Made by a program: the position numbers and the translations under genes
NCBI GenBank assembly: GCA_944324915.1
Contig: CALUYD010000002.1
Location: 124,001 to 188,000, forward strand
Length of the DNA: 64,000 bases
Origin: Candidatus Gastranaerophilales bacterium
GTDB lineage: Bacteria; Cyanobacteriota; Vampirovibrionia; Gastranaerophilales; Gastranaerophilaceae
Reading direction: 5' to 3'
Shown: in pieces, positions 1 through 64,000 of the stretch
Layout of the letters: the number at the start of each line of letters is the position of its first letter
Numbering within the stretch: position 1 is the first letter of the stretch
Notes under the pieces: generated by a model
Database searches by the model: none
Seen by the model: the letters and a program-made list of their open reading frames with translations, nothing else
What the model was told of the DNA's origin: nothing

Positions 1-29
1 TCCTTCAAGTATAACTTTGATATTCAAGT

Positions 30-1349
30 TTATGCCTTTTGTTCTACTTGTTTACCGCATAAAAGTTCGTAATCAAGTTCATTTTCATTATCTGCAATAA
101 TTGCTGCAACAACTGCATCTGATGTTATGTTGCATATTGTTCTGAACATATCTATAAATCTTTCTAAAGTAAATAACAATGAAAAACCGATTACTAGTTG
201 TTCAGGAGTTAAACCGATACCATTTAAAATTAGAGCAATTGTGATTAAGCCTGCTCCAGGAATACCTGCTGAAGTTGATGAAGCGATTATTGCTAAAAAT
301 GCAATTTCAACTATTAATAATGGTGTTAATTCAATTCCATACATTTGAGTTAAAAATATAACGGCAATGGTTTGCATAATAGCTGTACCATCCATATTTA
401 AGGTAGCACCCAAAGGCAAAACAAATGAGCAAACTCTGTTTGAAATACCTCTCTTTTCGCAACATGTGATTGTCAAAGGTAATGTTGCAGAAGATGATGC
501 AGTACCGAAAGCAACCATTATAGCTTCAGAAATTGCACCGAATAATTTTCCTGCAGGTACTTTTGAGAATACTTTTAACATTAGAGGATAAACTACAAAG
601 AATTGAATAGCTATTGCAATATAGAATGCTAATATATATTTTGAAATGTTTGAAAATACATCAATACCAAAACTTCCCACTGCACTTGCGGTTAAGGCAA
701 ATACACCCGGGGCTGCTAAATACATAATCCAATCAGTTACTTTCATTGTTGCTGCAAAAATACTTTCAAATAGTGAAATTAAAGGTCTTGAAATTTCACC
801 TGCTTTTGTTAGAGCTATTGCAAAGATTGTTGTAAATAATATTACAGGAATCATGTTGCCTGAAGCTAAGGAAGCAAAAGGATTTTTGGGTATCATATTC
901 ATAAAAATATTAGCCAAATTTTCTCTTTGGTATTCGATAGCGTTAGCAACATATCCTTGAATATTTTGTATTATGCTTTGATTTACTAGTTCTTTTGCTC
1001 CTACTCCGGGGTGTAATAAAATTGCAACAGCTGAAGCAATGCTGACTGCTGCAATTGTTATAATACCGTAATATAAAAGCATTTTTGAACCAAATTTAGT
1101 TAATTGCTTAGAATCACCTATATTTGATATACCAATTACGATAGCACTTATTACTAAAGGCAGAACTACCATTTGAATAATATTTATGAAACCTTCTCCC
1201 ACGAAGTGCAACACTTTATATAATTGCGGAAAATCTGCTTGAGGCATTTGCCAGCCAACAATTATCCCTAAAAGTAATCCTATAAATATATGTCCGTTTC
1301 TTTTAAGACCCAATAACAGCGCAATTATAACTTGCATGTGTAAACCCAT
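30..1349 (-). CDS. dicarboxylate/amino acid:cation symporter (DAACS, GltP/DctA type)
   Basis: A 439-residue inner-membrane secondary transporter, predicted to import glutamate, aspartate or C4-dicarboxylates with protons or sodium. The family signatures are visible: the serine-rich re-entrant loop SSSATLPLT near residue 285, the GATLNMDGTA motif near 315, and the second re-entrant loop STSAGIPGAG near 358. Length is normal and multiple hydrophobic segments are present. The ATG has a GAGGA Shine-Dalgarno 9 nt upstream; a second in-frame ATG lies four codons downstream. The gene stands alone. Family confidence is high; substrate cannot be read from sequence. Confidence 0.93.
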   Translation of the reverse strand: MGLHMQVIIALLLGLKRNGHIFIGLLLGIIVGWQMPQADFPQLYKVLHFVGEGFINIIQMVVLPLVISAIVIGISNIGDSKQLTKFGSKMLLYYGIITIAAVSIASAVAILLHPGVGAKELVNQSIIQNIQGYVANAIEYQRENLANIFMNMIPKNPFASLASGNMIPVILFTTIFAIALTKAGEISRPLISLFESIFAATMKVTDWIMYLAAPGVFALTASAVGSFGIDVFSNISKYILAFYIAIAIQFFVVYPLMLKVFSKVPAGKLFGAISEAIMVAFGTASSSATLPLTITCCEKRGISNRVCSFVLPLGATLNMDGTAIMQTIAVIFLTQMYGIELTPLLIVEIAFLAIIASSTSAGIPGAGLITIALILNGIGLTPEQLVIGFSLLFTLERFIDMFRTICNITSDAVVAAIIADNENELDYELLCGKQVEQKA

Positions 1350-1455
1350 CGATAAGTGTCCTCATAATACTATTTTGATTTATTCTACTATGTTTTAGAT
1401 AATTTTGCAAAGAAATTCAAACAAAAAACTGATTTAATTTAAGTAATCATAAGAT

Positions 1456-1461
1456 TATTAT
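1456..1461 (+). promoter_or_regulatory. -10 element TATTAT of a candidate leaderless promoter
   Basis: TATTAT ends exactly 6 nt before the ATG at 1468 (gap TAACCT), so the predicted transcription start falls on the start codon. There is no Shine-Dalgarno and the -35 region is weak. Confidence 0.45.
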
Positions 1462-1467
1462 TAACCT

Positions 1468-1650
1468 ATGGAAAATAAAAATAATTTAAATTTTTTGGGA
1501 ATAATGTTTGAATGTTGTAATGTATATGGAAGAATATACAAAAATAAAGAAGGCACTCATTACCAAGGAAGATGCCCAAGATGTCTGCGAGAAATAAAAA
1601 TCAGAATTGGCGAAGAAGGTACAAAAAACAGGTTCTTTAGAGCTCATTAA
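1468..1650 (+). CDS. small zinc-ribbon-like protein
   Basis: A 60-residue protein with a Cys pair near residues 16-17 and a CPRC knuckle near 36, followed by basic residues (KIRIGEEG) and a C-terminal NRFFRAH. The pattern CNVYGRIY...GRCPRC...RIG..GT..RFF resembles a short conserved zinc-ribbon family that I recall from other bacteria but cannot name. The motif density favours this reading over the overlapping antisense frame. There is no Shine-Dalgarno; a -10 box sits 6 nt upstream. Function is unknown. Confidence 0.7.
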
Positions 1651-1683
1651 AAAAATAAACCCTTGAGCAAATAACACAAGGGA
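1651..1683 (-). terminator. Rho-independent terminator of the 1712-2737 gene
   Basis: On the minus strand a CCCTTG/CAAGGG stem with an 11-nt loop is followed by a T-rich tail. It lies directly downstream of the minus-strand stop codon at 1712. Confidence 0.6.
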
Positions 1684-1711
1684 TAAATACAAAGGAATAT
1701 TTTTATTTGGC

Positions 1712-2737
1712 TTAGCCACTAAATGTTTTAAATACTGTTTCGATTGTATCTTCAATAACCTTGGATACTGAATCCATTTCTGTTTGTATTGCGTTATGTT
1801 CTGTGTCTAATTGATTGATTTGTAATTCAAGGGCTCTATCTTCTTCTTGAATTTTTTCTGTTTCTTTGTTTAGTTTTTCAACTTCTCTTTCGTATAACAT
1901 TTTTTTGTATTCATATTCATTCATTGCTTCTTGATACAATGTTTCATCTTCAGTTGATGTAGTTGAGATTGAATATGTGCTTCCAATCATTTCGGGTACA
2001 TCATCAGAGCTTACTATTTGAATTGATGACAATCTTCCGTTATCTCCTTGAGTTAGTGCTGCTTTGGCTGTTGCTGTGTTTGTTTTCTTTTGTGAACCTT
2101 GATAGTCAAATGTATAATTTCCATAATATACGTTTTTGCCTTCTACTGTTTCAAAAGCTGTGGAATCAAGATCGTTTTCAGATGTATAATAAGCGACACC
2201 ATCTTTCATATACATATAAAATGTACCGCCTGTTAATCCTTGAGATTCCATAATGGTAGTTAAACCTTGGTATTTTTCATAATCTTTGTCAATTTTTGTG
2301 ATTGTAGATTTTTCAGGGTCGTTTTCATCATATATGTACGATTCAAGTCCCATTTGAAAAGAAAGATATGAATAACCGTTATCACCTTTTGTCGCAGTGA
2401 TTACACTATCTTTTGCGGTGTAAGAATATGCTTTTGCAATTTCTTCATCCCAAGTTAAAGTAACATCGTAAAATCCTTCATATTCTCCTGAAGTAATTTT
2501 TGTGAAATTTTCAATTCTGTAATCTTGATATGTTGAATCAATAGTATAAGTTGTTTTAAGATAATCCGTAACAGCAGGCGGAGTAGGTACGTCAAGGTCA
2601 TTATATTTACCGTACAATCCCATAATTTCATTAGAAAGTGCTGTTCTTTGTTGGTTTATCTGTTGAACCTGAAATTCAATATTGCTCTTTCTTGCGGTTA
2701 AGCCAAGAAAACGAGCTTGACTTGCTGCTAATCCCAT
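1712..2737 (-). CDS. MGLAASQAR-type coiled-coil protein, possibly exported structural protein
   Basis: A 341-residue protein beginning MGLAASQARFLGLTARKS with no classical signal peptide. The first ~45 residues are predicted helical (IEFQVQQINQQRTALS). Residues ~60-250 are Tyr/Thr/Gly-rich and probably beta. The last ~85 residues form a charged coiled coil (YEREVEKLNKETEKIQEED) ending in a hydrophobic tail. Paired terminal helices around a variable core recall flagellar hook-, filament- and needle-type proteins, but no homology is claimed. The ATG has a GGAAGGGTGAC ribosome-binding site. No export apparatus is encoded nearby. Confidence 0.75.
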   Translation of the reverse strand: MGLAASQARFLGLTARKSNIEFQVQQINQQRTALSNEIMGLYGKYNDLDVPTPPAVTDYLKTTYTIDSTYQDYRIENFTKITSGEYEGFYDVTLTWDEEIAKAYSYTAKDSVITATKGDNGYSYLSFQMGLESYIYDENDPEKSTITKIDKDYEKYQGLTTIMESQGLTGGTFYMYMKDGVAYYTSENDLDSTAFETVEGKNVYYGNYTFDYQGSQKKTNTATAKAALTQGDNGRLSSIQIVSSDDVPEMIGSTYSISTTSTEDETLYQEAMNEYEYKKMLYEREVEKLNKETEKIQEEDRALELQINQLDTEHNAIQTEMDSVSKVIEDTIETVFKTFSG

Positions 2738-2824
2738 ATTGTCACCCTTCCTTCGTATTTATGTTTTTGTATACGACATTCGAATGATAATTCTTTAGTA
2801 TTATTTCTTTTTTTGTAACATTTA

Positions 2825-2853
2825 TTAACATTTCACACTAATCACGCTATAAT
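2825..2853 (+). promoter_or_regulatory. sigma-70-type promoter TTAACA-17-TATAAT
   Basis: TTAACA (2825-2830), a 17-nt spacer and TATAAT (2848-2853). Transcription should begin near 2860, which overlaps the ATG at 2858 and argues for the downstream TTG start at 2891. Confidence 0.7.
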
Positions 2854-2890
2854 ATATATGGTTATTAATGTTTTAAAAGGAAAAGTCAAA

Positions 2891-3784
2891 TTGCCGTATT
2901 CATTAATAGATAATCATACCCATGGGGCTTTTGGAATTAACTATAATGAAGCAAATTATGATGAAATTAAGTTTGCTTTATCTGAACTATATAAAAGAAA
3001 TATTAAAGGTATATGCCCTACATTAGTAGGCGATGATGATAATAAAATATATAATCAATTAAAAATATTTAAAAAAATAAGAAACGAACAATTAAAAAAG
3101 ATTAATGCTGAAGCATTAGTTTTAGGGGTTCATCTTGAAGGAACATTTTTAAGTCCGAATAAATCAGGTATTCAAGATAAAAATGTTTTTAAAAAGCCAA
3201 CGCAAGAAAATTTTAAGACCTTGGTATCTGATTGTGAAGATATTATAAAAATAGTGACAATTGCTCCTGAAGAAGATATTAATTTGATTGATTATTTAAA
3301 TGAAAAAAATATTAAAACTCAAGCAGGGCATACAATAGGGGAAAGTTTGAAAAATTGTGTTGCAACAACTCATCATTTTAATGCAATGAATTCGATTCAT
3401 CATAGAAATAAATCTATTGCGCTTGAAGGTTTAATTAGAGATGATATTTATTGCGAGATAATTCCTGATTTAATTCATACTAACCTTGATATTTTAAAAT
3501 TGGTTTTGAAAACTAAACCAAAAGATAAGATAATATTTATTAGCGATAGTTTACCGTCTGCTAATTATGATAAGGATATAATTTTTTGTAATAAAAAAAT
3601 AAATAAATTTGGAAAAGATGAAAATAATACTCTAGCCGGTTCAAATAAGACATTGGATGTGATATGTAATAATTTGATAGAAAATAAAATATTAGCTAGG
3701 GAAGATATAATCCAAATGGGATTTAAAAATCAGATAAAATATCTTAATTTATCAAAAGAAGAAATCGATATTTTAAATAGTTGA
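2891..3784 (+). CDS. short N-acetylglucosamine-6-phosphate deacetylase-like amidohydrolase
   Basis: Predicted metal-dependent amidohydrolase of the NagA type, which removes acetate from GlcNAc-6-P. Visible motifs are IDNHTHG (first metal HxH), GVHLEGTFLSP (NagA HLEGPF-like with metal Glu), QAGHT, THHFNAMN.IHHR and ISDS near the catalytic Asp position. It has about 297 residues against roughly 380 for typical NagA; the N-terminal beta-sandwich part is missing and the chain starts at the barrel. An ATG at 2858 overlaps the promoter start site, whereas TTG 2891 has AAAAGGA 9 nt upstream, so I chose TTG. It may act with the nanE-kinase pair at 40.5-42.1 kb. Substrate is inferred. Confidence 0.72.
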   Translation: MPYSLIDNHTHGAFGINYNEANYDEIKFALSELYKRNIKGICPTLVGDDDNKIYNQLKIFKKIRNEQLKKINAEALVLGVHLEGTFLSPNKSGIQDKNVFKKPTQENFKTLVSDCEDIIKIVTIAPEEDINLIDYLNEKNIKTQAGHTIGESLKNCVATTHHFNAMNSIHHRNKSIALEGLIRDDIYCEIIPDLIHTNLDILKLVLKTKPKDKIIFISDSLPSANYDKDIIFCNKKINKFGKDENNTLAGSNKTLDVICNNLIENKILAREDIIQMGFKNQIKYLNLSKEEIDILNS

Positions 3785-3831
3785 AAATTATGCTAGACTA
3801 ATTTTAAAATTAATATATAAAGAAGGTAGAA

Positions 3832-4305
3832 ATGAAAAAAAATATTATATTAGCAATATCAATAGTATTACTTGGCGGATTTTACACATTTAATTCAAAT
3901 AATTTTACTGCCATTGTTCAAGCAGCACAAACTCAAACAGTAAAACCAATATCTGCAACATCATTAGCAATAGTTGCAAATCCTAATAAATATCTAAATA
4001 AAACCGTTAAAATGCAAGCAACTTTTGATAAATTTTCAACCCTTGGGCTTGATTATGATAAAGCGTTGAGAAAAAGCAGTGATTATATTGGTATATTAAT
4101 TCAAAGAGATGATGTTTCAGATCATAATATTCCGTTATCTGAAATGAAATTATTTATGAAAAAAGAAATGGCTGAAAAATTTATTGATTTAGATACAGGA
4201 GATAAAGTTGAAATTACAGCTAAGGAGTTTTCAACAGCGCTTGGTGATCCTTGGCTTGATATTGAGCAATTAACAGTAATTCAAAAAGTTAAAAAGGCGA
4301 ATTAG
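3832..4305 (+). CDS. secreted protein with small beta-rich domain, unknown function
   Basis: A 157-residue protein with a clear signal peptide: MKK, a hydrophobic stretch to about residue 19, and a probable cleavage near VQAA (residue ~31). The mature part contains ANPNKYLNKTVKMQATFDKFS and TGDKVEITAK, a pattern seen in OB-fold-like periplasmic domains, but no family can be assigned. The start has an AGAAGG ribosome-binding site. It lies 47 nt after the NagA-like gene and 18 nt before the GH57 gene. Confidence 0.72.
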   Translation: MKKNIILAISIVLLGGFYTFNSNNFTAIVQAAQTQTVKPISATSLAIVANPNKYLNKTVKMQATFDKFSTLGLDYDKALRKSSDYIGILIQRDDVSDHNIPLSEMKLFMKKEMAEKFIDLDTGDKVEITAKEFSTALGDPWLDIEQLTVIQKVKKAN

Positions 4306-4311
4306 TATAAT
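4306..4311 (+). promoter_or_regulatory. possible internal -10 TATAAT before the GH57 gene
   Basis: TATAAT lies 12 nt upstream of the ATG at 4324, so a transcript from here would have a very short leader containing GGAAG. It may add to read-through from upstream. Confidence 0.35.
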
Positions 4312-4323
4312 TAGAGTTGGAAG

Positions 4324-6828
4324 ATGAGCGAGAATAAAAAATATCTAACAATACATGGACATTTTTATCAACCACCCAGAGAAAACCCTTGGATAGAAGA
4401 AATAGAACTACAAGATAGCGCATTGCCAAATCATGATTGGAATGAAAAAATTTGCTGGCAATGTTACAGTCCTAACAGTGTTTCAAGAATTGTAGATGGT
4501 GATAATTCAATAATTGAAATATCAAATAATTATGAATATATGAGTTTCAATTTTGGTCCTACATTGTTAAATTGGATGGAAAAGCACAATCCATCAGCTT
4601 ATAAAAGAATAATTGAAGCTGATATTGAATCTCGTGAACTATATGACGGGCATGGTTGCGCTATTGCTCAAGTATATAACCATATTATTATGCCTTTAGC
4701 TAATCAGAATGATAAAATTACTCAAGTTTTATGGGGCTTGAGAGATTTTCAAAAAAGATTTGGCAGAAATTCTGAAGGTATTTGGCTTGCAGAAACTGCT
4801 GTTGATGCTCAAACTTTAGAAGTATTAATTGATTGCGGTATAAAATATACAATTTTATCTCCTCATCAAGCTAAATGTATAAATAAAATTGGTGAACATA
4901 ATTGGCAAGATGTTTCTTGGGGTTCAATTGACCCATCTCGAGCATATAGATATTTTGTTGAAGGAACGAATAAAGAAAAATACATTGATTTATTTTTCTA
5001 TGACGGCTCAATTTCTAAATCTGTCGCATTTGATAATTTATTACAAGACGGTAAAAAATTTGCATACAGATTAAATGACGGATATGTTGAATCAAGAAAT
5101 CATAGCCAAATCGTAAATATTGCAACTGATGGCGAAAGCTACGGTCATCATACTAAATTTGGCGATATGGCTCTAGCTTATGTTTTAAGGGTTGGCGCTA
5201 AGCAATTAGGTTTTGAAATTACAAATTATGCTTGTTTTTTAGAAAAACACCCGCCTGAATATGAAGTTGATATAAAACCTGTTAGCGCTTGGAGTTGTGC
5301 TCATGGTGTCGGTCGTTGGATGGATGATTGCGGATGTTCAACAGGAGCATTGCCTCATTGGAATCAAAAATGGAGAAAACCATTAAGACAAGCGCTTGAT
5401 TATTTGAGAGATGAATTGATTAATCTTTGTTCTATGCAAGGAACAAAATATTATAAAGATTTTTGGCAAGCAAGAAATGGTTATATTGATGTTATCTTAG
5501 ATAGAAGTAAAGTTGCTTTGGATGAGTTTTTTGATAAATATGCAAAGAAAACTCTAAATGAACCGGATAGAATTAAAGCGGTTAAATTAATGGAAATTCA
5601 ACGCTTTAGTCAATTAATGTATACAAGCTGCGGTTGGTTTTTTGCGGATATTTCAGGAATTGAAACAACTCAAATTTTAAAATATGCATATAGAGCTATG
5701 GAGCTTGCAAGCGAATTTACGAATGCAAATTATGAAAAAACATTTCTTTCTATTTTGCAAAAAGCAAAAAGTAATATTCAAGAATTCGGAAACGGAAAAG
5801 ATATTTTTAATCGCTGGGTAAAACCTGCTGCGGTAGGAATAGAGAAAATCACTGCTCAATATGCGATAGAATCATCTTTTGAAAATGAAACAGACAAAAA
5901 AGAATCTGATTTATATTGCTATAAAGTTAAAAGAAATAATATAAAAAAATATGTAAATTTAGATAATATATTGTCTTTCGGAAAAATTGACGTTACTTCA
6001 AACATTACTTTTGAAAAAAAAGAAATGTCTTATGTAATTTTGCAAACCCAAAATTATGATTTTTATTGCGCTGTAAAAGAGTTTAATTGCGCCGATGATT
6101 ATAGTCTTGAAGCAAAAGAAATTTCAAAAGTATTTAAAAAAGACGGTATAATTGAAACTCTGCAAGCTATTGAATTATATTACGGTTCAAGATTTTATTC
6201 TCTAAAAGATATACCAATCGATAGAAGAAAAACAATTCTTGAAAATATGATTCAAAGCAAATTGCAAAAAGCTGCACAAACATATCAAGATATGTATGAA
6301 AGTTTATTAAATCCGATTAGCCATTTAAATGACTTAGGTATGGATATTCCTGAAGGATTTAGAGTTTGTGCTAAATATACTTTATTATCCGATTTAGATG
6401 AAGAATTAACTAATATCAAAAAATATAACGACGCTAAAGCAATTGAGAGATTGCTTGCGATAAAACAATTGGCGGATAAGTTCAAAATTAAATTGAATAC
6501 TCCAAGAATAAGAACTCTTTTATCAAGCAGGCTTTCAAAATTAATTACTTCTTTAGTTGTTGATATGACTATTGATAATACTAAAGAATTGATTGATTTT
6601 TTTGAATTATTGGAAAAATTAAATATAGAAACTGAAATATCTGCTGCTCAAAATACTTTTTATGAAATGTTTTGTTCTAATTTTGAAAGATTTTATGAAA
6701 AAACTTGCGCTAAATTTGGCGATAACACAAGAGAATTGTTGTTAAATTTATTAGAAATTGGCAGAAAATTAAACATAAACGTTAATTTCTATAAAGATAA
6801 AGTTGATAGCTTAACAGGAAAAGTTTAG
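4324..6828 (+). CDS. GH57 family alpha-glucan hydrolase/transferase with DUF3536 region
   Basis: An 834-residue cytoplasmic GH57 enzyme, expected to cleave or rearrange alpha-1,4-glucan such as glycogen by retention. The N-terminus IHGHFYQPPRENPW carries the family His motif. The predicted nucleophile is Glu157 in GIWLAETAVD and the acid/base is Asp269 in TDGESYGHH. The C-terminal half (~residue 330 onward) matches the long helical extension typical of DUF3536-bearing GH57 proteins. No signal peptide is present. It ends with a 4-bp convergent overlap with the next gene. A phosphorylase-like gene at 25.9 kb may share the pathway. Exact activity (amylase or glucanotransferase) is not readable. 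Confidence 0.88.
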   Translation: MSENKKYLTIHGHFYQPPRENPWIEEIELQDSALPNHDWNEKICWQCYSPNSVSRIVDGDNSIIEISNNYEYMSFNFGPTLLNWMEKHNPSAYKRIIEADIESRELYDGHGCAIAQVYNHIIMPLANQNDKITQVLWGLRDFQKRFGRNSEGIWLAETAVDAQTLEVLIDCGIKYTILSPHQAKCINKIGEHNWQDVSWGSIDPSRAYRYFVEGTNKEKYIDLFFYDGSISKSVAFDNLLQDGKKFAYRLNDGYVESRNHSQIVNIATDGESYGHHTKFGDMALAYVLRVGAKQLGFEITNYACFLEKHPPEYEVDIKPVSAWSCAHGVGRWMDDCGCSTGALPHWNQKWRKPLRQALDYLRDELINLCSMQGTKYYKDFWQARNGYIDVILDRSKVALDEFFDKYAKKTLNEPDRIKAVKLMEIQRFSQLMYTSCGWFFADISGIETTQILKYAYRAMELASEFTNANYEKTFLSILQKAKSNIQEFGNGKDIFNRWVKPAAVGIEKITAQYAIESSFENETDKKESDLYCYKVKRNNIKKYVNLDNILSFGKIDVTSNITFEKKEMSYVILQTQNYDFYCAVKEFNCADDYSLEAKEISKVFKKDGIIETLQAIELYYGSRFYSLKDIPIDRRKTILENMIQSKLQKAAQTYQDMYESLLNPISHLNDLGMDIPEGFRVCAKYTLLSDLDEELTNIKKYNDAKAIERLLAIKQLADKFKIKLNTPRIRTLLSSRLSKLITSLVVDMTIDNTKELIDFFELLEKLNIETEISAAQNTFYEMFCSNFERFYEKTCAKFGDNTRELLLNLLEIGRKLNINVNFYKDKVDSLTGKV

Positions 6829-7451
6829 TTATTCATATCTCTTGCTAATACAGGTATTTCGTCGATTTGAAATAGCTCGTGAGTTTTTGCGCCGTTAATA
6901 TAATCCATAGCAAACATAGCGCAAATTATGGCTTCAAGCGCTGAAGCCGGCAACATATTATCAGGCATTTCATCAAAACCATATTTTAATTTAAGAGATG
7001 TTTGAAGATTTTTACAATCTATGCTTGTTCTGGATAGATAATGAGAACAAATATTATAAGATTGTCTTAATTGGTTTATATCGGCTCTTATTATTTTTAT
7101 ATTTTTTTCTTTTAATTTTTTAAAGGTATCGCAACATCTTTTTGAAATTCGATTTGTCCAATCATTGCGATTAATTTTAAAATAATCGCCTAATGCTTTA
7201 TAATTTTTAGAATGTATTCTCCATTTGCCCTCTAAGAGTTTATTATCATAAGGAACAGAAGCACAAATTGCGCTTTGAGAAATATAGTGTGAGTTTTCAA
7301 AAAAATAGTCTATATCTTGCGCAAAATAAAATTTATCTATCAGAACAATTTTGGAATTTCTATCTAAAACACAAATTGAACTATCATAGCTTGATGAATT
7401 TGATAGTGCTAATCCTATGAAATAATTTTCTTTACTTGACAGGCTCTGCAT
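6825..7451 (-). CDS. uncharacterised protein, possibly RNase H-like fold (DUF429-like)
   Basis: A 208-residue soluble protein starting MQSLSSKENYFIGLALS. The order of an initial strand (FIGLALSNSSSYDSS), a middle section with ASVPYDNKLLEGKW, and a late helix SALEAIICAMFAMDY is reminiscent of DUF429-type RNase H-like proteins. The usual first acidic residue after the opening strand is not obvious. The frame is open to a TTG at 7487, but that codon is part of a consensus-like -35 box. The ATG at 7451 lies 7 nt after a TATACT -10 box, so a leaderless start is preferred. It overlaps the GH57 3' end by 4 bp. Confidence 0.62.
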   Translation of the reverse strand: MQSLSSKENYFIGLALSNSSSYDSSICVLDRNSKIVLIDKFYFAQDIDYFFENSHYISQSAICASVPYDNKLLEGKWRIHSKNYKALGDYFKINRNDWTNRISKRCCDTFKKLKEKNIKIIRADINQLRQSYNICSHYLSRTSIDCKNLQTSLKLKYGFDEMPDNMLPASALEAIICAMFAMDYINGAKTHELFQIDEIPVLARDMNN

Positions 7452-7466
7452 AATTAAGAGTATAAT
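7436..7466 (+). promoter_or_regulatory. plus-strand promoter TTGACA-19-TATAAT
   Basis: TTGACA (7436-7441) and TATAAT (7461-7466) with a long 19-nt spacer drive the ABC exporter gene. The -10 overlaps the -10 of the divergent promoter on the other strand. Confidence 0.6.
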
Positions 7467-7487
7467 TAAACTATCAAGTTTTTTCAA
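7459..7487 (-). promoter_or_regulatory. minus-strand promoter TTGAAA-17-TATACT
   Basis: On the minus strand TTGAAA (7487-7482), a 17-nt spacer and TATACT (7464-7459). The predicted start site falls at the ATG at 7451, giving a leaderless transcript. Confidence 0.65.
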
Positions 7488-7497
7488 GGAATTAATT

Positions 7498-9216
7498 TTG
7501 AATTCGGTTTTATTCGGTGAAATTTTAAATAGATTTTATTGCAAGGGAAAAATTAAATTTTATTTTTTAATTTTTTTATCTTTTGTTGCCGGTCTTTTTG
7601 AGTATATGGGTTTAATCTTGATATTTCAATTTGTATTATTTTTGATAAATCCTAATACTCAATATTGTAGTGATATTATTTTGTTTTTTAATAAAAACTT
7701 TAATATTTTTGATTTAAATAAAATTAGTTTTATTTTGGGGTTTTTGGTTGTTTGTGTGTATATTTTTAAAAATATATATATGCTCATTTATACTTCCTAT
7801 AATAATAAACTTTTACAGGATTTATCCGCTGAAATTACCCTAAAAACTTTGAAAAATATACTTTTTCAAGATTTTTTAAAAGTTAAAACCATAAAAAATG
7901 AAGATAAGTTAAATCTCATTTCAAAAATTTCAATAGTGGTTTGGCAATATTGTTATAAATATGTAAATTTAATAACAAATTTAATAATCGCATTTTTAAT
8001 TTTAATTTATTTGTTTATAAAATTTTTAATACCGGCAATGTGCGCTGTAGTATTTATTTCTGTTTTATCTTTTGTTGAATATAAATATTTAAAAATTCAT
8101 TCAAAATATCAAAACGAAAATTTTTCAACTTGTTTTAATGAATTAAATTCGCTTTTTATTAAAATTATAAATTCTTTTAAAGAAATCAAATTAAATAATA
8201 AACAAGAATATTTCATACAAAAAACACAAAATAAACTTGTGGAATATTCAAAGTTGAATGTTGATAGAAATTATTGCGATGTTTTTCATATATATTTTAC
8301 GGAAATTTCCGTAATGCTTTCTTTTGCGGTTGTTTTAGGAGTTTTATTTTATACGACAAACTTTAATAACCAACTTTTAATAACAAGCATTTGTACAATT
8401 TGCGTTATTATTCTTCGCCTTACACCTTTAATAAATAGAGCGCAAAGCTGTCTTTATTCAATAAATGCAAATAAATCAACCGTTGAAGAATTATTGAATT
8501 TTAATGATAAATTTAATAAGGAATGTGATTATATAACAACTTATGAAAAATATCCTTTTGAAAAATATATTGAGCTAAAAGATATATCATTTTCTTATGA
8601 TAATGATATTGGTTTAAAAGATATTAATCTTAAAATAAATAAAGGTGAATTTATAGGTGTTATAGGTAAATCAGGGTGTTATAAGACAACTTTATCTTTA
8701 ATTATTTCAGGATTAATTAAACCCAAAAAAGGTCAAATTTATGTTGATAATAAAAAAATAGATGAATTTGATATAAAAAAATGGCAAAATAATGTTGCAA
8801 TTTTAAGTCAAGATTTTGATTTTTTATTTGATGATTTTGATAATGTTGTTGAAAAATATTTAACTGATTTAAATTTAAATAAAAATACAAAAATAAATGA
8901 GCTTTCTTATGGAGAAAAACAAAGATTAGCTTTTGCAAATTTATTAACAAAGGATAAGGATGTTTTAATTTTGGATGAAATTACAAGTTCGTCTGATGTT
9001 ATATCTGAAGATAAAATAAACGATATTTTGTCTGATTTAAAAGGCAAAAAAACAATAATAGCAATATCTCACAGGCTGAATATTTTAAAATATTGCAATA
9101 AAATTATTTATATGGATAATGGCAAAATAATTGATATTGGTACATTTTGCGAGTTAAGTAAAAAACACAAAGATTTTAAAAATATTATAGAATTATCGCA
9201 ATTTAAAATTGATTAG
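7498..9216 (+). CDS. ABC exporter, fused permease-ATPase (lipid/glycan flippase-like)
   Basis: A 572-residue half-transporter with about six transmembrane segments (residues 20-310) followed by an ATPase domain. Walker A is at residues 390-397, GKSGCYKT, where the last glycine of GxxGxGK[ST] is Tyr395 (codon 8680-8682). The signature is LSYGEKQR, Walker B is DVLILDEITSS and the switch His lies in AISHR. The overall form resembles PglK/MsbA-like exporters. The start is TTG with AAGGA 7 nt upstream. No glycosyltransferase neighbour identifies the substrate. The Tyr in Walker A may weaken ATP binding. Its 3' end overlaps the TPR gene by 4 bp. Confidence 0.86.
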   Translation: MNSVLFGEILNRFYCKGKIKFYFLIFLSFVAGLFEYMGLILIFQFVLFLINPNTQYCSDIILFFNKNFNIFDLNKISFILGFLVVCVYIFKNIYMLIYTSYNNKLLQDLSAEITLKTLKNILFQDFLKVKTIKNEDKLNLISKISIVVWQYCYKYVNLITNLIIAFLILIYLFIKFLIPAMCAVVFISVLSFVEYKYLKIHSKYQNENFSTCFNELNSLFIKIINSFKEIKLNNKQEYFIQKTQNKLVEYSKLNVDRNYCDVFHIYFTEISVMLSFAVVLGVLFYTTNFNNQLLITSICTICVIILRLTPLINRAQSCLYSINANKSTVEELLNFNDKFNKECDYITTYEKYPFEKYIELKDISFSYDNDIGLKDINLKINKGEFIGVIGKSGCYKTTLSLIISGLIKPKKGQIYVDNKKIDEFDIKKWQNNVAILSQDFDFLFDDFDNVVEKYLTDLNLNKNTKINELSYGEKQRLAFANLLTKDKDVLILDEITSSSDVISEDKINDILSDLKGKKTIIAISHRLNILKYCNKIIYMDNGKIIDIGTFCELSKKHKDFKNIIELSQFKID

Positions 9217-9803
9217 CTCATTTTATTGTAAACTTCAAGGATTTTTTTAGCTTGTTTTTCTTTGTGTAATTCTTTGTAGCAATATGCCAGATTGTAATAA
9301 TAATCTTTGTTTTGAGGGCTTAATTCAAGAGCTTTAATTAGATTTTTCTTGGCTTGTTCATAATTTTTCAACTTCATTTGGCAACAAGCTAAATTATAAT
9401 ATGCGCTTGGAAAAGTCTTGTTGTATTTTATTGCAAGTTCAAAATTATTCGAAGCAAGAAGATATGATTTTTTTGATGCAAAAATGCAGCCTAAATTATA
9501 ATATGCTTTATAATAGCTATAATTTTTATCAAGCGCTTTGTTTAAATTTTGTATTGCTGAATTATCGTCGTTGTTTTCTTGGGCAATATTTGCCAACAAT
9601 AAAAAAACTTCTTCGTTTTTTTCGCTCGTAGGAAGATTATCTAATAATTTGAATGCTTCTTTGTAATTTCCTGTGGTATATAGTGCAATCGCTTGTTGTT
9701 TTATATCTTTTATATTGTCATTATTTGATGCGAGTGCTATATTATATATGTTCAATATGAACAAAAAAGAAATTGACAAAAATATAAATAATTTTTTTTG
9801 CAA
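9213..9803 (-). CDS. secreted or membrane-anchored TPR protein
   Basis: A 196-residue protein with an N-terminal hydrophobic signal (LFIFLSISFLFILNIYNIALA) and then about four to five tetratricopeptide repeats, recognisable as AIQNLNKAL, YYNLGCIFA, AYYNLACCQMKLKNYEQA and YYNLAYCYKELHKEKQA. It is a likely periplasmic protein-protein scaffold. The start is TTG with a strong GAGAGGA ribosome-binding site 5 nt upstream; no ATG fits. It is convergent with the ABC gene (4-bp overlap). Confidence 0.8.
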   Translation of the reverse strand: MQKKLFIFLSISFLFILNIYNIALASNNDNIKDIKQQAIALYTTGNYKEAFKLLDNLPTSEKNEEVFLLLANIAQENNDDNSAIQNLNKALDKNYSYYKAYYNLGCIFASKKSYLLASNNFELAIKYNKTFPSAYYNLACCQMKLKNYEQAKKNLIKALELSPQNKDYYYNLAYCYKELHKEKQAKKILEVYNKMS

Positions 9804-9896
9804 AATAATCCTCTCAAGTATAGTATATTAGAATAATACACTAAATTTGAGAGATTGTGTACACATTTAAAAAAATATTTTTCTATATTTTTTTAA

Positions 9897-9905
9897 TGCT
9901 ATAAT
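9897..9905 (+). promoter_or_regulatory. extended -10 promoter TGC-TATAAT
   Basis: TGC at 9897-9899 and TATAAT at 9900-9905 form a consensus extended -10. It overlaps the first in-frame ATG (9904), which therefore cannot be the start of a transcript made from here. Confidence 0.65.
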
Positions 9906-9933
9906 GTTCAATGTGAATAACGACGGTAATAAA

Positions 9934-11220
9934 ATGAATAGTAGCCTAGAAGAAAGAATGCAAGTATATCGCATTCCAATTAGACCTCAATATAAAAGAA
10001 GAAGACGCCCCAGAAAGCAAAACAACTTTCCAAAATTTATGCTTTTTTTAGCACTTATTGTGGGCTGTATTTTTTATTTTGTAAATCATAGTATAGAGCA
10101 AGACACTACTGCTTCAGCGCAATCAAGTGTTACACGCTCTCCTTTGGATTTTAATTTTAATTTTTCTCCAAGAACTCATAATATTCTTGTTATGGGTGTA
10201 GATTGTGCAACAAATCAAGAAAATCCATTCAAAGGAAATCGCTCTGATACTATGTTGCTTGTTAGTATTGCTCCTTATGGAAGAAATATTAACGTAATTT
10301 CTATTCCTAGGGATTCAAAAGTATATATTGCAGGAAAAAATAAAACAGATAAAATAAACCACGCATTTGCTTTTGGCGGTGCTAAACTTGCTGTTAAAAC
10401 TGTTGAAGAAACTTTTGGAGTTAAAATTCATAATTATCTTGCAATATCCAATGCAGGTGTAATAAAAGCAATTGATGTTTTAGGCGGATTGCCTATATAT
10501 ATCGAAAAAAATATGAAATATGATGATTACACCGCTAATCTTCATATTAATTTAAAACAAGGCAATCATATATTAACAGGTAAACAAGTTGAAGGATATT
10601 TAAGATTTAGACACGATTCATTCGGCGATATTGGAAGAATTAGACGTCAGCAATGGTTCTTTGATGCACTTACTAATCATTTAAAGAGCCCTATCGTAGT
10701 TGTTAAATTGCCTGAATTATTAAAAGTTATTCCTGATTATATACAAACCGATTTATCAGCTTATGATTTAGCTAAATATTTGGGAATGGCTAAAAATATT
10801 GATACTTCATCAATTCAAATTGCTACTATCCCCGGAGCTCCATCTACAAAAGGAGTTATTAGCTATTGGATTATAGAGCCTGAAAAAACTCAAGAATTAA
10901 TCAATAAAATGGTATATAGAAATAAAACCGATATTGAAACTAAAGATTTATCAGTCGGTATTTTATATGCAAATTCTAAAGCAGAAAGCGCTAATGCTCT
11001 AAAAGAAGAATTAGAAGCTCGTGGTGCTTTAGTTAAAATGCAAGAATCAGATTCAATTTCTAAAAATTATATAGCTATTCATAATCTCGATATTACAGGT
11101 GATATGATTACAGAGCTTAAAAAATCAATTCCTGAAATCAAAGATAAACATACGATTTATGACCCTATCGGAATAAATCGCACCGGTCGAGATATGACAA
11201 TTGTTATATCTGATTTATAA
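9934..11220 (+). CDS. LytR-CpsA-Psr (LCP) family glycopolymer transferase
   Basis: Membrane-anchored enzyme of the LCP family, which transfers lipid-linked glycopolymers or teichoic-acid-like chains to the cell wall. With this start it has 428 residues: a basic N-terminus (KRRRRPRK), one transmembrane helix near 35-52, then the LCP domain with ILVMGVD, RSDTMLLVSI, ISIPRDSKVYI, KINHAFAFGG, GYLRFRHDSFGDIGRIRRQQ, and a C-terminal LytR_C-like domain from about residue 335 (VGILYANSKAESANALKEEL). An upstream ATG at 9904 overlaps the extended -10 box, so I chose the internal ATG, although its ribosome-binding site is weak. A partner could be the TagB-like pathway at 35-39 kb. Confidence 0.88.
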   Translation: MNSSLEERMQVYRIPIRPQYKRRRRPRKQNNFPKFMLFLALIVGCIFYFVNHSIEQDTTASAQSSVTRSPLDFNFNFSPRTHNILVMGVDCATNQENPFKGNRSDTMLLVSIAPYGRNINVISIPRDSKVYIAGKNKTDKINHAFAFGGAKLAVKTVEETFGVKIHNYLAISNAGVIKAIDVLGGLPIYIEKNMKYDDYTANLHINLKQGNHILTGKQVEGYLRFRHDSFGDIGRIRRQQWFFDALTNHLKSPIVVVKLPELLKVIPDYIQTDLSAYDLAKYLGMAKNIDTSSIQIATIPGAPSTKGVISYWIIEPEKTQELINKMVYRNKTDIETKDLSVGILYANSKAESANALKEELEARGALVKMQESDSISKNYIAIHNLDITGDMITELKKSIPEIKDKHTIYDPIGINRTGRDMTIVISDL

Positions 11221-11255
11221 AAAATACATTGTTTAGATTAGCTGATTTTCTCTTA

Positions 11256-11289
11256 AATTGTTCTTACGGTTGATTTAATAAGGACAATT
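11256..11289 (+). terminator. hairpin after the LCP gene, possible weak terminator
   Basis: An 11-bp stem (AATTGTTCTTA with TAAGGACAATT, one T-G pair) and a 12-nt loop. The T-run is poor, so it may be an attenuator or processing site instead. Confidence 0.4.
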
Positions 11290-11307
11290 ATATTAGAGAA
11301 TTAGTCT

Positions 11308-11493
11308 ATGGTTTCTAATCAGAATGAAAAATATTTATTGAAATTTATCTCCTCGCAATCAAGCTCTTTAAATAAAGATAATGAGCTTTTAAGCGTTATA
11401 TATAAACTTGGAATAAAATTAAATTTTAGAGATTCTAATCCTGTTTATCAAACAATTGATGAACTTAATTATGCAAATTATTACTTAAATTAG
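11308..11493 (+). CDS. small acidic/polar protein, unknown
   Basis: A 61-residue soluble peptide (starts MVSNQNEKYLLKF, ends NYANYYLN) with no recognisable motif. It ends 10 nt before the CHASE2-GGDEF gene and probably shares its transcript. Codon use matches the neighbours, but the ribosome-binding site is poor, so whether it is real is uncertain. Confidence 0.45.
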   Translation: MVSNQNEKYLLKFISSQSSSLNKDNELLSVIYKLGIKLNFRDSNPVYQTIDELNYANYYLN

Positions 11494-11502
11494 GCTGGTG
11501 GT

Positions 11503-13287
11503 ATGATTGAAAAATACAAAAAAGTTTTAACCTATGTCGTATACACATTGATTGTAGTAGGCATATTCACCCTTTTAGCTTGGCTTGGAAGATTTGATTC
11601 TTTTAGAAATTTTATGGAAAAAATTGAGCTTAGTTCTTTTGATTTAAGACAATCCATTGTTTCAAAATATAAAAAACCTAATAAAGATATAGTAATAATT
11701 GCAATTGATGATGCAACTTATGAATATATTATGGATAAATATGGCTCATGGCCTATATCAAGAGGCATTTGGGCTGATACAATTAATTTTGTAGAATTAG
11801 CAAAACCAAAGAATATAATTTTTGATTTATTATTTATTAAATCAAATTTGAATGATATTAAAGCAGATAGCGCTTTTGTTAAAGCTGTTAAAGATAACGA
11901 TAATATTTATCTATCTATGAATTTTGATAATTATAATGATAAGATTAGACGTTCTCCTGTTTTTAATGATAAATTAAAATTAAAAATAAAAGAAGGAAAT
12001 ATTTCTGATAATCCATATATTTCATATATTAACGCAAGGGCTGTTATGCCTGAATTAAGTGAAGTTACCGATAATATAGGTTCTATTAATGTTACACGAG
12101 ATTCAGATGGTATAATTAGAAATATTACTCCCATATTTAGATATAAAAGGGATTATTATCCTAATTTATCCTTAAAAGTTGCGATGGATTTATTTAATGT
12201 TGATAACGTTTCAATTGTAGATAATTCAATTGTGCTTGATAGCAAACATATAATTCCTCTTGATTTTACAAAAAGAGCGATTTTAAATTGGTATGGCGGT
12301 GCACATACTTATGAGCATATACCATTATGGGAAATAATTGAAGCTAAAAAAGATAATAATATAAATTATATTCAAAAATTTAAAGATAAAATAATTTATG
12401 TAGGAACAACCGCAACAAGTCTATCTGATATTAAAAGTGTTCCTGTTGAATATAATTTAGCCGGAGTTGAACTTCACACTACATTTTTAAATAATATCAT
12501 CGATAATAATTTTATTAAAAAGTTGCCGATGAAATATGACTTTTTGATTTCTATATTTTTATCAATTTTCGTTGGATATTTTGTTTTGAAAATTACTTCA
12601 GTAATGAAAACAATCTTATTTTTATCTTGCGTATTGGTAATGTATGGTGTTGTATCTTTGCTCGCCATGTATTATTGTAATCTTTGGATAGCAATAGTTT
12701 TACCTTATGTTTCAACTATTACAATATTTGTTTTGACATATTGCGAAAAATACTTGTTAAAATCAAAAGATTATGAGCAAACGTATAAATTGGCTGTTAC
12801 TGACGGTTTAACTCAATTATATAATCATAGATATTTCCAAGAGCAAATGATTAGTAATATAAATACCTATGAAAGATATGGTATTAATTTTTCATTGATT
12901 TTGATTGATATTGATTTCTTTAAAAAATTCAACGATACTTACGGTCATCAATCAGGCGATTGTGTTTTAAAGCAAGTTGCAAATATTTTAAAGAAAAATT
13001 CAAGAACATCTGATATTGCTTGCAGATATGGCGGCGAAGAAATGGCAATAATTTTAACAAATACGAATAAAGATGAAGCTATTATAACTGCAAATAAAGT
13101 ATGTAATACCGTTAGAGATAATAAATTTATTTTAGCTAACGGCGAAAAAGTTAATGTAACAATTAGCGTTGGGGTTGCAACAGTTGGTTTAGACGGTAAA
13201 AAACCACAAGAGATAATTGAATACGCTGATAAATGCTTATATTTTGCAAAAGAGCACGGCAGAAATCAAGTAGTATCAAATGTTTAG
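11503..13287 (+). CDS. CHASE2-GGDEF diguanylate cyclase
   Basis: A 594-residue membrane signalling protein. An N-terminal transmembrane helix (residues ~12-28) leads into an extracytoplasmic CHASE2 sensor (~40-335; KDIVIIAIDDATYE, WPISRG, NIIFDLLF, DKIIYVGTTA). Three hydrophobic segments (~345-415) precede a GGDEF domain (~430-594) with the active motif RYGGEEMAIIL and IDIDFFKKFNDTYGH. GGEEM is catalytically competent, so c-di-GMP synthesis in response to an unknown external cue is expected. No EAL or PilZ partner is encoded here. It overlaps the next gene convergently by 4 bp. Confidence 0.92.
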   Translation: MIEKYKKVLTYVVYTLIVVGIFTLLAWLGRFDSFRNFMEKIELSSFDLRQSIVSKYKKPNKDIVIIAIDDATYEYIMDKYGSWPISRGIWADTINFVELAKPKNIIFDLLFIKSNLNDIKADSAFVKAVKDNDNIYLSMNFDNYNDKIRRSPVFNDKLKLKIKEGNISDNPYISYINARAVMPELSEVTDNIGSINVTRDSDGIIRNITPIFRYKRDYYPNLSLKVAMDLFNVDNVSIVDNSIVLDSKHIIPLDFTKRAILNWYGGAHTYEHIPLWEIIEAKKDNNINYIQKFKDKIIYVGTTATSLSDIKSVPVEYNLAGVELHTTFLNNIIDNNFIKKLPMKYDFLISIFLSIFVGYFVLKITSVMKTILFLSCVLVMYGVVSLLAMYYCNLWIAIVLPYVSTITIFVLTYCEKYLLKSKDYEQTYKLAVTDGLTQLYNHRYFQEQMISNINTYERYGINFSLILIDIDFFKKFNDTYGHQSGDCVLKQVANILKKNSRTSDIACRYGGEEMAIILTNTNKDEAIITANKVCNTVRDNKFILANGEKVNVTISVGVATVGLDGKKPQEIIEYADKCLYFAKEHGRNQVVSNV

Positions 13288-13712
13288 TCAACTAATTGAA
13301 AAGGACATTTTGAACATCTTGCTTTAGGTCTTAAAATTAAATTATCTTCAAGATCATATAATTTAGCTATTCTTGTGATTAATTTTTCACCGCATAGGGG
13401 GCATTTGATTTCAAAATTTGGATTTTGAGAATTTAATAAAATCATTTCTCTAATTGAATCCATTGTAGTGTTTTTTGCAAGAGTAAAATCAGCTTTAGCT
13501 TCATATTGTTTGATTTCTTTATTGTCAACTTTTAAGCCTTTTGCAAGTTTTTGCCTTATAGTTGAAGCTAAAAATAATTCTAAACCTTGCTCAATTGCTT
13601 GAACTTCTTCTAAAGTAAGGCTTGATTTATGAGCTAATTCTTCTTGAGATAGATTTAGCGATTCTCTTTTTTGCGCTACAAATTGTCCTAGTGAAATATC
13701 TTTTTTCTTCAT
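13284..13712 (-). CDS. XRE-family regulator with C-terminal zinc ribbon
   Basis: A 142-residue protein. Residues ~6-60 form a helix-turn-helix of the Cro/C1 type (SLGQFVAQKRESLNLSQEELAHKSSLTLEEVQAIEQGLE). A C-terminal zinc ribbon (CPLCGEKL near 100, CSKCPF near 134) follows a linker. It is probably a DNA-binding regulator whose target is unknown. The ATG sits 6 nt after an extended -10 box with no Shine-Dalgarno, suggesting a leaderless mRNA. Confidence 0.82.
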   Translation of the reverse strand: MKKKDISLGQFVAQKRESLNLSQEELAHKSSLTLEEVQAIEQGLELFLASTIRQKLAKGLKVDNKEIKQYEAKADFTLAKNTTMDSIREMILLNSQNPNFEIKCPLCGEKLITRIAKLYDLEDNLILRPKARCSKCPFQLVD

Positions 13713-13718
13713 AGTTTT

Positions 13719-13727
13719 ATTTTATCA
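13719..13727 (-). promoter_or_regulatory. extended -10 TGA-TAAAAT, leaderless
   Basis: On the minus strand TGATAAAAT ends 6 nt (AAAACT) before the ATG of the XRE-zinc-ribbon gene, directly after the terminator of the upstream gene. Confidence 0.55.
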
Positions 13728-13730
13728 TTA

Positions 13731-13756
13731 AAAAACGCCGAGCAAATCGACGTTTT
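13731..13756 (-). terminator. Rho-independent terminator of the activase gene
   Basis: On the minus strand AAAACGTCGA pairs with TCGGCGTTTT (one U-G pair) over a 5-nt loop, and the second arm runs into a T-tract. Confidence 0.75.
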
Positions 13757-13762
13757 AATATT

Positions 13763-14773
13763 TTATGAAATATCCCATCTTCCGCAGGTTCCGCCCCAGC
13801 GAGCGATGATATTTCCTTTTATATCTCCGATTTTATTTATTTGGGCTCTGTCTTGTTGCTCTTTGCCTTCTAAAATTGTGATAACTTCGCAATTATTAGA
13901 ACAACCATTACAAGCGCAAGTTATAGAATGGAATTCCATATCTTTAATTGTCCAGCCTTTGAATTTTGTTTTGTTGTTTGTGTATTGATGATGCTCCATA
14001 GCAAGCATTGCAGCCCCTATTGCACCCATTGTTTGATGGTTTGGAGGAACAATTATTTCACATCCTAATTCTTCTTCGAATGCTTTTACCATGCCTTTGT
14101 TTGTAGCAACTCCGCCTTGGAATGATATACAAGGAAGTAAATCTTTTCCAAGCGCTAAGTTTGCAATGTAGTTTCTAACAAGCGCTTGACATAATCCATA
14201 TAATAAATCTTCAACCGCATAGCCTAGTTGTTGTTTGTGAATTAAGTCAGATTCTGCAAATACACCGCAACGACCTGCAATTCTTGCGGGTGATTTTGAT
14301 TTTAGGGCAATATCTCCAAAGTCTTTAATATCAACATTTAATCTTTGAGCTTGGTGATCTAAAAATGAACCTGTACCTGCTGCACAAACTGTGTTCATTG
14401 CAAAATCGGTAACAATTCCATCTCTTAAAATAATTATTTTAGAATCTTGTCCGCCGATTTCAAGTATTGTTTGAACATTAGGAACAGCAGCACTTGCAGC
14501 TACGGCATGAGCTGTTATTTCATTTTTTATAACGTCAGCTCCAACTAAAGCGCCCGCTAAATTTCTTCCTGAGCCTGTTGTCCCGACGGAAGCAATTTCA
14601 TATTCTCTTCCTTGCGCTTGAGATAATAAATTATCTAAGCATTTTTGAACTGCTATAACAGGTTGACCCGCAGTTCTTGTCATGTAGCTATCTACATATT
14701 GTCCGTTTTCATCGACCAGAGCTATTTTGGTAGTAACGGAGCCTACATCTATTCCTAAATAAACTTTCATCAT
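13763..14773 (-). CDS. 2-hydroxyacyl-CoA dehydratase activase-like ATPase (BadF/BcrA/HgdC family)
   Basis: A 336-residue member of the ASKHA ATPase family that normally drives ATP-dependent electron transfer into 2-hydroxyacyl-CoA dehydratases. The motifs are YLGIDVGSVTTK, GTTGSGRNL, EIGGQDSK, CAAGTGSFLDHQ and the iron-sulphur RCGVFAESD. A C-terminal extension of about 70 residues carries a CACNGCSNNCEV cluster and GGTCGRW, as seen in the activase half of large fused dehydratase-activase proteins. No dehydratase subunit is nearby. Two tandem ATGs are present; the first lies 6 nt after TAAAAT and there is no Shine-Dalgarno. Confidence 0.85.
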   Translation of the reverse strand: MMKVYLGIDVGSVTTKIALVDENGQYVDSYMTRTAGQPVIAVQKCLDNLLSQAQGREYEIASVGTTGSGRNLAGALVGADVIKNEITAHAVAASAAVPNVQTILEIGGQDSKIIILRDGIVTDFAMNTVCAAGTGSFLDHQAQRLNVDIKDFGDIALKSKSPARIAGRCGVFAESDLIHKQQLGYAVEDLLYGLCQALVRNYIANLALGKDLLPCISFQGGVATNKGMVKAFEEELGCEIIVPPNHQTMGAIGAAMLAMEHHQYTNNKTKFKGWTIKDMEFHSITCACNGCSNNCEVITILEGKEQQDRAQINKIGDIKGNIIARWGGTCGRWDIS

Positions 14774-14779
14774 GATTTC

Positions 14780-14785
14780 ATTTTA
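14780..14785 (-). promoter_or_regulatory. -10 TAAAAT, leaderless
   Basis: TAAAAT on the minus strand ends 6 nt (GAAATC) before the activase ATG. It is divergent from the phosphohexomutase promoter within a 57-bp intergenic region. Confidence 0.45.
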
Positions 14786-14815
14786 TTACAAAAATGGATT
14801 TTTAAAACAAATTTT

Positions 14816-14824
14816 TGATATAAT
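14816..14824 (+). promoter_or_regulatory. extended -10 TGA-TATAAT, leaderless
   Basis: TGATATAAT ends 6 nt (TAACTT) before the ATG at 14831. The protein N-terminus is family-conserved from that ATG, so the start is well supported and a leader is not possible from this promoter. Confidence 0.7.
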
Positions 14825-14830
14825 TAACTT

Positions 14831-16207
14831 ATGGACAAGACAGTTATTAAATTCGGCACTGATGGTTTTAGAGGAATAATTGCTCGTGAGTTCACTTTTG
14901 AAACGGTTGAGCGAATTATAAAAGCAATTTGCTTATATATTAGAAGTTTAAATGAAAATAAAAAAACAATAATTGTGGGTTACGACCCAAGGTTTATGGC
15001 GTGTGATTTTGCAAAATTTTGTGCGCAATTACTTAAAAAATATGGTTTTAAAGTTGTTTTGTCATCAAAAGTTGTGCCTACTCCAATTGTTGCTTATTGT
15101 GCCAAATATTATCCTGATTCAATCGGGGCAATTATGTTAACTGCTTCTCATAATCCTAAGGAATATCAAGGAATTAAATTTATTCCTAATTATGCAGGGC
15201 CTGCAACTAAAGAAATTACTGATGAAATATTAAAATATTTAGATTTAGATGTTTCTTTGGCTGATGGCGGTGAGATTATTGAAAAAACGCTTGATGAGGA
15301 CTATATAAAACATCTTGAAACAATTATTGATTTTGAAAGAATAAAACAAAATCAGCCAAAAATTATTTATGATGGTTTATTTTCTTCCTCTATTGGTTAT
15401 TTTGATAAAATTTTAGATAAACATAAAATCGATTATGAAGCAATTAATATGTATCATAGTTCTGATTTTGGCGGCGGCTTGCCTGAGCCTAAGCCTAAGT
15501 TTATGAAATATAGAAAAAAAGGCTATGTAGTTTTAGCTAATGATGGGGATGCTGATAGATACGGTGTTATTGATGAAGAAGGTAACTATATAAGTCCAAA
15601 CATAGTTCTTGCAATGCTTTTAAAATATTTGCATTCTAAAAATAAAATAGGCTATATGGTAAAAACCGTTGGAGTATCTAATTTAGTTGATGTTGTAGCA
15701 AAAAAATGTAATATTGAAACAATAACTACTCCTGTTGGTTTTAAGTGGTTATCAGAAGCTATGAGAAAAAATAAAACAATTCTAGCAGGCGAAGATTCCG
15801 GCGGTTTATCAGTTGGAGAACATATCCCTGAAAAAGATGGTTTATTTGCTAATTTATTAATTTTAGAGATGATGGCAGATGAAAATAAACCATTAGTTCA
15901 GTTATCAAAAGAAATTATTGATTTTGCAGGCTGTGAATTTTTTACTGATAGAGTTGATATAGAATTAGAAAATGATATGACAGCAAATAATTTAATGTCA
16001 AAATTTAACAATATGGTTCAAATTGCAGATTTTGAAATAAAAGAAAAATTAGAGCTTGATGGAATTAAATTATTCTTAGATGATAAATTAACCTCTCTTT
16101 TGATTAGAAAAAGCGGAACAGAACCACTTTTAAGGTTTTATATTGAATCAAATTCAATAGATAAACTCAATGAAATTAAAGATTTTGTTAGAAAAAATGC
16201 TTCCTAA
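14831..16207 (+). CDS. phosphohexomutase (phosphoglucosamine/phosphomannomutase family)
   Basis: A 458-residue alpha-D-phosphohexomutase that interconverts sugar 6- and 1-phosphates. It shows the early IKFGTDGFRG motif, the phosphoserine loop TASHNPKEYQGIKF (~residues 98-111), the metal loop DGDADRYG (~238), the sugar-binding EDSGGLS (~320) and the phosphate-binding RKSGTEPLLRFY (~425). A GlmM-like role feeding GlmU (21.7 kb) is plausible, but the phosphomannomutase or phosphoglucomutase alternatives cannot be excluded. Its 3' end overlaps the next gene by 4 bp. Confidence 0.88.
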   Translation: MDKTVIKFGTDGFRGIIAREFTFETVERIIKAICLYIRSLNENKKTIIVGYDPRFMACDFAKFCAQLLKKYGFKVVLSSKVVPTPIVAYCAKYYPDSIGAIMLTASHNPKEYQGIKFIPNYAGPATKEITDEILKYLDLDVSLADGGEIIEKTLDEDYIKHLETIIDFERIKQNQPKIIYDGLFSSSIGYFDKILDKHKIDYEAINMYHSSDFGGGLPEPKPKFMKYRKKGYVVLANDGDADRYGVIDEEGNYISPNIVLAMLLKYLHSKNKIGYMVKTVGVSNLVDVVAKKCNIETITTPVGFKWLSEAMRKNKTILAGEDSGGLSVGEHIPEKDGLFANLLILEMMADENKPLVQLSKEIIDFAGCEFFTDRVDIELENDMTANNLMSKFNNMVQIADFEIKEKLELDGIKLFLDDKLTSLLIRKSGTEPLLRFYIESNSIDKLNEIKDFVRKNAS

Positions 16208-16488
16208 TCATAAAAATTAAAATTTTCAGGCAGTTCTTTTTCTATCATTTGTGCAAATTGTGAAAATTTTAATCCAAAAGCATTTGCAAGTTTCCATAGA
16301 GTAGTTATTTTCGTATCAACATTACCATTTTCAAGACGAGATAACAATCCGTTTCCAATATCATATTCAAAAGAAAATTTATTGATACCTTTATTAAGTG
16401 CTTTTCTTTGCGCTTGGGTAATTTTTCCTAGTGCAATTAAAAGCATTTTTTTCTTTTGCTCCATTAATATTGTGTCTTCGTCGTTCAT
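16204..16488 (-). CDS. XRE-family transcriptional regulator
   Basis: A 94-residue Cro/C1-type protein with the helix-turn-helix around residues 17-70 (FSFEYDIGNGLLSRLENGNVD, TLWKLANAFGL). It is divergent from the prepilin gene, and a perfect inverted repeat lies in the shared intergenic region between both predicted -35 regions, so regulation of itself and the pilin gene is likely. The ATG is 6 nt after TAAAAT without a Shine-Dalgarno. Confidence 0.8.
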   Translation of the reverse strand: MNDEDTILMEQKKKMLLIALGKITQAQRKALNKGINKFSFEYDIGNGLLSRLENGNVDTKITTLWKLANAFGLKFSQFAQMIEKELPENFNFYD

Positions 16489-16494
16489 ATTTTT

Positions 16495-16500
16495 ATTTTA
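16495..16500 (-). promoter_or_regulatory. -10 TAAAAT, leaderless promoter of XRE gene
   Basis: TAAAAT on the minus strand, 6 nt upstream of the ATG at 16488. Its -35 region (about 16518-16523) touches the inverted repeat at 16519-16538. Confidence 0.45.
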
Positions 16501-16518
16501 GTAAATATTGATTATAGA

Positions 16519-16538
16519 CTATTGACTACAATCAATAG
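16519..16538. promoter_or_regulatory. candidate operator: CTATTGA-N6-TCAATAG inverted repeat
   Basis: A perfect 7-bp inverted repeat (CTATTGA at 16519-16525, TCAATAG at 16532-16538). A third half-site TATTGA lies at 16506-16511. It covers the -35 of the rightward pilin promoter and borders the -35 of the leftward XRE promoter. Confidence 0.6.
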
Positions 16539-16551
16539 CATGTTGTAATAT
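16522..16551 (+). promoter_or_regulatory. prepilin gene promoter TTGACT-18-TAATAT
   Basis: TTGACT at 16522-16527 lies inside the inverted repeat and TAATAT is at 16546-16551. The predicted start is near 16558, giving a leader of about 33 nt to the ATG at 16592. Confidence 0.5.
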
Positions 16552-16591
16552 CTTTCATGTCTTATTTTTACGTATGGTATTGGATAACAGA

Positions 16592-18274
16592 ATGAAAAAG
16601 ATTTTTGGTTTTTCGCTTGTCGAAATCGTTGTAGCATTAATTATTTTTAGTGTCATAACTGCTGCTCTGGCACCAATTATTACAAAGAAATTAAAAAGCA
16701 ATAATGTAACAGTAGGGTCGTTAGGTGGAGGTTCAAGCAACACTAATTGTGATGCTTTTGGTCCTAATTGTAGTTTTTGCACTAGTGATACTTGTGTTGT
16801 ATGTGGTCTATCTTGTCTTGAAAGTCAAGCATTAGATATTCCGGGGTGTTCATGTAAGGAATGCGTAGAGCTTCACGGTGATAAATGTTTAAAATGTGGA
16901 TTAGATAAATGTATAAAATGTATAGGAGGATATTATACTCTTGATAATAATTGTACACAATGCCCTATTGGTAGCTATTGTGATGGAACGTATAAAAAGA
17001 CATGTAAGAATGGTGAATATAGTGATGTTGTAGGACTAGATGAATGCAAGGATTGTGAAAAAGGATATTATTGCACAGGTGGAATAAAAGGTGAATGTCC
17101 AGCTGGAAAATATTCTGAAAGCAAGAGTTCAAGTTGTACAAATTGTCCTATTGGATATTATTGTCCAGGAGCAAGTGATAAGATTTTATGCAGCGGGAAT
17201 AAATATCAACCTAATGAGGGTAAAAACAGTTGTTTAACATGTAATGCCGGAAGTTATGTATCAAATGATAGAACACAATGTCTAACTTGCGGTATTGGTT
17301 TTAAATGTCCCGGGGATGGAACAATGGTAGCATGTTCAACAGGAACATATCAACCATACACAGGGCAGAGCAGTTGTTTAACATGTCCTAGTGGTTCTGT
17401 TTGTAGTGGTGCAACAGTAACACAATGTCAAAAAGGAACTTATGCAACATCAACATCAAGCGTATGTGAACAATGTCCTAAGGGATATTATTGTACAGGT
17501 GGAAGTAATATTACAAAATGTGCTGATGGAACATACAATGATTTAGTAGGACAAAGTTCATCATCAGCTTGTAAAAGCTGCACAAGTGTTGTTGCAAATT
17601 GTAAGAGTTGTTTATTAACAACAGGACAATGCAGTGCATGTAATGATGGGTATGAATTGAAAAATGGAGTGTGTGAACAAGGAAGTAATGAGTTTAAATT
17701 CAGCTTCAACAATGCATTTATTGAAGAAAAAACTGACCAAAAGCATAAAATATATTTGAAGGCAACAGGAACTTTTAGGGCACTTAGTGATGCTAGTGGT
17801 ACAGTATTTGTTGTTGGAGGAGGCGGTGGAGGTGGTAGTAGTACACAAGGCGGCGGTGGCGGCGGTGGCGGTCGCACTATGAAAAGTAGCTTTACTTTTG
17901 TAAGAAACACTGACTATTCTGTAACAATTGGTGGTACTTCTGGCACATCTTGGTTTTCTTATATTCAAGCAGCTGGTGGTGGCAGTGGTACCGATAGTGG
18001 CGGAGGCGGAGGAGGAACAGGAAATGGTGGTTCAAAAGGTCAAGCCGGTGAAAATGGTGTAACTTTCGACGGTGAATGGTTCGGCGGAGGCGGCGGAGGT
18101 GGAAGTAATGGTTGGGCGCCACCAGGCGGAAATGGCGGTGCAGGCGCAGGTGGTTGGGATGGAAGAGGACAAGACGGCGTAGATAATACCGGTGGCGGTG
18201 GTGGAGGAAGCTCTTTGAATAGAGGTGCCACTGCCGGCGGAAGTGGTGTAGTTGTAATTGTTATAACAAAGTAA
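16592..18274 (+). CDS. prepilin-type protein fused to Cys-rich and Gly-rich extracellular domains
   Basis: A 560-residue surface protein. MKKIFG|FSLVEIVVALIIFS is a type IV prepilin leader with cleavage after Gly6 and the conserved Glu5 of the mature chain. Residues ~50-360 hold many Cys-x2-Cys repeats (CPIGYYCPG, CLTCNAGSY, CPKGYYCTGG) like eukaryotic EGF/GCC2-GCC3 ephrin-receptor-type repeats. From ~395 to the end a glycine-rich beta domain (long GGGG runs) resembles animal glycine-rich receptor domains. The last part is more GC-rich than its surroundings. An ATG at 16574 is possible but lacks a ribosome-binding site, and the shorter leader fits prepilins better. A role in adhesion or as a minor pilin tip is inferred. 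Confidence 0.85.
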   Translation: MKKIFGFSLVEIVVALIIFSVITAALAPIITKKLKSNNVTVGSLGGGSSNTNCDAFGPNCSFCTSDTCVVCGLSCLESQALDIPGCSCKECVELHGDKCLKCGLDKCIKCIGGYYTLDNNCTQCPIGSYCDGTYKKTCKNGEYSDVVGLDECKDCEKGYYCTGGIKGECPAGKYSESKSSSCTNCPIGYYCPGASDKILCSGNKYQPNEGKNSCLTCNAGSYVSNDRTQCLTCGIGFKCPGDGTMVACSTGTYQPYTGQSSCLTCPSGSVCSGATVTQCQKGTYATSTSSVCEQCPKGYYCTGGSNITKCADGTYNDLVGQSSSSACKSCTSVVANCKSCLLTTGQCSACNDGYELKNGVCEQGSNEFKFSFNNAFIEEKTDQKHKIYLKATGTFRALSDASGTVFVVGGGGGGGSSTQGGGGGGGGRTMKSSFTFVRNTDYSVTIGGTSGTSWFSYIQAAGGGSGTDSGGGGGGTGNGGSKGQAGENGVTFDGEWFGGGGGGGSNGWAPPGGNGGAGAGGWDGRGQDGVDNTGGGGGGSSLNRGATAGGSGVVVIVITK

Positions 18275-18305
18275 TAATTTTTTCATGTTATTTTTTAAAC
18301 CATAA

Positions 18306-18330
18306 GGAGGGCTTGCCCTCCCTTTTCTTT
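18306..18330 (+). terminator. Rho-independent terminator of the prepilin gene
   Basis: A perfect GGAGGGC-TT-GCCCTCC stem followed by a CTTTTCTTTTTT tail. Confidence 0.85.
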
Positions 18331-18368
18331 TTTAAAGAAATATTACAAAAAAAATATTTTTTGAAATA

Positions 18369-18396
18369 TTTATCATAAAAAATACTTTATTATAAT
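18369..18396 (+). promoter_or_regulatory. promoter TTTATC-16-TATAAT
   Basis: TATAAT at 18391-18396 with a weak -35 at 18369-18374. The leader of about 26 nt contains the GAGG ribosome-binding site of the TTG start at 18429. Confidence 0.5.
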
Positions 18397-18428
18397 AAGG
18401 ATATTTATATCTATTTTTGAGGTAAAAA

Positions 18429-19343
18429 TTGATACAATTACAGGTAGATTATACTTTATTAAATAAATTCTTTGGTATTCCTCCATCAAGGATTACTCGC
18501 TATGCAAATAAAAGTTTCGAAGAAATTATGGAACTTGAAGCACAGCAAGGAAATACCAAAGCTGAAGAATATAAGAAAATATTATCCGATCCAGAAAAAA
18601 TCGAAGAAATATTTAAATTATCAAATTTAGAGAATAAATTTATAATCTTGCAAAATATGTCTGAAGAAGATTTGGATAAACTTTTACCATATTTAAAACA
18701 AGATCAACTAGCAAAAGGTTTGCAATTTTTTACTGAAGAAAAACTTGTTGCAATGTCAAAAGAATTGCCTTTAGAAATTCTTTTAGAGATGATTTTTCAA
18801 AAATTTCAAATGGTTGATATCTTAATGCTTATGGATGATGATGCCATGAATAAATTTTTGATGGAGCCTGAAGTTGAGATAAAATATGCTCAAAAATATT
18901 TTGAAACCCTTGATCAAAAAACCCTTGAAAAAATTATGATGCAATCATTCGGTCAAGCGTTTGAAGGTCAAACAAAAGAAGAATATCTTGAGCATTTACA
19001 AAATTTAAATCAAACAGATTATAAGCGTTTTATGGTTTCAATGGAGCGAGAAAGTAAAATCGGCTTAATAGATGGAATAGTTGAACAAGAAGAAGATTTA
19101 TTACTTTTATTTGAAGCAGATGATATTGTTAAACCAATGGAAATGCTTATGAAAGGCGATAAGATTAAATTAATGTCATCTTTAGATTCAGAATTTTTAG
19201 TTCCGATGATACAAGAGCTTCCTATTGATTTAACTCAAATTGTATTAACTCAAATTGATCCTAAAGATTTTGCAGAAATATTAACGGAAGATTTTCAAGA
19301 TATATTATCTTCGGTTGTATTATTCTCAAATTCAATGGTTTAG
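18429..19343 (+). CDS. helical-repeat protein, MgtE-N/FliG-like
   Basis: A 304-residue acidic, Leu- and Met-rich all-helical protein without signal or membrane segments. Repeating short helices (MSEEDLDKLLPYLKQDQLAKGL, TEEKLVAMSKELPLEILLEMIF, ELPIDLTQIVLTQIDPKDFAEIL) resemble the superhelical MgtE N-terminal and FliG middle-domain folds. No magnesium channel or flagellar gene is present here, so the function is open. The start is TTG with GAGG 7 nt upstream. It is convergent with the LptF-like gene (4-bp overlap). Confidence 0.72.
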   Translation: MIQLQVDYTLLNKFFGIPPSRITRYANKSFEEIMELEAQQGNTKAEEYKKILSDPEKIEEIFKLSNLENKFIILQNMSEEDLDKLLPYLKQDQLAKGLQFFTEEKLVAMSKELPLEILLEMIFQKFQMVDILMLMDDDAMNKFLMEPEVEIKYAQKYFETLDQKTLEKIMMQSFGQAFEGQTKEEYLEHLQNLNQTDYKRFMVSMERESKIGLIDGIVEQEEDLLLLFEADDIVKPMEMLMKGDKIKLMSSLDSEFLVPMIQELPIDLTQIVLTQIDPKDFAEILTEDFQDILSSVVLFSNSMV

Positions 19344-20506
19344 ATTTTATATGCTTTTTTGTAAAAAAGAATTGAACCTATAATCGCAATTGAAATTACA
19401 GGTAACCACGCAGCTAAAATCGGGTGGATTGTTCCTGTTTCTCCAAGATTTAGAGAAAAAGCTCTTATAACATAATATACAAAAATAATTAATATACTAA
19501 ATAAAAATCCTCTGTTATATCTTACCCTTGGAGGTGTAATTGCTAAAGGTACACCTATTATTGCAAGAGCGAAGGTTGTAGCAGGAAGTGCTAATTTATC
19601 AAAAAGATTTATTTTATATTCTAATCTCATTTCTTTCGATAATTTGTCTTTTTGTTTTTTGATGTGTTTTGCAAGTTTAAAGAAATTAAATTCAGAGGTC
19701 GATTCTTTAACCATTTCATTTACATCGCCAATTCCAAAGGATACATTTGATTCTTCAAAAAAGCTCGTGTTGAAAATTTTACCGTTTTTTGAAATTGTAT
19801 AAACTATACCGTTTTCAAAAAGCCATCCATAATCAGATGTTGAGCCTTTTTTTGCTTGGACAATTTGTATATTTTTAGGATTTGTTATATCGATAACAGT
19901 AACATTATTTAGAGTTCTATCTTTACACCATTGCGCATAGAATAATCTTTTTAATTTTCCTTCTTTATCAACATCTTTAACCGTAAAATTCATTTTGTTT
20001 TCAGGGATGTGTTTTTGCTCAAGCGAATAAATAGCTAATGATTTTGATTGAACAGATGCAACAGGAACAATAAATTCATTAATAAAAAAGCTAACAAACG
20101 TCATAACAAGGGCAAAAGCAAATATTGGTTTAGATATTCTTGAAATGCTTATACCGCATGCTTTAAATATTGTTATTTCAGATTTTAAACTTAAATCATT
20201 AACTGTCATAACTGTTGCAAATAAGGTTGAAATCGGTATTGTTAAAACAAAAACTTGAGGAAGATTTAATATAACCATCATCATTGCTATATGAAAAGGT
20301 ATTCCATATAAAGATATTTGTTTAATTAATTGCGTAAAAGTTTCTGATGCAAAAATGATAGAAGTAAAAATAATTACCCCAAGAGTAAATACATTTAATA
20401 ATTGTTTTAGTATGTATCTATCTAAAATGCTTAAAGAATTATATTTATCTTTTGCGAATTTTTTTAATTCTTTATATTTAGAGTATATTTTTTCCATTAT
20501 TGTCAT
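19340..20506 (-). CDS. LptF/LptG-type permease (YjgP/YjgQ family)
   Basis: An inner-membrane protein of about 388 residues related to the permease subunits that extract lipopolysaccharide for transport to the outer membrane. It has transmembrane segments near the N-terminus (GVIIFTSIIFASETF) and C-terminus, a central periplasmic beta-rich domain, and the typical LDRYILKQLL, VLTIPISTLFATVMTVNDLS and LALPATTFALAIIGVPLA segments. Only one paralogue is encoded here. The frame is open to 20560, but the true start is probably ATG 20506 (AAAGAG 9 nt upstream) or 20497, both inside the tyrA 3' end, implying translational coupling. Confidence 0.86.
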   Translation of the reverse strand: MTIMEKIYSKYKELKKFAKDKYNSLSILDRYILKQLLNVFTLGVIIFTSIIFASETFTQLIKQISLYGIPFHIAMMMVILNLPQVFVLTIPISTLFATVMTVNDLSLKSEITIFKACGISISRISKPIFAFALVMTFVSFFINEFIVPVASVQSKSLAIYSLEQKHIPENKMNFTVKDVDKEGKLKRLFYAQWCKDRTLNNVTVIDITNPKNIQIVQAKKGSTSDYGWLFENGIVYTISKNGKIFNTSFFEESNVSFGIGDVNEMVKESTSEFNFFKLAKHIKKQKDKLSKEMRLEYKINLFDKLALPATTFALAIIGVPLAITPPRVRYNRGFLFSILIIFVYYVIRAFSLNLGETGTIHPILAAWLPVISIAIIGSILFYKKAYKI

Positions 20507-21269
20507 ACATTTTTGCTCTTTTTTCTGCAACAGCTTTAAATAACTTGATTTTCTCATCATCAGATAAATTTTTCAAGTTATTTAATTCATTTTCTAAGTT
20601 TTTAAATGTAATTAAAATATTTTTTTCATTATTTTTATACATTGAAAAAACAAGGTCACATTCTGTCATAGCAAGCCTTGTAGTATCTCTAAAACCGCTT
20701 GAAGCTATTTTTAGTGCGTCTTTAGATGATGTATTAAATAATAAAAATGATAAAATCGTTGGTAAATGTGAGATTTGAGCACACATTTCATCATGTTTAT
20801 TCATGTCGATTTTATAAGGCTTTGCGCCTAAATCAAGAATTATATTTTTAAGAATTTTATTTTCTTTTTCAATTAGCCACTTGCAACCTTTAAATAAGTT
20901 TTTATTGCTTGCGCTAAAACCGCTTTTTTCGCTTCCTGCCATAGGATGAGATAATATAAAATTAAAATTAAAGTTTTTATTTAATAAATCTTTTTTAATG
21001 GAACATACATCACAAACAATAGTTTTTTTATTTAGAAATGTGTTTAATTTTTCTAGTGTTTCTAATGTTTTTGAGGCTTTTGTACAGATAAAAATAATAT
21101 CGCATTTTGAGATTATTTTAATATCATCCGAAGAATTTTTTGTATATTTAAGAGCATTTTTAAATGAAGATTTTGAACAACAGAAAAGCTCATAATTTTT
21201 ATTATTATGAAGTGCTTTTAAAATTGATGCTCCAATTAAACCTAAGCCGATTATTCCTATTTTTACCAT
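20478..21269 (-). CDS. tyrA: prephenate/arogenate dehydrogenase
   Basis: A 263-residue NAD(P)-dependent dehydrogenase of tyrosine synthesis. The N-terminal Rossmann motif is IGIIGLGLIGASILKAL. The family motifs ILSHPMAGSEKSGFSA (~109-124) and HDEMCAQISHLPTILSFLL (~158-176) contain the catalytic His. There is no ACT domain or fused chorismate mutase. The ATG is 6 nt after a consensus extended -10, so the mRNA is probably leaderless. It overlaps the LptF-like gene. Confidence 0.92.
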   Translation of the reverse strand: MVKIGIIGLGLIGASILKALHNNKNYELFCCSKSSFKNALKYTKNSSDDIKIISKCDIIFICTKASKTLETLEKLNTFLNKKTIVCDVCSIKKDLLNKNFNFNFILSHPMAGSEKSGFSASNKNLFKGCKWLIEKENKILKNIILDLGAKPYKIDMNKHDEMCAQISHLPTILSFLLFNTSSKDALKIASSGFRDTTRLAMTECDLVFSMYKNNEKNILITFKNLENELNNLKNLSDDEKIKLFKAVAEKRAKMYDNNGKNIL

Positions 21270-21275
21270 AGAAAG

Positions 21276-21284
21276 ATTATAACA
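21276..21284 (-). promoter_or_regulatory. extended -10 TGT-TATAAT, leaderless tyrA promoter
   Basis: A perfect TGnTATAAT on the minus strand ending 6 nt (CTTTCT) before the tyrA ATG; no Shine-Dalgarno is present. Confidence 0.7.
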
Positions 21285-21315
21285 TAATTTTTTGCTTGCT
21301 TGCTATTTTGAAAAA

Positions 21316-21324
21316 TGGTATAAA
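21316..21324 (+). promoter_or_regulatory. extended -10 TGG-TATAAA
   Basis: TGGTATAAA lies about 22 nt upstream of the ATG at 21347, and the leader contains AAGGAG. Confidence 0.5.
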
Positions 21325-21346
21325 ATAATTAAAAAAGGAGTATGAG

Positions 21347-21529
21347 ATGGGTAAATTATTAATCGTTTTTGTTATTGCAGGTATCGGCTGGTATATTCAA
21401 AATAATTTTGATTTTCAAAGCTGGAAAAATGATGCTATGGACACAATGAAAAAAGAAAAAACAATTAACACAATGAATTCAAAAAGAGCACAAGATCAAG
21501 AAGATATAAATGAAGTAATTAACAGATAA
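21347..21529 (+). CDS. small single-pass membrane or secreted protein
   Basis: A 60-residue protein with an N-terminal hydrophobic helix (LLIVFVIAGIGWYI) and a charged, soluble tail (MDTMKKEKTINTMNSKRAQDQ). It has a good AAAAGGAG ribosome-binding site, its own promoter and its own terminator, so it is a convincing monocistronic small gene. Function is unknown. Confidence 0.7.
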   Translation: MGKLLIVFVIAGIGWYIQNNFDFQSWKNDAMDTMKKEKTINTMNSKRAQDQEDINEVINR

Positions 21530-21537
21530 ATAATATA

Positions 21538-21571
21538 ATTAACCCTTGTTTTATTACAAGGGTTAAATTTT
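21538..21571 (+). terminator. Rho-independent terminator
   Basis: A 10-bp TAACCCTTGT/ACAAGGGTTA stem with a 6-nt loop, followed by AATTTTGT. Confidence 0.75.
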
Positions 21572-21671
21572 GTAAAAATATCATTATAAAATACTTTTTT
21601 ATATTCTATAAAACAAATTTTTATGAGAAAATCACTGTAAAAAATTAAATTTAAATAAAGGCGGATTTACT

Positions 21672-22970
21672 ATGGAAAAAGAAATTAGAGCAATTATTCT
21701 TGGAGCCGGAAAAGGTACCAGAATGAGGTCTAATTTACCTAAAGTGTTACATGAAATTTTTGCTAAACCTTTAATAGGCTGGGTTTTGGATAGTATAAAA
21801 AAATTACCATATAATTCAGAAAGCATTGTTGTAATTGGACATGGTGCACATGAAGTTGAAGAATATTTAAATAACAACTATAAATATGTAAAAACAACTT
21901 TGCAAAAAGAACAATTAGGTACAGGTCATGCGGTAGCTCAAGCAGTTCCTATGCTACATGGATATTTAGGAACATTAATTATAACTTGTGGCGATACTCC
22001 TTTAATTACAACATCTACATTGCAAAAATTAATCACTTTTCATGAAGATAATGGCTCTGACTTAACTGTTATGACTACAAAATTTGATGATCCGACAGGA
22101 TACGGCAGAATAATTCGAAGCACAAAAGATGAAATCATGAAAATCGTTGAAGAAAAAGATGCTAACGAATATCAAAAAGAAATTAAAGAAGTTAACACAG
22201 GCGTATATTGCGTTAATTGGGCAAAAATAAGAAAAGCATTTAATGATTTAAGCAACAACAATGCTCAAGGTGAATATTATTTAACAGATATTGTTAAATG
22301 GGCAAGAGAAAACCAATATCGTGTTATGGGTTATCTATGTGAAGATAATGAAGAAATTTATGGAATTAATTCAAGACAACATCTTGCTGTTGCATCTAAT
22401 ATAATGAAAAGAAGATATCTTGATGAATTAATGACAAAAGGGGTTACTATTGTTGACCCTGATTCTACTTATATTTCTCCTGAAACTCAAATCGGAATTG
22501 ATACAATAATTTATCCAAACACTTATATTGAAGGTAAAAACAAAATTGCTAAGAAATGTAAAATTGGTCCTATGACCCACTTACGAGGCAATTGCGAGGT
22601 TGCAGAAGGGTGTAAAATTGGTAATTTTGTTGAACTAAAAAATGCACAAATAGCAAAAAATACTAATGTTTGTCATTTAAGTTATATAGGTGATGCTGAA
22701 TTGGGAAGCCATGTAAATATTGGAGCAGGTACAATTTTTGCAAACTATAATTCAATAACAAAAGAAAAGAAACGCTCTGTATTAGAAAATGGTGTATCAA
22801 TAGGCTCAAACTCTGTTATAGTAGCTCCTGTTCATATTGGAGAAGATGCTTTAGTTGCGGCTTCAAGCTGTATTACAAAAGATGTAGAAGCAAATTCTTT
22901 AGCTATGGGCAGAGCTCAACAGAAAGAATATAAAAATTGGGTTAAAAACAGTAAGGAGAAAAAACAATGA
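21672..22970 (+). CDS. glmU: bifunctional GlcN-1-P acetyltransferase / GlcNAc-1-P uridylyltransferase
   Basis: A 432-residue enzyme making UDP-GlcNAc. The nucleotidyltransferase domain shows ILGAGKGTRMRSNLPKVLHEI, EQLGTGHAVAQA and CGDTPL. The left-handed beta-helix acetyltransferase domain follows from ~245 (IYPNTYIEGKNKIAKKCKIGP, GAGTIFANYNS, SIGSNSVIVAPVHIG). It is slightly shorter than E. coli GlmU (456). It overlaps prs by 4 bp, a common glmU-prs arrangement. AAGGCGG serves as ribosome-binding site. Confidence 0.95.
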   Translation: MEKEIRAIILGAGKGTRMRSNLPKVLHEIFAKPLIGWVLDSIKKLPYNSESIVVIGHGAHEVEEYLNNNYKYVKTTLQKEQLGTGHAVAQAVPMLHGYLGTLIITCGDTPLITTSTLQKLITFHEDNGSDLTVMTTKFDDPTGYGRIIRSTKDEIMKIVEEKDANEYQKEIKEVNTGVYCVNWAKIRKAFNDLSNNNAQGEYYLTDIVKWARENQYRVMGYLCEDNEEIYGINSRQHLAVASNIMKRRYLDELMTKGVTIVDPDSTYISPETQIGIDTIIYPNTYIEGKNKIAKKCKIGPMTHLRGNCEVAEGCKIGNFVELKNAQIAKNTNVCHLSYIGDAELGSHVNIGAGTIFANYNSITKEKKRSVLENGVSIGSNSVIVAPVHIGEDALVAASSCITKDVEANSLAMGRAQQKEYKNWVKNSKEKKQ

Positions 22971-23980
22971 GTCTTGAACTTGAAACACAGCTTAGTGAAT
23001 TGAAGAATATTCTTCCAACTCATGATATTAAGTTATTTTCGGGACGTTCAAATAATGCTCTAGCTCAAGAAATTGCAAAATATTTAGGCACAACTCTTGA
23101 ACCTATTACAATTAAAGATTTCTCAGACGGCGAAATTTATGTACAAATTCAAGATTCTGTTCGTGGGGATGATGTTTTTATAGTCCAACCAATATGTTCT
23201 CCTGTTAATGAAAATTTAATGGAATTATTGATTTTATTGGATGCTTTTAAACGTGCAAGCGCAAAATCAATTACGGCAGTAATTCCATACTATGGATATG
23301 CAAGACAAGATAGAAAAGCTTCAGGCAGAGAAGCAATTACAGCTAAACTTGTTGCTGATTTATTAACCCAAGCAGGTGCTACAAGAGTTCTTACGATGGA
23401 TTTACACACAGGTCAAATCCAAGGATTTTTCAATATTTTGGTTGATCATATCTATGCAACTCCTGTTATAGTAAATTATGTAAAAAATATTGATTTGGAT
23501 GGTTCTGAACTTGTTTGTGTTTCACCTGATATGGGAGGTGTTAAAAGAACAAGAGCATTGGCAAAACAAGTCGGCGCTCCTATTGCGATTATTGATAAAC
23601 GTCGTGATAAACATAACAGTGCAATTGCTTGCAATATTATTGGTGAAGTTCAAGGCAAAGTTTGCGTTATGTTTGATGATATTATCGATACAGCAGGAAC
23701 AATTTGTGAAGCTGCAAGAATGTTAAAAGAACATGGCGCAAAAGATGTTTATGTTTGTGCGGTTCATCCTGTATTTTCCGGTCCTGCACTAGAAAGACTT
23801 GAAGCAGCTCCAATTAAAGAAGTTGTTGTTACAAATACAATTCCTTTAAAAGATACTGTAATTCCTGAAAAAATTAAACAAGTTAGCGTAGCACCATTAT
23901 TAGGCGAAGCAATTTCAAGAATTCATGATGATAAGTCTGTTTCCAGCTTATTTGGTTTTGAAATAGAATATAAATCATAA
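22967..23980 (+). CDS. prs: ribose-phosphate pyrophosphokinase (PRPP synthetase)
   Basis: A 337-residue class I enzyme forming PRPP from ribose-5-phosphate and ATP. Visible are SGRSNNALAQEIAKYLG, FSDGEIYVQI, YYGYARQDRK, DLHTGQIQGFF and the PRPP loop VMFDDIIDTAGTI. The start overlaps glmU by 4 bp and has a GGAG ribosome-binding site. Confidence 0.97.
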   Translation: MSLELETQLSELKNILPTHDIKLFSGRSNNALAQEIAKYLGTTLEPITIKDFSDGEIYVQIQDSVRGDDVFIVQPICSPVNENLMELLILLDAFKRASAKSITAVIPYYGYARQDRKASGREAITAKLVADLLTQAGATRVLTMDLHTGQIQGFFNILVDHIYATPVIVNYVKNIDLDGSELVCVSPDMGGVKRTRALAKQVGAPIAIIDKRRDKHNSAIACNIIGEVQGKVCVMFDDIIDTAGTICEAARMLKEHGAKDVYVCAVHPVFSGPALERLEAAPIKEVVVTNTIPLKDTVIPEKIKQVSVAPLLGEAISRIHDDKSVSSLFGFEIEYKS

Positions 23981-23992
23981 AGGTTAATCATT

Positions 23993-24565
23993 ATGCAAAA
24001 CACTTTAGACAAATTGAATGAATTAAAAATTCAAGTGCAAAATTGCAAAAAGTGTTCTTTGTGTGAAAAAAGAAACAATATAGTTTTTTCTGATGGGTGC
24101 GAAAATGCGCCCATTATGTTTATAGGTGAAGCCCCCGGAAAAAATGAAGATGAAACGGGGATTCCATTTATTGGCAGAGCAGGACAGCTTTTAAGAAAAT
24201 TTTTATTTGAAGTTGGCTATAAACAAGAAGATTTTTATATTGCAAATACTATAAAATGCAGACCTCCTGAAAATAGAAAACCTACAAAAGAAGAAAAAAA
24301 TGCTTGTTTTGAATATCTAAAAGCGCAAATTGAGCTTGTTAATCCGAAAGTTATTGTTCTTGTGGGGTCTACTGCGCTTGAGAGTTTTATTTTTGATAAA
24401 AAATTAACCATAACAAAAGCAAGAGGGCAAGTTTTTGAAATAGATAATCGAAAATTTGTTCCAATATTTCATCCTTCGTATTTATTGAGATATCACTCTA
24501 TGGATGAAGGGTCGCCAAGGTATTTGTTTAAAAAAGACTTGGAGCTGATAAAAGGATTTATCTAA
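23993..24565 (+). CDS. uracil-DNA glycosylase, iron-sulphur family 4
   Basis: A 190-residue DNA-repair glycosylase that removes uracil. Motif A is GEAPGKNEDETGIPFIGRAGQLL split around residue 45, and motif B is HPSYLLR near 164. Cysteines in CKKCSLC (near 17-23), KC (near 85) and AC (near 101) supply the [4Fe-4S] ligands expected for the family. It follows prs by 12 nt and is probably co-transcribed. Confidence 0.93.
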   Translation: MQNTLDKLNELKIQVQNCKKCSLCEKRNNIVFSDGCENAPIMFIGEAPGKNEDETGIPFIGRAGQLLRKFLFEVGYKQEDFYIANTIKCRPPENRKPTKEEKNACFEYLKAQIELVNPKVIVLVGSTALESFIFDKKLTITKARGQVFEIDNRKFVPIFHPSYLLRYHSMDEGSPRYLFKKDLELIKGFI

Positions 24566-24578
24566 AAAAGGAAGTATT

Positions 24579-25775
24579 ATGAAAATAAGCAATTCTCTAG
24601 TTGGATTTAGTGCAAATAAGATGTCAAAAATGCAGGCTCAATACCTCAATAGAGAGTTGCGAAAAGCAAAGAACGTCGATATTATTTGCCATGATATGAC
24701 AGATAGAGATGGGGCAAATTCTGCTTTAGCTATGAGTCAATATTTAGATAGTCTCGGAATTCATTCAAGGGTAATACTTTCTCAAAAAAATCCTCAACTA
24801 TTAAATTTAAGAACTTATGATTTTAATTTTGTTCAAGCTAGCGATAAAAATGAAATAGATAAAGTTATTCCGGATGTTGCCTTTTGTGTTGATTTTGGTT
24901 CTGAAAAAAGGGTTTCGCCTTTGATTTTAGAGCATATAAAAAAGGCAGGAAAAATAATGGGGCTTGATCATCATAGCGAAGTTGATATTGCAAGTGATGG
25001 ATATATTCAATTTGATAGAGAAATTGTAGATAGCGAAAATATTACATCAAGCGCTCTTTTTTATTCTGATAAATCGGCAAAGTCTGCAACGAGTGTAATA
25101 TACAGATATTTTGAAGCATTAGGATATAAAATTGATTCAAATTTAGCTTATGATTTATTTTTGGGTTTAGCTGATGATATGAAAAAAACCGGCATGATTG
25201 AATATGACGGAAAAAAAGGTGTGATAATCCCAAAAGAAGAACTTTTGAAACATAAAAATGTAAGTGAAGTATTTTTTAATTTGAGAAATAAATTATCTGA
25301 TGAACAAGTAGCAAAAATTGCAAAAAGTATCGATGTTATGGCTAATTTAACCCCTGAACAAGAAGAATTTGCCAAATCTTTAAATGATAAATTGCAATAT
25401 AGTAAAAATGGTAAAATTGCTTATGTTGAATTATCTCCTGATGATGAACAATGGAGAAAATTGGGTGGCGATAATAATATAACAAGTGCGATATTGAATA
25501 ATTTTAGAAGAAAAACTTTAAAAAATGATAAAAACCTTGAAGTTGTAATGGCTTTTTATGAAGCAAACGGCAATTATCGCTTTAGCGCACATGCAAAAAA
25601 GCCTGTTTTGTATGACTTTTTTAAATATATTGAAAAAAATGCTATAAAAGATTTTACCAAAAATGCAGGAGGGCATCCCGATAGAGCGGGTGGTTCAATA
25701 GGCAGTTTAGATAATTTTGAATGTCATAAATGGGTTAATAATATTATTTCTTGTGACGATTTTTTTCAAAAATAA
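24579..25775 (+). CDS. DHH/DHHA1 phosphoesterase (nanoRNase-like)
   Basis: A 398-residue DHH-family phosphodiesterase, probably acting on short oligonucleotides or cyclic dinucleotide products. Motifs are DMTDRDGANSAL (I), FCVDFGS (II), GLDHHSEVD (DHH, III) and the DHHA1 GGHPDRAGGSIG near the C-terminus. The first ~20 residues (MKISNSLVGFSANKMSK) precede the domain and resemble N-termini of other unassigned genes in this window. AAGGAAG is the ribosome-binding site. It is last in the glmU run. Confidence 0.85.
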   Translation: MKISNSLVGFSANKMSKMQAQYLNRELRKAKNVDIICHDMTDRDGANSALAMSQYLDSLGIHSRVILSQKNPQLLNLRTYDFNFVQASDKNEIDKVIPDVAFCVDFGSEKRVSPLILEHIKKAGKIMGLDHHSEVDIASDGYIQFDREIVDSENITSSALFYSDKSAKSATSVIYRYFEALGYKIDSNLAYDLFLGLADDMKKTGMIEYDGKKGVIIPKEELLKHKNVSEVFFNLRNKLSDEQVAKIAKSIDVMANLTPEQEEFAKSLNDKLQYSKNGKIAYVELSPDDEQWRKLGGDNNITSAILNNFRRKTLKNDKNLEVVMAFYEANGNYRFSAHAKKPVLYDFFKYIEKNAIKDFTKNAGGHPDRAGGSIGSLDNFECHKWVNNIISCDDFFQK

Positions 25776-25850
25776 AGCGGTACAATTTACAAAAAATATT
25801 TTTCCGATATAATGTATAAAGCAAAATGATTAGTACTAAAGAATTATTTC

Positions 25851-25878
25851 TTGGATATAATCATATTTGTGCTAATAT
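25851..25878 (+). promoter_or_regulatory. promoter TTGGAT-16-TAATAT with extended TGC
   Basis: TTGGAT at 25851-25856 and TGC-TAATAT at 25870-25878. The leader of about 37 nt carries AAGGA. A second TATAAT occurs at 25856-25861. Confidence 0.55.
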
Positions 25879-25921
25879 TCTATTAGAATTAAAACGTAGT
25901 TAGTATTAAAAGGATTAAATT

Positions 25922-27616
25922 ATGGCTTTACCAAATGTAGCTTACTTTTCAATGGAAATCGCAATTGACCAATCCTTAGCAACATATTCAGGTGGTTTAG
26001 GATTTCTTGCGGGTTCTCACATGCAATCAGCAGGTTACTTACAAATGCCAATGGTTGGTGTTACTATGCTATGGTCTTTTGGTTATTATGACCAAAGAAT
26101 AGATGAATCAGGTAACGTTGAAGTTGCATATATTAGAAAACATTATGATTTCTTAACAGATTTAAATGTTTCAACAACTGTTAAGGTTTTTGGAGAAGAT
26201 GTTGTAGTTAAAGCGTATAGAGTTGAAGGCGAATTGTTCGGAACTTGCCCTATATACTTATTAACAACTGATATCGAAGCAAACTCTGAATGGGCTAGAA
26301 AAATCTCTCACAAATTATACGATGGAGATGAAAAAATTCGTATCGCTCAAGAAACAGTTCTTGGTATCGGTGGTATTAGAATACTTCAAGCTGTTGGTTA
26401 TAACTTTGATGTTATCCACATGAACGAAGGTCATGCACTACCTGCAGCATTTGAATTGTTAAGACAATACAATGGCGATCTTAAAGCAGTTAGACAAAAG
26501 ACAGTATTTACAACTCACACACCTGTTCCGGCAGGGAATGAGGTTCATTGGGTTGATACATTACTTGAAGGCGGATTCTTTAGCGGATGTTCAAGAGAGA
26601 CTGCTGTTGAATTAGGCGGTGAAAACTTCTCATTAACTGTTGCCGCTCTTAGAATGTCAAGAATAGCTAATGCAGTATCTCAACTTCATGGTTTAGTTGC
26701 TAATAAAATGTGGGAATGGGTAAAAGACAGATGTCCTATTAAAGCTATTACAAATGCTGTTAACTTGCATTATTGGCAAGATGACAGAATTAAAAAAGCA
26801 ACAAATTTCCAAGAATTGCTTGATGCAAAACATGAAATGAAAAAAGATTTATTCCAATACATTTCAGATACTCAAGGCAAACGTTTCGATCCAAACGTAT
26901 TAACAATTACTTGGGCAAGAAGATTTGCAGATTACAAACGTGCTTGGTTGATTTTAATGGATGAAGAAAGAATCGGTAAATTATTAAATGAAAATAAAGT
27001 TCAATTAATTTTTGCCGGTAAATTCCACCCAGATGATACAATGGGCAGAGAAACTTTCAACAATATCTTGAAAAAATCAAGAAATATGAAAAACATGGTT
27101 GTATTACCAGGTTATGAATTAGCACTATCTGCTAAACTTAAAAAAGGTTCAGATATTTGGTTAAATACACCAACTCGTCCACTTGAAGCATCAGGTACTT
27201 CAGGTATGTCAGCTAATATGAACGGTGCATTGCACTTCTCTATTTATGATGGTTGGACAGTAGAAGGTACATTCCCTGGAATTAACGGTTATACTGTTGA
27301 ATACCCAGGCTTAGATGATGATATTCCATGGCAAGAAAGACACTGGAAAGATCATACATTCATCATGAATACATTAGAAAATGAAATTATTCCAACTTAT
27401 TATGAAAATAAACAAGAATGGGCTCGTTTGATGAGACAAGCAATCAGAACTGCTGAAGGTTACTTCAATTCTGATAGAATGGTTATTGAATACTTTAACC
27501 GTGTTTATAAACCAATCGCTCATGGCGGTGCTCAAGCCGGTAAGGAAGAAATTGAAGAAACTAAAAAATTCGAAACTCCAAACCAAGACGCTTGGACATA
27601 TTCAAATATTAAGTAG
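25922..27616 (+). CDS. alpha-glucan phosphorylase-like protein (GT35) lacking the PLP lysine
   Basis: A 564-residue cytoplasmic protein of the short alpha-glucan phosphorylase type. Family features are YFSMEIAIDQSLATYSGGLGFLAG, HMNEGHALPAAFELL, VFTTHTPVPAGNEVH and WARRFADYKRAWLI. At the PLP site, EASGTSGMS starts at residue 422 and Ser430 (27209-27211) stands where GTSGMK has the Schiff-base lysine. The N-terminal ~100 residues of longer phosphorylases are missing. It has its own extended -10 promoter, an AAGGA site and a strong terminator, and the codon use looks like a well-expressed gene. Either a PLP-independent glycosyltransferase activity or a non-catalytic role is possible. Confidence 0.85.
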   Translation: MALPNVAYFSMEIAIDQSLATYSGGLGFLAGSHMQSAGYLQMPMVGVTMLWSFGYYDQRIDESGNVEVAYIRKHYDFLTDLNVSTTVKVFGEDVVVKAYRVEGELFGTCPIYLLTTDIEANSEWARKISHKLYDGDEKIRIAQETVLGIGGIRILQAVGYNFDVIHMNEGHALPAAFELLRQYNGDLKAVRQKTVFTTHTPVPAGNEVHWVDTLLEGGFFSGCSRETAVELGGENFSLTVAALRMSRIANAVSQLHGLVANKMWEWVKDRCPIKAITNAVNLHYWQDDRIKKATNFQELLDAKHEMKKDLFQYISDTQGKRFDPNVLTITWARRFADYKRAWLILMDEERIGKLLNENKVQLIFAGKFHPDDTMGRETFNNILKKSRNMKNMVVLPGYELALSAKLKKGSDIWLNTPTRPLEASGTSGMSANMNGALHFSIYDGWTVEGTFPGINGYTVEYPGLDDDIPWQERHWKDHTFIMNTLENEIIPTYYENKQEWARLMRQAIRTAEGYFNSDRMVIEYFNRVYKPIAHGGAQAGKEEIEETKKFETPNQDAWTYSNIK

Positions 27617-27631
27617 GTAAATAAACTATAT

Positions 27632-27660
27632 AAAAAGGCTCTCAATCGAGAGCCTTTTTT
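27632..27660. terminator. bidirectional Rho-independent terminator (copy 1)
   Basis: GGCTCTC-AATC-GAGAGCC stem flanked by A5 and T6. It serves the phosphorylase-like gene and probably also the convergent repeat gene. An identical 29-nt sequence occurs in inverted orientation at 29294-29322. Confidence 0.9.
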
Positions 27661-27661
27661 G

Positions 27662-29224
27662 TTATTCAATTTCAACACAACTTATATTAAATGTATCATC
27701 TTTTTTCGTTGCTTCTTTTGCTAATTCGTTTGCAAAATCAATAAATTCTTTGTTCATATCATTTTTAATTATTGCAAAGCTAAATTTTTCATCTGGATGT
27801 TGAGATAAATAATCAGATAATTTTTTAATAACTTTTGTGTTTCCACTAACTCCTTTTGGATTACCCATAGGAAATATTTTTTCTCTTAATAAATATGAAT
27901 AGTTTAATTTGTTTGTGCAACTTAATAAAAGTGGTACTTTTAAAACATGTTTTATTAAAACATCTTTATCTATTTCACCTTCTTTAAAATATAATCTATC
28001 TTTATTTATAAATAATAATGCTCTAATATGTTCTGCAATAGTATCCGGTGATTGAGTGAACAATTGTGGTTGTTTAATGCAACTAGGTAAATATTCTTTC
28101 AAGGTTAACAAAGGTTTTCCATCTTCATCTTTTAATTTTTCATGGTTAATAACTCCGATAACATTCTCCACAATAGTATCTGGTGATTGATAGAATAATG
28201 AAGGTTGTTTAATACAACAAGGCAAATATTCTTTTAAATTTAGTAAAGGTTTTCCATCTTTATCTTTGAATTTTTTGTGGTCAACAACACCAACCACATT
28301 GCTCGCAACAGTATCAGGTGATAGAGAGAATAATTGTGGTCGTTTAATACAGGCAAGTATATATTTTTTTAATGTTAAAATAGGATTTCCATCTTCATCT
28401 CTGAATTTTTTGTGATTAATAATCTTTATAATATTATCTACAATGCTATCAGGTGATCGAGCGAATAATGACGGTTGTTCAACACAACAAGGCAAATATT
28501 CTTTTAGGGTTAGTAGGGGGTTTCCATCTTCATCTTTTAATTTTTCGTGGTTAATAACGTCAATGATATGACCTACAACAGTATCAGGTGATTGAGTGAA
28601 CAATTGTGGTTGCTCAATGCATAGAGGTAAATATTCTTTCAAAGTTAATAGTGGTTTTCCATTTTCATCTTTTAATTTCTCGTGCTCAACAACCCCAATA
28701 ACTTTATCTATAATAGTACTAGGTGATTGATAGAATAATTGTGGTCGTTCAATGCAACAAGGCAAATATTCTTTTAGGGTTGATAAAGCTTTTCCATCTT
28801 CATCTTTTAATTTTTCGTGCTCAACAACCCCATTAACTTTATCTACAATAGTATTAGGTGATTGATAGAATAGCTCTGGTTTCTCAATACAACAAGGTAA
28901 ATATTCTTTCAAAGTTAATAGTGGTTTTCCATTTTCATCTTTTAATTTCTCGTGCTCAACAACCCCAATAACATTATCTTGAGCTTTTTGAGTTAAAGTT
29001 TTAAATAGTTCAATTAATTTATTGGGGTCTTTTTCTTTTTTCATTTTTTTAAAAACATCAACATTTTTTCCAAAAGTGATGTTATCTAATATAAAAAACC
29101 TATTTATATTTGAAATATTATTAAAATGATTAAGAGAAAAATTCTGTTCATTTTTTAATTCTGATTTTTGATTTTTTAATCTGATATTTTGATTATAATT
29201 AAAATATATTGGCGAAATTCTCAT
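27662..29224 (-). CDS. protein with seven 45-residue tandem repeats
   Basis: A 520-residue protein of unknown function. Residues 1-86 are polar, Asn-rich and lack a signal peptide (MRISPIYFNYNQN...NITFGKN). Residues 87-401 contain seven 45-residue repeats with the core EHEKLKDEDGKPLLTLKEY followed by LPCCI..P.LF.QSPDTI. Residues 402-520 form a distinct C-terminal domain (INKDRLYFKEGEIDKDVL, SFAIIKNDMNKEF). Repeat 5 is the most divergent. The regular length and helix-forming spacing suggest an alpha-solenoid. The ATG has AAAAGGA. It is bracketed by two identical terminator hairpins. Confidence 0.8.
   Translation of the reverse strand: MRISPIYFNYNQNIRLKNQKSELKNEQNFSLNHFNNISNINRFFILDNITFGKNVDVFKKMKKEKDPNKLIELFKTLTQKAQDNVIGVVEHEKLKDENGKPLLTLKEYLPCCIEKPELFYQSPNTIVDKVNGVVEHEKLKDEDGKALSTLKEYLPCCIERPQLFYQSPSTIIDKVIGVVEHEKLKDENGKPLLTLKEYLPLCIEQPQLFTQSPDTVVGHIIDVINHEKLKDEDGNPLLTLKEYLPCCVEQPSLFARSPDSIVDNIIKIINHKKFRDEDGNPILTLKKYILACIKRPQLFSLSPDTVASNVVGVVDHKKFKDKDGKPLLNLKEYLPCCIKQPSLFYQSPDTIVENVIGVINHEKLKDEDGKPLLTLKEYLPSCIKQPQLFTQSPDTIAEHIRALLFINKDRLYFKEGEIDKDVLIKHVLKVPLLLSCTNKLNYSYLLREKIFPMGNPKGVSGNTKVIKKLSDYLSQHPDEKFSFAIIKNDMNKEFIDFANELAKEATKKDDTFNISCVEIE
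28022..28966 (-). repeat. seven 135-bp in-frame tandem repeats
   Basis: These encode the 45-residue units of the preceding protein. The units are highly similar at the DNA level (for example the cores near 28110, 28520 and 28680) and keep the frame, so copy-number change by slippage is possible. Confidence 0.85.
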
Positions 29225-29293
29225 ATTGTATCCTTTTTTTTTGACAACAATAAAAAACTCGTGAATAAAAAAAGTTGATAAGAATTTATAAAT

Positions 29294-29322
29294 AAAAAAG
29301 GCTCTCGATTGAGAGCCTTTTT
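29294..29322 (-). terminator. Rho-independent terminator of glnA (copy 2)
   Basis: On the minus strand it reads the same 29 nt as 27632-27660 (GGCTCTC-AATC-GAGAGCC with A5 and T6), 19 nt after the glnA stop codon. Confidence 0.9.
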
Positions 29323-29340
29323 ATTGTTGTCGGGGTTAAA

Positions 29341-30702
29341 TTAGTACATTTCAAGATACATTTTTGTTTCTAGGGGTGAAACATAAGTTCTAAAGATTTC
29401 ACATTCTTTTTGTTTTGCGTGTGTAAATTCATTGAATATATGTTCTCCAAGAGCATCTTTTATTGTGTCGTTTTTCTTTAACATTTCAATTGCTTCTTCT
29501 AAGTTTGTCGGTAAGGAATCAATTTTAAAACGTTTTAATTCTTTTGGAGTCATTTCATAAATATTGTCTTCGATTTGTAATGGTGGTTCGATATGATTTT
29601 CAACGCCATCAAGTATAGCTCCTAAAATTACTGCCATAGCTAAATAAGGGTTACATGAAGGATCCGGTGAGCGAAGCTCTATTCTTGTTGCTTCACCACG
29701 TTTAGCAGGAACTCTTATTAAAGCCGATCTGTTAGCTAAGCTCCAAGCTAAATATACAGGCGCTTCATACCCTGGGACTAATCTTTTATAACTGTTTACA
29801 GTAGGGTTTGTAATAGCGCTGAACGATTTAACGTGTTTTAATAATCCTCCAATGCTATATAGTGCATCTTTTGAAAGTTGATAAACTCTGTCTTTTTCAA
29901 AAAATGTATTTTTACCGTCTTTAAATAATGAGATGTTACAGTGCATACCTGAACCGTTTATTCCATAAATCGGTTTTGGCATAAATGTTGCAAACATTCC
30001 TGCTTCTTCAGCTAGCGCTGTTACAACATATCTGAATGTCATAATGTTATCAGCAGTAGTTAGAGCATCAGCATATTTAAAATCTATCTCATGTTGACCT
30101 TTTGCTACTTCATGGTGGCTTGCTTCAACTTCAAAGCCCATTTTTTTAAGTGTTTTAACTATTTTTCTTCTTAAGTTTTCACCTTTATCTCTTGGAGCTA
30201 TATCATAATAGCCGGCTTTATCTGACGGTGTTAGTGTAGGCATTCCTTTTTCATCTTTTTCAAATATGAAAAATTCCGCTTCAGGACCAACATTCATTTT
30301 ATAACCCAATTTTTCTGCGCGTGCTATCATTCTTTTTAGGTTGCATCTTGGACAACCTTCAAAAGGTGTTCCGTCTGCATTGTGAATATCGCAGATAAAT
30401 CTCGCAACTTTTAATTCTTCATCTGAACGCCAAGGTAAGATTGAAAAAGTTTTTAAATCAGGGTAAAAGAACATATCTGATGTTTCGATGTTTCTAAAAC
30501 CTTTAATAGATGAGCCATCTAACATGATTTCATTATTTAAAACTTTATCTATTTGTTCATTAGGTACAGAAAGATTTTTCATGATTCCATTAATATCGCA
30601 AAATTCAAGTTTGATAAATTCAACATTGTTTTCGTTGATAATTCTTTTGATTTCTTCTTTGCTTAATTCTTTGCCGAGTGTTGGAATAAAACCTTCTGTC
30701 AT
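29341..30702 (-). CDS. glnA: glutamine synthetase, type I
   Basis: A 453-residue GSI enzyme that makes glutamine from glutamate, ammonia and ATP. Visible are the N-terminal FIKLEFCDINGIMKNLSVP, MLDGSSIKGF, the Glu-rich metal motif NVGPEAEFFIF, GINGSGMHCNISLF, NPTVNSYKRLVPGYEAPVYLAWS and RIELRSPDPSCNPYLA. The adenylylation-loop tyrosine region of the longer GSI-beta type is absent and length fits the shorter GSI-alpha type. It has an AAAGGA site and a near-consensus promoter. Confidence 0.97.
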   Translation of the reverse strand: MTEGFIPTLGKELSKEEIKRIINENNVEFIKLEFCDINGIMKNLSVPNEQIDKVLNNEIMLDGSSIKGFRNIETSDMFFYPDLKTFSILPWRSDEELKVARFICDIHNADGTPFEGCPRCNLKRMIARAEKLGYKMNVGPEAEFFIFEKDEKGMPTLTPSDKAGYYDIAPRDKGENLRRKIVKTLKKMGFEVEASHHEVAKGQHEIDFKYADALTTADNIMTFRYVVTALAEEAGMFATFMPKPIYGINGSGMHCNISLFKDGKNTFFEKDRVYQLSKDALYSIGGLLKHVKSFSAITNPTVNSYKRLVPGYEAPVYLAWSLANRSALIRVPAKRGEATRIELRSPDPSCNPYLAMAVILGAILDGVENHIEPPLQIEDNIYEMTPKELKRFKIDSLPTNLEEAIEMLKKNDTIKDALGEHIFNEFTHAKQKECEIFRTYVSPLETKMYLEMY

Positions 30703-30731
30703 ATAAATCCTTTCTTTTTTGCTACAAAATA

Positions 30732-30760
30732 ATATTATTTCTTAGTGAACTTCTTGTCAA
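30732..30760 (-). promoter_or_regulatory. glnA promoter TTGACA-17-TAATAT
   Basis: On the minus strand TTGACA (30760-30755), a 17-nt spacer and TAATAT (30737-30732), 30 nt upstream of the glnA ATG. Confidence 0.75.
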
Positions 30761-30996
30761 AAAAAGATTTTATTAAGATTTTTAAAAACAAATTTTTTGA
30801 TTTTGTTTTTTTTATTTTTTAAAAAAATATTTATTTTTTCTTATTTTTGTTTTAAAAAAATAAGAAAAATATAAGAAAAGTGTTCAAAAATTATGATTTT
30901 TGTTTTAAAAAAATCAACTTTACATTTCTTATACTTTTTTATAATTAGATTTTTAAAATACTTAATTCTATTATAAATAAAGAAAAGAGGGTATTT
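30761..30996. other. extremely AT-rich intergenic island with T-run/A-run hairpins
   Basis: No gene is visible. The stretch consists of T4-T8 and A5-A8 tracts, with two related inverted repeats, CTTATTTTT-GTTTT-AAAAAAATAAG (near 30840-30862) and TGATTTTT-GTTTT-AAAAAAATCA (near 30894-30915). Intrinsic curvature, a promoter-silencing region or promoter elements for dapF are possible. Confidence 0.5.
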
Positions 30997-31830
30997 ATGG
31001 AAATATATTTTACAAAAATGCAGGGTTTGGGAAATGATTTTATTTTAATGGATTATATAGATGGTCTTGATTATTCTAAACTTTCAAAAAAAATGTGCGA
31101 TAGACACTTTGGCATAGGTGCAGATGGTTTAATTGTGGTTAATCCATCAGATATGCAAACATCTGATACTGATATTTCTTGGCATATTTATAATTCTGAT
31201 GGTACAGAGCCTCAAATGTGCGGAAATGGTATACGTTGTCTTGCAAAATATGCAAAAGACAGAGCCTTGGTTGATAAAAACAAATTTAGCGTTAACACAC
31301 TTAAAGGAATTGTTGAACCTGAAATTTTAAATAACGGCGAAATAAGAGTTAATATGGGGGCTCCTATTTTAAAAAAAGATAAGATACCTTTTTTAGGGAG
31401 TGAAAATTTAAACTTTTCAATTGAACTTGATAATAATTGTTTTCTTGCAAATGCAATAAGTATGGGTAATCCTCATTGTGTTATTTTTGTTGATAATGAT
31501 ACTAAAATGTTGGCGGAAATTTTTGGTCGTGAAATTGAAAATAATCCAAATTTTCCTGAAAAAACAAATGTTGAGTTTGTAAGAATTTTATCAAGAAATG
31601 AGATTAACATGGATGTTTGGGAAAGAGGCTGCGGAATTACCCTTGCATGTGGTACAGGAAGCTGTGCAAGTGTCGTAGCAGGTATTTTAAATGATTTATT
31701 GGATAATAAAGTAAAAGTAAATCTTGCAGGCGGAAGTTTGTTGATTGAGTGGGATGGAAATCCGGATAGTCCTGTTTATATGACAGGCGAAGCAAAAACA
31801 GTTTTTAGCGGAGTTTGGCACGAAGAATAA
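30997..31830 (+). CDS. dapF: diaminopimelate epimerase
   Basis: A 277-residue PLP-independent epimerase converting LL- to meso-diaminopimelate. Both catalytic cysteines are present: Cys in EPQMCGNGIRCLA (near residue 73) and in ITLACGTGSCASV (near 218). The N-terminus FTKMQGLGNDFILMD is conserved. The ribosome-binding site is GAGGG. It is directly followed by dapL, consistent with the aminotransferase route of lysine and cell-wall precursor synthesis. Confidence 0.97.
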   Translation: MEIYFTKMQGLGNDFILMDYIDGLDYSKLSKKMCDRHFGIGADGLIVVNPSDMQTSDTDISWHIYNSDGTEPQMCGNGIRCLAKYAKDRALVDKNKFSVNTLKGIVEPEILNNGEIRVNMGAPILKKDKIPFLGSENLNFSIELDNNCFLANAISMGNPHCVIFVDNDTKMLAEIFGREIENNPNFPEKTNVEFVRILSRNEINMDVWERGCGITLACGTGSCASVVAGILNDLLDNKVKVNLAGGSLLIEWDGNPDSPVYMTGEAKTVFSGVWHEE

Positions 31831-31843
31831 AGAAAGGAAAACA

Positions 31844-33013
31844 ATGAAAATATCAGAAAGATTAGAAAAATTGCCACCATATTTATTTGCTCAAATTGAT
31901 AAAAAAATTGATGATGCAAAAAAAAGAGGTATAGATATTATAAGCCTTGGGATTGGCGATCCTGATAAACCTACACTAACTAATATTGTAGATAAAATGG
32001 CAAAAGCAATAACAGAGCCTAAAAATCACGATTATCCTCCTTATCAAGGCACTTCAGATTTTAGAAAAGCAAGTGCGGATTGGATGAAGAAAAGATTTGA
32101 TGTTGAATTGGATTATGATAATGAGGTGCTTGCGCTAATCGGTTCAAAAGAAGGTTTAGCACATGTATTTTTTGCTTTTGTGGATAGGGATGATATTGTT
32201 TTGGTACCTGATCCTGGGTATCCTGTTTATAAAAATGCAACAATTTTAGCGGGCGGATATGCATATAATATGCCATTATTAAAAGAGAATAAATTTTTGC
32301 CTGATTTTGATAAAATTCCTGAAGATATAGCTAAAAAAGCGAAATTAATGTTTTTAAATTATCCAAATAATCCGACAGGAGCTGTTGCAACATTGGATTT
32401 TTATAAAAAAGCAGTGGAGTTTGCAAAAAAATACGATATTTTAATTTGTAATGATCAAGCATATTGCGAGATGACTTATGATAATTATAAAGCGCCTTCT
32501 ATACTTCAAGTTGAAGGAGCTAAGGATATTGCTATTGAATTTTATTCTCATAGCAAAAGCTACAATATGACAGGTTGGAGACTAGGTTTTGCATGTGGAA
32601 ATAAAGAAGCAATTAACGCTCTTGGAATAATTAAAAATAATATAGATAGCGGTGTATTTAAAGCAATTCAAGAAGCAGGGATTGAAGCATATAACACACC
32701 AAGTGAAGAAATTGAAAAATTAAACAAAATGTATCAAAAAAGAAGAGATGTTGCTCAGTCTTGTTTAGCAGAATTAGGCTGGGAAATAGAACCTACTTTA
32801 GGAACTTTTTATCTATGGCTTCCAACACCTAATAAAATGTCGAGCAGTGCATTTTGCGAAATGGTTATTGAAAAAACAGGTGTCGTTTTAGTTCCCGGAC
32901 TTGGATATGGTCAAAATGGTGAAGGTTATTTTAGAATTGCATTAACTAAAGAAGAAGATGTTTTAAAAGAAGCCTTTAAAAGACTAAAAGAAGCAAATAT
33001 AAGATTTCAATAA
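31844..33013 (+). CDS. dapL: LL-diaminopimelate aminotransferase
   Basis: A 389-residue class I aminotransferase that forms LL-diaminopimelate from tetrahydrodipicolinate in one step. It shows GIGDPDKPT, YPPYQGTSDFRKA, NYPNNPTGAVA, the PLP lysine in SHSKSYNMTGWRLGF, and a C-terminal GYFRIALT. Pairing with dapF (13-nt gap) supports the DapL assignment over a generic aspartate aminotransferase. Confidence 0.92.
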   Translation: MKISERLEKLPPYLFAQIDKKIDDAKKRGIDIISLGIGDPDKPTLTNIVDKMAKAITEPKNHDYPPYQGTSDFRKASADWMKKRFDVELDYDNEVLALIGSKEGLAHVFFAFVDRDDIVLVPDPGYPVYKNATILAGGYAYNMPLLKENKFLPDFDKIPEDIAKKAKLMFLNYPNNPTGAVATLDFYKKAVEFAKKYDILICNDQAYCEMTYDNYKAPSILQVEGAKDIAIEFYSHSKSYNMTGWRLGFACGNKEAINALGIIKNNIDSGVFKAIQEAGIEAYNTPSEEIEKLNKMYQKRRDVAQSCLAELGWEIEPTLGTFYLWLPTPNKMSSSAFCEMVIEKTGVVLVPGLGYGQNGEGYFRIALTKEEDVLKEAFKRLKEANIRFQ

Positions 33014-33041
33014 AAAATAGGGGCTTTAAGCCCCTATTTTT
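33013..33041. terminator. bidirectional Rho-independent terminator
   Basis: AAAAATAGGGGC-TTTAA-GCCCCTATTTTT stem with A and T tails on both sides, between convergent dapL and the decarboxylase gene, whose stop codon overlaps the hairpin. Confidence 0.85.
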
Positions 33042-34689
33042 ATGCGTTTAGAGGAATATTGGATAATTTATTACCATAGGTAAGTTTTGCGAATTGGGGT
33101 AGATCCATTTTGTCTACTATTGCTTCGATGTAACAAAGTTTATTTTTATGTTCTGTTTGAGCTATTTCTAATGCTTTATCAAATTCTTCATTTGTTTTTG
33201 CTCGACAACTCCAAGATTCTCCATTAAAGACTTCTGTTAATTTTGAATAATTCCAAGATGATATGTTGTTGAATTCATCCATAGGATTTTTGCAAAGAAC
33301 TCTTTCGATTGTGTAGCCTGAGTTATTGATAACAATGATTATTGGTTTTGCATTGTATCTCATCATGGAAGATACTTCTTGAGCTGTTAATTGATGAGAA
33401 CCTTCTCCTGTGATTAATATAACTCTTTTATCTTTTTTAGCAATGCATGCGCCAAAACATGCAGGTGTCGCCCATCCGATTGAACCCCAAAGCACTTGAT
33501 TGTTAAGTTTGATATTTTTGGGTAATTTCATTGGGGCAAAACCAAATTCAACTATACCTGTTTCTGAAAATACAATATCATCTTCTTTTATAAATTCTTG
33601 CAATTTTGAATATATGTAATCTGATTTTAATTCTTTTTCTTCGACATTTGCATCAAGCGGATTTATTTCTTTAGGGAATGTTGAATTGAATACAGGAGCT
33701 ATTTTAGATAGTTCTATCAGAACATCTTTCATAAGTACATTATTGTATTTAATATTTTCAACAACGCAATATGTGCCTTTGATTTCTATCATCGAAGAAG
33801 GGTTATAGCTAAAATCAAATCCGAATGTATTTAAATCGCTATATACTGCACCTATTGAAGCTACACAGTCGGAAGTATTTATATAGTTATAGATTTCTCT
33901 ATTCCATTTTTTACCTAAATATATTCCCATATAGCTTTTTACATCTTCATTTAGTAAACTTTTACCCATAAGCAAGGTTGTACTTGGATAATTAGTTTGA
34001 TTTAAAAAGTCAATAAGTTCTTTTTTTGCTTCAAATCTTTCACATAAAACATCTGCTATCACTGTTGGTTTTTTTGCTTTTTTTAATAAATCCATGATAT
34101 GATTTAGTGCTTTTACAAGATTTTTTTCATCGCTTTTTAATCTTGTGATATTTGGTTCATTTTTTATTTTCATTTCGCAAATATCATCAGGAATTGCAAG
34201 ATATACAGGTTTTTTATAGTTTATTAAATCTGATATAACTCTATCTATTTCTTCTTTTGCATTTTCTTTAGTTAAGTATGCTGTTGTTTGTGTAACATTT
34301 GAGTACGCATCTTTAAAAGCATAATAATTAGGTTCTGCAAAGTTATGGTGTAAAATATCGTTGTTTGCTATATTTTTTGTTGCTGGAACTCCCACAATTT
34401 TTATAACAGGAACATATTCAGCAAAACTTCCTGCAATAGCATTTATTGCTGATAGTTCACCTACGCCGTATGTGGTTACTATCGCGCCATAGCCTTTTTC
34501 TCTTGCGTAGCCGTCCGCAGCATAACCTGCATTTAGTTCATTAGTACAACCTATCCAATTTGTGTTGTTATTTTTTTCTATTGCTTCAACTATATTAAAA
34601 TTGAAATCTCCGGGTAATCCAAAAAAATCGTTAATACCAAGTTTTTCTAACTGCTCGATTAAATAATCGACGAGTGTAATTTCTGACAA
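33040..34689 (-). CDS. thiamine-diphosphate-dependent 2-keto-acid decarboxylase (pyruvate/indolepyruvate decarboxylase family)
   Basis: A 549-residue ThDP enzyme that decarboxylates a 2-keto acid to an aldehyde. It has FFGLPGDFNF, the catalytic Glu in CTNELNAGYAADGYAR (~residue 50), the twin-His motif ILHHNFAEPNY typical of pyruvate and indolepyruvate decarboxylases, and the ThDP/metal motif GEGSHQLTAQEVSSMMR...NNSGYTIE. The start is TTG with AAGGAG 7 nt upstream. Substrate (pyruvate, branched-chain or aromatic keto acid) cannot be decided. No alcohol dehydrogenase is adjacent. Confidence 0.88.
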   Translation of the reverse strand: MSEITLVDYLIEQLEKLGINDFFGLPGDFNFNIVEAIEKNNNTNWIGCTNELNAGYAADGYAREKGYGAIVTTYGVGELSAINAIAGSFAEYVPVIKIVGVPATKNIANNDILHHNFAEPNYYAFKDAYSNVTQTTAYLTKENAKEEIDRVISDLINYKKPVYLAIPDDICEMKIKNEPNITRLKSDEKNLVKALNHIMDLLKKAKKPTVIADVLCERFEAKKELIDFLNQTNYPSTTLLMGKSLLNEDVKSYMGIYLGKKWNREIYNYINTSDCVASIGAVYSDLNTFGFDFSYNPSSMIEIKGTYCVVENIKYNNVLMKDVLIELSKIAPVFNSTFPKEINPLDANVEEKELKSDYIYSKLQEFIKEDDIVFSETGIVEFGFAPMKLPKNIKLNNQVLWGSIGWATPACFGACIAKKDKRVILITGEGSHQLTAQEVSSMMRYNAKPIIIVINNSGYTIERVLCKNPMDEFNNISSWNYSKLTEVFNGESWSCRAKTNEEFDKALEIAQTEHKNKLCYIEAIVDKMDLPQFAKLTYGNKLSNIPLNA

Positions 34690-34921
34690 TTTTATTCTCC
34701 TTTTTTTGTTATTGCTTCGTTTTTATTATAAATATTTAAATAAAAAACTACAAAAATAGCATATTTTAGGGTGATTTTAACAATATATTAATTTAATAAA
34801 AAAAGATTTATTTTTCAAATTTTTTTTTAAAAAAAAGCCAAAATTACATTATTTTTTTTAAAAAAATATAAAAAATACTGTATTTTTAAAAATAATTCTG
34901 TAAAAAAATTCGTCTTTACAA
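34690..34921. other. AT-rich intergenic island with long T/A tracts
   Basis: No gene is visible. It contains T9A8-like and T8A7-like junctions (near 34820 and 34850), similar in style to 30761-30996. It probably includes promoter elements for the decarboxylase gene and 3' sequence of the YidC-phosphatase gene. Confidence 0.4.
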
Positions 34922-37495
34922 TTATTTATATTTTATAACATCGCTAAATTTTAAATTTATTCGCCAATTGTCTTTGTTGTATGGATTTTTATTTACATAG
35001 CTAAAATTATCTTTTTTATTTAAGATTTTTGTTTTATTTAAATAATAAACAGGTTGCCATTTTGTATCTGTTTTAATTATTACCCCGTTTTCTTTTTCTT
35101 TATTTGAAAGAGTTTTTTTAGAAAATGGATTTGTAGGATTTTTGATAATATTTTTTGTTGCAATCATTGGAGTATCAGCGTTTGTCATAAAATCTTGAGA
35201 TATTTTTATTTTATTATTTTGATTAAAATCTTTGACTAATAAAAGCGCATTATATGGCATAAAGTTTTCCATCTCAAAATTTGTTAAATATGGATTTTGC
35301 AAGCCATATCCTATACCATGGTCTGAAACTATTATTATTCTTGTATTATCGTATACGTTATTTTCTTTTAAATAATCAAGATAATTGCCAATGAGTTTTA
35401 AAAAAGCAGTATTTGTGTGGTAATGTTTCATTGACCAAGAGTTTATTCTTTCGTCAATTTTTGGTTTGTAGTTTGTATCATGAAAATTTGATAAGTCATA
35501 ATTAGGATATTTTAAATATGACGGATTATGAGTGAGTGAGCTATTAAAAACAATAAAATTATTATTTTTTGAAGAAAAATCAGTTATATCTGATAAATAA
35601 TATAATTCAGAATATGCTTGAATAAATTCTTCAGAATAATAATTATGAACATTATTGTTAGGGTTGTGATATAGTCCATTATCATATAATTCTTCTCTAA
35701 AATTAATTGGAAGAATAGAAAGCAAACTATAAAAAATTAGATTTCTTTTTGATATTTTTCCATTTGCAAAATTTACTTTATCTTTTAATTTATTGCTTAT
35801 TGCTTGCGGAATATTAAAATTTTTAATATTAAATTCATCATATAGTGCGCTTTGAGCTAAAATATCAATTTCTCTTTGAACTACGCCGCCCCATGTTTCG
35901 CTTTCCCAACCTTCATTAATAGGGTTTATTACAGTTGAACTCCATTTATTCAAACTAAAAATTGCAGGTAGCATTGTTATCGCTTGCGAGAATTTTTTTT
36001 CAAATACTAAATTTGTTTCATTCATATTTATAGGCGTATATTCATATCCGCCCAAAATAGCAGGATAGCCAAGAAGTGTATATTGTGCATAAGAAAGAGT
36101 GTTAGGATAATACGTAAAACCACTGAATTGTTCATATAATTTAGGTTGTTCGCTAAAAATTATTGGTAAATACGATGAAATTGCTCTATCTGCAAAAATA
36201 ACGAGAACATTTTTCTTTGTTTTGCTTAATTTTATGTATTTTTCAAGTTTTTCTTGAGGATTTTCAGTTGTTTTTTGGTATTGATTTAATTTTGTTGAGA
36301 TTTTAGCGATATTAACTGATGAAATAATAAAACAAGTGCTTAATATGGAGATTATAATTAAATATATTGGTTTAAATTTTTGTTTTAAAAAGGCTTTTAT
36401 TGTAAAAAATGCTATTAATAAAATTACAATTAAACAAATGAAAAGATAAATTTTATTATATGCGCAAAAATCAATCCTTGCGCTATTAAAGACAAATGTA
36501 TTGGTTAAAATTGAATTTGGCAATCTAAAAGCGCTTAGATTAAATAATGAAATAAACAAAAATAAAGTTAAAAATAAAGTTAGGAATTTTTTTATCTTGG
36601 CACAAGAAAAATAATAAATCGTGCCTCCCAAGAAAAAGAAAAAACCAAAATAAACGGATATTGAATAAAATAAAATTTCTTTTGGTGTAGCGTCATAAAA
36701 TATAAATTCATAAGGCGAAGACGCTAAGATATTAGATGGAATATAAAAACCTAATAATATCCATAATGTTGCTAAATTTATGAAAAACAACTTTTTGTAG
36801 TTATCTTTTTGTTTTGTACTTTTTTCATCTTCTAAATTGATAAATTTTAAAATTATATTTTTAATTAATGAAAAAATATTATTAAAAATCCAATATATTA
36901 CAAGTGCTGAAGGTGAATTATAAAGCAATATCAAAAATACAAAAGCAATGACTGTAATATTTATTTTTTCTTTTTTATTGTTTGCATAAATTAAACCAGC
37001 TATAAGATTAATTATTGTCATTAAAATAGGCAGAAGATTTATTTTTAGGTTACCTATAATTAAAAGATTATCAGGTTTTAAAAGATTATTTATAAAAAGA
37101 CAATGTGCATTGTTTAAAATTTCAAGATTGCTAAAAAATGCGTAAGCTCCAATAAAAATAGGCACTTGAAGCAATAAATTCAATGATGTTTTAAGAGCCA
37201 TTAAAGGATTATAGTTATTTTGTCTATAATATGTTTGCAAAAGAAAAAATCTCTCATCCCCTTTAAAATTTTTCTTAATTGAGTTAACTCTTTTGGATAA
37301 TTTTTTTTGAATTTTTTCTTCTTCTTTTTGTATTTTTTGCGCTTTTAGCTGAAGCGGTAAACAAATCAGACAAACAATTAAACTAATAAGAAATATTGTA
37401 AGAATAATATTTTGATTGAATTTATATATGTTATCAAATAAAAATTCAAAAATTAAACACAAAGGACTGATAAAAATATTAAATATGAATTCCAT
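34922..37495 (-). CDS. fusion of YidC/Oxa1-like insertase domain with alkaline-phosphatase/LTA-synthase-type domain
   Basis: An 857-residue polytopic membrane protein. Residues ~1-220 match the YidC/Oxa1 core: a helix followed by LICLPLQLKAQKIQKEEEK, LLQTYYRQNNYNPLMALK, LLLQVPIFIGAYAFFSNL, then PSALVIYWIFNNIFSL. Residues ~235-415 hold about five more membrane helices. Residues ~429-800 form an extracytoplasmic sulfatase/phosphoglycerol-transferase-like domain with NVLVIFADR (Asp436), candidate nucleophile Thr473 in SYAQYTLLGYPAILGG, and the metal motif VSDHGIGYG (Asp725-His726). It overlaps the TagB-like gene by 17 bp; AAGGAG lies 7 nt before the ATG. Transfer of a phospho-alcohol to a lipid-linked or nascent substrate is inferred. 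Confidence 0.85.
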   Translation of the reverse strand: MEFIFNIFISPLCLIFEFLFDNIYKFNQNIILTIFLISLIVCLICLPLQLKAQKIQKEEEKIQKKLSKRVNSIKKNFKGDERFFLLQTYYRQNNYNPLMALKTSLNLLLQVPIFIGAYAFFSNLEILNNAHCLFINNLLKPDNLLIIGNLKINLLPILMTIINLIAGLIYANNKKEKINITVIAFVFLILLYNSPSALVIYWIFNNIFSLIKNIILKFINLEDEKSTKQKDNYKKLFFINLATLWILLGFYIPSNILASSPYEFIFYDATPKEILFYSISVYFGFFFFLGGTIYYFSCAKIKKFLTLFLTLFLFISLFNLSAFRLPNSILTNTFVFNSARIDFCAYNKIYLFICLIVILLIAFFTIKAFLKQKFKPIYLIIISILSTCFIISSVNIAKISTKLNQYQKTTENPQEKLEKYIKLSKTKKNVLVIFADRAISSYLPIIFSEQPKLYEQFSGFTYYPNTLSYAQYTLLGYPAILGGYEYTPINMNETNLVFEKKFSQAITMLPAIFSLNKWSSTVINPINEGWESETWGGVVQREIDILAQSALYDEFNIKNFNIPQAISNKLKDKVNFANGKISKRNLIFYSLLSILPINFREELYDNGLYHNPNNNVHNYYSEEFIQAYSELYYLSDITDFSSKNNNFIVFNSSLTHNPSYLKYPNYDLSNFHDTNYKPKIDERINSWSMKHYHTNTAFLKLIGNYLDYLKENNVYDNTRIIIVSDHGIGYGLQNPYLTNFEMENFMPYNALLLVKDFNQNNKIKISQDFMTNADTPMIATKNIIKNPTNPFSKKTLSNKEKENGVIIKTDTKWQPVYYLNKTKILNKKDNFSYVNKNPYNKDNWRINLKFSDVIKYK

Positions 37496-38783
37496 TATTT
37501 AGCTCCTTTTGTGTTTCAATTAAAAAATCAACAACATTTTTTGCGGAATTACCTTTTTCTTCCCAAGCGTAATTTGATGCATTTATGATATTTTTTTCAT
37601 AGTTTGGATTGTTTTTCATTTCTTCAATTATATTTTTTAGATTTTCAATATCGCCATTTTGAGGTTTTAATTCTTTTCCTATTTCGTCTAAAATTTTATA
37701 TCTCCAAGCTGTTTCATCTAAATCAGAGCAATCCAAAGTATCAAAAATAATATCAGTTTTAAGATATAAAAAGGGTTTATTGAATAAAAACGCATAATCC
37801 ATCATAATGCAGGAAAAATCGCTAATTAAAATATCTGCTCTTGATAAAGATTTTAAATTATCACTATCAAAATCCCAGCTTATATTTTTAGAATTTTTTG
37901 TTGATGTAATTAAATCATCTATTAATTTTTTATCAACTCTCAATGATTGTGGGTGTGGTCTAATTATTATTTCATATTCGGTATTTTTAAAATCCTCTAA
38001 AATTGATTTTCCAAATTTATTTAATAAGCTAAAGCGTCCCCAGCTTGGAGCTATTAGAATTGTAAATTTATCATTTTTTGGTTTTGTTTTAATTTCATTA
38101 AGCCTTTTTTTGTTGTAGTCCATATATGTACTTCCTACAACAGCAAGTTTTTTAGAAGGTAGTTTTCTCTTTTTTTCTATTTCTCTAATTAAAGGAATTT
38201 GAAATTTTGCATCACATAAAACAGAATCAAAATAATCAAGCGCAAAAAGTCTGTAATTCATTGAAAAGCTGATTGAATGAAAAATATGGCAATAATGTTT
38301 TGTGTTTTTAGAGCGTTTTAATTGAAATACATCAAGATGAGGTGTAGTTAAAAGACAAATATCAGCATTTAAAAAAGCAAGTTTAAAATATGCAGTATTG
38401 TTTTTTCCTATGTATTCGCTTTTTATGTAGTTATAATTTTTGCTAAACACAGGGTCATTTTTAGATGAAGTATAGTAAGTTAAATTTATTTTTCTTTTTT
38501 CAAATTCATCTAATATGGGTTTAAAAACGCAAAAATATTGGTTTCCCTCACTATATATTACAAAATTATGTTTTTTTGTTGATAATGATTTAGAAAAAAA
38601 TCTTGTTTTTATTTTTAAAATTAATGAGTTGAATACAAAAAATATACTTGTTATAGAACACAATAAGAGCGAAAATAACATAGCGCCTGTATTTGGGTCA
38701 ATATATGCAAAAGCAGGTAATGTTGTCGATATACAACATAATAATAGAATAATTATCAATTTATTTTTTGATTTATAATTCAA
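37479..38783 (-). CDS. TagB/TagF-like CDP-alcohol phosphotransferase with N-terminal membrane module
   Basis: About 434 residues. The N-terminus is hydrophobic and contains [14 protein letters not shown], the YIDPGTG-like motif seen in some envelope glycan proteins, plus a second transmembrane helix. The remainder resembles CDP-glycerol glycerophosphotransferases: [42 protein letters not shown] and the C-terminal [24 protein letters not shown]. The frame is open to TTG 38807, but TTG 38783 has AAGG 5 nt upstream. It overlaps recR upstream and the fusion gene downstream, so the two form a coupled pair. The CDP-alcohol is not known. Confidence 0.82.
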
Positions 38784-39369
38784 CTCTACCTTCAAGAGCC
38801 TTTGCAAGAGTCATTTCATCAGCATATTCAAGCTCTGTTCCCATTGGTAAACCAAATGCTATTCTTGAAATTTTAATATTAAAAGGTTTTAGAAGTTTTC
38901 CTAAATATAGGCTCGTTGCTTCCCCTTCAACAGAAGGGTTTAGCGCTAGGATTATTTCTTTAATATCATTTTGATTAACTCGATATAAAAGCTCTTTTAT
39001 TCTTATATCATCAGGTCCAATGCCATCAATTGGCGAAATTAAGCCTTGTAAGACATGATATAATCCATGGAATTCATTTGTTTTTTCAATTGCCATTAGG
39101 TCTTTAGTTTCGCCTACTACGCAAATGACGCTTTTATTTCTTGTTATATCTGAACATATTTCACATGGGTCATTGCATGACATATTAAAGCAAGTTTTGC
39201 AATATGAAATTTTTGTTTTTGCTTCAATCAATGCATTTGCAAAATTTTGAACTTCGCTTTCATTCATTTTTACAATATGCAAAGCTAACCTCATGGCGGT
39301 TTTTGGACCTATTGAGGGTAGCTTTTGAAAATATTCAATCAATTTTGCTAATGGTTTAGTGTATTCCAT
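38773..39369 (-). CDS. recR: recombination mediator RecR
   Basis: A 198-residue protein: helix-hairpin-helix [16 protein letters not shown], zinc finger CKTC...CNDPCEIC (near 57-72), Toprim motif [14 protein letters not shown] and the C-terminal [16 protein letters not shown]. It works with RecFO at gapped DNA. It follows ybaB by 5 nt with no clear ribosome-binding site, so translational coupling is likely. Confidence 0.96.
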
Positions 39370-39374
39370 TTTTA

Positions 39375-39710
39375 TTAAAATAGCCCGGGGATTGAGATTC
39401 CACCTGTAATTGATTTCATTTTAGCTTCCATTTGTTCGTTTGCTTTTTTGGTAGCGTCTGAAAGCGCTTGGTTTAATAAATCTTCAAGCATTTCAACAGT
39501 ATCAGAATCAACTGATTCAGGATTTTGCGGATTGATTGCTTCAGGTTTTAGTTTAATTGATTTAAATTTACCTTGACCGTTTAGCGTTGCAACAACTGCA
39601 CCGTTTCCTACTGTTGATATAATTTCTGCTTGTTCAAGCTCATTTTGTGTTTCTTTGAATTTTTTTTGCATTTTTTGAGCTTGTTGCATTACTTGCATCA
39701 TATTCATCAT
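39375..39710 (-). CDS. nucleoid-associated protein of the YbaB/EbfC family
   Basis: A 111-residue DNA-binding protein: Met/Gln-rich N-terminal helix ([17 protein letters not shown]), then [31 protein letters not shown] and a C-terminal helix ending [11 protein letters not shown], all typical of the family. The ybaB-recR order is widely conserved. GAGGAG is the ribosome-binding site. Confidence 0.95.
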
Positions 39711-39752
39711 AATTTATTTTCTCCTCAAGTCATTAAATATATTACTATTATA

Positions 39753-39761
39753 TGATATTAT
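39753..39761 (+). promoter_or_regulatory. extended -10 TGA-TATTAT
   Basis: It ends 8 nt before the ATG at 39770, giving a leaderless or nearly leaderless transcript. The in-frame ATG at 39752 overlaps the promoter and is not a plausible start. Confidence 0.5.
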
Positions 39762-39769
39762 ATTTTTAT

Positions 39770-40555
39770 ATGCAAACTATAACTTATCTAGATGAATGTT
39801 TTAATAAAGGTAAATTATCAAGATGGCCCGATAATGTTATGCCATTGAAAGTTTTTATCGGCAAATTTAATTGGTATAAATCAAAAGGTTCAAATGATGA
39901 ATATAAATATACTCAAATGATTATTGACGGTTTTAATCTTTGGGAAAAATTATCAGGTGGACTTGTTGCTTTTGAAAGAACAGAAAATCTGTATGAATCA
40001 AATATAAACATCGATTGGAAAAGAGTAGATAGAAAATCTCTAGGCTCTTGTACATTTAATTTTGATAAATTGGGAAGATATTATTCAGCCGAGCTTTCAA
40101 TTGGTTTATCTGATGGAATTTTACATCATCAATATATGGATGAAAATGAAGTATTTCATACAATCGTTCATGAAATTGGTCATTCGGTAGGGTTGGGGCA
40201 TTCTAAAACTAAGGGCGATATTATGTATGTACCCCATGAATATGGTGTTACAAATATTTCTCAAAACGATTTAACAACTCTAAAATGGCTTTATAAATTG
40301 CCTGTTGGAAAAACTAAAGAAGAAATTTTATCAATGTATTCATCATATAGAGCTCATTGTATTGATGATTTAGTTCAAAAGATTTTAGCTGAAGGCTATA
40401 AATCAGATTTTGAAAAAACAAAGGAATCTATTGAGCGCAACATTGTTCAAAAAGATTTGCTTGAAGAAAATCAAAATATTGGCGATTTAAAGAAATATTT
40501 AATGCAATTAAATAATCTAAAAATTAATATAAATAAACCTAAAAAGCTAGATTAA
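39770..40555 (+). CDS. matrixin-like zinc metalloprotease, no signal peptide
   Basis: A 261-residue protein with the metzincin motif HEIGHSVGLGH (near residue 135) and a downstream Met-turn-like GDIMYVPHEYG, the hallmarks of M10 matrixin-type proteases. The N-terminal section (WPDNVMPLKVFIG...DGFNLWEKLSGGLVAFE) is the usual matrixin catalytic-domain start. No signal peptide or prodomain cysteine switch is visible. The C-terminal ~90 residues are charged and helical. It could act inside the cell or leave by a non-Sec route; a non-proteolytic homologue cannot be excluded. It is convergent with the ROK kinase (9-bp overlap). Confidence 0.78.
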   Translation: MQTITYLDECFNKGKLSRWPDNVMPLKVFIGKFNWYKSKGSNDEYKYTQMIIDGFNLWEKLSGGLVAFERTENLYESNINIDWKRVDRKSLGSCTFNFDKLGRYYSAELSIGLSDGILHHQYMDENEVFHTIVHEIGHSVGLGHSKTKGDIMYVPHEYGVTNISQNDLTTLKWLYKLPVGKTKEEILSMYSSYRAHCIDDLVQKILAEGYKSDFEKTKESIERNIVQKDLLEENQNIGDLKKYLMQLNNLKININKPKKLD

Positions 40556-41419
40556 TTCACTAGCTAATAATACTGCACCAATCATACCGGCATAATTTCC
40601 CGCTTTAGCATGATAGATTTTAGTTGGTGTTGTAACTATATTTTCATTTACAAATTTTTCAATTGTTTCTGTATTAACAAATTTTTCCATAGAGCCTGAT
40701 AAAACAAAGCAATCGGCATCAAAAATATTATTTAATCCCAAAACTCCTAATGCAATATCATTCTGCCAAGTTTCAAGAGCTAAAATTGCTTTTTTATCCC
40801 CTTTTGAGGCTTTTTCTACTATATCATAAGTTGTTATATTGTCATCTTCAAATATTTCAGCCCCTGTTAATCTTAAACCGTTTCCGCTTGCATAGGCTTC
40901 AAAACAATCCCAAGTTCCACATGTACATTTGCGCTCTTTTTTTCTTGACATCATAAAGTGCATTTCGCCTGCGGCACCGGATTTTCCTTTTAATAATTTT
41001 CCGTTTATTATTATTCCTCCGCCAACCCCTGTTCCTAATGTCAGCATAATTGAGTTTTTGCAATTTATTGAAGCACCTATTTTATATTCTGCCCAAGCTG
41101 CGCAATTTGCGTCATTTTCAATGAATACTTTTTTTGTGCTTAAACTTTGAAAATCTATATCTTTATAGCCATTAGCTAAATTAGCGGTTGAGCCTATAAC
41201 TCCTGTATTTTCGTTGTTTACTGCGCCTGCTGTTGCAATTGCTGTAAAATCAATTTCATTTTCATATTTTGAAATTATATTTTTTAATAAAGCAACTATT
41301 TCATCTTTTGTTTTTGGTGTTGAGGTTTTTTCTATTTCATTAATAATTTCACCTTGAAAATTAATTAACGCCCAAGAAATTTTTGTTCCGCCAATATCAA
41401 TACCTAATGCTTTATTCAT
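40547..41419 (-). CDS. ROK-family sugar kinase (amino-sugar kinase)
   Basis: A 290-residue kinase: phosphate-1 motif GIDIGGTKISWALIN, FIENDANCAAWAE, LTLGTGVGGGIIINGKLLKG and the ROK zinc site CTCGTWDCFEAYASG. Its start overlaps the nanE-like gene by 8 bp and has GAAGGA, so the two are an operon. N-acetylmannosamine or N-acetylglucosamine kinase activity is inferred from that neighbour. Confidence 0.9.
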   Translation of the reverse strand: MNKALGIDIGGTKISWALINFQGEIINEIEKTSTPKTKDEIVALLKNIISKYENEIDFTAIATAGAVNNENTGVIGSTANLANGYKDIDFQSLSTKKVFIENDANCAAWAEYKIGASINCKNSIMLTLGTGVGGGIIINGKLLKGKSGAAGEMHFMMSRKKERKCTCGTWDCFEAYASGNGLRLTGAEIFEDDNITTYDIVEKASKGDKKAILALETWQNDIALGVLGLNNIFDADCFVLSGSMEKFVNTETIEKFVNENIVTTPTKIYHAKAGNYAGMIGAVLLASELI

Positions 41420-42110
41420 TTATTTTTCCTTCGTTTAATCTTTTTAATATTAATTGTGGTCTTGTAATGGCTGAACCCACTACAACAGCGTCTGCTCCGG
41501 ATTTAAAAGCGTTTGTTATATCTTGTTTTTCCCAGATTTTACCTTCTAAAATAGTAAAAATATCAAGATTTTCTTTTATTTTTTTAACTAATTCAAAATC
41601 GGGGCAATCAGGATTATTTTGTGTTTCTTCAGTGTATCCGCTTAAAGTTGTGGATACAATATCAAAACCTAAATTATAAGCGTTTTGTGCTTCTTTAAAT
41701 GTTGCAATATCTGCCATTGCGATTTTATTTTTGCTTTTGATGTATCTAACTAAATCTTCTAATTTTTCGTCATTCGGACGCTTTCTTAGTGTTCCATCAA
41801 GCGCTACTATATCAGCTCCTGCTTCAATTACTTTTTTGCAATCTTCAAGGGTTGGCGTGATATAAACTAATTCTTTATAATTTGCAGGAATTTTTTTTGG
41901 TTTTGTAATTCCTATTACTATTGTATTTGGAAACATTTTTTTAATGTTTTCAATATCTCTTTTTCCAGCCAATCTTACTGCCTTAGCTTTTGCATAATCG
42001 ATGACACTTTTTGCCATAGCGTTTATACAAATTTCATCATATAAAGGTTCATCCGGCATTGCTTGAATTGAAACAATTATTTCATTTTTTAATGTTTTTA
42101 AAATATCCAT
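41412..42110 (-). CDS. nanE: N-acetylmannosamine-6-phosphate 2-epimerase
   Basis: A 232-residue TIM-barrel protein converting ManNAc-6-P to GlcNAc-6-P. The family motifs are IIVSIQAMPDEPL, AKAVRLAGKRDIENIK, YITPTLEDCKKVIEAGADIVALDGT, MADIATFKEAQNA and GADAVVVGSAITRP. GlcNAc-6-P would then go to the NagA-like enzyme at 2.9 kb. The ATG follows TAAAAT by 6 nt without a Shine-Dalgarno. No sialic-acid lyase lies in the window. Confidence 0.88.
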   Translation of the reverse strand: MDILKTLKNEIIVSIQAMPDEPLYDEICINAMAKSVIDYAKAKAVRLAGKRDIENIKKMFPNTIVIGITKPKKIPANYKELVYITPTLEDCKKVIEAGADIVALDGTLRKRPNDEKLEDLVRYIKSKNKIAMADIATFKEAQNAYNLGFDIVSTTLSGYTEETQNNPDCPDFELVKKIKENLDIFTILEGKIWEKQDITNAFKSGADAVVVGSAITRPQLILKRLNEGKINE

Positions 42111-42116
42111 AAGTTA

Positions 42117-42122
42117 ATTTTA
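42117..42122 (-). promoter_or_regulatory. -10 TAAAAT, leaderless nanE promoter
   Basis: It ends 6 nt (TAACTT) before the nanE ATG; the same TAACTT-ATG context occurs at the phosphohexomutase gene. Confidence 0.5.
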
Positions 42123-42239
42123 CAACTTTTGTTTTGTTTTGCAAAATTATAAATCATTCTTTTAAAACCATACTGATATATGATTTATTTTATTTAAAAT
42201 TCGAGAATAATAATTTTAACTTAGGGAGTTAGATTTATT

Positions 42240-42764
42240 ATGTTCGATTGCGAAAATTCATCAGTTATTTGTATTGATATACAAGAAAAATTAGTAAATA
42301 TGGTATCAAATTCTGATATTATTGCTCAAAACACTACAAAATTAATGAAAGCAGCTAATATCTTAAATGTTGATACGATAATTACAGAACAATATCCTAA
42401 AGGATTAGGCTCTACAATTAATTCTATAAAAGAAATTGCTGATTTTAAAACGATTGAAAAAACAACATTTTCTGCATTTAGAACACCCGAATTTCATTTT
42501 GACTTAAAGAAAAATATTATTATATTTGGCATTGAAACACATATTTGCGTTTATCAAACAGTTTTAGATTTGCTTGATGAAGGGCATAATGTCTATGTCG
42601 TAGCTGATTGTTGCGCTTCAAGGGCTCAATTAAATTATGAAACATCGCTTGAACTTATGCGACAAATGGGCGCTAAAATTACTAGCTTAGAAATGGTTTT
42701 ATTCGAGTTTTTAAAAAGCTCAAAACATCCTAATTTTAAAGAAATTCAATCTTTAATTAAATAG
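42240..42764 (+). CDS. isochorismatase-family cysteine hydrolase
   Basis: A 174-residue protein with a complete triad pattern: Asp in VICIDIQEKL (~residue 14), Lys in TIEKTTFSAF (~75) and Cys in GIETHICVYQTVLDLL (~102, preceded by the family cis-peptide region). It resembles the YcaC-like small hydrolase subgroup, whose substrates are mostly unknown. AGGGAG lies 12 nt upstream of the ATG. Confidence 0.9.
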   Translation: MFDCENSSVICIDIQEKLVNMVSNSDIIAQNTTKLMKAANILNVDTIITEQYPKGLGSTINSIKEIADFKTIEKTTFSAFRTPEFHFDLKKNIIIFGIETHICVYQTVLDLLDEGHNVYVVADCCASRAQLNYETSLELMRQMGAKITSLEMVLFEFLKSSKHPNFKEIQSLIK

Positions 42765-42780
42765 TCACAATTCACCAATA

Positions 42781-42804
42781 CCTTGATTTATATCAAGGTT
42801 TTAT
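42781..42804 (+). terminator. Rho-independent terminator
   Basis: CCTTGAT-TTAT-ATCAAGG stem followed by TTTTATTT. Confidence 0.75.
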
Positions 42805-42822
42805 TTATAAAAGAGGTTTTTT

Positions 42823-43113
42823 ATGATTAATAATATTTCAATGAATTCAGCGCAATTTTTGCAGTTGGATACGGATATAAGAACAACATCTACTTCAACA
42901 TTTAATGCTCAAGATGCCTATGAAAATACATTTGAAGATGTTGTATCAGAAATTGCCAACAAAACCCAAGAAGAAGAAAGAAATAACAAAATTAATTTTT
43001 CTAATCTTGGAGCTCCTGCTGGATTTTTCTTAGATACCTCTTTATTAGATGAAATAAATAATGGTGCAGTTGAGCAAAAAGCGCCAATTAATCCTTATAG
43101 TTTATTGGATTAA
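42823..43113 (+). CDS. small polar protein, unknown
   Basis: A 96-residue soluble, Asn/Thr/Ser-rich protein (starts MINNISMNSAQFLQLD, ends INPYSLLD) with a helical centre (DAYENTFEDVVSEIANKTQEE split by charges). No motif or signal peptide is seen. A GAGG ribosome-binding site and an upstream terminator support it. It overlaps ridA convergently by 4 bp. Confidence 0.62.
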   Translation: MINNISMNSAQFLQLDTDIRTTSTSTFNAQDAYENTFEDVVSEIANKTQEEERNNKINFSNLGAPAGFFLDTSLLDEINNGAVEQKAPINPYSLLD

Positions 43114-43484
43114 TTTTTATAAGCAATAATTTCTACTTCAACTTTAGCACATTTAGGCAACTTTGCTTCAGTGCAAGAGCGCGCCGGTTTTGATGTGAAA
43201 TATTTAGCATAAATTTCATTGAATGCTGAAAAATTATTCATATCATCTAAAAAGCACATTGTTTTTATAACATCATCAAAACTATATCCTGCTTCATTTA
43301 AAACCGCTTCAATGTTTTTCATTACTTGAAGAGTTTGCTCTTCTATATTGCCATCAATAAATTGATTATTCTTTGGGTCGATTGCAATTTGACCTGAGCA
43401 ATATAAAAAACCGTTTACTTTAATTGCTTGTGAATATGGACCAACAGGCTCCGGTGCATTTTTTGTATAAATTATTTCTTTCAT
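43110..43484 (-). CDS. ridA: RidA-family enamine/imine deaminase
   Basis: A 124-residue YjgF/YER057c/UK114 protein that hydrolyses reactive enamines released by threonine dehydratase. It shows APEPVGPYSQAIK, GFLYCSGQIAIDP, MKNIEAVLNEAG and the conserved Arg in KPARSCTEAKLPKCAKVEVEIIA. It lies 3 nt after ilvA on the same strand, a functionally sensible pair. Confidence 0.96.
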   Translation of the reverse strand: MKEIIYTKNAPEPVGPYSQAIKVNGFLYCSGQIAIDPKNNQFIDGNIEEQTLQVMKNIEAVLNEAGYSFDDVIKTMCFLDDMNNFSAFNEIYAKYFTSKPARSCTEAKLPKCAKVEVEIIAYKN

Positions 43485-43487
43485 TTT

Positions 43488-44699
43488 TTATTCCTTTGTT
43501 GTTATGTTGTGATACCCTGCTTCTTTAAGCGCATTTATTATTGTTTTAAAGTGTTCAAAGTTTCTTGTTTCAATAACTATATTTAAATAACATTCATTTA
43601 TATCAGGGCCTTTTCCGCCTTGGTTATGCCTTACTCTTACAACATTTGCGCCATGATTTGCAATAATTGTGCTGACATCTCTTAATTGTCCGGGTTTATC
43701 TAATAATTCTATGGTTAAATATGAAATTCTGCCTGTTTTAACCAATGCTTTATTGATAACTCTTGATAAAATATTTACATCAATATTTCCGCCTGATACA
43801 AGACATACGATATTTTTGCCTTTTAGAGGAATTTTATCAAACATTACTGCTGCAACAGGTAAGGCTCCTGAGCCTTCTGAAATCATTTTTTCTTTTTCGA
43901 TTAAAGTTAAAACAGCGCTTGCAATTTCATCTTCTTCAACTAAAACAATTTCATCAACAAAATCTTCGCAATATTGATAAGTTAGTTCTCCGGGCAATTT
44001 TACCGCAGTACCATCTGCAAATGTATTAACTTGGTTCAATTCAATTCTTTGTTTTGCTTTGTGCGATTCATACATTGAATCAGCGCCTTTTGCTTGCACG
44101 CCATAAACTTTGCAGGTTGGTTTAATTTGTTTAATGGTTGAAGCAACTCCTGAAATAAGACCGCCTCCGCCAATAGGAACAACAATAGCATCAACATCAT
44201 TTAATTGTTCATAAATTTCAAGAGCAATTGTTGCTTGTCCTGCTATAACATCATTATCATCGAAAGGATGAATAAAAGTTGCGCCTGTTTCTTTTTGATA
44301 TTTTATAGCTTCTTGATAAGCGTCATCATAAACACCGTCTATAAGTCTAATTTCAGCTCCATAGCTTCTTGTTGCTTCAACTTTTGAAATTGGTGCTGTA
44401 AGAGGCATAAAAATAGTTGCTTTTATGCCTTTTTCTTTAGCTGCAAGAGCAACGCCTTGTGCGTGGTTTCCGGCAGAACAAGCTATAACGCCTTTTTGTT
44501 TTTGTTCATCTGATAATTTTGAAATTTTATAATATGCACCTCTTAATTTAAAAGAGCCTGTTAATTGCAGGTTTTCTGTTTTTAGATAGACATTATTTTT
44601 GTCGCTTAAAAAATTTGAATGCGTAAGACTTGTTTTTCTTGCGATTTTAGATAGTACATTTTTGGCGTCATAAACCGTATCCAGCGTTAGTTTTTCCAA
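43488..44699 (-). CDS. ilvA: threonine dehydratase (ammonia-lyase) with ACT-like domain
   Basis: A 403-residue PLP enzyme converting threonine to 2-oxobutanoate. The PLP lysine is in LTGSFKLRGAYYK (near 51); also seen are ACSAGNHAQGVA, PIGGGGLISGV and CLVSGGNIDVN. The C-terminal ~70 residues (YLTIELLDKPGQLRDVSTII) form an ACT-type regulatory domain. Length matches the ~400-residue TdcB/IlvA subtype. The start is TTG with AAGGAG upstream. Confidence 0.94.
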   Translation of the reverse strand: MEKLTLDTVYDAKNVLSKIARKTSLTHSNFLSDKNNVYLKTENLQLTGSFKLRGAYYKISKLSDEQKQKGVIACSAGNHAQGVALAAKEKGIKATIFMPLTAPISKVEATRSYGAEIRLIDGVYDDAYQEAIKYQKETGATFIHPFDDNDVIAGQATIALEIYEQLNDVDAIVVPIGGGGLISGVASTIKQIKPTCKVYGVQAKGADSMYESHKAKQRIELNQVNTFADGTAVKLPGELTYQYCEDFVDEIVLVEEDEIASAVLTLIEKEKMISEGSGALPVAAVMFDKIPLKGKNIVCLVSGGNIDVNILSRVINKALVKTGRISYLTIELLDKPGQLRDVSTIIANHGANVVRVRHNQGGKGPDINECYLNIVIETRNFEHFKTIINALKEAGYHNITTKE

Positions 44700-44834
44700 A
44701 ATTATCTCCTTATTTTTAATAAAATTTTAGCAAAAAATATGAATTATAGCTATTTTTGTAACATTTTGAAAATAAGACAATAATAGGATGAAAATTCAAA
44801 AAAGATAAATTATTATAACGATTAAGGAAAAAAT

Positions 44835-45026
44835 ATGGCTATAAGAATACTGTTATTAATATTAGCTTTTGCTCTTGTTGTTAATCTTGTATTAACATTA
44901 GTCGGATTTTTTAGCGGAGTTAATTTATATGAAAAATACGGTAAGCAAATCTTGAATTTTTTTATAGGCTTTGCTCTCTTTATAATAGCTGTTTACATTG
45001 TTTTTGCGATTATGGGATTAATTTAA
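44835..45026 (+). CDS. small two-helix membrane protein
   Basis: A 63-residue protein with two hydrophobic helices (ILLLILAFALVVNLVLTLVG and FIGFALFIIAVYIVFAIMG) around a short polar loop. It lies 12 nt before the prohibitin-like gene with an AAGGA site and could be an accessory to that complex. No family is recognised. Confidence 0.72.
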   Translation: MAIRILLLILAFALVVNLVLTLVGFFSGVNLYEKYGKQILNFFIGFALFIIAVYIVFAIMGLI

Positions 45027-45038
45027 AAAGGATATAAT

Positions 45039-45830
45039 ATGACAAAAGATAAAAGTAGCTTGATTGTTGCAATAGTAATTTTATTTATAATTTTCATAGT
45101 TTTTTGTAACCCTATTGCAATAGTTGGAGTAGGCGAAAGAGGCGTTAAAGTTACTCTTGGCAGAGTTTCTCCTCAAAGTTATGCAGAGGGCGTTCATTTT
45201 GTTACACCTTTTATTTCAAAAATAAAAGTTATGAATGTTAAAACTCAAAAACTTTCTACTCCGACTGAAGTTTATACAAAAGATATTCAGCAAGCAAAAA
45301 TAAGCTATGTTGTAAACTATAATCTTATGCCTCAACATGTTCATGAAATGTATAGATTAGTTGGTATGAATTATGTTGATACAATTTTAATTCCTGCTAT
45401 TGAAGGTAATATCAAAGATGTTATAGGCAAATGGAATGCTCAAGATTTAGTTGCAAATAGAGCGACTGCGACTGCTGATATTTTAAATAAATTACAAACT
45501 CAATTAGAAAAGAAATATATTAATGTTACTTCTTTTCAAATAATTGATATTAATTATTCTGAAGTATTCGAAAGAGCAATTGAATCAAAAGTTACAGCAG
45601 AACAAGAAGCTCTAAAAGCTAAAAATAAAACCGTTCAAGTTGAAGAAGAAGCAAAACAAAAATTAATTACAGCGCAAGCTGAAGCAAAATCAATGCAAAT
45701 AAGAGCTACTGCTCTAACTCAAAATAAAGCTCTTGTTGAATATGAAGCAGTTCAAAAATGGGATGGAAAATTGCCTCAATATATGATGGGTGGTTCAGTT
45801 CCATTTATAAATATGACACCTAAAAAATAA
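45039..45830 (+). CDS. prohibitin/SPFH (band 7) family membrane protein
   Basis: A 263-residue protein with an N-terminal transmembrane helix (LIVAIVILFIIFIVFC), an SPFH domain (GERGVKVTLGRVSPQSYAEGVHFVTPF) and a long coiled coil rich in Ala/Glu/Lys (VTAEQEALKAKNKTVQVEE, TAQAEAKSMQIRA). Such proteins form ring-like membrane scaffolds, often with FtsH. AAGGA is the ribosome-binding site. Confidence 0.9.
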   Translation: MTKDKSSLIVAIVILFIIFIVFCNPIAIVGVGERGVKVTLGRVSPQSYAEGVHFVTPFISKIKVMNVKTQKLSTPTEVYTKDIQQAKISYVVNYNLMPQHVHEMYRLVGMNYVDTILIPAIEGNIKDVIGKWNAQDLVANRATATADILNKLQTQLEKKYINVTSFQIIDINYSEVFERAIESKVTAEQEALKAKNKTVQVEEEAKQKLITAQAEAKSMQIRATALTQNKALVEYEAVQKWDGKLPQYMMGGSVPFINMTPKK

Positions 45831-45849
45831 TTTAGATATAAAGAATATG

Positions 45850-45879
45850 CAAAGCTATCAAATTTATTTGATAGCTTTG
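45850..45879 (+). terminator. Rho-independent terminator of the prohibitin operon
   Basis: A 13-bp stem (CAAAGCTATCAAA / TTTGATAGCTTTG) with a TTTA loop, followed by TTGT. Confidence 0.8.
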
Positions 45880-45882
45880 TTG

Positions 45883-45888
45883 TATAAT
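45883..45888 (+). promoter_or_regulatory. -10 TATAAT for the aldolase-like gene
   Basis: TATAAT sits directly after the terminator hairpin. The predicted start is near 45895, and the short leader carries AAGAGG before the ATG at 45910. Confidence 0.55.
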
Positions 45889-45909
45889 GATTTCAACAAG
45901 AGGTTATTT

Positions 45910-46704
45910 ATGAACATACTAGAAGCAAAAATGCTTGATATACTTGTTGATTTGCATGAAAATCACAATGTAGAAAGTATAAAAGCAGAATTTGAAGCCG
46001 AAGGAACAAGACTCGAAGAAGCATTAAGATTAAAAGAAATTGTTACAAAAGCAGGTCTTGATTTAACAATAAAAATAGGCGGTTGTGAAGCAATTAAAGA
46101 TATGTATGATGCAAGAGCAATAGGAGCAAGTACTATTGTTGCGCCTATGATTGAATCAAGCTATGCTCTTAAAAAATACGTGCAAGCGCTAAACTTTGTT
46201 TTTCCTCAAGAAGAAAGAAAACAAATCAAGTTTTTAATTAATATTGAAACAATTTCAGGTTTTAAAAATTTAGATGATATTATCAATTCTTCAGAGTTTT
46301 ATGAAATCAACGGTATTACCCTTGGAAGAAGTGATATGGCAGGTTCTATGGGTTTATCTAAAGATAAAGTTGATAGCGATGAAATTTTTAATATGGCAGA
46401 AATTATATCTTTAAATATGAAAAATTTAAATAAAGATATGGTGATTGGAGGAAATGTTTCAGCGCTATCTTTGGATTTTTTTAAAAAAATACCTTATCTA
46501 TCAAGGTTTGAAACAAGAAAAGTAATTTTTAATCGTGAAATTTTAAATAAAAATCCTCTAAAATCTCTATCAAAAGCGCTAGAGTTTGAATTGATGTGGC
46601 AAAAAAATAAACTAGAGTTTCATGAAATGATGTTGAATAAAGATAAAATCAGATTAAAACTTTTAGAAGAAAGATATGAAAAGTTAACAAGTTCTACTTT
46701 CTAA
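45910..46704 (+). CDS. HpcH/HpaI aldolase/citrate lyase family protein
   Basis: A 264-residue PEP/pyruvate-barrel protein: LRLKEIVTKAGLDLTIKIGG, STIVAPMIESSYALKKYV, FLINIETISGFKNLDDII and GITLGRSDMAGSMGL, with the metal-binding Glu/Asp pattern (ETISG, SDMAGS). Aldol cleavage or condensation of a pyruvate-derived substrate is expected. The frame is open from 45847, but those codons lie in the terminator and promoter, so ATG 45910 with AAGAGG is the start. It is convergent with ogt (21-bp overlap). Confidence 0.85.
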   Translation: MNILEAKMLDILVDLHENHNVESIKAEFEAEGTRLEEALRLKEIVTKAGLDLTIKIGGCEAIKDMYDARAIGASTIVAPMIESSYALKKYVQALNFVFPQEERKQIKFLINIETISGFKNLDDIINSSEFYEINGITLGRSDMAGSMGLSKDKVDSDEIFNMAEIISLNMKNLNKDMVIGGNVSALSLDFFKKIPYLSRFETRKVIFNREILNKNPLKSLSKALEFELMWQKNKLEFHEMMLNKDKIRLKLLEERYEKLTSSTF

Positions 46705-47151
46705 ATTTAATAAAAACTCTTTAATTTTATTATTGTAGGCAAAACCGCCTAATTTAGCTGATTTTGGTATTACTCTATGACATGGAATTATAATTAAAAT
46801 CGGATTTTTATTGCATGAATTTCCAACTGCTCTTTGAGCGTTTTTATTGTTGATTTTATTTGCTATTTCTTGATAGTTTGATGTTTTTCCGTATGGAATT
46901 TTTTTTAATTCTTCCCAAACATTTTTTTGAAAAGGTGTTCCTTTTAGTAAAATCGGTATATCAAAATATTTTCTTTTATTTGAAAAATATTCATCTAATT
47001 GATGACGTATTTTTTTAGATAACTCATTTTCTTTTGAAGATAGACCGATTTTTTCACTCGGCTTTAGTGAAATCAATTTATTTTCATAAATTTGAAATTC
47101 AAATATTCCTATTGGTGAATTATAGTAAAAATTTTCTTTTGTATTAATCAT
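46684..47151 (-). CDS. ogt: methylated-DNA-[protein]-cysteine S-methyltransferase
   Basis: A 155-residue suicide DNA-repair protein that removes O6-alkyl groups from guanine. The acceptor Cys lies in IIIPCHRVIP (near 129), preceded by the DNA-binding helix GTPFQKNVWEELKKIPYGKTSNYQEIA and RAVGNSCNKNP, and followed by LGGFAY. Length is normal. It overlaps the cupin gene by 8 bp, so hcp-cupin-ogt is one transcript. Confidence 0.94.
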   Translation of the reverse strand: MINTKENFYYNSPIGIFEFQIYENKLISLKPSEKIGLSSKENELSKKIRHQLDEYFSNKRKYFDIPILLKGTPFQKNVWEELKKIPYGKTSNYQEIANKINNKNAQRAVGNSCNKNPILIIIPCHRVIPKSAKLGGFAYNNKIKEFLLNLESRTC

Positions 47152-47455
47152 GAGTATGTTTTGGTCTTAAAAGAAGCATTTTTGTATTTTCAATCGCTTT
47201 TAATCCATGTGGAGTTTTAGCAGGCATTATAATCATCTCTCCTGCTTTTAATCTATGAATTGTGTTGCCGATAGTTATATCGGCAACACCTTCTATAATT
47301 TGTGCTACTTCATCTTCTTTATCACAATGAAGTTGTCTTTCTTGTCCTGATTTAAAAGAAATTAGAGTAAGTGAACTGTTGTTATTATCAAATACTAATT
47401 TTTTATTGATATTTTCTAAATATTCAATGTCTTTTAAATTAATTATTTCGCTCAT
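47144..47455 (-). CDS. small cupin-domain protein
   Basis: A 103-residue single-domain cupin: ERQLHCDKEDEVAQIIEGVADITIG (motif 1 with His/Glu) and MIIMPAKTPHGLKAI (motif 2 His). A metal-binding beta-barrel of unknown substrate. It overlaps hcp by 17 bp and ogt by 8 bp, and may serve as a sensor or detoxifying partner in the nitrosative-stress cluster. Confidence 0.85.
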   Translation of the reverse strand: MSEIINLKDIEYLENINKKLVFDNNNSSLTLISFKSGQERQLHCDKEDEVAQIIEGVADITIGNTIHRLKAGEMIIMPAKTPHGLKAIENTKMLLLRPKHTHD

Positions 47456-48989
47456 TATTTAATATTTCCTCTAAATCTTCTTTTGGAGTTGTTATAGGTT
47501 TTATTTTATATTTATCAACTAATATATTCAAGACATTAGGGGAAATAAAATTTGGTAAACTTGGTCCAAGTTTAATATTTTCAACACCCAAATATAAAAG
47601 TGTTAATAAAATACATACAGCTTTTTGCTCATACCAAGATAATATAAAACTTAGCGCAAGTTCATTTATTGAGCAATTAAAATTTTCAGCTAATGCATTT
47701 GCAACTTTTATTGCTGAATATGCATCATTGCATTGACCCATATCTAAAATTCTTGGTATACCTTCGATATCGCCTAAATTTAAATCGTTAAATCTGTATT
47801 TTCCGCAAGCTAAAGTAAGAATAATAGAATCTTTTGGGGTTAATTTTGCAAATTCGCTGTAATAATTTCTTCCCGTTTTAGCGCCGTCACATCCGCCAAT
47901 TAGGAAAATATGGTTAATTTTTTTAGATTTGATTAATTCTATTATTTTATTTGCATGACTTAATACGCTTTTGTGTCCGAAACCTACTAATAATTTATCT
48001 CCGCCATTAATACCTGTCATTTTTTTGTATTCGTCATATCCTTTAAGTTCAAGTGCTTTTTTAATAATTGGTGTAAAATCTTTTTTATCGTCTATATGTA
48101 TAACATCAGGATATCCTACAATAGATGTTGTAAAAACTCTATCTTTATAGCTTTCTTTTGGTGGCATTATACAATTTGTTGTAAATAATATTGGAGCAGG
48201 AACATTATCAAATTCTATTTGTTGATTTTGCCAAGCTGTGCCAAAATTACCTTTTAAGTGTTTGTATTTATTTAATTTTGGATAGGAATGAGCCGGAAGC
48301 ATTTCTCCATGGGTATAAATATTAATATTTTTATCTTTTGTTTGTTCAAGCAATAATTCTAAATCTTTTAAATCGTGTCCTGTTACAATAATGAACGGTC
48401 CTTTTTCGATGTTTGTTGTAACCTCTTTAATTTCAGGATTTGAAAAAGTCTTTGTATTTGCACTATCCAATAATTCCATACATTTTAGATTGATTTTTCC
48501 TGTTTTTAGGACAAAATTAATTAATTCTCCGATTGATAATTCTTCTGCTATTGCTTGCAATGCTTCATAGAAAAAATCATTTACTTCATCATCGCTGTAT
48601 CCTAAAACTTTTGCATGGTGACTATATGCTGCTATTCCTTTTAGACCGAATAAAATTAATGATTTTAAACTTTTGATGTCCTCATTTTCTTCATTCCATA
48701 ATTTTTTAATATCAAATTTGAAATCACAATTTATATTTTCTTCAACTTTATCTATAAATTCTTTTATGGCTTCATTATCATAATTAACATTTGTAATTGT
48801 GATAAATAACCCATTTATTAATAAATTTGTATTTTGGGGGGTTTTATCATTGCATATTGCAAGTTCAACTAAAGCATTAATTAATTCATCTTGAAGATTT
48901 GCAGTATCGGCTTTTTTGCCGCATACCCCTTGAATTGTGCAACCTTTTTTAGGAACACTTTGTTCACATTGATAGCAAAACATATCCAT
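47439..48989 (-). CDS. hcp: hybrid-cluster protein (hydroxylamine reductase / NO reductase)
   Basis: A 516-residue iron-sulphur-oxygen protein involved in nitrosative stress under anoxia. The N-terminal cluster ligands are Cys5, Cys8, Cys17 and Cys23 (MFCYQCEQ..., GCTIQGVCGKK). Hybrid-cluster regions are visible as VTGHDLKDLELLLEQ, YTHGEMLPAHSYP, FTTNCIMPP, IGGCDGAKTGRNYY, LTLACGKYRFN and LGPSLPNFISPNVL. It has a good AAGGAG-like site. No dedicated NADH oxidoreductase (hcr) is adjacent. Confidence 0.95.
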   Translation of the reverse strand: MDMFCYQCEQSVPKKGCTIQGVCGKKADTANLQDELINALVELAICNDKTPQNTNLLINGLFITITNVNYDNEAIKEFIDKVEENINCDFKFDIKKLWNEENEDIKSLKSLILFGLKGIAAYSHHAKVLGYSDDEVNDFFYEALQAIAEELSIGELINFVLKTGKINLKCMELLDSANTKTFSNPEIKEVTTNIEKGPFIIVTGHDLKDLELLLEQTKDKNINIYTHGEMLPAHSYPKLNKYKHLKGNFGTAWQNQQIEFDNVPAPILFTTNCIMPPKESYKDRVFTTSIVGYPDVIHIDDKKDFTPIIKKALELKGYDEYKKMTGINGGDKLLVGFGHKSVLSHANKIIELIKSKKINHIFLIGGCDGAKTGRNYYSEFAKLTPKDSIILTLACGKYRFNDLNLGDIEGIPRILDMGQCNDAYSAIKVANALAENFNCSINELALSFILSWYEQKAVCILLTLLYLGVENIKLGPSLPNFISPNVLNILVDKYKIKPITTPKEDLEEILNNERNN

Positions 48990-49192
48990 ATTTTCTTCTC
49001 CTTTTTTTGTGTGTTTTTATATTATTGCTTTAGTTTTGGTTTGTCTTGATGATATAAGCTAGTTTTTTAGATTAGTTTTGATTGGATAATATATTTTTTA
49101 AAAATATGTATTATCTTTAAAATATGCAATAAGAAGAATGACATATAATTCAATGAAGAAAAAATTTGATATAGAAAAATATATCGAAATGT

Positions 49193-50083
49193 TTATTTAA
49201 ATTTTTTGTATAATTCTTCTAAAAAAAGTTTGGCAGGTTTAGAAAAAACTTGATTTTTCTTCCAAGCGATATTTATCTCAACTTCCAATTTTGGACTTAG
49301 CGGTCTAAAGCATAGCGGAGAATTTATTGTGTTTTTGATTAATCTATCTAAGCCTAGAGTATACCCTATTTTATTTTCTGTCATAATTGCAGCATTATAA
49401 ATTAAATTATATGTTCCTGCTATATTTAATTTTTCAAAGTTATCCCCAAACCAATTTAAAATAGGATTGTTATTAAAAGTTTTCTTTATTGCTTGTCTTG
49501 AAATTAAAATCGGTAAATTTATTATGTCTTCAATTTTTACATTTTTCTTTTTGGCTAAAGGGTCATCTTGTCTTAGTAGAATACCCCAAGTATCTTTTTT
49601 TCTAAGATTTAAGTATTTGTATTTGTCTGGAACAAAGGGTTCGATAAAAATACAAAAATCTAATATGCCTTTATCTAGTTTTTCTGATAAGTCTTCGCTG
49701 TCGCCTGAAACAATATGAAATTTTATTTTAGGGTAATCCTTTTTTAATGTTGCCATTATATCTGAAATTATGCTTATTGATTTTGTTTCGCCTGCGCCGA
49801 TATAGATATCTCCTGTGATTTCATCTTTAATTGAGCAAAATTCGTTTTCTGTTTTTTCAACAAGTTCAATAATTTCTTCTGCTCTTTTTCTTAAAATCAT
49901 ACCTTCCGGAGTTAAGGTTACATTGTGATTACCTCTGATGAATAATTTTTGACCTAGTTCTTTTTCTAAATCCTGTAATTGTCTTGATAATGTAGGTTGC
50001 GTTAAATGCATTGAGTTTGCAGCTTTTGTGATGTTTCCTATTTGTGCAACTGTTAAAAAATATTTTAAAACTCTTATTTCCAT
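49193..50083 (-). CDS. LysR-family transcriptional regulator
   Basis: A 296-residue regulator with the N-terminal winged helix (MEIRVLKYFLTVAQIGNITKAA, LTQPTLSRQLQDLEKELGQKLF) and a C-terminal periplasmic-binding-like effector domain (GDIYIGAGETKSISII, LDFCIFIEPF). It is divergent from the five-gene operon at 50.2-54.2 kb, and two T-N11-A boxes lie between them. The ATG is 6 nt after TAAAAT with no Shine-Dalgarno. Confidence 0.93.
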   Translation of the reverse strand: MEIRVLKYFLTVAQIGNITKAANSMHLTQPTLSRQLQDLEKELGQKLFIRGNHNVTLTPEGMILRKRAEEIIELVEKTENEFCSIKDEITGDIYIGAGETKSISIISDIMATLKKDYPKIKFHIVSGDSEDLSEKLDKGILDFCIFIEPFVPDKYKYLNLRKKDTWGILLRQDDPLAKKKNVKIEDIINLPILISRQAIKKTFNNNPILNWFGDNFEKLNIAGTYNLIYNAAIMTENKIGYTLGLDRLIKNTINSPLCFRPLSPKLEVEINIAWKKNQVFSKPAKLFLEELYKKFK

Positions 50084-50089
50084 ATTTTT

Positions 50090-50095
50090 ATTTTA
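50090..50095 (-). promoter_or_regulatory. -10 TAAAAT, leaderless LysR promoter
   Basis: It ends 6 nt (AAAAAT) before the LysR ATG. The proximal LysR box starts 10 bp further upstream, around the -35, consistent with autoregulation. Confidence 0.5.
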
Positions 50096-50105
50096 CTTTA
50101 TTTGT

Positions 50106-50122
50106 TATGCCTGTCAAGCATA
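50106..50122. promoter_or_regulatory. LysR-type box 1, TATGC-N7-GCATA
   Basis: A perfect inverted repeat containing the T-N11-A pattern of LysR operators. It is 30 bp (about three helical turns) centre-to-centre from box 2. Confidence 0.6.
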
Positions 50123-50136
50123 TCAGATAATTTAAT

Positions 50137-50151
50137 ATAGGTATTTGCTAT
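50137..50151. promoter_or_regulatory. LysR-type box 2, ATAG-N7-CTAT
   Basis: A second T-N11-A inverted repeat, closer to the operon start at 50209, in the position expected for an activation site. Confidence 0.5.
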
Positions 50152-50208
50152 TTCACTAAAAATAGTAAATAATAATTTTATAAATAAATTTTTTAAAGGG
50201 TATTTGTT

Positions 50209-50781
50209 ATGAATAATAAAGAATTTATTGAGAAAATGAATAAAATTGAATATATTGATGAAAATTCAATTTTGTATGAAAAATTCCATTCTTTAAGCGA
50301 AGAAGCAAGAAAAATAACAATGGAATTGAATAACAAATATCATACTCAAGATGAAATAAGAGAGCTTTTTTCGCAATTAACCGATAAAAAAATAGATAAT
50401 AGTTTTAAATTGTTTCCGCCATTTTATACTGAATGCGGGATAAATATAACTCTAGGTAAAAATGTTTTTATAAATGCTTGTTGTAAATTTCAAGACCAAG
50501 CAGGAATTGAAATAGGAGATAACGTTTTAATAGGTCATAGTGTTGTAATTGCTACCTTAAATCATGATTTTAATCCGAATAAAAGAGCATCTATGATACC
50601 AAAGAAAGTAAAAATTGGCTCAAGCGTTTGGATAGGCTCTAATTCTACAATTCTTCCGGGGGTTACCATTAATGACGGTGCAATTATTGGCGCAGGTTCT
50701 GTTGTAGTTAAAGATGTTCCTAAAAATGCGGTTGTAGCAGGAAATCCTGCAAAAATTATAAAATATATTGAAAAGGAGTAA
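50209..50781 (+). CDS. maltose/galactoside-type O-acetyltransferase (LbH family)
   Basis: A 190-residue acetyl-CoA-dependent acetyltransferase: a helical N-terminal MAC-like region (SEEARKITMELNNKYHTQDEI) and a left-handed beta-helix with INITLGKNVFINACCKFQDQAGIEIGD (split), LIGHSVVIATLNHDF (catalytic His) and VWIGSNSTILPGVTINDGAIIGAGSVV. It is first in the LysR-linked operon; AAAGGG precedes the ATG. Acceptor sugar is unknown. Confidence 0.9.
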   Translation: MNNKEFIEKMNKIEYIDENSILYEKFHSLSEEARKITMELNNKYHTQDEIRELFSQLTDKKIDNSFKLFPPFYTECGINITLGKNVFINACCKFQDQAGIEIGDNVLIGHSVVIATLNHDFNPNKRASMIPKKVKIGSSVWIGSNSTILPGVTINDGAIIGAGSVVVKDVPKNAVVAGNPAKIIKYIEKE

Positions 50782-50783
50782 AT

Positions 50784-51323
50784 ATGGCAAAAAAAGTTTT
50801 GATTATAGCTACAAGCCCAAGAAAAAACGGAAATTCAAATAGATTAGCTCAAGAATTTGAAAAAGGCGCACTAAGTAATGGAAATGAAGCTGAAATTGTG
50901 TATCTTTACGATAAAAAAATAGCCTTCTGTAAAGGTTGTATGGTGTGTTCCGGGCTTCATAAATGCGCAATTAATGATGATGCAAATACTATAATTGAAA
51001 AGATGAAAAATGCTGATGTTATTGCTTGGGCAACTCCTGTTTATTATTATAATATGTCAGGTCAAATGAAGACTATGATTGATAGATCTAATGCGCTATA
51101 TTATACAGAAAATAAATTTAAAGATATTTATCTATTGGCTTGCGCTGCTGAAAATCATCCTAGCGCTATTGATGGCACAATAACAGGATTAAAAGGCTGG
51201 ATAGCTTGTCATAGCGGTGTAGAGTTAAAAGGCGTTATAAGAGGTCTTGGGGTTTATGAAGTTGGAGCTATCGAAAATATGCCTGTTTTAAAAGAGGCTT
51301 ATGAAATGGGTAAAAATATTTAA
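50784..51323 (+). CDS. NADPH-dependent FMN reductase / flavodoxin-like iron-sulphur flavoprotein
   Basis: A 179-residue flavodoxin-fold protein: SPRKNGNSNRLAQEF (FMN phosphate loop), a Cys-rich CKGCMVCSGLHKCAINDD insertion typical of this NAD(P)H:FMN or iron-sulphur flavoprotein family, and VYYYNMSGQMKTMIDRSNAL. It starts 2 nt after the acetyltransferase with AAGGAG. A redox partner role in the operon is inferred. Confidence 0.9.
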   Translation: MAKKVLIIATSPRKNGNSNRLAQEFEKGALSNGNEAEIVYLYDKKIAFCKGCMVCSGLHKCAINDDANTIIEKMKNADVIAWATPVYYYNMSGQMKTMIDRSNALYYTENKFKDIYLLACAAENHPSAIDGTITGLKGWIACHSGVELKGVIRGLGVYEVGAIENMPVLKEAYEMGKNI

Positions 51324-51337
51324 AAGGAGAAAATCCA

Positions 51338-52285
51338 ATGTTATATGATACGCATTATAAAGAAGCTAAAAAAGTAACTTTTAAAAAATATGATTTAAAT
51401 ATATCAGGGCTTTTGTTTTTGCCTTCCGGTTTTGATGAAAATAAAAAATATCCCGCAATCGTTATAACGCACCCTGGTGGCGGTGTTAAAGAACAATGTT
51501 CTTCTTTATATGGCTGGAATTTAGCTCAAAATGGTTTTATTGCTTTAGCTTTTGATGCTTCCTATCAAGGTGAAAGTGATGGAATTCCAAGATGTCTTGA
51601 AGATCCGACCTCACGAGTTGAAGATATACGCTCAGCAGTTGATTATTTAACAACGCTTGATTTTGTTGATGAAGATAAAATCGGAGCAATGGGAGTGTGT
51701 GCCGGTGGCGGATATACTATGAATGCCATTCAAACTGATTTAAGAATAAAAGCAGCAGCAGGAATCAGCACTTGGGATGTTGGAGATAGTGCTAAAAATG
51801 GTTTCCCCGGTGTGAATGAAGAAAATTTCTTGCAAAATTTATTAACTGAAGTTGCAAAAGCGCGAACTGCACAAGCAAAAGGAGAAGAACCTAAATATTG
51901 GAAATATGTTCCTGAAACAGAAGAAGAAATTAAAAATGCCCCTTCTGTTATAGCAAAAGAAGCAAGCGAATATTATAGAACGCAGCGTTGCTTTTATCCT
52001 ACAACAACAAATAGGTATCTTGTTTCAAGCAATGATAAACTTGCGGCGTGGGATGCTTTTTGTCATATTGATACAGTTTCTCCAAGACCAATTTTGTTAA
52101 TTGTAGGAAGTAAGGCTGATACGTTATATTATAGCGAAGATTGTTACAAAAAAGCGCTTGAGCCTAAAGAAATTTTTACAATACAAAATGCAACTCATGT
52201 TGATTTATACGATAAACCTCAATTTGTTAATCAGGTTGTAGAAAAATTGGTTTCATATTTTAAAAAATATCTTTTAGGAGAGTAA
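51338..52285 (+). CDS. dienelactone-hydrolase-like alpha/beta hydrolase, cytoplasmic paralogue
   Basis: A 315-residue alpha/beta hydrolase with Cys as predicted nucleophile in GAMGVCAGGGYTMN (near residue 125), as in dienelactone hydrolases. The acid is probably Asp in LIVGSKADTLYY and the His is in NATHVDLYD. No signal peptide is present. The substrate is probably an ester or lactone. The following gene is a secreted paralogue; the pair arose by tandem duplication. Confidence 0.88.
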   Translation: MLYDTHYKEAKKVTFKKYDLNISGLLFLPSGFDENKKYPAIVITHPGGGVKEQCSSLYGWNLAQNGFIALAFDASYQGESDGIPRCLEDPTSRVEDIRSAVDYLTTLDFVDEDKIGAMGVCAGGGYTMNAIQTDLRIKAAAGISTWDVGDSAKNGFPGVNEENFLQNLLTEVAKARTAQAKGEEPKYWKYVPETEEEIKNAPSVIAKEASEYYRTQRCFYPTTTNRYLVSSNDKLAAWDAFCHIDTVSPRPILLIVGSKADTLYYSEDCYKKALEPKEIFTIQNATHVDLYDKPQFVNQVVEKLVSYFKKYLLGE

Positions 52286-52287
52286 AA

Positions 52288-53322
52288 ATGTTTAACAAGA
52301 TTTTGAAATTATTTTTTATTGGAGTATTTGTTATGGGTTTAGCTGATATTGCAGAAGCAAATGTAATAAAAAAATGGGATAAGGTTTTTGAAAAATCCGA
52401 TAATGTTATAGTAAAAAAAGTTAAATTTAATAATAGATTTGGAATAACTTTGGTTGGTGATTTATACATTCCAAAAGCAATGAAGCCAAATGAAAAATTA
52501 CCTGCTATTGCAATTTCTGGACCTTTTGGAGCAGTTAAAGAGCAAGCCTCCGGTCTTTATGCTCAAACACTAGCGCAACATGGTTTTATAACATTGGCAT
52601 TTGATCCAAGTTTTACAGGTGAAAGCAAGGGAGAACCCAGAAATGTTGCTAGTCCTGATATAAATACAGAGGATTTTTCTGCTGCTGTTGATTTTTTAAG
52701 TAATTATAAAAATGTAGATTCAGATAAAATTGGCATATTAGGAATTTGCGGTTTTGGCGGATTTGCCCTTAATGCTGCTGCTATTGATACAAGAATTAAA
52801 GCAACAGTAACATCAACAATGTATGATATGACTAGAGTTAGCGCTTACGGTTACAATGATTCTATGGATAAAAATGAAAGATTTGAATTAAAAAAACAGT
52901 TGAATAATCAAAGAACTATTGATTTTAAAGAAAAAAAATATGCAAAAGCAAGCGGTTTGCCTGAAAAATTAACAGGCAAAGAACCTCAATTTGTGGCGGA
53001 TTATTGGGGATATTATAAAACGCAAAGAGGCTTTCATTCTCGCTCTATAAATTCTAATGGAAATTGGAATTTAACTTCTTCATTATCATTGATTAATCAA
53101 CCTATATTGAATTATGCAGATGAAATTGATACTCCTGTTTTGATGATACATGGCAAAAATGCTCATAGCAGATATTTTTCAGAAGATGCTTATAAAAAAT
53201 TAAAAGGTGAAAATAAAGAACTTTTAATAATCGAAGATGCTAATCATGTAGATTTGTACGATAATTTGGAAAAAATTCCTTTTGATAAAATTGAAGCGTT
53301 TTTTAGTAAAAATTTAAAATAG
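52288..53322 (+). CDS. alpha/beta hydrolase, secreted paralogue
   Basis: A 344-residue paralogue of the preceding gene with an added signal peptide (ILKLFFIGVFVMGLADIAEA, cleavage after AEA). The nucleophile elbow is GILGICGFGGFALN with Cys; His is in DANHVDLYD. Where the first paralogue has GSKAD, this one has GKNAHSRY, so the usual acidic residue appears replaced by His. It may act in the periplasm with a shifted or absent catalytic acid. It starts 2 nt after its paralogue with AGGAG. Confidence 0.86.
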   Translation: MFNKILKLFFIGVFVMGLADIAEANVIKKWDKVFEKSDNVIVKKVKFNNRFGITLVGDLYIPKAMKPNEKLPAIAISGPFGAVKEQASGLYAQTLAQHGFITLAFDPSFTGESKGEPRNVASPDINTEDFSAAVDFLSNYKNVDSDKIGILGICGFGGFALNAAAIDTRIKATVTSTMYDMTRVSAYGYNDSMDKNERFELKKQLNNQRTIDFKEKKYAKASGLPEKLTGKEPQFVADYWGYYKTQRGFHSRSINSNGNWNLTSSLSLINQPILNYADEIDTPVLMIHGKNAHSRYFSEDAYKKLKGENKELLIIEDANHVDLYDNLEKIPFDKIEAFFSKNLK

Positions 53323-53338
53323 TTAAAAGGTAGCAAAA

Positions 53339-54199
53339 ATGAAAAAAAGGTCTAAAATTGTAATAAATTTATTAATTATAAATTTTTTATTTAATGCTTG
53401 TTTTGCTATACAAATTAATAAGATTGATAAAGGGATAAATATGAAAAAAATTGAACAAACCGCAGGAAGAGCTCAATTAGGAGATTTTGCACCTGATTTT
53501 GCTCATTATAATGATGATATTTTGTTTGGTGAAAATTGGAACAATCAAGATATTGATTTAAAAACAAGGAGTATTATTACCGTTGTTTCTTTAATTTCTA
53601 TGGGAATTGTAGACAATTCTTTGATTTATCATCTGCAAAATGCCAAAAATCACGGCGTTACAAAAAATGAAATAGCTTCAATAATTACGCATAACGCTTT
53701 TTACGCTGGCTGGCCAAAAGCCTGGGCTGCTTTTAATTTAGCAAAACAAGTATGGAATGAAGAATCATCTGAAATATCAAATAAAGAACAATATGAAAAA
53801 ACAATTATGTTTCCGATAGGAGAAGAAAATGTTGCTTATTCAAAATATTTTAAAGGAAAAAGCTATTTAGCGCCAATTTCTAGTGAACAAGTTAAAATTT
53901 ATAATGTGACTTTTGAGCCTAAATGTCGTAATAATTGGCATATTCATAAAGCCAAAACAGGCGGTGGTCAAATGCTTATTGGTGTAGGTGGAAAAGGAAT
54001 ATATCAAGAATGGGGAAAAGAGCCTGTTGAAATCACTGAAGGCACCGTAATTAATATTCCTGCAAATGTAAAACATTGGCACGGCGCTCAAAAAGATTCT
54101 TGGTTTTCTCATTTGGCTGTTGAAATAGATGGAACGCAAACTCAAAACGTTTGGCTTGAAGAAGTGAGCGATGATGAGTATACGAAATTGCATTTGTAA
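53339..54199 (+). CDS. carboxymuconolactone-decarboxylase-like/cupin fusion protein
   Basis: A 286-residue two-domain protein. An N-terminal hydrophobic signal (VINLLIINFLFNACFA) is followed by a CMD-like helical domain (LKTRSIITVVSLISMG, SIITHNAFYAGWPKAWAAFN) and a cupin (WHIHKAKTGGGQMLI, INIPANVKHWHGAQ). The CxxC redox pair of AhpD-type CMD proteins is absent. An internal ATG at 53441 has AAAGGG 7 nt upstream and would give a signal-less form, so two products are possible. It is last in the LysR-linked operon. Confidence 0.86.
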   Translation: MKKRSKIVINLLIINFLFNACFAIQINKIDKGINMKKIEQTAGRAQLGDFAPDFAHYNDDILFGENWNNQDIDLKTRSIITVVSLISMGIVDNSLIYHLQNAKNHGVTKNEIASIITHNAFYAGWPKAWAAFNLAKQVWNEESSEISNKEQYEKTIMFPIGEENVAYSKYFKGKSYLAPISSEQVKIYNVTFEPKCRNNWHIHKAKTGGGQMLIGVGGKGIYQEWGKEPVEITEGTVINIPANVKHWHGAQKDSWFSHLAVEIDGTQTQNVWLEEVSDDEYTKLHL

Positions 54200-54230
54200 A
54201 ATTGTTATAATTTAAAGTTTTTATAATAAA

Positions 54231-54279
54231 AATGACTGTTCAAAGAGCTATTAACTTAGATTTTGAATAGTCATTTTCA
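54231..54279 (+). terminator. terminator of the LysR-linked operon
   Basis: AATGACTGTTCAAA pairs with TTTGAATAGTCATT (one G-U) over a ~16-nt loop, followed by a T-rich tail. Confidence 0.6.
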
Positions 54280-54315
54280 TTATTATATTTTATGTTTTAA
54301 AGTGATTTTTGTTAA

Positions 54316-54570
54316 TTATTTAATTTTACTTGCTGCATCTTTTATGCCTTGTACAAATGGTGAATTTGCAAAGGATTTAAACATACTTTTAGGCCAATTT
54401 AAGAAATGTTGTTGAGTTAGAACTACTTTTGCAGCGCTTTTTGATTTTGCTCCTAACATATAGCCTCTTGTATAATCATTTATTCCATCGACTATTTTTG
54501 CTGTTTTACGATTTTCAATACAGCTTTTAGCTGTTGATATTAATTGGGTAGGTTTTATATTCATTGCCAT
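54316..54570 (-). CDS. small basic protein, unknown
   Basis: An 84-residue Lys-rich soluble protein (MAMNIKPTQLISTAKSC ... FVQGIKDAASKIK), mostly helical by composition, without a recognisable motif. A -10 TATAAT and an AAAGAG site precede the ATG. A second ATG lies two codons downstream. Confidence 0.6.
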   Translation of the reverse strand: MAMNIKPTQLISTAKSCIENRKTAKIVDGINDYTRGYMLGAKSKSAAKVVLTQQHFLNWPKSMFKSFANSPFVQGIKDAASKIK

Positions 54571-54794
54571 TTCTCTTTATTTGTAACTATTATAAAGAAA
54601 ATAACTTTAAATAATTGCTAATTTTTGGTTTTTTGTTATTTTTTATTAATTTGAAAGTAAAATATTTTTTAGGTTCTTTAATAGAACATAACTTGAGAGA
54701 AAGAATTTATTTATCAAAATTAATTCGATTAGTGGAAATGTTAATTTTTGGGCAAAATTAAGCCAAGATACAAAAAGAATTCTCGATTGGCAAT
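54571..54794. other. intergenic region without a gene
   Basis: AT-rich; it contains the promoter of the preceding minus-strand gene and a small GTTCTTTAATAGAAC hairpin near 54672. No open frame or RNA is recognised. Confidence 0.4.
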
Positions 54795-54824
54795 AAAAAA
54801 AGGCTTATTTCTAAGCCTTTTTTT
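54795..54824 (-). terminator. Rho-independent terminator of the tRNA
   Basis: A GGCTTA-GAAA-TAAGCC stem (minus strand) between A and T runs, starting 3 nt after the tRNA 3' end. Confidence 0.85.
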
Positions 54825-54826
54825 AT

Positions 54827-54900
54827 TAGCAAGGGAGAGACTCGAACTCTCGACCTCACGGGTATGAGCCGTACGCTCTAGCCAGCTGAGCTACCTTGCC
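54827..54900 (-). tRNA. tRNA with CAU anticodon (elongator Met, possibly Ile2)
   Basis: A 74-nt cloverleaf on the minus strand: acceptor GGCAAGG with CCTTGCT (terminal G-U), D arm GCTC...GAGC, anticodon loop CTCATAC (CAU), T arm GAGAG-TTCGAGT-CTCTC. It lacks the three G-C pairs in the anticodon stem expected of the initiator, so elongator Met or lysidine-modified Ile. CCA is not encoded. Confidence 0.93.
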
Positions 54901-54966
54901 ATATCGATAACTGCTGTGAATAAATCATCTCATAAAAAATTTTAAATTTCAAGTATTTATTAAACA

Positions 54967-54998
54967 TTTAAAAGCTCCGATAACTCGGAGCTTTTAAA
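54967..54998 (-). terminator. Rho-independent terminator
   Basis: AAAGCTCCGA-N4-TCGGAGCTTT stem with A/T flanks, directly after the stop codon of the metal-ligand-rich protein. Confidence 0.85.
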
Positions 54999-55325
54999 TT
55001 AATCATCTGCTTCAGGAAGTTTGTTTTCCATCGGACCATTAGGCATTTTACCTTCTTTAAAATGTTTTTTCATCATTTTTTTGTGACATGGACAATCGCA
55101 ATTATGTTTTTTAAAGTGGTGTCCACCCATCATATGATGATAATATCCTTTGTGCATCATAGGCATCATTGGTATCATAGGCGGTTTGTGTAGTGCTGCA
55201 AATAGACTTATTGCGCAAAAACCACCAACAAAAGTACCAAGTGCAACAGTTAAGAATTTTTTAAAACATTTACTTTTGCAAAAGCATTGTTGTTCTTCTT
55301 GTGTTATTTTAGTTTCCTCTGACAT
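54999..55325 (-). CDS. small membrane protein with Met/His/Cys-rich tail
   Basis: A 108-residue protein: a polar Cys-containing N-terminus (QQCFCKSKCFKK), one transmembrane helix (FLTVALGTFVGGFCAISLFAA), then a tail dense in potential metal ligands (PMIPMMPMMHKGYYHHMMGG, HHFKKHNCDCPCHKKMMKKH). Binding or sensing of copper or another soft metal is inferred. The frame extends to 55355, but ATG 55325 has AAAGGAG and is preferred. No metal transporter is adjacent. Confidence 0.8.
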   Translation of the reverse strand: MSEETKITQEEQQCFCKSKCFKKFLTVALGTFVGGFCAISLFAALHKPPMIPMMPMMHKGYYHHMMGGHHFKKHNCDCPCHKKMMKKHFKEGKMPNGPMENKLPEADD

Positions 55326-55429
55326 AAAATTCTCCTTTATCAATCGTGTACACAAATTAAAACGAAATAAATTTTCTAAAGTTCATTTTTTATATTACAA
55401 CTTTTAAAATTAAAATTTTATTATCCTAT

Positions 55430-56917
55430 TTAGCTATTTATTAAATCTTCTAAATCTTCAAATTTATTTAAAATGCGCTTTGCGCCGGCATGTTTAAAAT
55501 TATTAACCATTTTATTATAATCACTATTAGCTGGAATTATTGCTATGGTTTCAATATTTGCCATATTTCCCGTAATTACATCATTAAAACTCGAGCATAT
55601 GTATTTAATATCTTTATGGGGGCAATTTTCAATTATTTTAATTGCTTCTTTTGGATTTGGTTTAAAACTTTTATCTGATGAATTTTGAGGAGTGATATAA
55701 CGATAGAAAAACTTATCAATATCAAAGTCTACAAGTATATTTTTAATATCTTCTTTGCTTTTTTCGCTAAAAATTACAAAGTCATATTTTTTAGATAGGT
55801 TTTCTAATGTTCTTTTAAAAGATATGTTTTCATTTTTATTATTGGTTAATATTTCATCTATTCCAAAAATTAAAATATCTTTTTTATTGAATAATTCTGC
55901 CATATATTTAACTCCCCCAACAGTTGGGATTGTTATTCTAAGATAAGATTTTATTGGGGAGTTTTTGGGGAAGTTTTTTGTAATTACTCCATATTTTTTT
56001 AATTTTTCAAAGTAAAAATCGCTATAATTTTCAAAATCGCAAAGAATGAAATTCGCTTCACTTAAATAAGGTTTAAACCCTTTTTCGCTAAGCATTTGTA
56101 TTAATAATTCTTTTGCTTTGTGGTTCAATTCTTTTATTTCATCTATTCTTTTTGTGTCGTTTAAAATACTTAATGCACAATGAAGTGCAATAATATTGAC
56201 GCTATAAGGAATAATAACTTTTTTTAAATTTTCTATTATGGAGCTATTGGCGATTACAACACCAAATCTTATTCCTGCTATTGCATAATCACAAGAACAT
56301 GATTTTACTATAACAACATTTTCATATTTTTTTGTTAATTCAATGTAATCTTCAAAAGTTGCGCAATATGAGAAATTAATATAGCTGCAATCGATTACAA
56401 AAAGAATATCTTTATATTTATTTAAAAAATTTTCTATTGCTGATGCTTTTGTAAGTTCTCCTGTTATATCGTTTGGAGTTGAAATGAAAATAATTTTTGT
56501 ATTTTGAGAAATATTTTTCTCTAAAATTTCTTTATTGAAATTACAACTTATATATTTAATTTGTGCATTATTTATTTTTGTGTAATTTTCAAGCGTAGAG
56601 AAAAATAATCCGGATGATAAAATTTCTTCATTTTTTTCTAAATAACTTGTTATTATTGCGCTATGTGCTTCATTAGCGCCATTTGTAAAAATAATATTAT
56701 TTTTATCGATATTATATTTTTCGCAAAATTTATTTTTTAATTTTTCGTATGTTGGATATAGTGATATCTCTTGAGCTGAAATGTTTCTAATTGTGCTTAA
56801 TATATTATTGGCACATCCATAAATATTTTCGTTTAAATCAAGTTTTAGTCGCCAACTTTGATTGTTTTCAGTATTATTTGGGGAAATATTTTCAAGAGCT
56901 TTTTTAGGTTTAATCAT
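55430..56917 (-). CDS. HisC-like aminotransferase fused to HAD-like domain, both active sites altered
   Basis: A 495-residue fusion. Residues ~1-345 match class I/II aminotransferases nearest histidinol-phosphate aminotransferase (LDLNENIYG, FTNGANEAH, ISTPNDITGE, VIDCSYINF, AGIRFG). In the PLP motif SCSCDYAIAGIRFG, Cys209 (56291-56293) replaces the Schiff-base lysine of SxSK. Residues ~346-495 resemble HAD phosphatases, but motif I reads IFGIDEILT with Gly352 (55862-55864) replacing the nucleophilic Asp; Asp354 remains. The frame is intact and conserved in style, so it is not a simple pseudogene. The ATG follows TATAAT by 7 nt without a Shine-Dalgarno. A regulatory or binding role is inferred. 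Confidence 0.82.
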   Translation of the reverse strand: MIKPKKALENISPNNTENNQSWRLKLDLNENIYGCANNILSTIRNISAQEISLYPTYEKLKNKFCEKYNIDKNNIIFTNGANEAHSAIITSYLEKNEEILSSGLFFSTLENYTKINNAQIKYISCNFNKEILEKNISQNTKIIFISTPNDITGELTKASAIENFLNKYKDILFVIDCSYINFSYCATFEDYIELTKKYENVVIVKSCSCDYAIAGIRFGVVIANSSIIENLKKVIIPYSVNIIALHCALSILNDTKRIDEIKELNHKAKELLIQMLSEKGFKPYLSEANFILCDFENYSDFYFEKLKKYGVITKNFPKNSPIKSYLRITIPTVGGVKYMAELFNKKDILIFGIDEILTNNKNENISFKRTLENLSKKYDFVIFSEKSKEDIKNILVDFDIDKFFYRYITPQNSSDKSFKPNPKEAIKIIENCPHKDIKYICSSFNDVITGNMANIETIAIIPANSDYNKMVNNFKHAGAKRILNKFEDLEDLINS

Positions 56918-56924
56918 AGCAAAA

Positions 56925-56930
56925 ATTATA
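56925..56930 (-). promoter_or_regulatory. -10 TATAAT, leaderless
   Basis: It ends 7 nt (TTTTGCT) before the ATG of the aminotransferase-HAD fusion; no Shine-Dalgarno is present. Confidence 0.5.
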
Positions 56931-56953
56931 CTATAATTTTGCTAAGAAATAAA

Positions 56954-57754
56954 TCAGCGCCTTGCATATTGGTATTTTTCTTTTACTTCAATTCTTAAGT
57001 TAGCGAGTTCTATATCGTCATAATCGACATAACTTGTTTGAAATAAATTTCTTCCTGTTTTTATAACGAGCTCGTTTGTGTCTTTTAAAATGCTTTTTGG
57101 AATAACAATTTCAATGTTATCGCCGTTTAATTCAAGATTAGCAATTTTATGACCATTAACAAAAACTTCACTTGGGGATGAATATACTTTTGCAATTCTA
57201 TTTTGACCGTTTTGTTTTGCTTTTTTAGTATCAAGCCCTATTATTGTACCAATTTTTACAATTACTTCTTCTTTGTTTGTATATTGGGGTCTTTTAAATG
57301 TTTTAGATAAAAAATGTCCGTTTGCGTTTGAGCGAAATTCGTATGAGTTTGCTGAATTATCGCTATACATATTATCTCCCAAATGAATTACTCCTTGAGA
57401 AATCTGCATATCAAAAGGACTTGCTTGCTCAATCCCAAGTTTTAGGGGCGAGTTAAATACACTATTGTCAACCGTAAGAGAAAATATCTTATATCCGTCT
57501 TTTTCAACAAACATAATGGCTTTATCGCTTATATCGGCATTTAATTTAAAGTTGCCATTATTATCTGAAAATGTTGTATAGTTTATTTCCGGTATTGAAA
57601 TTTTAACACCCGACAGAGGCTCGTTCGTTTTTGAATCTATGATTTTATTGCCGTAATTTAAGTCGTTGTGGTCAATTTTTCCTGATATTACGTCTGCATA
57701 AGATATGCTTGATAAAAATATTATATAAATTAAAACAGATATTATTTTTTTCAT
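56954..57754 (-). CDS. secreted protein with carboxypeptidase-regulatory-like domain
   Basis: A 266-residue protein with a signal peptide (ISVLIYIIFLSSISYA). Residues ~30-100 form a CarboxypepD_reg-like beta-sandwich (IIDSKTNEPLSGVKISIPE, FSDNNGNFKLN, VEKDGYKIFSL). The C-terminal ~150 residues are beta-rich (VKIGTIIGLDTKKA, VFVNGHKIANLELNGDNIEI) and may be a carbohydrate- or surface-binding domain. GAGG is the ribosome-binding site. Function is unknown. Confidence 0.75.
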   Translation of the reverse strand: MKKIISVLIYIIFLSSISYADVISGKIDHNDLNYGNKIIDSKTNEPLSGVKISIPEINYTTFSDNNGNFKLNADISDKAIMFVEKDGYKIFSLTVDNSVFNSPLKLGIEQASPFDMQISQGVIHLGDNMYSDNSANSYEFRSNANGHFLSKTFKRPQYTNKEEVIVKIGTIIGLDTKKAKQNGQNRIAKVYSSPSEVFVNGHKIANLELNGDNIEIVIPKSILKDTNELVIKTGRNLFQTSYVDYDDIELANLRIEVKEKYQYARR

Positions 57755-57844
57755 TTTAACCTCGCTATCTATAAGATTTAAATGATTTTAGAGGTTAAAA
57801 CAATGTATTAAACTTTAATGTTATGTAGTAAAAAAGTGTAATAA

Positions 57845-57874
57845 AAAACCGCCATAAACAATAATGGCGGTTTT
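57845..57874 (-). terminator. Rho-independent terminator of the LysM gene
   Basis: AAAACCGCCAT / ATGGCGGTTTT stem with an 8-nt loop and flanking A and T runs. Confidence 0.88.
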
Positions 57875-57893
57875 AAATGCATTTAACAATTAT

Positions 57894-58466
57894 CTATCTC
57901 TCTTGAGAAACAGGTACAATAATTTCTTGACCTATTCTTATTGCTGCAGGATTTGTAATGTTGTTAATTCTTTGCATTTCTAGGATTTTAGCTTCATCAT
58001 ATTTGCCATAAAATCTGTATGCAATGCCGTTTAGTGTGTCGCCTTTTTTAACAATGTATTTTTCATTTGTTACAACAGGTTCACTTGGAGCGTCAACAAC
58101 ATTTTCAGTTCCTATAACTGCAACATTTGAAGATGTTTCAATTTCATTAGACACTTTTGGGTGCATAGAAAAAATTGAAACAATTAATGTAATTAGACAC
58201 ATAAACAATACGCCGGCTACAAAGCCAATGGTTAAATATGTAGCAGGAGATTTTTGTTTAGTTGTTTTTGCAACATTGTGTACTTTTTGAATACCTTTTT
58301 GAACATTTCCCCATAAAATATCCAATTCTTGAGCTTTTGCAGCTCTGTAATATTGGTTTAGTTGGGATTTTGTGCTTTGTTTTTTTAAGTCTGTTTGAGA
58401 AATGTTTGCTAAAACTCCCATTTTCTCACGTGTAAGACCTGATCTGTGTAGTGTTGAACCTTTCAT
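57894..58466 (-). CDS. membrane-anchored LysM protein
   Basis: A 190-residue protein: a cytoplasmic basic N-terminus of ~75 residues (MKGSTLHRSGLTREKMG...), one transmembrane helix (LTIGFVAGVLFMCLITLIVS, ~78-98), a short linker, and a C-terminal LysM domain (YIVKKGDTLNGIAYRFYG ... IRIGQEIIVPV), which binds peptidoglycan. No hydrolase domain is present, so a wall tether or division/envelope scaffold is likely. AAAGGTGAC precedes the ATG. Confidence 0.9.
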   Translation of the reverse strand: MKGSTLHRSGLTREKMGVLANISQTDLKKQSTKSQLNQYYRAAKAQELDILWGNVQKGIQKVHNVAKTTKQKSPATYLTIGFVAGVLFMCLITLIVSIFSMHPKVSNEIETSSNVAVIGTENVVDAPSEPVVTNEKYIVKKGDTLNGIAYRFYGKYDEAKILEMQRINNITNPAAIRIGQEIIVPVSQER

Positions 58467-58552
58467 TTGTCACCTTTTATAAATAGTCCTTTAGACATGT
58501 TATAAAGAGGTTTATCTAAAGTCAAGTTAGAGCAGGTTTGTGTAAAGTTTTG

Positions 58553-59116
58553 TTAATTATTTTTAATGGTTGCTGAATTTGCGCAATCAAACATTGCATC
58601 CAGCAGTTTTTTGTTTTTTTCTATGTTAAATCCGCCCTCTTTCAAATATTCAATCATTCTTGATTTCCATAGATTAAATAGCTCCTCATTTGTCATATTA
58701 AGGGCATCAGCTACTTTTTTAAGCTCGCAAAAGTCTATTTGTATTGGTTTTGCGCCTCTTAGAATATCTACAAGTTCAAGTCTTTTTTTTCTTTCAAAAA
58801 GTTTTAAAAAATCAAGAGTTGAATAGCCGTTAAATTTAATCAAATCTTTCAAGAGTAAAAGATTTTCACTAAAAGTTATATTTTCTGAGGGTATTTGATA
58901 TTCCATAAAATCTTCAGGATTTATATCCATTACTGTTGCAATGCGCTCAAGAGTTATAGAGCGTGTAGAAAATGGTATATTTTCATCAATAAGATTGTAA
59001 ACATAAGATAGTGTAACGCCTATCATTTGCGCAAATTCTTTTTTATGAAGATTATTTTTTTCTAAAAAATCCGCTACCATCTTCGAACTTTTTATATTAG
59101 TATCTTGCATTTTCAT
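58553..59116 (-). CDS. two-domain XRE-type regulator
   Basis: A 187-residue protein with two helix-turn-helix-like regions: a clear Cro/C1 fold at ~12-65 (VADFLEKNNLHKKEFAQMIGVTLSYVYNLID split, ITLERIATVMDI) and a second, weaker one at ~90-150 (ELVDILRGAKPIQIDFCEL, LKKVADALNMTNEELF). A DNA-binding regulator of unknown target. The ATG lies 8 nt after TAAAAT; an alternative ATG is two codons downstream. Confidence 0.75.
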   Translation of the reverse strand: MKMQDTNIKSSKMVADFLEKNNLHKKEFAQMIGVTLSYVYNLIDENIPFSTRSITLERIATVMDINPEDFMEYQIPSENITFSENLLLLKDLIKFNGYSTLDFLKLFERKKRLELVDILRGAKPIQIDFCELKKVADALNMTNEELFNLWKSRMIEYLKEGGFNIEKNKKLLDAMFDCANSATIKNN

Positions 59117-59124
59117 TTATATTG

Positions 59125-59130
59125 ATTTTA
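59125..59130 (-). promoter_or_regulatory. -10 TAAAAT, near-leaderless
   Basis: TAAAAT ends 8 nt (CAATATAA) before the ATG at 59116. Confidence 0.4.
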
Positions 59131-59245
59131 CTCCGTCTTGTATGCTATTTTACAAATAACCTCTTTTGTTTATTTTTTAATTACCAACAAAGATAAATAA
59201 CAAAGTGTAATTCAAATCAACTTTAAAAGATGAAAGAAAATTAAA

Positions 59246-59800
59246 ATGAAAGCAATAATAGGACTAGGTAATCCGGAAGAAAAATATAGATTTACTCGTC
59301 ATAATACAGGTTTTCTTATGATGGATGAGGTTTTAAGGGCTCATAATATAACTTTGAGTGATAAATTTAATTCTTTTTTTGGAAAATCAGGTGATGTATT
59401 GTATTTGCTTCCAAAAACATACATGAATTTATCCGGAAACGCAGTTATTGAATTAATGAACTTTTATAAATTAACTAACAAGGATATTTTAGTCATTTAT
59501 GATGACGCTACTATTGAATTTGGAGTATTCAGATTAAAGAAGAGTGGTTCTTTTGGTGGTCATAATGGTGTAAAATCAATTATTAACAGAATAGGAACTG
59601 ATGTTTTTGACAGATTAAAAGTTGGTGTCGGATTAGTTCCTCCAAATATTCCTATTGATAGTTTTGTGCTGGGTAAATTTTCAGCTGATGAATTGCAAGG
59701 TGTATCAAAAATGGCGCAAAAAACAGTAGAAGTTGTTGATTGCTGGCTAAAAGAAGGCATTGAAAAAGCGCAAAATAAATATAACGGAAAAATTATTTAA
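59246..59800 (+). CDS. pth: peptidyl-tRNA hydrolase
   Basis: A 184-residue enzyme that recycles peptidyl-tRNA. It shows GLGNPEEKYRFTRHNTGF with the catalytic His (~residue 20), PKTYMNLSG, LVIYDDATIEFG with the catalytic Asp, and GSFGGHNGVKSI. The ATG lies 15 nt after GATGAAAG with no strong ribosome-binding site. It ends 1 nt before the convergent hypothetical gene. Confidence 0.96.
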   Translation: MKAIIGLGNPEEKYRFTRHNTGFLMMDEVLRAHNITLSDKFNSFFGKSGDVLYLLPKTYMNLSGNAVIELMNFYKLTNKDILVIYDDATIEFGVFRLKKSGSFGGHNGVKSIINRIGTDVFDRLKVGVGLVPPNIPIDSFVLGKFSADELQGVSKMAQKTVEVVDCWLKEGIEKAQNKYNGKII

Positions 59801-60586
59801 TTATATTTCTTCAGCTTCAACTGAATCAAAATGAGCTTTTACTTCTTTTTGAATTAATTTGCCTTGATGATAATACATATCCGCTTTTTGTTTAATATTT
59901 TTTGATAAACCGTCTGCTAATTTAACTTGTGATAATGCAGAACCGGCAATTATACCGTACGGTGCAACAGTTGAGATAATTTCTGCTGATTTACGGTGTT
60001 TTTTAACAAAAGGTTTGAATGTATTTTCAACAAAACCTGCTAGTTTTGTTTCATTAATTTCTTTGCTTAGCTGATTAGCTTCTTTTTTAAGGAATTTCAA
60101 TGCTGTTTTTCCTGTTTTTGAATTTTTAAACATAACAGCACCCAATGCAACAGCGCCTAATCCCATTGCAACCTTTGCAGTTGAAATTAAGAGTTTTCTT
60201 GGGTTGATTCCATTGTTTTGTTTTTTGTGTTGTTCAATTTTATCGCTTAGCATTTCGCTACCTGCGTTAACTGCGCTTGATAGCGCTAAAAAACCCAACC
60301 CTGCTCCAGCTTTCGCTGCTAATTTCCCGGGTTGGGTTAATGCTATAGTAGTTCCTAGTAATGTTGTTGTAATAAGAGGCATTGCTTTTAATAATCGCAT
60401 TTTACCGCTATTTTGCACATCTTTATGCGCTTTTAAGACGCTTCTTAGTGCTAAAGCCTCGTCGCTAATCTGCTCGTAGTGCTTGTATCGCAATTTCTTG
60501 TTCGAGCTTTGCGTATTATCCGCCCCTTTAAATGTGGTAAATCTTTTCGGTTTGCAACAATTTAATGTTGTTTCGTTGATTAACAT
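59801..60586 (-). CDS. membrane-associated protein, unknown, with N-terminal TFKG motif
   Basis: A 261-residue protein starting MLINETTLNCCKPKRFTTFKGAD. Two to three Ala/Gly-rich hydrophobic segments lie at ~65-110 (AMPLITTTLLGTTIALTQPG, AGAGLGFLALSSAVNAG) and ~135-160 (VAMGLGAVALGAVMF), with another at ~210. The C-terminus is charged. No family is recognised. The TFKG N-terminus resembles those of other unassigned genes in the window. GAGGA is the ribosome-binding site. Confidence 0.68.
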   Translation of the reverse strand: MLINETTLNCCKPKRFTTFKGADNTQSSNKKLRYKHYEQISDEALALRSVLKAHKDVQNSGKMRLLKAMPLITTTLLGTTIALTQPGKLAAKAGAGLGFLALSSAVNAGSEMLSDKIEQHKKQNNGINPRKLLISTAKVAMGLGAVALGAVMFKNSKTGKTALKFLKKEANQLSKEINETKLAGFVENTFKPFVKKHRKSAEIISTVAPYGIIAGSALSQVKLADGLSKNIKQKADMYYHQGKLIQKEVKAHFDSVEAEEI

Positions 60587-60717
60587 TTTTCCTCTTTAGG
60601 GAACTTGTCCCACAATAATAATTTTATACTACTATTGTATATCAATTTAAAAATAATGCAATACCATGTAAAGAAAAGTTCATATATCAAAATTATAAAA
60701 CCATCAAAAATACATTA

Positions 60718-60726
60718 TGATATAAT
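60718..60726 (+). promoter_or_regulatory. extended -10 TGA-TATAAT
   Basis: TGATATAAT gives a predicted start near 60733 and a 22-nt leader with AGGGG before the ATG at 60755. Confidence 0.65.
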
Positions 60727-60754
60727 ACTTTTACTAGTTAATTTTAGGGGCATT

Positions 60755-62059
60755 ATGAACTATATAAAATTTGTAGATGTAACAAACAGAGATGGCGTTC
60801 AAACTTCACGTTTGGGCTTGGCAAAGTTGCAAAAAACAATTATCAATTTAATGTTGAATGAAATGGGTATAACACAAAGTGAATTTGGTTTTCCTACAAC
60901 ACAACATGAATTAAATTATTTGAATGGTAATTTAGAGCTTGTTGAGCGTGGAGTAATTAACAAAACAAGGCTTTCAGGCTGGATGAGAGCTATAAAATCC
61001 GATGTTATTGAATCATTTAAAAATGTGCCTAAATTGCAATATATTAATATGTCGCAATCAACTTCAAAACAGATGATTGATGGAAAATATCTCGGTAAAA
61101 AATCGCCAAAAGATGTTTTAAATGATACTTTAGAAGCAATTAATGAAGCTATTAATCAAAATGCAAAAGATATAGGAGTTAATGCTGAAGATGCTTCAAG
61201 GTCTGATTTAGATTATTTAATTGAATATGCTAAACAATGTAAAAAATATGGTGCAACACGCTTTAGATACTGTGATACATTAGGTTATGATGATCCAAAG
61301 ACTGCTTATGACAGAATTTATGCCATTGCAAAAGAAACAGGCATGGAAATGGAAATGCATTTTCATAATGATTTAGGAATGGCAACAGCATGTTCTGTAA
61401 TGGGTGCTAAAGCTGCAATTGATGCAGGAGTGCATGCTTGGATTAATACTGCAATTAACGGTATGGGAGAGCGTGCAGGTAATGCTGATTTAGTTTCTTG
61501 TATTTTGGCTATTAAAAAATCAAGCGGTTTTCAAGATAAATATTTTATAGATCCTCAAATTGATATTTCAAAAGCATGGAAATTAGCTAAATATACTTCT
61601 TATGCTTTTGGCGTGCCAATTCCAATAAATCAAGTGGCAGTAGGCGCTAATGCTTTTGCTCATGAATCAGGTATTCATGCTGATGGCGCACTAAAAGACA
61701 GACGTAATTATGAATTATATGATTATGAAGAACTAGGTAGAGGTGAGCCTGAGATTATTGAAACAGGCAGAATGATTACTGTTGGAGAATATGCAGGTAT
61801 TAAAGGATTTAGAAATGTATTTAACAGCTTAGAGCTTGAATTCCATGATGATAACGAAGCAAGAAATATTTTGGAATTATGCCGTTATGCAAACGTTCAT
61901 ACTCAACAGCCTTTGACGGATAGCGAATTAAAATTTATATATTATTATCCGAATATTGCTGCAAAGATTATGACAGTTAATCCTTATTATATGCCTCAAG
62001 GCGCACTAAAAGAAAGAATGGAAAGGTTTGAACACATTGCAGGTTCAGCAATTATTTAG
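60755..62059 (+). CDS. DRE-TIM acyltransferase (isopropylmalate/homocitrate synthase family)
   Basis: A 434-residue Claisen-condensing enzyme: FVDVTNRDGVQTSRLG (R-D-G catalytic and metal motif), GFPTTQHELNYL, SQSTSKQ, DIGVNAEDASRSDLDYLIEY, MEMHFHNDLGMATA (metal HxH region), INGMGERAGNADLV and ANAFAHESGIHADG. Length and lack of a LeuA regulatory domain fit homocitrate-synthase/NifV-like or short LeuA-like members; the substrate is not resolved. The frame is open from 60605, but the promoter lies inside that extension, so ATG 60755 is the start. Confidence 0.88.
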   Translation: MNYIKFVDVTNRDGVQTSRLGLAKLQKTIINLMLNEMGITQSEFGFPTTQHELNYLNGNLELVERGVINKTRLSGWMRAIKSDVIESFKNVPKLQYINMSQSTSKQMIDGKYLGKKSPKDVLNDTLEAINEAINQNAKDIGVNAEDASRSDLDYLIEYAKQCKKYGATRFRYCDTLGYDDPKTAYDRIYAIAKETGMEMEMHFHNDLGMATACSVMGAKAAIDAGVHAWINTAINGMGERAGNADLVSCILAIKKSSGFQDKYFIDPQIDISKAWKLAKYTSYAFGVPIPINQVAVGANAFAHESGIHADGALKDRRNYELYDYEELGRGEPEIIETGRMITVGEYAGIKGFRNVFNSLELEFHDDNEARNILELCRYANVHTQQPLTDSELKFIYYYPNIAAKIMTVNPYYMPQGALKERMERFEHIAGSAII

Positions 62060-62068
62060 GAATTAAAG

Positions 62069-63373
62069 ATGAAAAAATTATTTATAGATACCCTTGGATG
62101 TCAAATGAATAAATCAGATACCGAAAGAATAATCGGTATGTTGTCTCATTTTGGATATGAGCAAACACAAGATGAAAATGAAGCCGATTTATTTATAGTA
62201 AATACTTGCGCAATACGTCAATTATCAGTAGATAAAGCATATTCAAGACTTGGTAATTGGGGAAAAATTAAAAGAGAAAATAAAGATAAAAATATAAAAA
62301 TTGCAATTTGCGGTTGTGTTTCTAATTTAGAAAAAGAATCTCTTTTAAAGAAGTTTCCTTATCTTGATTTAGTTTTTGGTACAAGAAATATTTATGAACT
62401 TCCAAAACTTTTAGAAAAAATCAATGATGAAAGAATTTGCGCTCTTGATGATATGCCGATATGTGAAAATGATTATGAAATAGTACGTGAAAAATCAACC
62501 AATGCTTGGCTTCCCATTATGGAAGGGTGTAATAATTTCTGTTCATATTGTGTTGTTCCATATACAAGAGGCAGGGAGCGTTCAAGAAGTATTGAAGCAA
62601 TTTTAAAAGAAGCAAAAGATATTTTATCTAAAGGGTTTAAAGAAATTACTCTTTTGGGGCAAAATGTAGATAGCTATGGTAAAAATCTTGAAAATAAACC
62701 TAATTTTGCTCAACTATTAAAAGCGTTAGATGAATTAGAAGGTGATTTTAGAATACGTTTTACTTCATCATATCCTACCGATATAACTGATGAAGTAATT
62801 GATGTAGTTAAAAATTCAAAACATATATGCGAATGTTTCCATATTCCTATGCAATCAGGAAATGATAGAGTTTTGCGTGCAATGAACAGAAGATATGATG
62901 TTGAGCAATATAGACAAATTGTTCAAAAAATCAGAAATAACATAAAAAATGTTACAATAACATCTGATTTTATTGCTGGTTTTCCATCTGAAACAGAGGA
63001 AGAATTTTTAGATACTATTAAAGCAATTGATGAATTACAATTGGATTATTCAAATACTGCTGCTTATTCTCCAAGACCGATTACAAAAGCAGGAAAAATG
63101 ACTGATTTATTCATTGATGATGAAGAAAAGAAAAGACGACTTGCAATTTTGAATGAAAAAGTTAAAGAAGCAAGTTTAAAATCTAATGAAAAATATATTG
63201 GTTCTGTTCTTGAAATATTAATTGATGATGTCAAAGATGGCGTATATCAAGGTAGAACAAGAAATAATAAAGTTGTTCATATTCAAGATGATAAAAAATA
63301 TGAAATTGGTCAATTTGTTGATGTAAAAATTAACAGAGTGACAACTTGGTGCATGTTTGGAGAAAGTATTTAG
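62069..63373 (+). CDS. miaB: tRNA-2-methylthio-N6-dimethylallyladenosine synthase
   Basis: A 434-residue radical-SAM methylthiotransferase acting on i6A37 of tRNA. N-terminal cluster cysteines lie in TLGCQMNKSDTE, NTCAIRQ and CGCVS; the radical-SAM motif is EGCNNFCSYCVVPYTRGRERSR (split around residue 155); a C-terminal TRAM domain covers the last ~65 residues (VYQGRTRNNKVVH). AGGA is the ribosome-binding site. It lies 9 nt after the synthase gene. Confidence 0.96.
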   Translation: MKKLFIDTLGCQMNKSDTERIIGMLSHFGYEQTQDENEADLFIVNTCAIRQLSVDKAYSRLGNWGKIKRENKDKNIKIAICGCVSNLEKESLLKKFPYLDLVFGTRNIYELPKLLEKINDERICALDDMPICENDYEIVREKSTNAWLPIMEGCNNFCSYCVVPYTRGRERSRSIEAILKEAKDILSKGFKEITLLGQNVDSYGKNLENKPNFAQLLKALDELEGDFRIRFTSSYPTDITDEVIDVVKNSKHICECFHIPMQSGNDRVLRAMNRRYDVEQYRQIVQKIRNNIKNVTITSDFIAGFPSETEEEFLDTIKAIDELQLDYSNTAAYSPRPITKAGKMTDLFIDDEEKKRRLAILNEKVKEASLKSNEKYIGSVLEILIDDVKDGVYQGRTRNNKVVHIQDDKKYEIGQFVDVKINRVTTWCMFGESI

Positions 63374-63391
63374 TCTAAAAAGGAGCGAAAA

Positions 63392-64000
63392 ATGACAGAT
63401 AAATACAATAGAGTCTACAATTTTTCAGCAGGTCCTGCGGTTTTACCTGTTGAGGTTTTAGAAGAAGCAAGAGATGAAATGCTTAATTATAAAAATTCCG
63501 GCATGAGTGTGATGGAGATGTCGCATCGCTCTAAGACTTATGATGAAATAATTAAAACGGCGCAAAAGGATTTAAGGGAATTAATGAACATTCCTGATAA
63601 TTACAAAGTTTTATTTTTGCAAGGTGGGGCTCATCTTCAATTTTCAATGGTTCCAATAAACTTATTGAAAAATGGTGTGGCTGATTACATCGTTACAGGA
63701 CAATGGGCTAAAAAAGCATATCAAGAAGCTCAAAAATACGGTAAAATAAACAAAGTTGCAACATCTGAAGATAAAAATTTTTCATATATTCCGGATTGCT
63801 CTGATTTGGATATTTCGCCTGAAGCAGATTATGTTTATATTTGTGAAAATAATACAATTTATGGTACAAAATTCCAAACTTTGCCTAATACAAAAGGAAA
63901 AATTTTGGTTTCTGATATGTCATCTTGCTTTTTATCAGAACCTGTTGATGTTACAAAATACGGTTTGATTTTTGCAGGTGTTCAAAAAAATGTCGGTCCT
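63392..64000 (+). CDS. serC: phosphoserine aminotransferase, 5' part (runs off window)
   Basis: 203 codons are visible. The N-terminus YNFSAGPAVLPVEVLEEA, MEMSHRSKTYDEI, LFLQGGAHLQFSMVP and the PLP lysine region FAGVQKNVGP are diagnostic. The enzyme makes phosphoserine from 3-phosphohydroxypyruvate. AAGGAG precedes the ATG, 18 nt after miaB. The remaining ~155 residues lie beyond the window end. Confidence 0.96.
   Translation, partial: MTDKYNRVYNFSAGPAVLPVEVLEEARDEMLNYKNSGMSVMEMSHRSKTYDEIIKTAQKDLRELMNIPDNYKVLFLQGGAHLQFSMVPINLLKNGVADYIVTGQWAKKAYQEAQKYGKINKVATSEDKNFSYIPDCSDLDISPEADYVYICENNTIYGTKFQTLPNTKGKILVSDMSSCFLSEPVDVTKYGLIFAGVQKNVGP

Follow-up and report, generated by a model that had tools for sequence, protein, structure and literature searches.

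The window, the whole 64-kb stretch of DNA that was analysed (G000:C2:124001-188000), belongs to a 1.8-Mb draft genome of Candidatus Gastranaerophilales in 36 contigs, here termed G000. Its forward strand carries an open reading frame spanning 16574-18274 (+), in which 16592 was taken as the best start since the MKKIF beginning there is common to homologues. The reading frame at 16592-18274 (+) is genuine, and the following features were assigned.

16592..18274, + strand: modular prepilin coding sequence, 560 aa; another ATG lies upstream at 16574
16592..16609, + strand: prepilin leader MKKIFG, predicted cut after Gly6 before FSLVE (Pfam N_methyl over cut-off; read directly)
16610..16696, + strand: hydrophobic N-terminal helix of the mature pilin, near-identical among copies, proposed 5' exchange anchor (copy comparison)
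16748..17674, + strand: Cys-rich stalk, residues 53-361, 46 Cys, ephrin-receptor/TNFR-like repeats (Pfam; Cys spacing)
17675..18271, + strand: variable tip domain, Gly_rich_2 family, residues 362-560, 199 residues (Pfam; tip alignment)
17696..17974, + strand: predicted beta-sandwich (TNF-like) part of the tip (model strands; alignment to ALK and the Pam3 fibre)
17978..18241, + strand: glycine-rich loops, conserved GGGG motifs between variable segments (tip alignment; model)
18278..18304, + strand: conserved 3' element TTTTTTCATGTTATTTTTTAAACCATA, common to both tip types, proposed 3' exchange anchor (copy comparison)
18305..18333, + strand: hairpin and T-run, likely intrinsic terminator, with a locus-specific stem (read directly; copy comparison)

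Judged by its sequence, the window protein is a prepilin-anchored modular protein. The prepilin leader proposed in an earlier note on this DNA was borne out by an N_methyl score of 23.5 bits against the Pfam cut-off of 21.2, and by the leader itself, MKKIFG/FSLVE, in which the Glu at +5 follows the class III signal peptide pattern. Homologues kept the leader, their N-terminal-covering matches beginning at query residue 1-6. A full-length model of low confidence (pLDDT 39), which was excluded from structure searches, placed a helix at residues 9-34. As a separate observation, Ala replaces Gly before the cleavage site (MKKIFYLA/FSLVE) in six of the seven 5' halves of family genes in G000 (C3 end, C7 start, C2 ends, C10 end, and C18 end), and Gly is found there in the window, C6, and C14 copies.

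The stalk contains 15 CxxC pairs with a regular Cys spacing of 3-6-8/9-13/14 over residues 53-361. Ephrin_rec_like (PF07699) matched the window protein twice, at 17.8 and 21.0 bits, under the cut-off of 23.1 that was passed by the relatives P0005 and P0007 (81 and 24.3 bits). We scanned 43 complete relatives, most of them picked by the leader motif, against Pfam at E<=0.01, and found N_methyl in 31, Ephrin_rec_like in 29, TNFR_ELAPOR1 in 22, Lcl_C in 13, NCD3G in 10, Gly_rich_2 in 5, and Giardia VSP in 2. The receptor-like nature of the Cys repeats was therefore upheld for the ephrin-receptor and TNFR types, but not for the EGF modules that had also been suggested, since no EGF model was among the nine Pfam families listed for these 43 relatives. 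When the whole protein was compared by sequence with solved structures, it matched a mastigoneme protein (E 5.5e-05) and, weakly, Eph receptors. G000 holds two stalk types, so that copy counts vary with where the line is drawn.

The tip has 66 Gly in 197 residues, and queried alone it scored 28.2 bits with Gly_rich_2 (PF21722, cut-off 24.3), which confirmed the glycine-rich domain described earlier; the whole protein scored 16.2, under the cut-off, and relatives reached 51.1. N_methyl and Gly_rich_2 (the latter from the tip-alone query) in one protein make up a modular-pilin architecture. The unusual base composition pointed out by the earlier note was real, the tip DNA having a GC content of 48.6% versus 29-35% in five other window genes, but it was mostly a matter of Gly codons. 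Without these the tip had 34.8% GC versus 25.5-32.1% in the same five genes, near the others, and Gly codons therefore explain most, though not all, of the anomaly.

We then considered how such a protein would be exported. Profile searches placed no other prepilin peptidase, T2SSE, secretin, or N_methyl match within the 64-kb window, in agreement with the earlier observation that no pilus assembly genes are nearby. Elsewhere the genome encodes PilB-type, PilC-type, secretin, and peptidase genes, as suits a cargo or minor pilin: genes for a secretin, T2SSE with MshEN, and T2SSF adjoin on contig C10, all over cut-offs, and a prepilin peptidase gene lies on the same contig, also over cut-off (Peptidase_A24, 40.4 bits, with A24_N_bact and Peptidase_A24 in the same protein). 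The two conditions under which the earlier note would have given up its reading, a genome lacking this peptidase or homologues lacking the leader, therefore do not apply. Disulphides in the stalk are plausible because G000 also has a VKOR gene (73.8 bits). In a termite relative, pilA, pilB, pilC, pilT, and pilD have been reported, and the available portion of that report describes nothing like the window family (PMC5877343). Separately, a Cys-only relative without a tip domain (L094) and the gene for the prepilin peptidase were located about 3.5 kb apart (G000:C10:34349 and C10:30498).

The same machinery could be read differently, with the processed prepilins serving as type II secretion pseudopilins or being kept in the cell envelope instead of joining a retractile pilus. 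Both systems make use of the secretin, T2SSE, and T2SSF families, and neither the Pfam scan nor the full-length model (pLDDT 39) recognised a pilin-like globular domain between helix and stalk, both of which suit a pseudopilin. However, a long stalk ending in a large binding-type tip would make little sense in the periplasm, and the genome contains two additional T2SSE frames, 360 and 374 aa long, presumably of PilT size. We consider a pseudopilin or envelope role unlikely, and favour a protein carried on a pilus.

The window protein matched 15 places in G000, and at least nine genes with glycine-rich ends were dispersed among unrelated genes, with nine distinct ends seen. Looking for expanded paralogues, as the earlier note had advised, was thus rewarded. 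The relatives on C12 and C10 have other end types. Of the 72 contig ends, 14 fell inside family genes (seven 5' halves and seven 3' halves), and 11 of these 14 broken halves had an exact 77-mer in common with another copy. Shared 77-mers at contig ends are a sign of repeats that the assembler could not cross, and a genus-wide family with interchangeable heads would explain why draft genomes break at these genes.

Among the sampled genomes, related genes were present in 27 of 28 from the genus; outside it, they turned up in 5 of 30 from the rest of the family, in 4 of 22 from the rest of the order, and in none of 17 from the rest of the class. Of 27 genus genomes, 16 had Lcl_C matches (37 places in G009, 25 in G013) and 14 had Gly_rich_2 matches; no Lcl_C match was found by Pfam in G000. 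These Lcl_C counts were taken from Pfam because the local Lcl HMM was built from the same sequences. Among named genome contigs the sole match was Candidatus Gastranaerophilales CALUZF010000072.1. Two side observations were made in this survey. L057 (G020:C63) and L059 (G002:C11), listed as different species, had 6 mismatches in a 2329-nt alignment covering gene and flanks, and their Cys repeats differed by about 102 nt, a near-identity that reflects recent transfer, contamination, or repeat-number variation. In other genera of the family, Peptidase_S74 (endosialidase chaperone) ends the pilin-like L081:1492-2589 and L080:215-1819, scoring 52.6 and 54.9 versus 22 bits, with N_methyl listed for L081 only; this is another tail-spike module on a pilin.

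To compare loci between species, seven G000 loci were paired by their flanks with loci of the sister species G008; both genomes are fragmented drafts, and of the seven broken genes in G000 four were paired, by synteny only. Flanks were about 83-100% identical at most loci, and tips about 40-75%. At C6, in 60-nt bins, identity was 83-98% in the flanks, 75-97% in the stalk, and 44-62% in the tip, and high identity resumed after the stop codon. Similar profiles were obtained at C10s, C19, and C18s, with flank similarity at C18s lost after about 880 nt; the downstream flank of C17 was weaker (57-78% over some 600 nt). At two of the seven loci, C15/L111 and C8/L112, both the body (32-53% identity) and the tip class differed, the gene ending in a glycine-rich domain in G000 and in an Lcl_C-like one in G008, with the leader side and the 3' flank kept. 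The Lcl_C-like assignment rests on L112 scoring 24.1 bits, below the cut-off of 34.9, and on alignments of L111, itself without a Pfam Lcl_C match, that run through its end both with L112 (61%) and with P0004, a protein scoring above the cut-off. Ends were seen, in these alignments, to have been replaced between the two species at fixed loci.

Orthologous Gly tips at five loci were 42.5-60.0% identical (mean 53.1), versus 49.0% on average across 40 cross-species pairs that were not orthologous (permutation p 0.06), and the orthologue was the nearest tip at only one of the five. The locus appears hardly to predict its tip, although it may retain some predictive value. In both comparisons that could be made, paralogues were closer than orthologues: C6-C3 at 94.4% versus 91.6%, and the G008 paralogues C163-C76 at 93.4% versus 85.9%. 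Upstream regions were unrelated between most copies, homology beginning at about the start codon.

These data bear on whether the tips simply diverge where they stand, by fast point mutation and indels under pressure from host, phage, or diet, with no exchange between copies. In the aligned tips invariant Gly motifs alternate with segments varying in length and sequence, a pattern that fits diversifying selection, and since orthologous tips were slightly closer than the others, some divergence in place is likely. As the whole explanation, however, we judge it rather unlikely. It does not account for tip and stalk classes differing at two of seven loci, for paralogous stalks within a genome being closer than orthologous ones, or for identity returning at once past the stop at most loci. 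An assembly or binning artefact, in which contigs made chimeric in repeats mimic tip exchange, has in its favour that both genomes are drafts breaking in this very family. Tip-to-3'-flank junctions nevertheless lie inside contigs in both species, copies share about 27 nt at the junction, much less than the 77-mer overlaps, and the pattern recurs at seven loci, so that we regard an artefact as very improbable. We also looked for a diversity-generating retroelement, and rejected it on finding no RVT_1 match, and no reverse transcriptase, in G000.

The reading that we prefer, exchange between copies, calls for constant sequence on either side of the tip. A stretch of about 27 nt directly after the stop (TTTTTCATRTTATTTTTTAAACCATA) is found in copies with either tip type and in both species; the C20 copy gave no clear match to this 3' element. 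Its core 20-mer, at 0-1 mismatch, was located six times in G000, each time at the 3' end of a family gene. When up to 3 mismatches were allowed, it gave 62 matches versus 36 for a reversed control in G000, and only 0-1 mismatch matches were used because those with 2-3 mismatches are mostly chance. A constant leader and stalk together with a constant 3' element are what recombination would need to swap tips while leaving the loci unmoved. The two anchors are unequal, the 5' one being nearly identical among copies and the 3' element only about 27 nt.

The fold of the tip was approached with a model of mean pLDDT 47.8, built from two aligned sequences, in the better part of which the last strand closes a beta-sandwich, a glycine-rich segment lying between. 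Foldseek found no match to this model in the PDB at E<=0.001, and a profile of the tip found none among solved structures by sequence. A second aligner gave ALK as the top structural match (Z 8.7, 106 residues, 3.4 A) and the Pam3 fibre 7ypx as the second (Z 8.0, 111 residues, 2.9 A). Of its 16 best matches, 15 were ALK/LTK or phage fibre, the ALK/LTK matches running from Z 8.7 to 5.1 over 101-124 residues with 16-20% identity in aligned residues; unrelated cupins came next at Z 5.0. Against a viral library, Foldseek returned 49 matches (E<=1e-3), mostly phage glycine-rich proteins, and a PHROG tail-fibre family was found in the tips of two of three relatives scanned (E<=1e-6). At Z values of about 8 from a weak model, these matches are suggestive of a TNF-like sandwich combined with a polyglycine fold.

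This fold has counterparts in phages and in animals. Pam3 gp24 is described, in the available text, as recognising its receptor by a TNF-like and glycine-rich part that is hypervariable at its distal tip and resembles an ALK ectodomain (PMC9608196), and the window tip resembles it in its predicted sandwich and glycine-rich loops. T-even gp38 adhesins, of which a PGII sandwich on a beta-helix is the mark, have, as outlined in an excerpt of their description, a conserved Gly stem and a hypervariable distal tip (PMC12892980). Unlike fibres and gp38, the window protein has a prepilin-leader anchor and its gene sits on a bacterial chromosome; no gp38 chain, that of S16 included, was among the 50 structural matches listed by Foldseek or the second aligner for this weak model. 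A phage origin of the gene was rejected: two scans found no relative in viral contigs, and tblastn of the tip gave 0 matches in 50,697 phage records. As for the glycine-rich (TG) domain of ALK/LTK, it is the best fold match of the tip model, a likeness that need not mean descent, and the window protein has no kinase.

Acquisition of an animal receptor-like protein from the host, as true mimicry of ephrin/TNF-receptor or ALK ectodomains, would give these likenesses a direct meaning, and it draws on the Ephrin_rec_like, TNFR_ELAPOR1, NCD3G, and VSP matches in relatives as well as on the ALK/LTK fold match. We consider it extremely unlikely. The glycine-rich fold also occurs in phage fibres and Pfam Gly_rich_2, leaving out Gly codons brings the GC content close to the values of other genes, and the Cys pattern seems simple enough to have arisen by convergence. 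There is no need to invoke the mimicry of animal domains suggested by the earlier note, since the glycine-rich fold belongs equally to phage tail fibres. What survives of its pilus-tip adhesin mosaic is the modular prepilin with animal-receptor-like Cys repeats and paralogues, as a minor pilin or cargo of machinery encoded elsewhere; it had missed that the family spans many loci and that its tips turn over.

Modular pilins are already a known concept, and one of them has a known role in adhesion; the available text of a survey counts 264 architectures among over 1,200 proteins (PMC8179133). Streptococcus sanguinis PilB and PilC, as described there, also join a short N-terminal pilin part to a binding module at a predicted tip position (PMC8179133). 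The present family differs in its dispersed paralogues, intervening Cys-rich stalk, two unrelated tip types, and apparent exchange between loci, and the commonest modules named in the excerpt of the survey include neither Gly_rich_2 or Lcl_C nor a Cys stalk (PMC8179133). The Lcl_C domain of the alternative tips is that of Legionella Lcl, whose C-terminal domain is, in the excerpt at hand, C-type-lectin-like and trimeric and binds sulphated glycosaminoglycans (PMC11162425). Lcl has a collagen-like stalk (PMC11162425, same excerpt), whereas the stalk here is a prepilin Cys stalk, and the window copy lacks Lcl_C.

Our literature search, over titles and abstract starts, found no description of this family. 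Neisseria pilE/pilS and Giardia VSP are likewise sets of many related surface-protein genes with a conserved and a variable part, subject to recombination or switching. Unlike these, the uncut copies here look complete and have their own upstream regions. When the silent-cassette arrangement of pilE/pilS was examined, the two uncut glycine-tipped copies in G000 (window and C6) were complete genes, and the seven others were cut by contig ends.

Profiles and alignments established a PilD-type leader, a Cys-rich stalk, a Gly_rich_2 end, many paralogues, and differing tips; from these we infer that the protein is displayed at the tip of a pilus, that its variable loops bind a ligand, and that the changes come about by recombination. 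It is fairly probable, in our view, that the genes encode modular type IV (minor) pilins with binding tips turned over by recombination. The prepilin peptidase would cut the leader, and the processed protein would enter a type IV filament, probably as its cap, with VKOR-driven disulphides stiffening the stalk. The beta-sandwich and glycine-rich end would present variable loops to a ligand, which may be a gut glycan or the surface of a host or microbial cell, in the style of a phage fibre. Homologous recombination between the near-identical leader and stalk and the 3' element would replace tips or whole bodies at dispersed loci, and the lineage would alter its adhesin repertoire while the loci stay put. 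We propose, more tentatively, that this may be a form of dispersed adhesin diversification of which the papers searched give no account, in which complete modular-pilin genes at fixed loci swap non-homologous heads by recombination, giving combinatorial pilus tips with heads that are phage-fibre/ALK-like and glycine-rich or C-type-lectin-like.

Gastranaerophilales are common, uncultured gut bacteria related to cyanobacteria, and to our knowledge little is known of how they attach. If our interpretation is true, the interchangeable heads would be direct targets for finding their ligands, and bacterial pilins would share one receptor-binding fold with an animal receptor kinase and with the tail fibres of phages. 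Elsewhere in the window, a 520-aa protein encoded at 27662-29224 (-), to which Pfam gave only a sub-threshold HipN match, consists mostly of tandem repeats of about 46 residues (GVVEHEKLKDENGKPLLTLKEYLPCCIE...).

Follow-up and report, generated by a model that had tools for sequence, protein, structure and literature searches.

What would a bacterium that seems no longer to make histidine do with a protein of histidine synthesis, once the catalytic residues of both its domains are gone? The window analysed here, a 64,000-nucleotide stretch from a member of the gut order Candidatus Gastranaerophilales, poses this question through a single reverse-strand gene, whose product joins a HisC-like aminotransferase domain to a HAD domain (Table 1). 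The window genome is denoted G000, and the other genomes of its genus carry further G numbers.

Table 1. Features at and around the fusion gene, in window positions
Feature	Position	Strand	Basis or remark
HisC-HAD fusion gene, putative pseudoenzyme, 495 aa	55430..56917	-	Pfam Aminotran_1_2, weak HAD_2; TIGR01141
HisC-like aminotransferase domain, residues 1-342	55892..56917	-	AF2, Foldseek, VIA
Cys209 codon TGT, PLP-lysine position	56291..56293	-	alignment
HAD remnant (Rossmann core, cap absent), residues 343-495	55433..55891	-	HAD_2, AF2, Foldseek
Gly352 codon GGA, HAD nucleophile position	55862..55864	-	alignment
In-frame HAD cap deletion, approximate site	55828..55852	-	alignment; ~90 aa present there in G008 and most relatives
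CarboxypepD_reg-like protein, 266 aa, conserved upstream neighbour and control gene	56954..57754	-	36 bp before fusion gene
LysM protein, member of conserved gene row	57894..58466	-	neighbourhood comparison
Cro/C1-type HTH protein, member of conserved gene row	58553..59116	-	neighbourhood comparison
Small Cys/His/Met-rich protein, downstream	54999..55355	-	separated from the fusion gene by hisB in his+ relatives

The frame runs its full length with no internal stop, as the preliminary description stated. Against Pfam the protein matches Aminotran_1_2 (E 2e-33) and, weakly, HAD_2; hisC (TIGR01141) is the best match for residues 1-342, and its score of 203.4 bits is short of the equivalog cut-off of 276.55, which an intact relative from the order also misses slightly (269.7 bits). 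The AF2 model of the aminotransferase domain (mean pLDDT 89.6) matches 3get/3hdo in Foldseek (TMt 0.87) and superposes on 3get_A in VIA with a Z of 40.6 and 1.9 A across 341 residues, so that its predicted structure is that of a fold type I HisC. Scanned by itself, the HAD remnant reaches 27.4 bits against HAD_2; it is modelled with a pLDDT of 88, and its Foldseek matches are HAD cores (top 2w11, E 8e-7), in keeping with the Rossmann-like core of a HAD-IA phosphatase.

The likeness to HisC (TIGR01141; PDB 3get, 1fg3, 8bj1) covers the full-domain fold, the PLP-ring Asp and the substrate Arg. The last two had been described as retained, and Asp176 and Arg327 are indeed identical in all 29 aligned homologues, as is Tyr179. 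Unlike HisC, however, the window protein has no PLP Schiff-base lysine, scores below the family cut-off and has no histidine pathway around it. Its motif reads KSCSCD (Lys205-Ser-Cys-Ser-Cys209-Asp210) where relatives have KS(F/L/M/Y)SKD with an AAA or AAG lysine codon. HAD motif I is LIFGIDE, with Gly352 where the LIFDMDG of relatives has an Asp encoded by GAT or GAC. Both substitutions had been noticed at the outset and hold in the alignments. Three further lesions had been overlooked: motif II has FSEK in place of FSGR, motif IV has ICSSFND in place of LGDSIDD, and the cap between motifs I and II is missing (495 vs ~587 aa). HAD subfamily IA family TIGR01548 is thus resembled in the Rossmann core and in its fusion to HisC in the intact order relative, whereas the nucleophile Asp, motif II, the motif IV acids and the cap have been lost.

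The form from which this protein descends can be read from the rest of the order. There the intact fusion is about 570-600 aa long with SxSK and DxD present, and nearly all loci long enough to show it have hisB as the next gene downstream. These loci, which were collected by an alignment-based scan and come largely from the same species as the genus set, repeat the genus pattern, and the intact form reaches other genera. Because it adjoins hisB order-wide and keeps both active sites, the intact fusion is predicted to be a histidinol-phosphate aminotransferase/phosphatase. The phosphatase half is assigned from context, the closest family to the HAD part of an intact order relative being TIGR01548 at 119.5 bits, under its 140.2 cut-off. 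Histidinol-phosphate phosphatases have been reviewed as HAD, PHP and IMPase types, with the bifunctional HAD type fused to hisB, not hisC (PMC5516325); the fusion of HisC to a TIGR01548-like HAD domain beside hisB across the order (L124-L177) would be a predicted arrangement absent from that review. A literature search of partial coverage found no report on this protein or on histidine loss in Gastranaerophilales.

Within the genus, loss of catalytic residues goes with loss of pathway genes. The G000 genome (1.8 Mb) is 99.98% complete, and hisG, hisB (IGP dehydratase), hisD (histidinol dehydrogenase) and hisF were not found in it or in 13 of the 27 other genus genomes searched, in searches where control genomes matched as expected. 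All four genes are missing from one identical set of 14 genomes (his-; the remainder are his+). In 12 of these 14 the fusion gene persists, its frame open over 492-589 aa. It has been cleanly deleted at the syntenic site in G007; its absence from G020 is uninformative since a neighbour gene is also missing from that assembly, which is 93% complete. The HAD nucleophile is replaced in all 12 his- proteins (Asn in eight, Gly in two, Ser and Glu in one each), and the PLP lysine in seven (Cys in G000 and G026; Ile in G001, G008 and G013; Ser in G012 and G014), five keeping it. PLP-phosphate loops are gone in several his- members. By contrast, 12 of 13 his+ members (all but G005) keep the HAD Asp (Fisher 2.7e-6) and all 13 keep the PLP Lys (vs 5 of 12, Fisher 1.6e-3), both p values ignoring shared ancestry; when independent pairs on the tree were tested, they were too few to reach significance. 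Decay of the HAD domain can come before loss of the pathway, because the his+ G011, with its motif I Asp in place, has already lost the cap and other motifs. The cap has been deleted in frame, with differing end points, in five species (L002, L004, L010, L026 and the window; 492-506 aa), and in several lineages the core that is left is still predicted to be foldable.

How many times did this happen? The his label changes at least four times on the fusion protein tree and at least seven times on the rpoB tree, while strongly supported branches by themselves force one or two changes; cap deletion requires at least four changes on either tree. One genus member, G006, has a compact and different-looking his operon, possibly acquired (L243; G006:C9:32000-39100), with the order HisG, HisIE, HisD, HisNB-like, HisA, HisF, HisC. 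It looks complete and encodes a separate HisC of 357 aa as well as a HisNB-like protein; the native-type HisA-HisI-HisE fusion is absent from this genome, and the HisC-HAD fusion is kept with partly degraded motifs.

Around the gene little has changed. In most his- members the row (Pth, HTH, LysM, the 266-aa protein and the small downstream protein) is unaltered and only hisB is missing. The small protein is membrane-like, conserved in the genus and possibly metal-binding. The gene had been called promoter-driven, a claim that finds no support: promoter-like sites are no more frequent than in shuffles, at 27 vs 27.9. It is probably part of an operon, because 36 bp separate it from the ORF before it.

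Is a gene in this state simply on its way out? Branch omega was estimated from sister pairs with a lysine loss in common (the outgroup for G001/G013 being G003, in which Lys is present), so most of their divergence is later than that loss. In the aminotransferase domain it is 0.077 for G001/G013, 0.087 for G012/G014, which also share the loss of a PLP-phosphate loop, and 0.038 for G000/G008, against 0.032 and 0.044 in his+ controls, all values being approximate because synonymous sites are saturated. Omega = 1 is rejected for the Lys-less pairs (2dlnL 158-234). In the HAD domain the corresponding values are 0.039, 0.21 and 0.083, vs 0.006-0.023 in controls, and dN relative to the adjacent 266-aa gene is about 3.5-9x in his- pairs vs about 1-2.7x in his+ pairs. 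Constraint in his- lineages is about twice relaxed, yet strong purifying selection is clearly present. The dN/dS comparison proposed in the preliminary description therefore comes out in its favour, post-loss omega in the aminotransferase domain being 0.04-0.09. Neither frame decay nor neutral evolution, the marks of a pseudogene, is seen in the window gene; what is seen, catalytic residues lost and the protein kept by selection, is the pattern of a pseudoenzyme.

Given the observed loss of pathway genes and catalytic residues, and the purifying selection that followed, the window protein is probably a selected double pseudoenzyme with a non-catalytic role, derived from a bifunctional histidine enzyme, its loss of activity being judged by residues. 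The relaxed constraint, the G007 deletion, the saturated dS and the mere one or two his changes on strong branches count against this reading. Slow decay, in which a useless relic of the pathway is leaving the genome and happens to be still unbroken, would account for the first two of these, for the great length of the G026, G017 and G015 branches and for the repeated cap deletions. It is nonetheless unlikely: frames are intact between his- sisters at saturated synonymous divergence, where omega is 0.02-0.09 (0.21 in one HAD pair), and in neutral simulation stops already average about 8 at 0.1 substitutions/site and reach 36-38 at 1.0.

A second possibility is that the proteins are still enzymes, the Lys-retaining his- members acting as another aminotransferase (e.g., an aromatic one) and the Lys-less ones using Cys209 or a migrated lysine. 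Lys209 is indeed present in five his- members, the Lys-less ones conserve Lys205 and further lysines, and neither Asp176 nor Tyr179 varies. However, the residue at 209 is otherwise Cys, Ile or Ser, the sister species does not share the Cys, several members have lost PLP-phosphate loops and the HAD nucleophile is gone in every his- protein, all of which make continued catalysis improbable as well. A replacement lysine specific to Lys-less proteins was sought, and the aminotransferase domain offers only Lys314, which substitutes an Arg. Position 314 is Arg in nearly all his+ proteins and Lys in most his- ones (6 of the 7 Lys-less proteins), and is always basic; by eye it lies opposite a substrate-phosphate arginine of HisC (M. 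tuberculosis HspAT, PMC4703992). Also invariant in 29 of 29 homologues are Lys25-Leu26, Asn29-Glu30, Ser286, Asn289-Phe290 and others. Among positions conserved in his+ proteins, those of the PLP/substrate pocket, as defined by motif rather than by coordinates, have gone more often than the others in Lys-less proteins (on average 0.59 kept, vs 0.77 elsewhere; p 0.011). The pattern of conserved residues is compatible with a retained anion-binding pocket, and structural reasons could also explain the conservation.

The frame might instead be kept for the operon's sake, through translational coupling or transcript stability, as its closeness to the upstream gene within a conserved row could suggest; this is very improbable, since it is the protein sequence that is constrained and not the frame alone, and G012 and G015 keep the gene elsewhere, off the row. 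An assembly error or recent local mutation, for which no supporting point was found, can practically be dismissed: the same-lineage homologues with Lys and Asp that the preliminary description would have taken as a sign of such an event do exist, as his+ relatives, but the losses recur in parallel at the same sites in separate assemblies of other species. These parallel losses, with purifying selection after the loss of lysine, argue against both local error and neutral decay.

What, then, would a selected double pseudoenzyme be doing? By descent it would be the bifunctional histidinol-phosphate aminotransferase/phosphatase of a bacterium that has probably stopped making histidine. Within the genus the pathway appears to have gone several times, taking hisG, hisB, hisD and hisF with it and leaving the fusion protein; the phosphatase site, and in many species including that of the window the PLP lysine, would then have decayed, while purifying selection preserved the HisC fold and the HAD core along with a number of residues. 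The protein is most likely a HisC-type dimer, and one guess is that a partner or small anionic ligand occupies the old substrate pocket (Asp176, Tyr179, Arg327 and basic 314). Its job would be regulatory or scaffolding. The preliminary description had taken both domains as catalytically dead and the gene as selected for something else, and to that extent, by residues, it stands. Its histidinol-phosphate-like ligand is unlikely, because without hisG, hisB, hisD and hisF the compound would not be made. A new chemistry at Cys209 is also unlikely because this residue is not conserved: the sister species has Ile there, and other relatives without the lysine have Ile or Ser.

Since the protein was kept after separate losses, a non-catalytic role probably existed before the pathway went, and the active enzyme may already have been moonlighting. 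That this holds generally, the active HisC-HAD having had a second job and usually being kept at each pathway loss as its sites decayed, possibly in parallel with the HisA-HisI-HisE fusion in seven his- species, is an idea to which we give slightly less than an even chance. Non-enzymatic homologues of PLP enzymes with binding or regulatory roles are known, namely LCB1 of serine palmitoyltransferase and the ODC antizyme inhibitors (PMC2748086). The window protein resembles them as a PLP-enzyme homologue that is apparently not itself active, but their partner is an active paralogue, whereas here the sole copy seems to have become inactive alongside pathway loss; a search of the G000 genome found no second HisC-like gene. 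Pseudoenzymes in general lack catalytic motifs and have allosteric, scaffolding or competitive roles (PMC10211241); unlike the usual case, two fused domains here appear to have lost catalysis repeatedly, in step with the disappearance of a biosynthetic pathway. If this is correct, whole-pathway loss went hand in hand with a bifunctional enzyme turning into a double pseudoenzyme under selection, seemingly on more than one occasion and with intact sisters for comparison, a repeated natural experiment separating catalysis from moonlighting. Intact, half-dead and fully dead proteins would form a ready set for finding the hidden function of a core enzyme, and a hisC annotation in these gut bacteria would not imply histidine synthesis.

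A HisA-HisI-HisE fusion lies 1.3 kb past the window end (G000:C2:189316-190545; L042:4317-5546). Seven his- genomes, which have neither trpC nor trpF, keep it with 76-91% identity to the copy in G000. The HisA active-site Asp motifs persist; by contrast, the zinc motif of HisI has disappeared from G000 and G008, and the other copies have a changed WTKGETSG motif. Retention of its HisA part as a TrpF/PriA enzyme was considered and rejected: of 24 genus genomes searched, 23 have no trpF, and trpC scores above its cut-off only in G022, so the fusion was not kept for a role in tryptophan synthesis. The fusion is apparently a second relic of the pathway under selection. Elsewhere in the window (51338-53322), two adjoining and related alpha/beta-hydrolase-like genes, probably a tandem duplication, follow a flavodoxin-like reductase gene.
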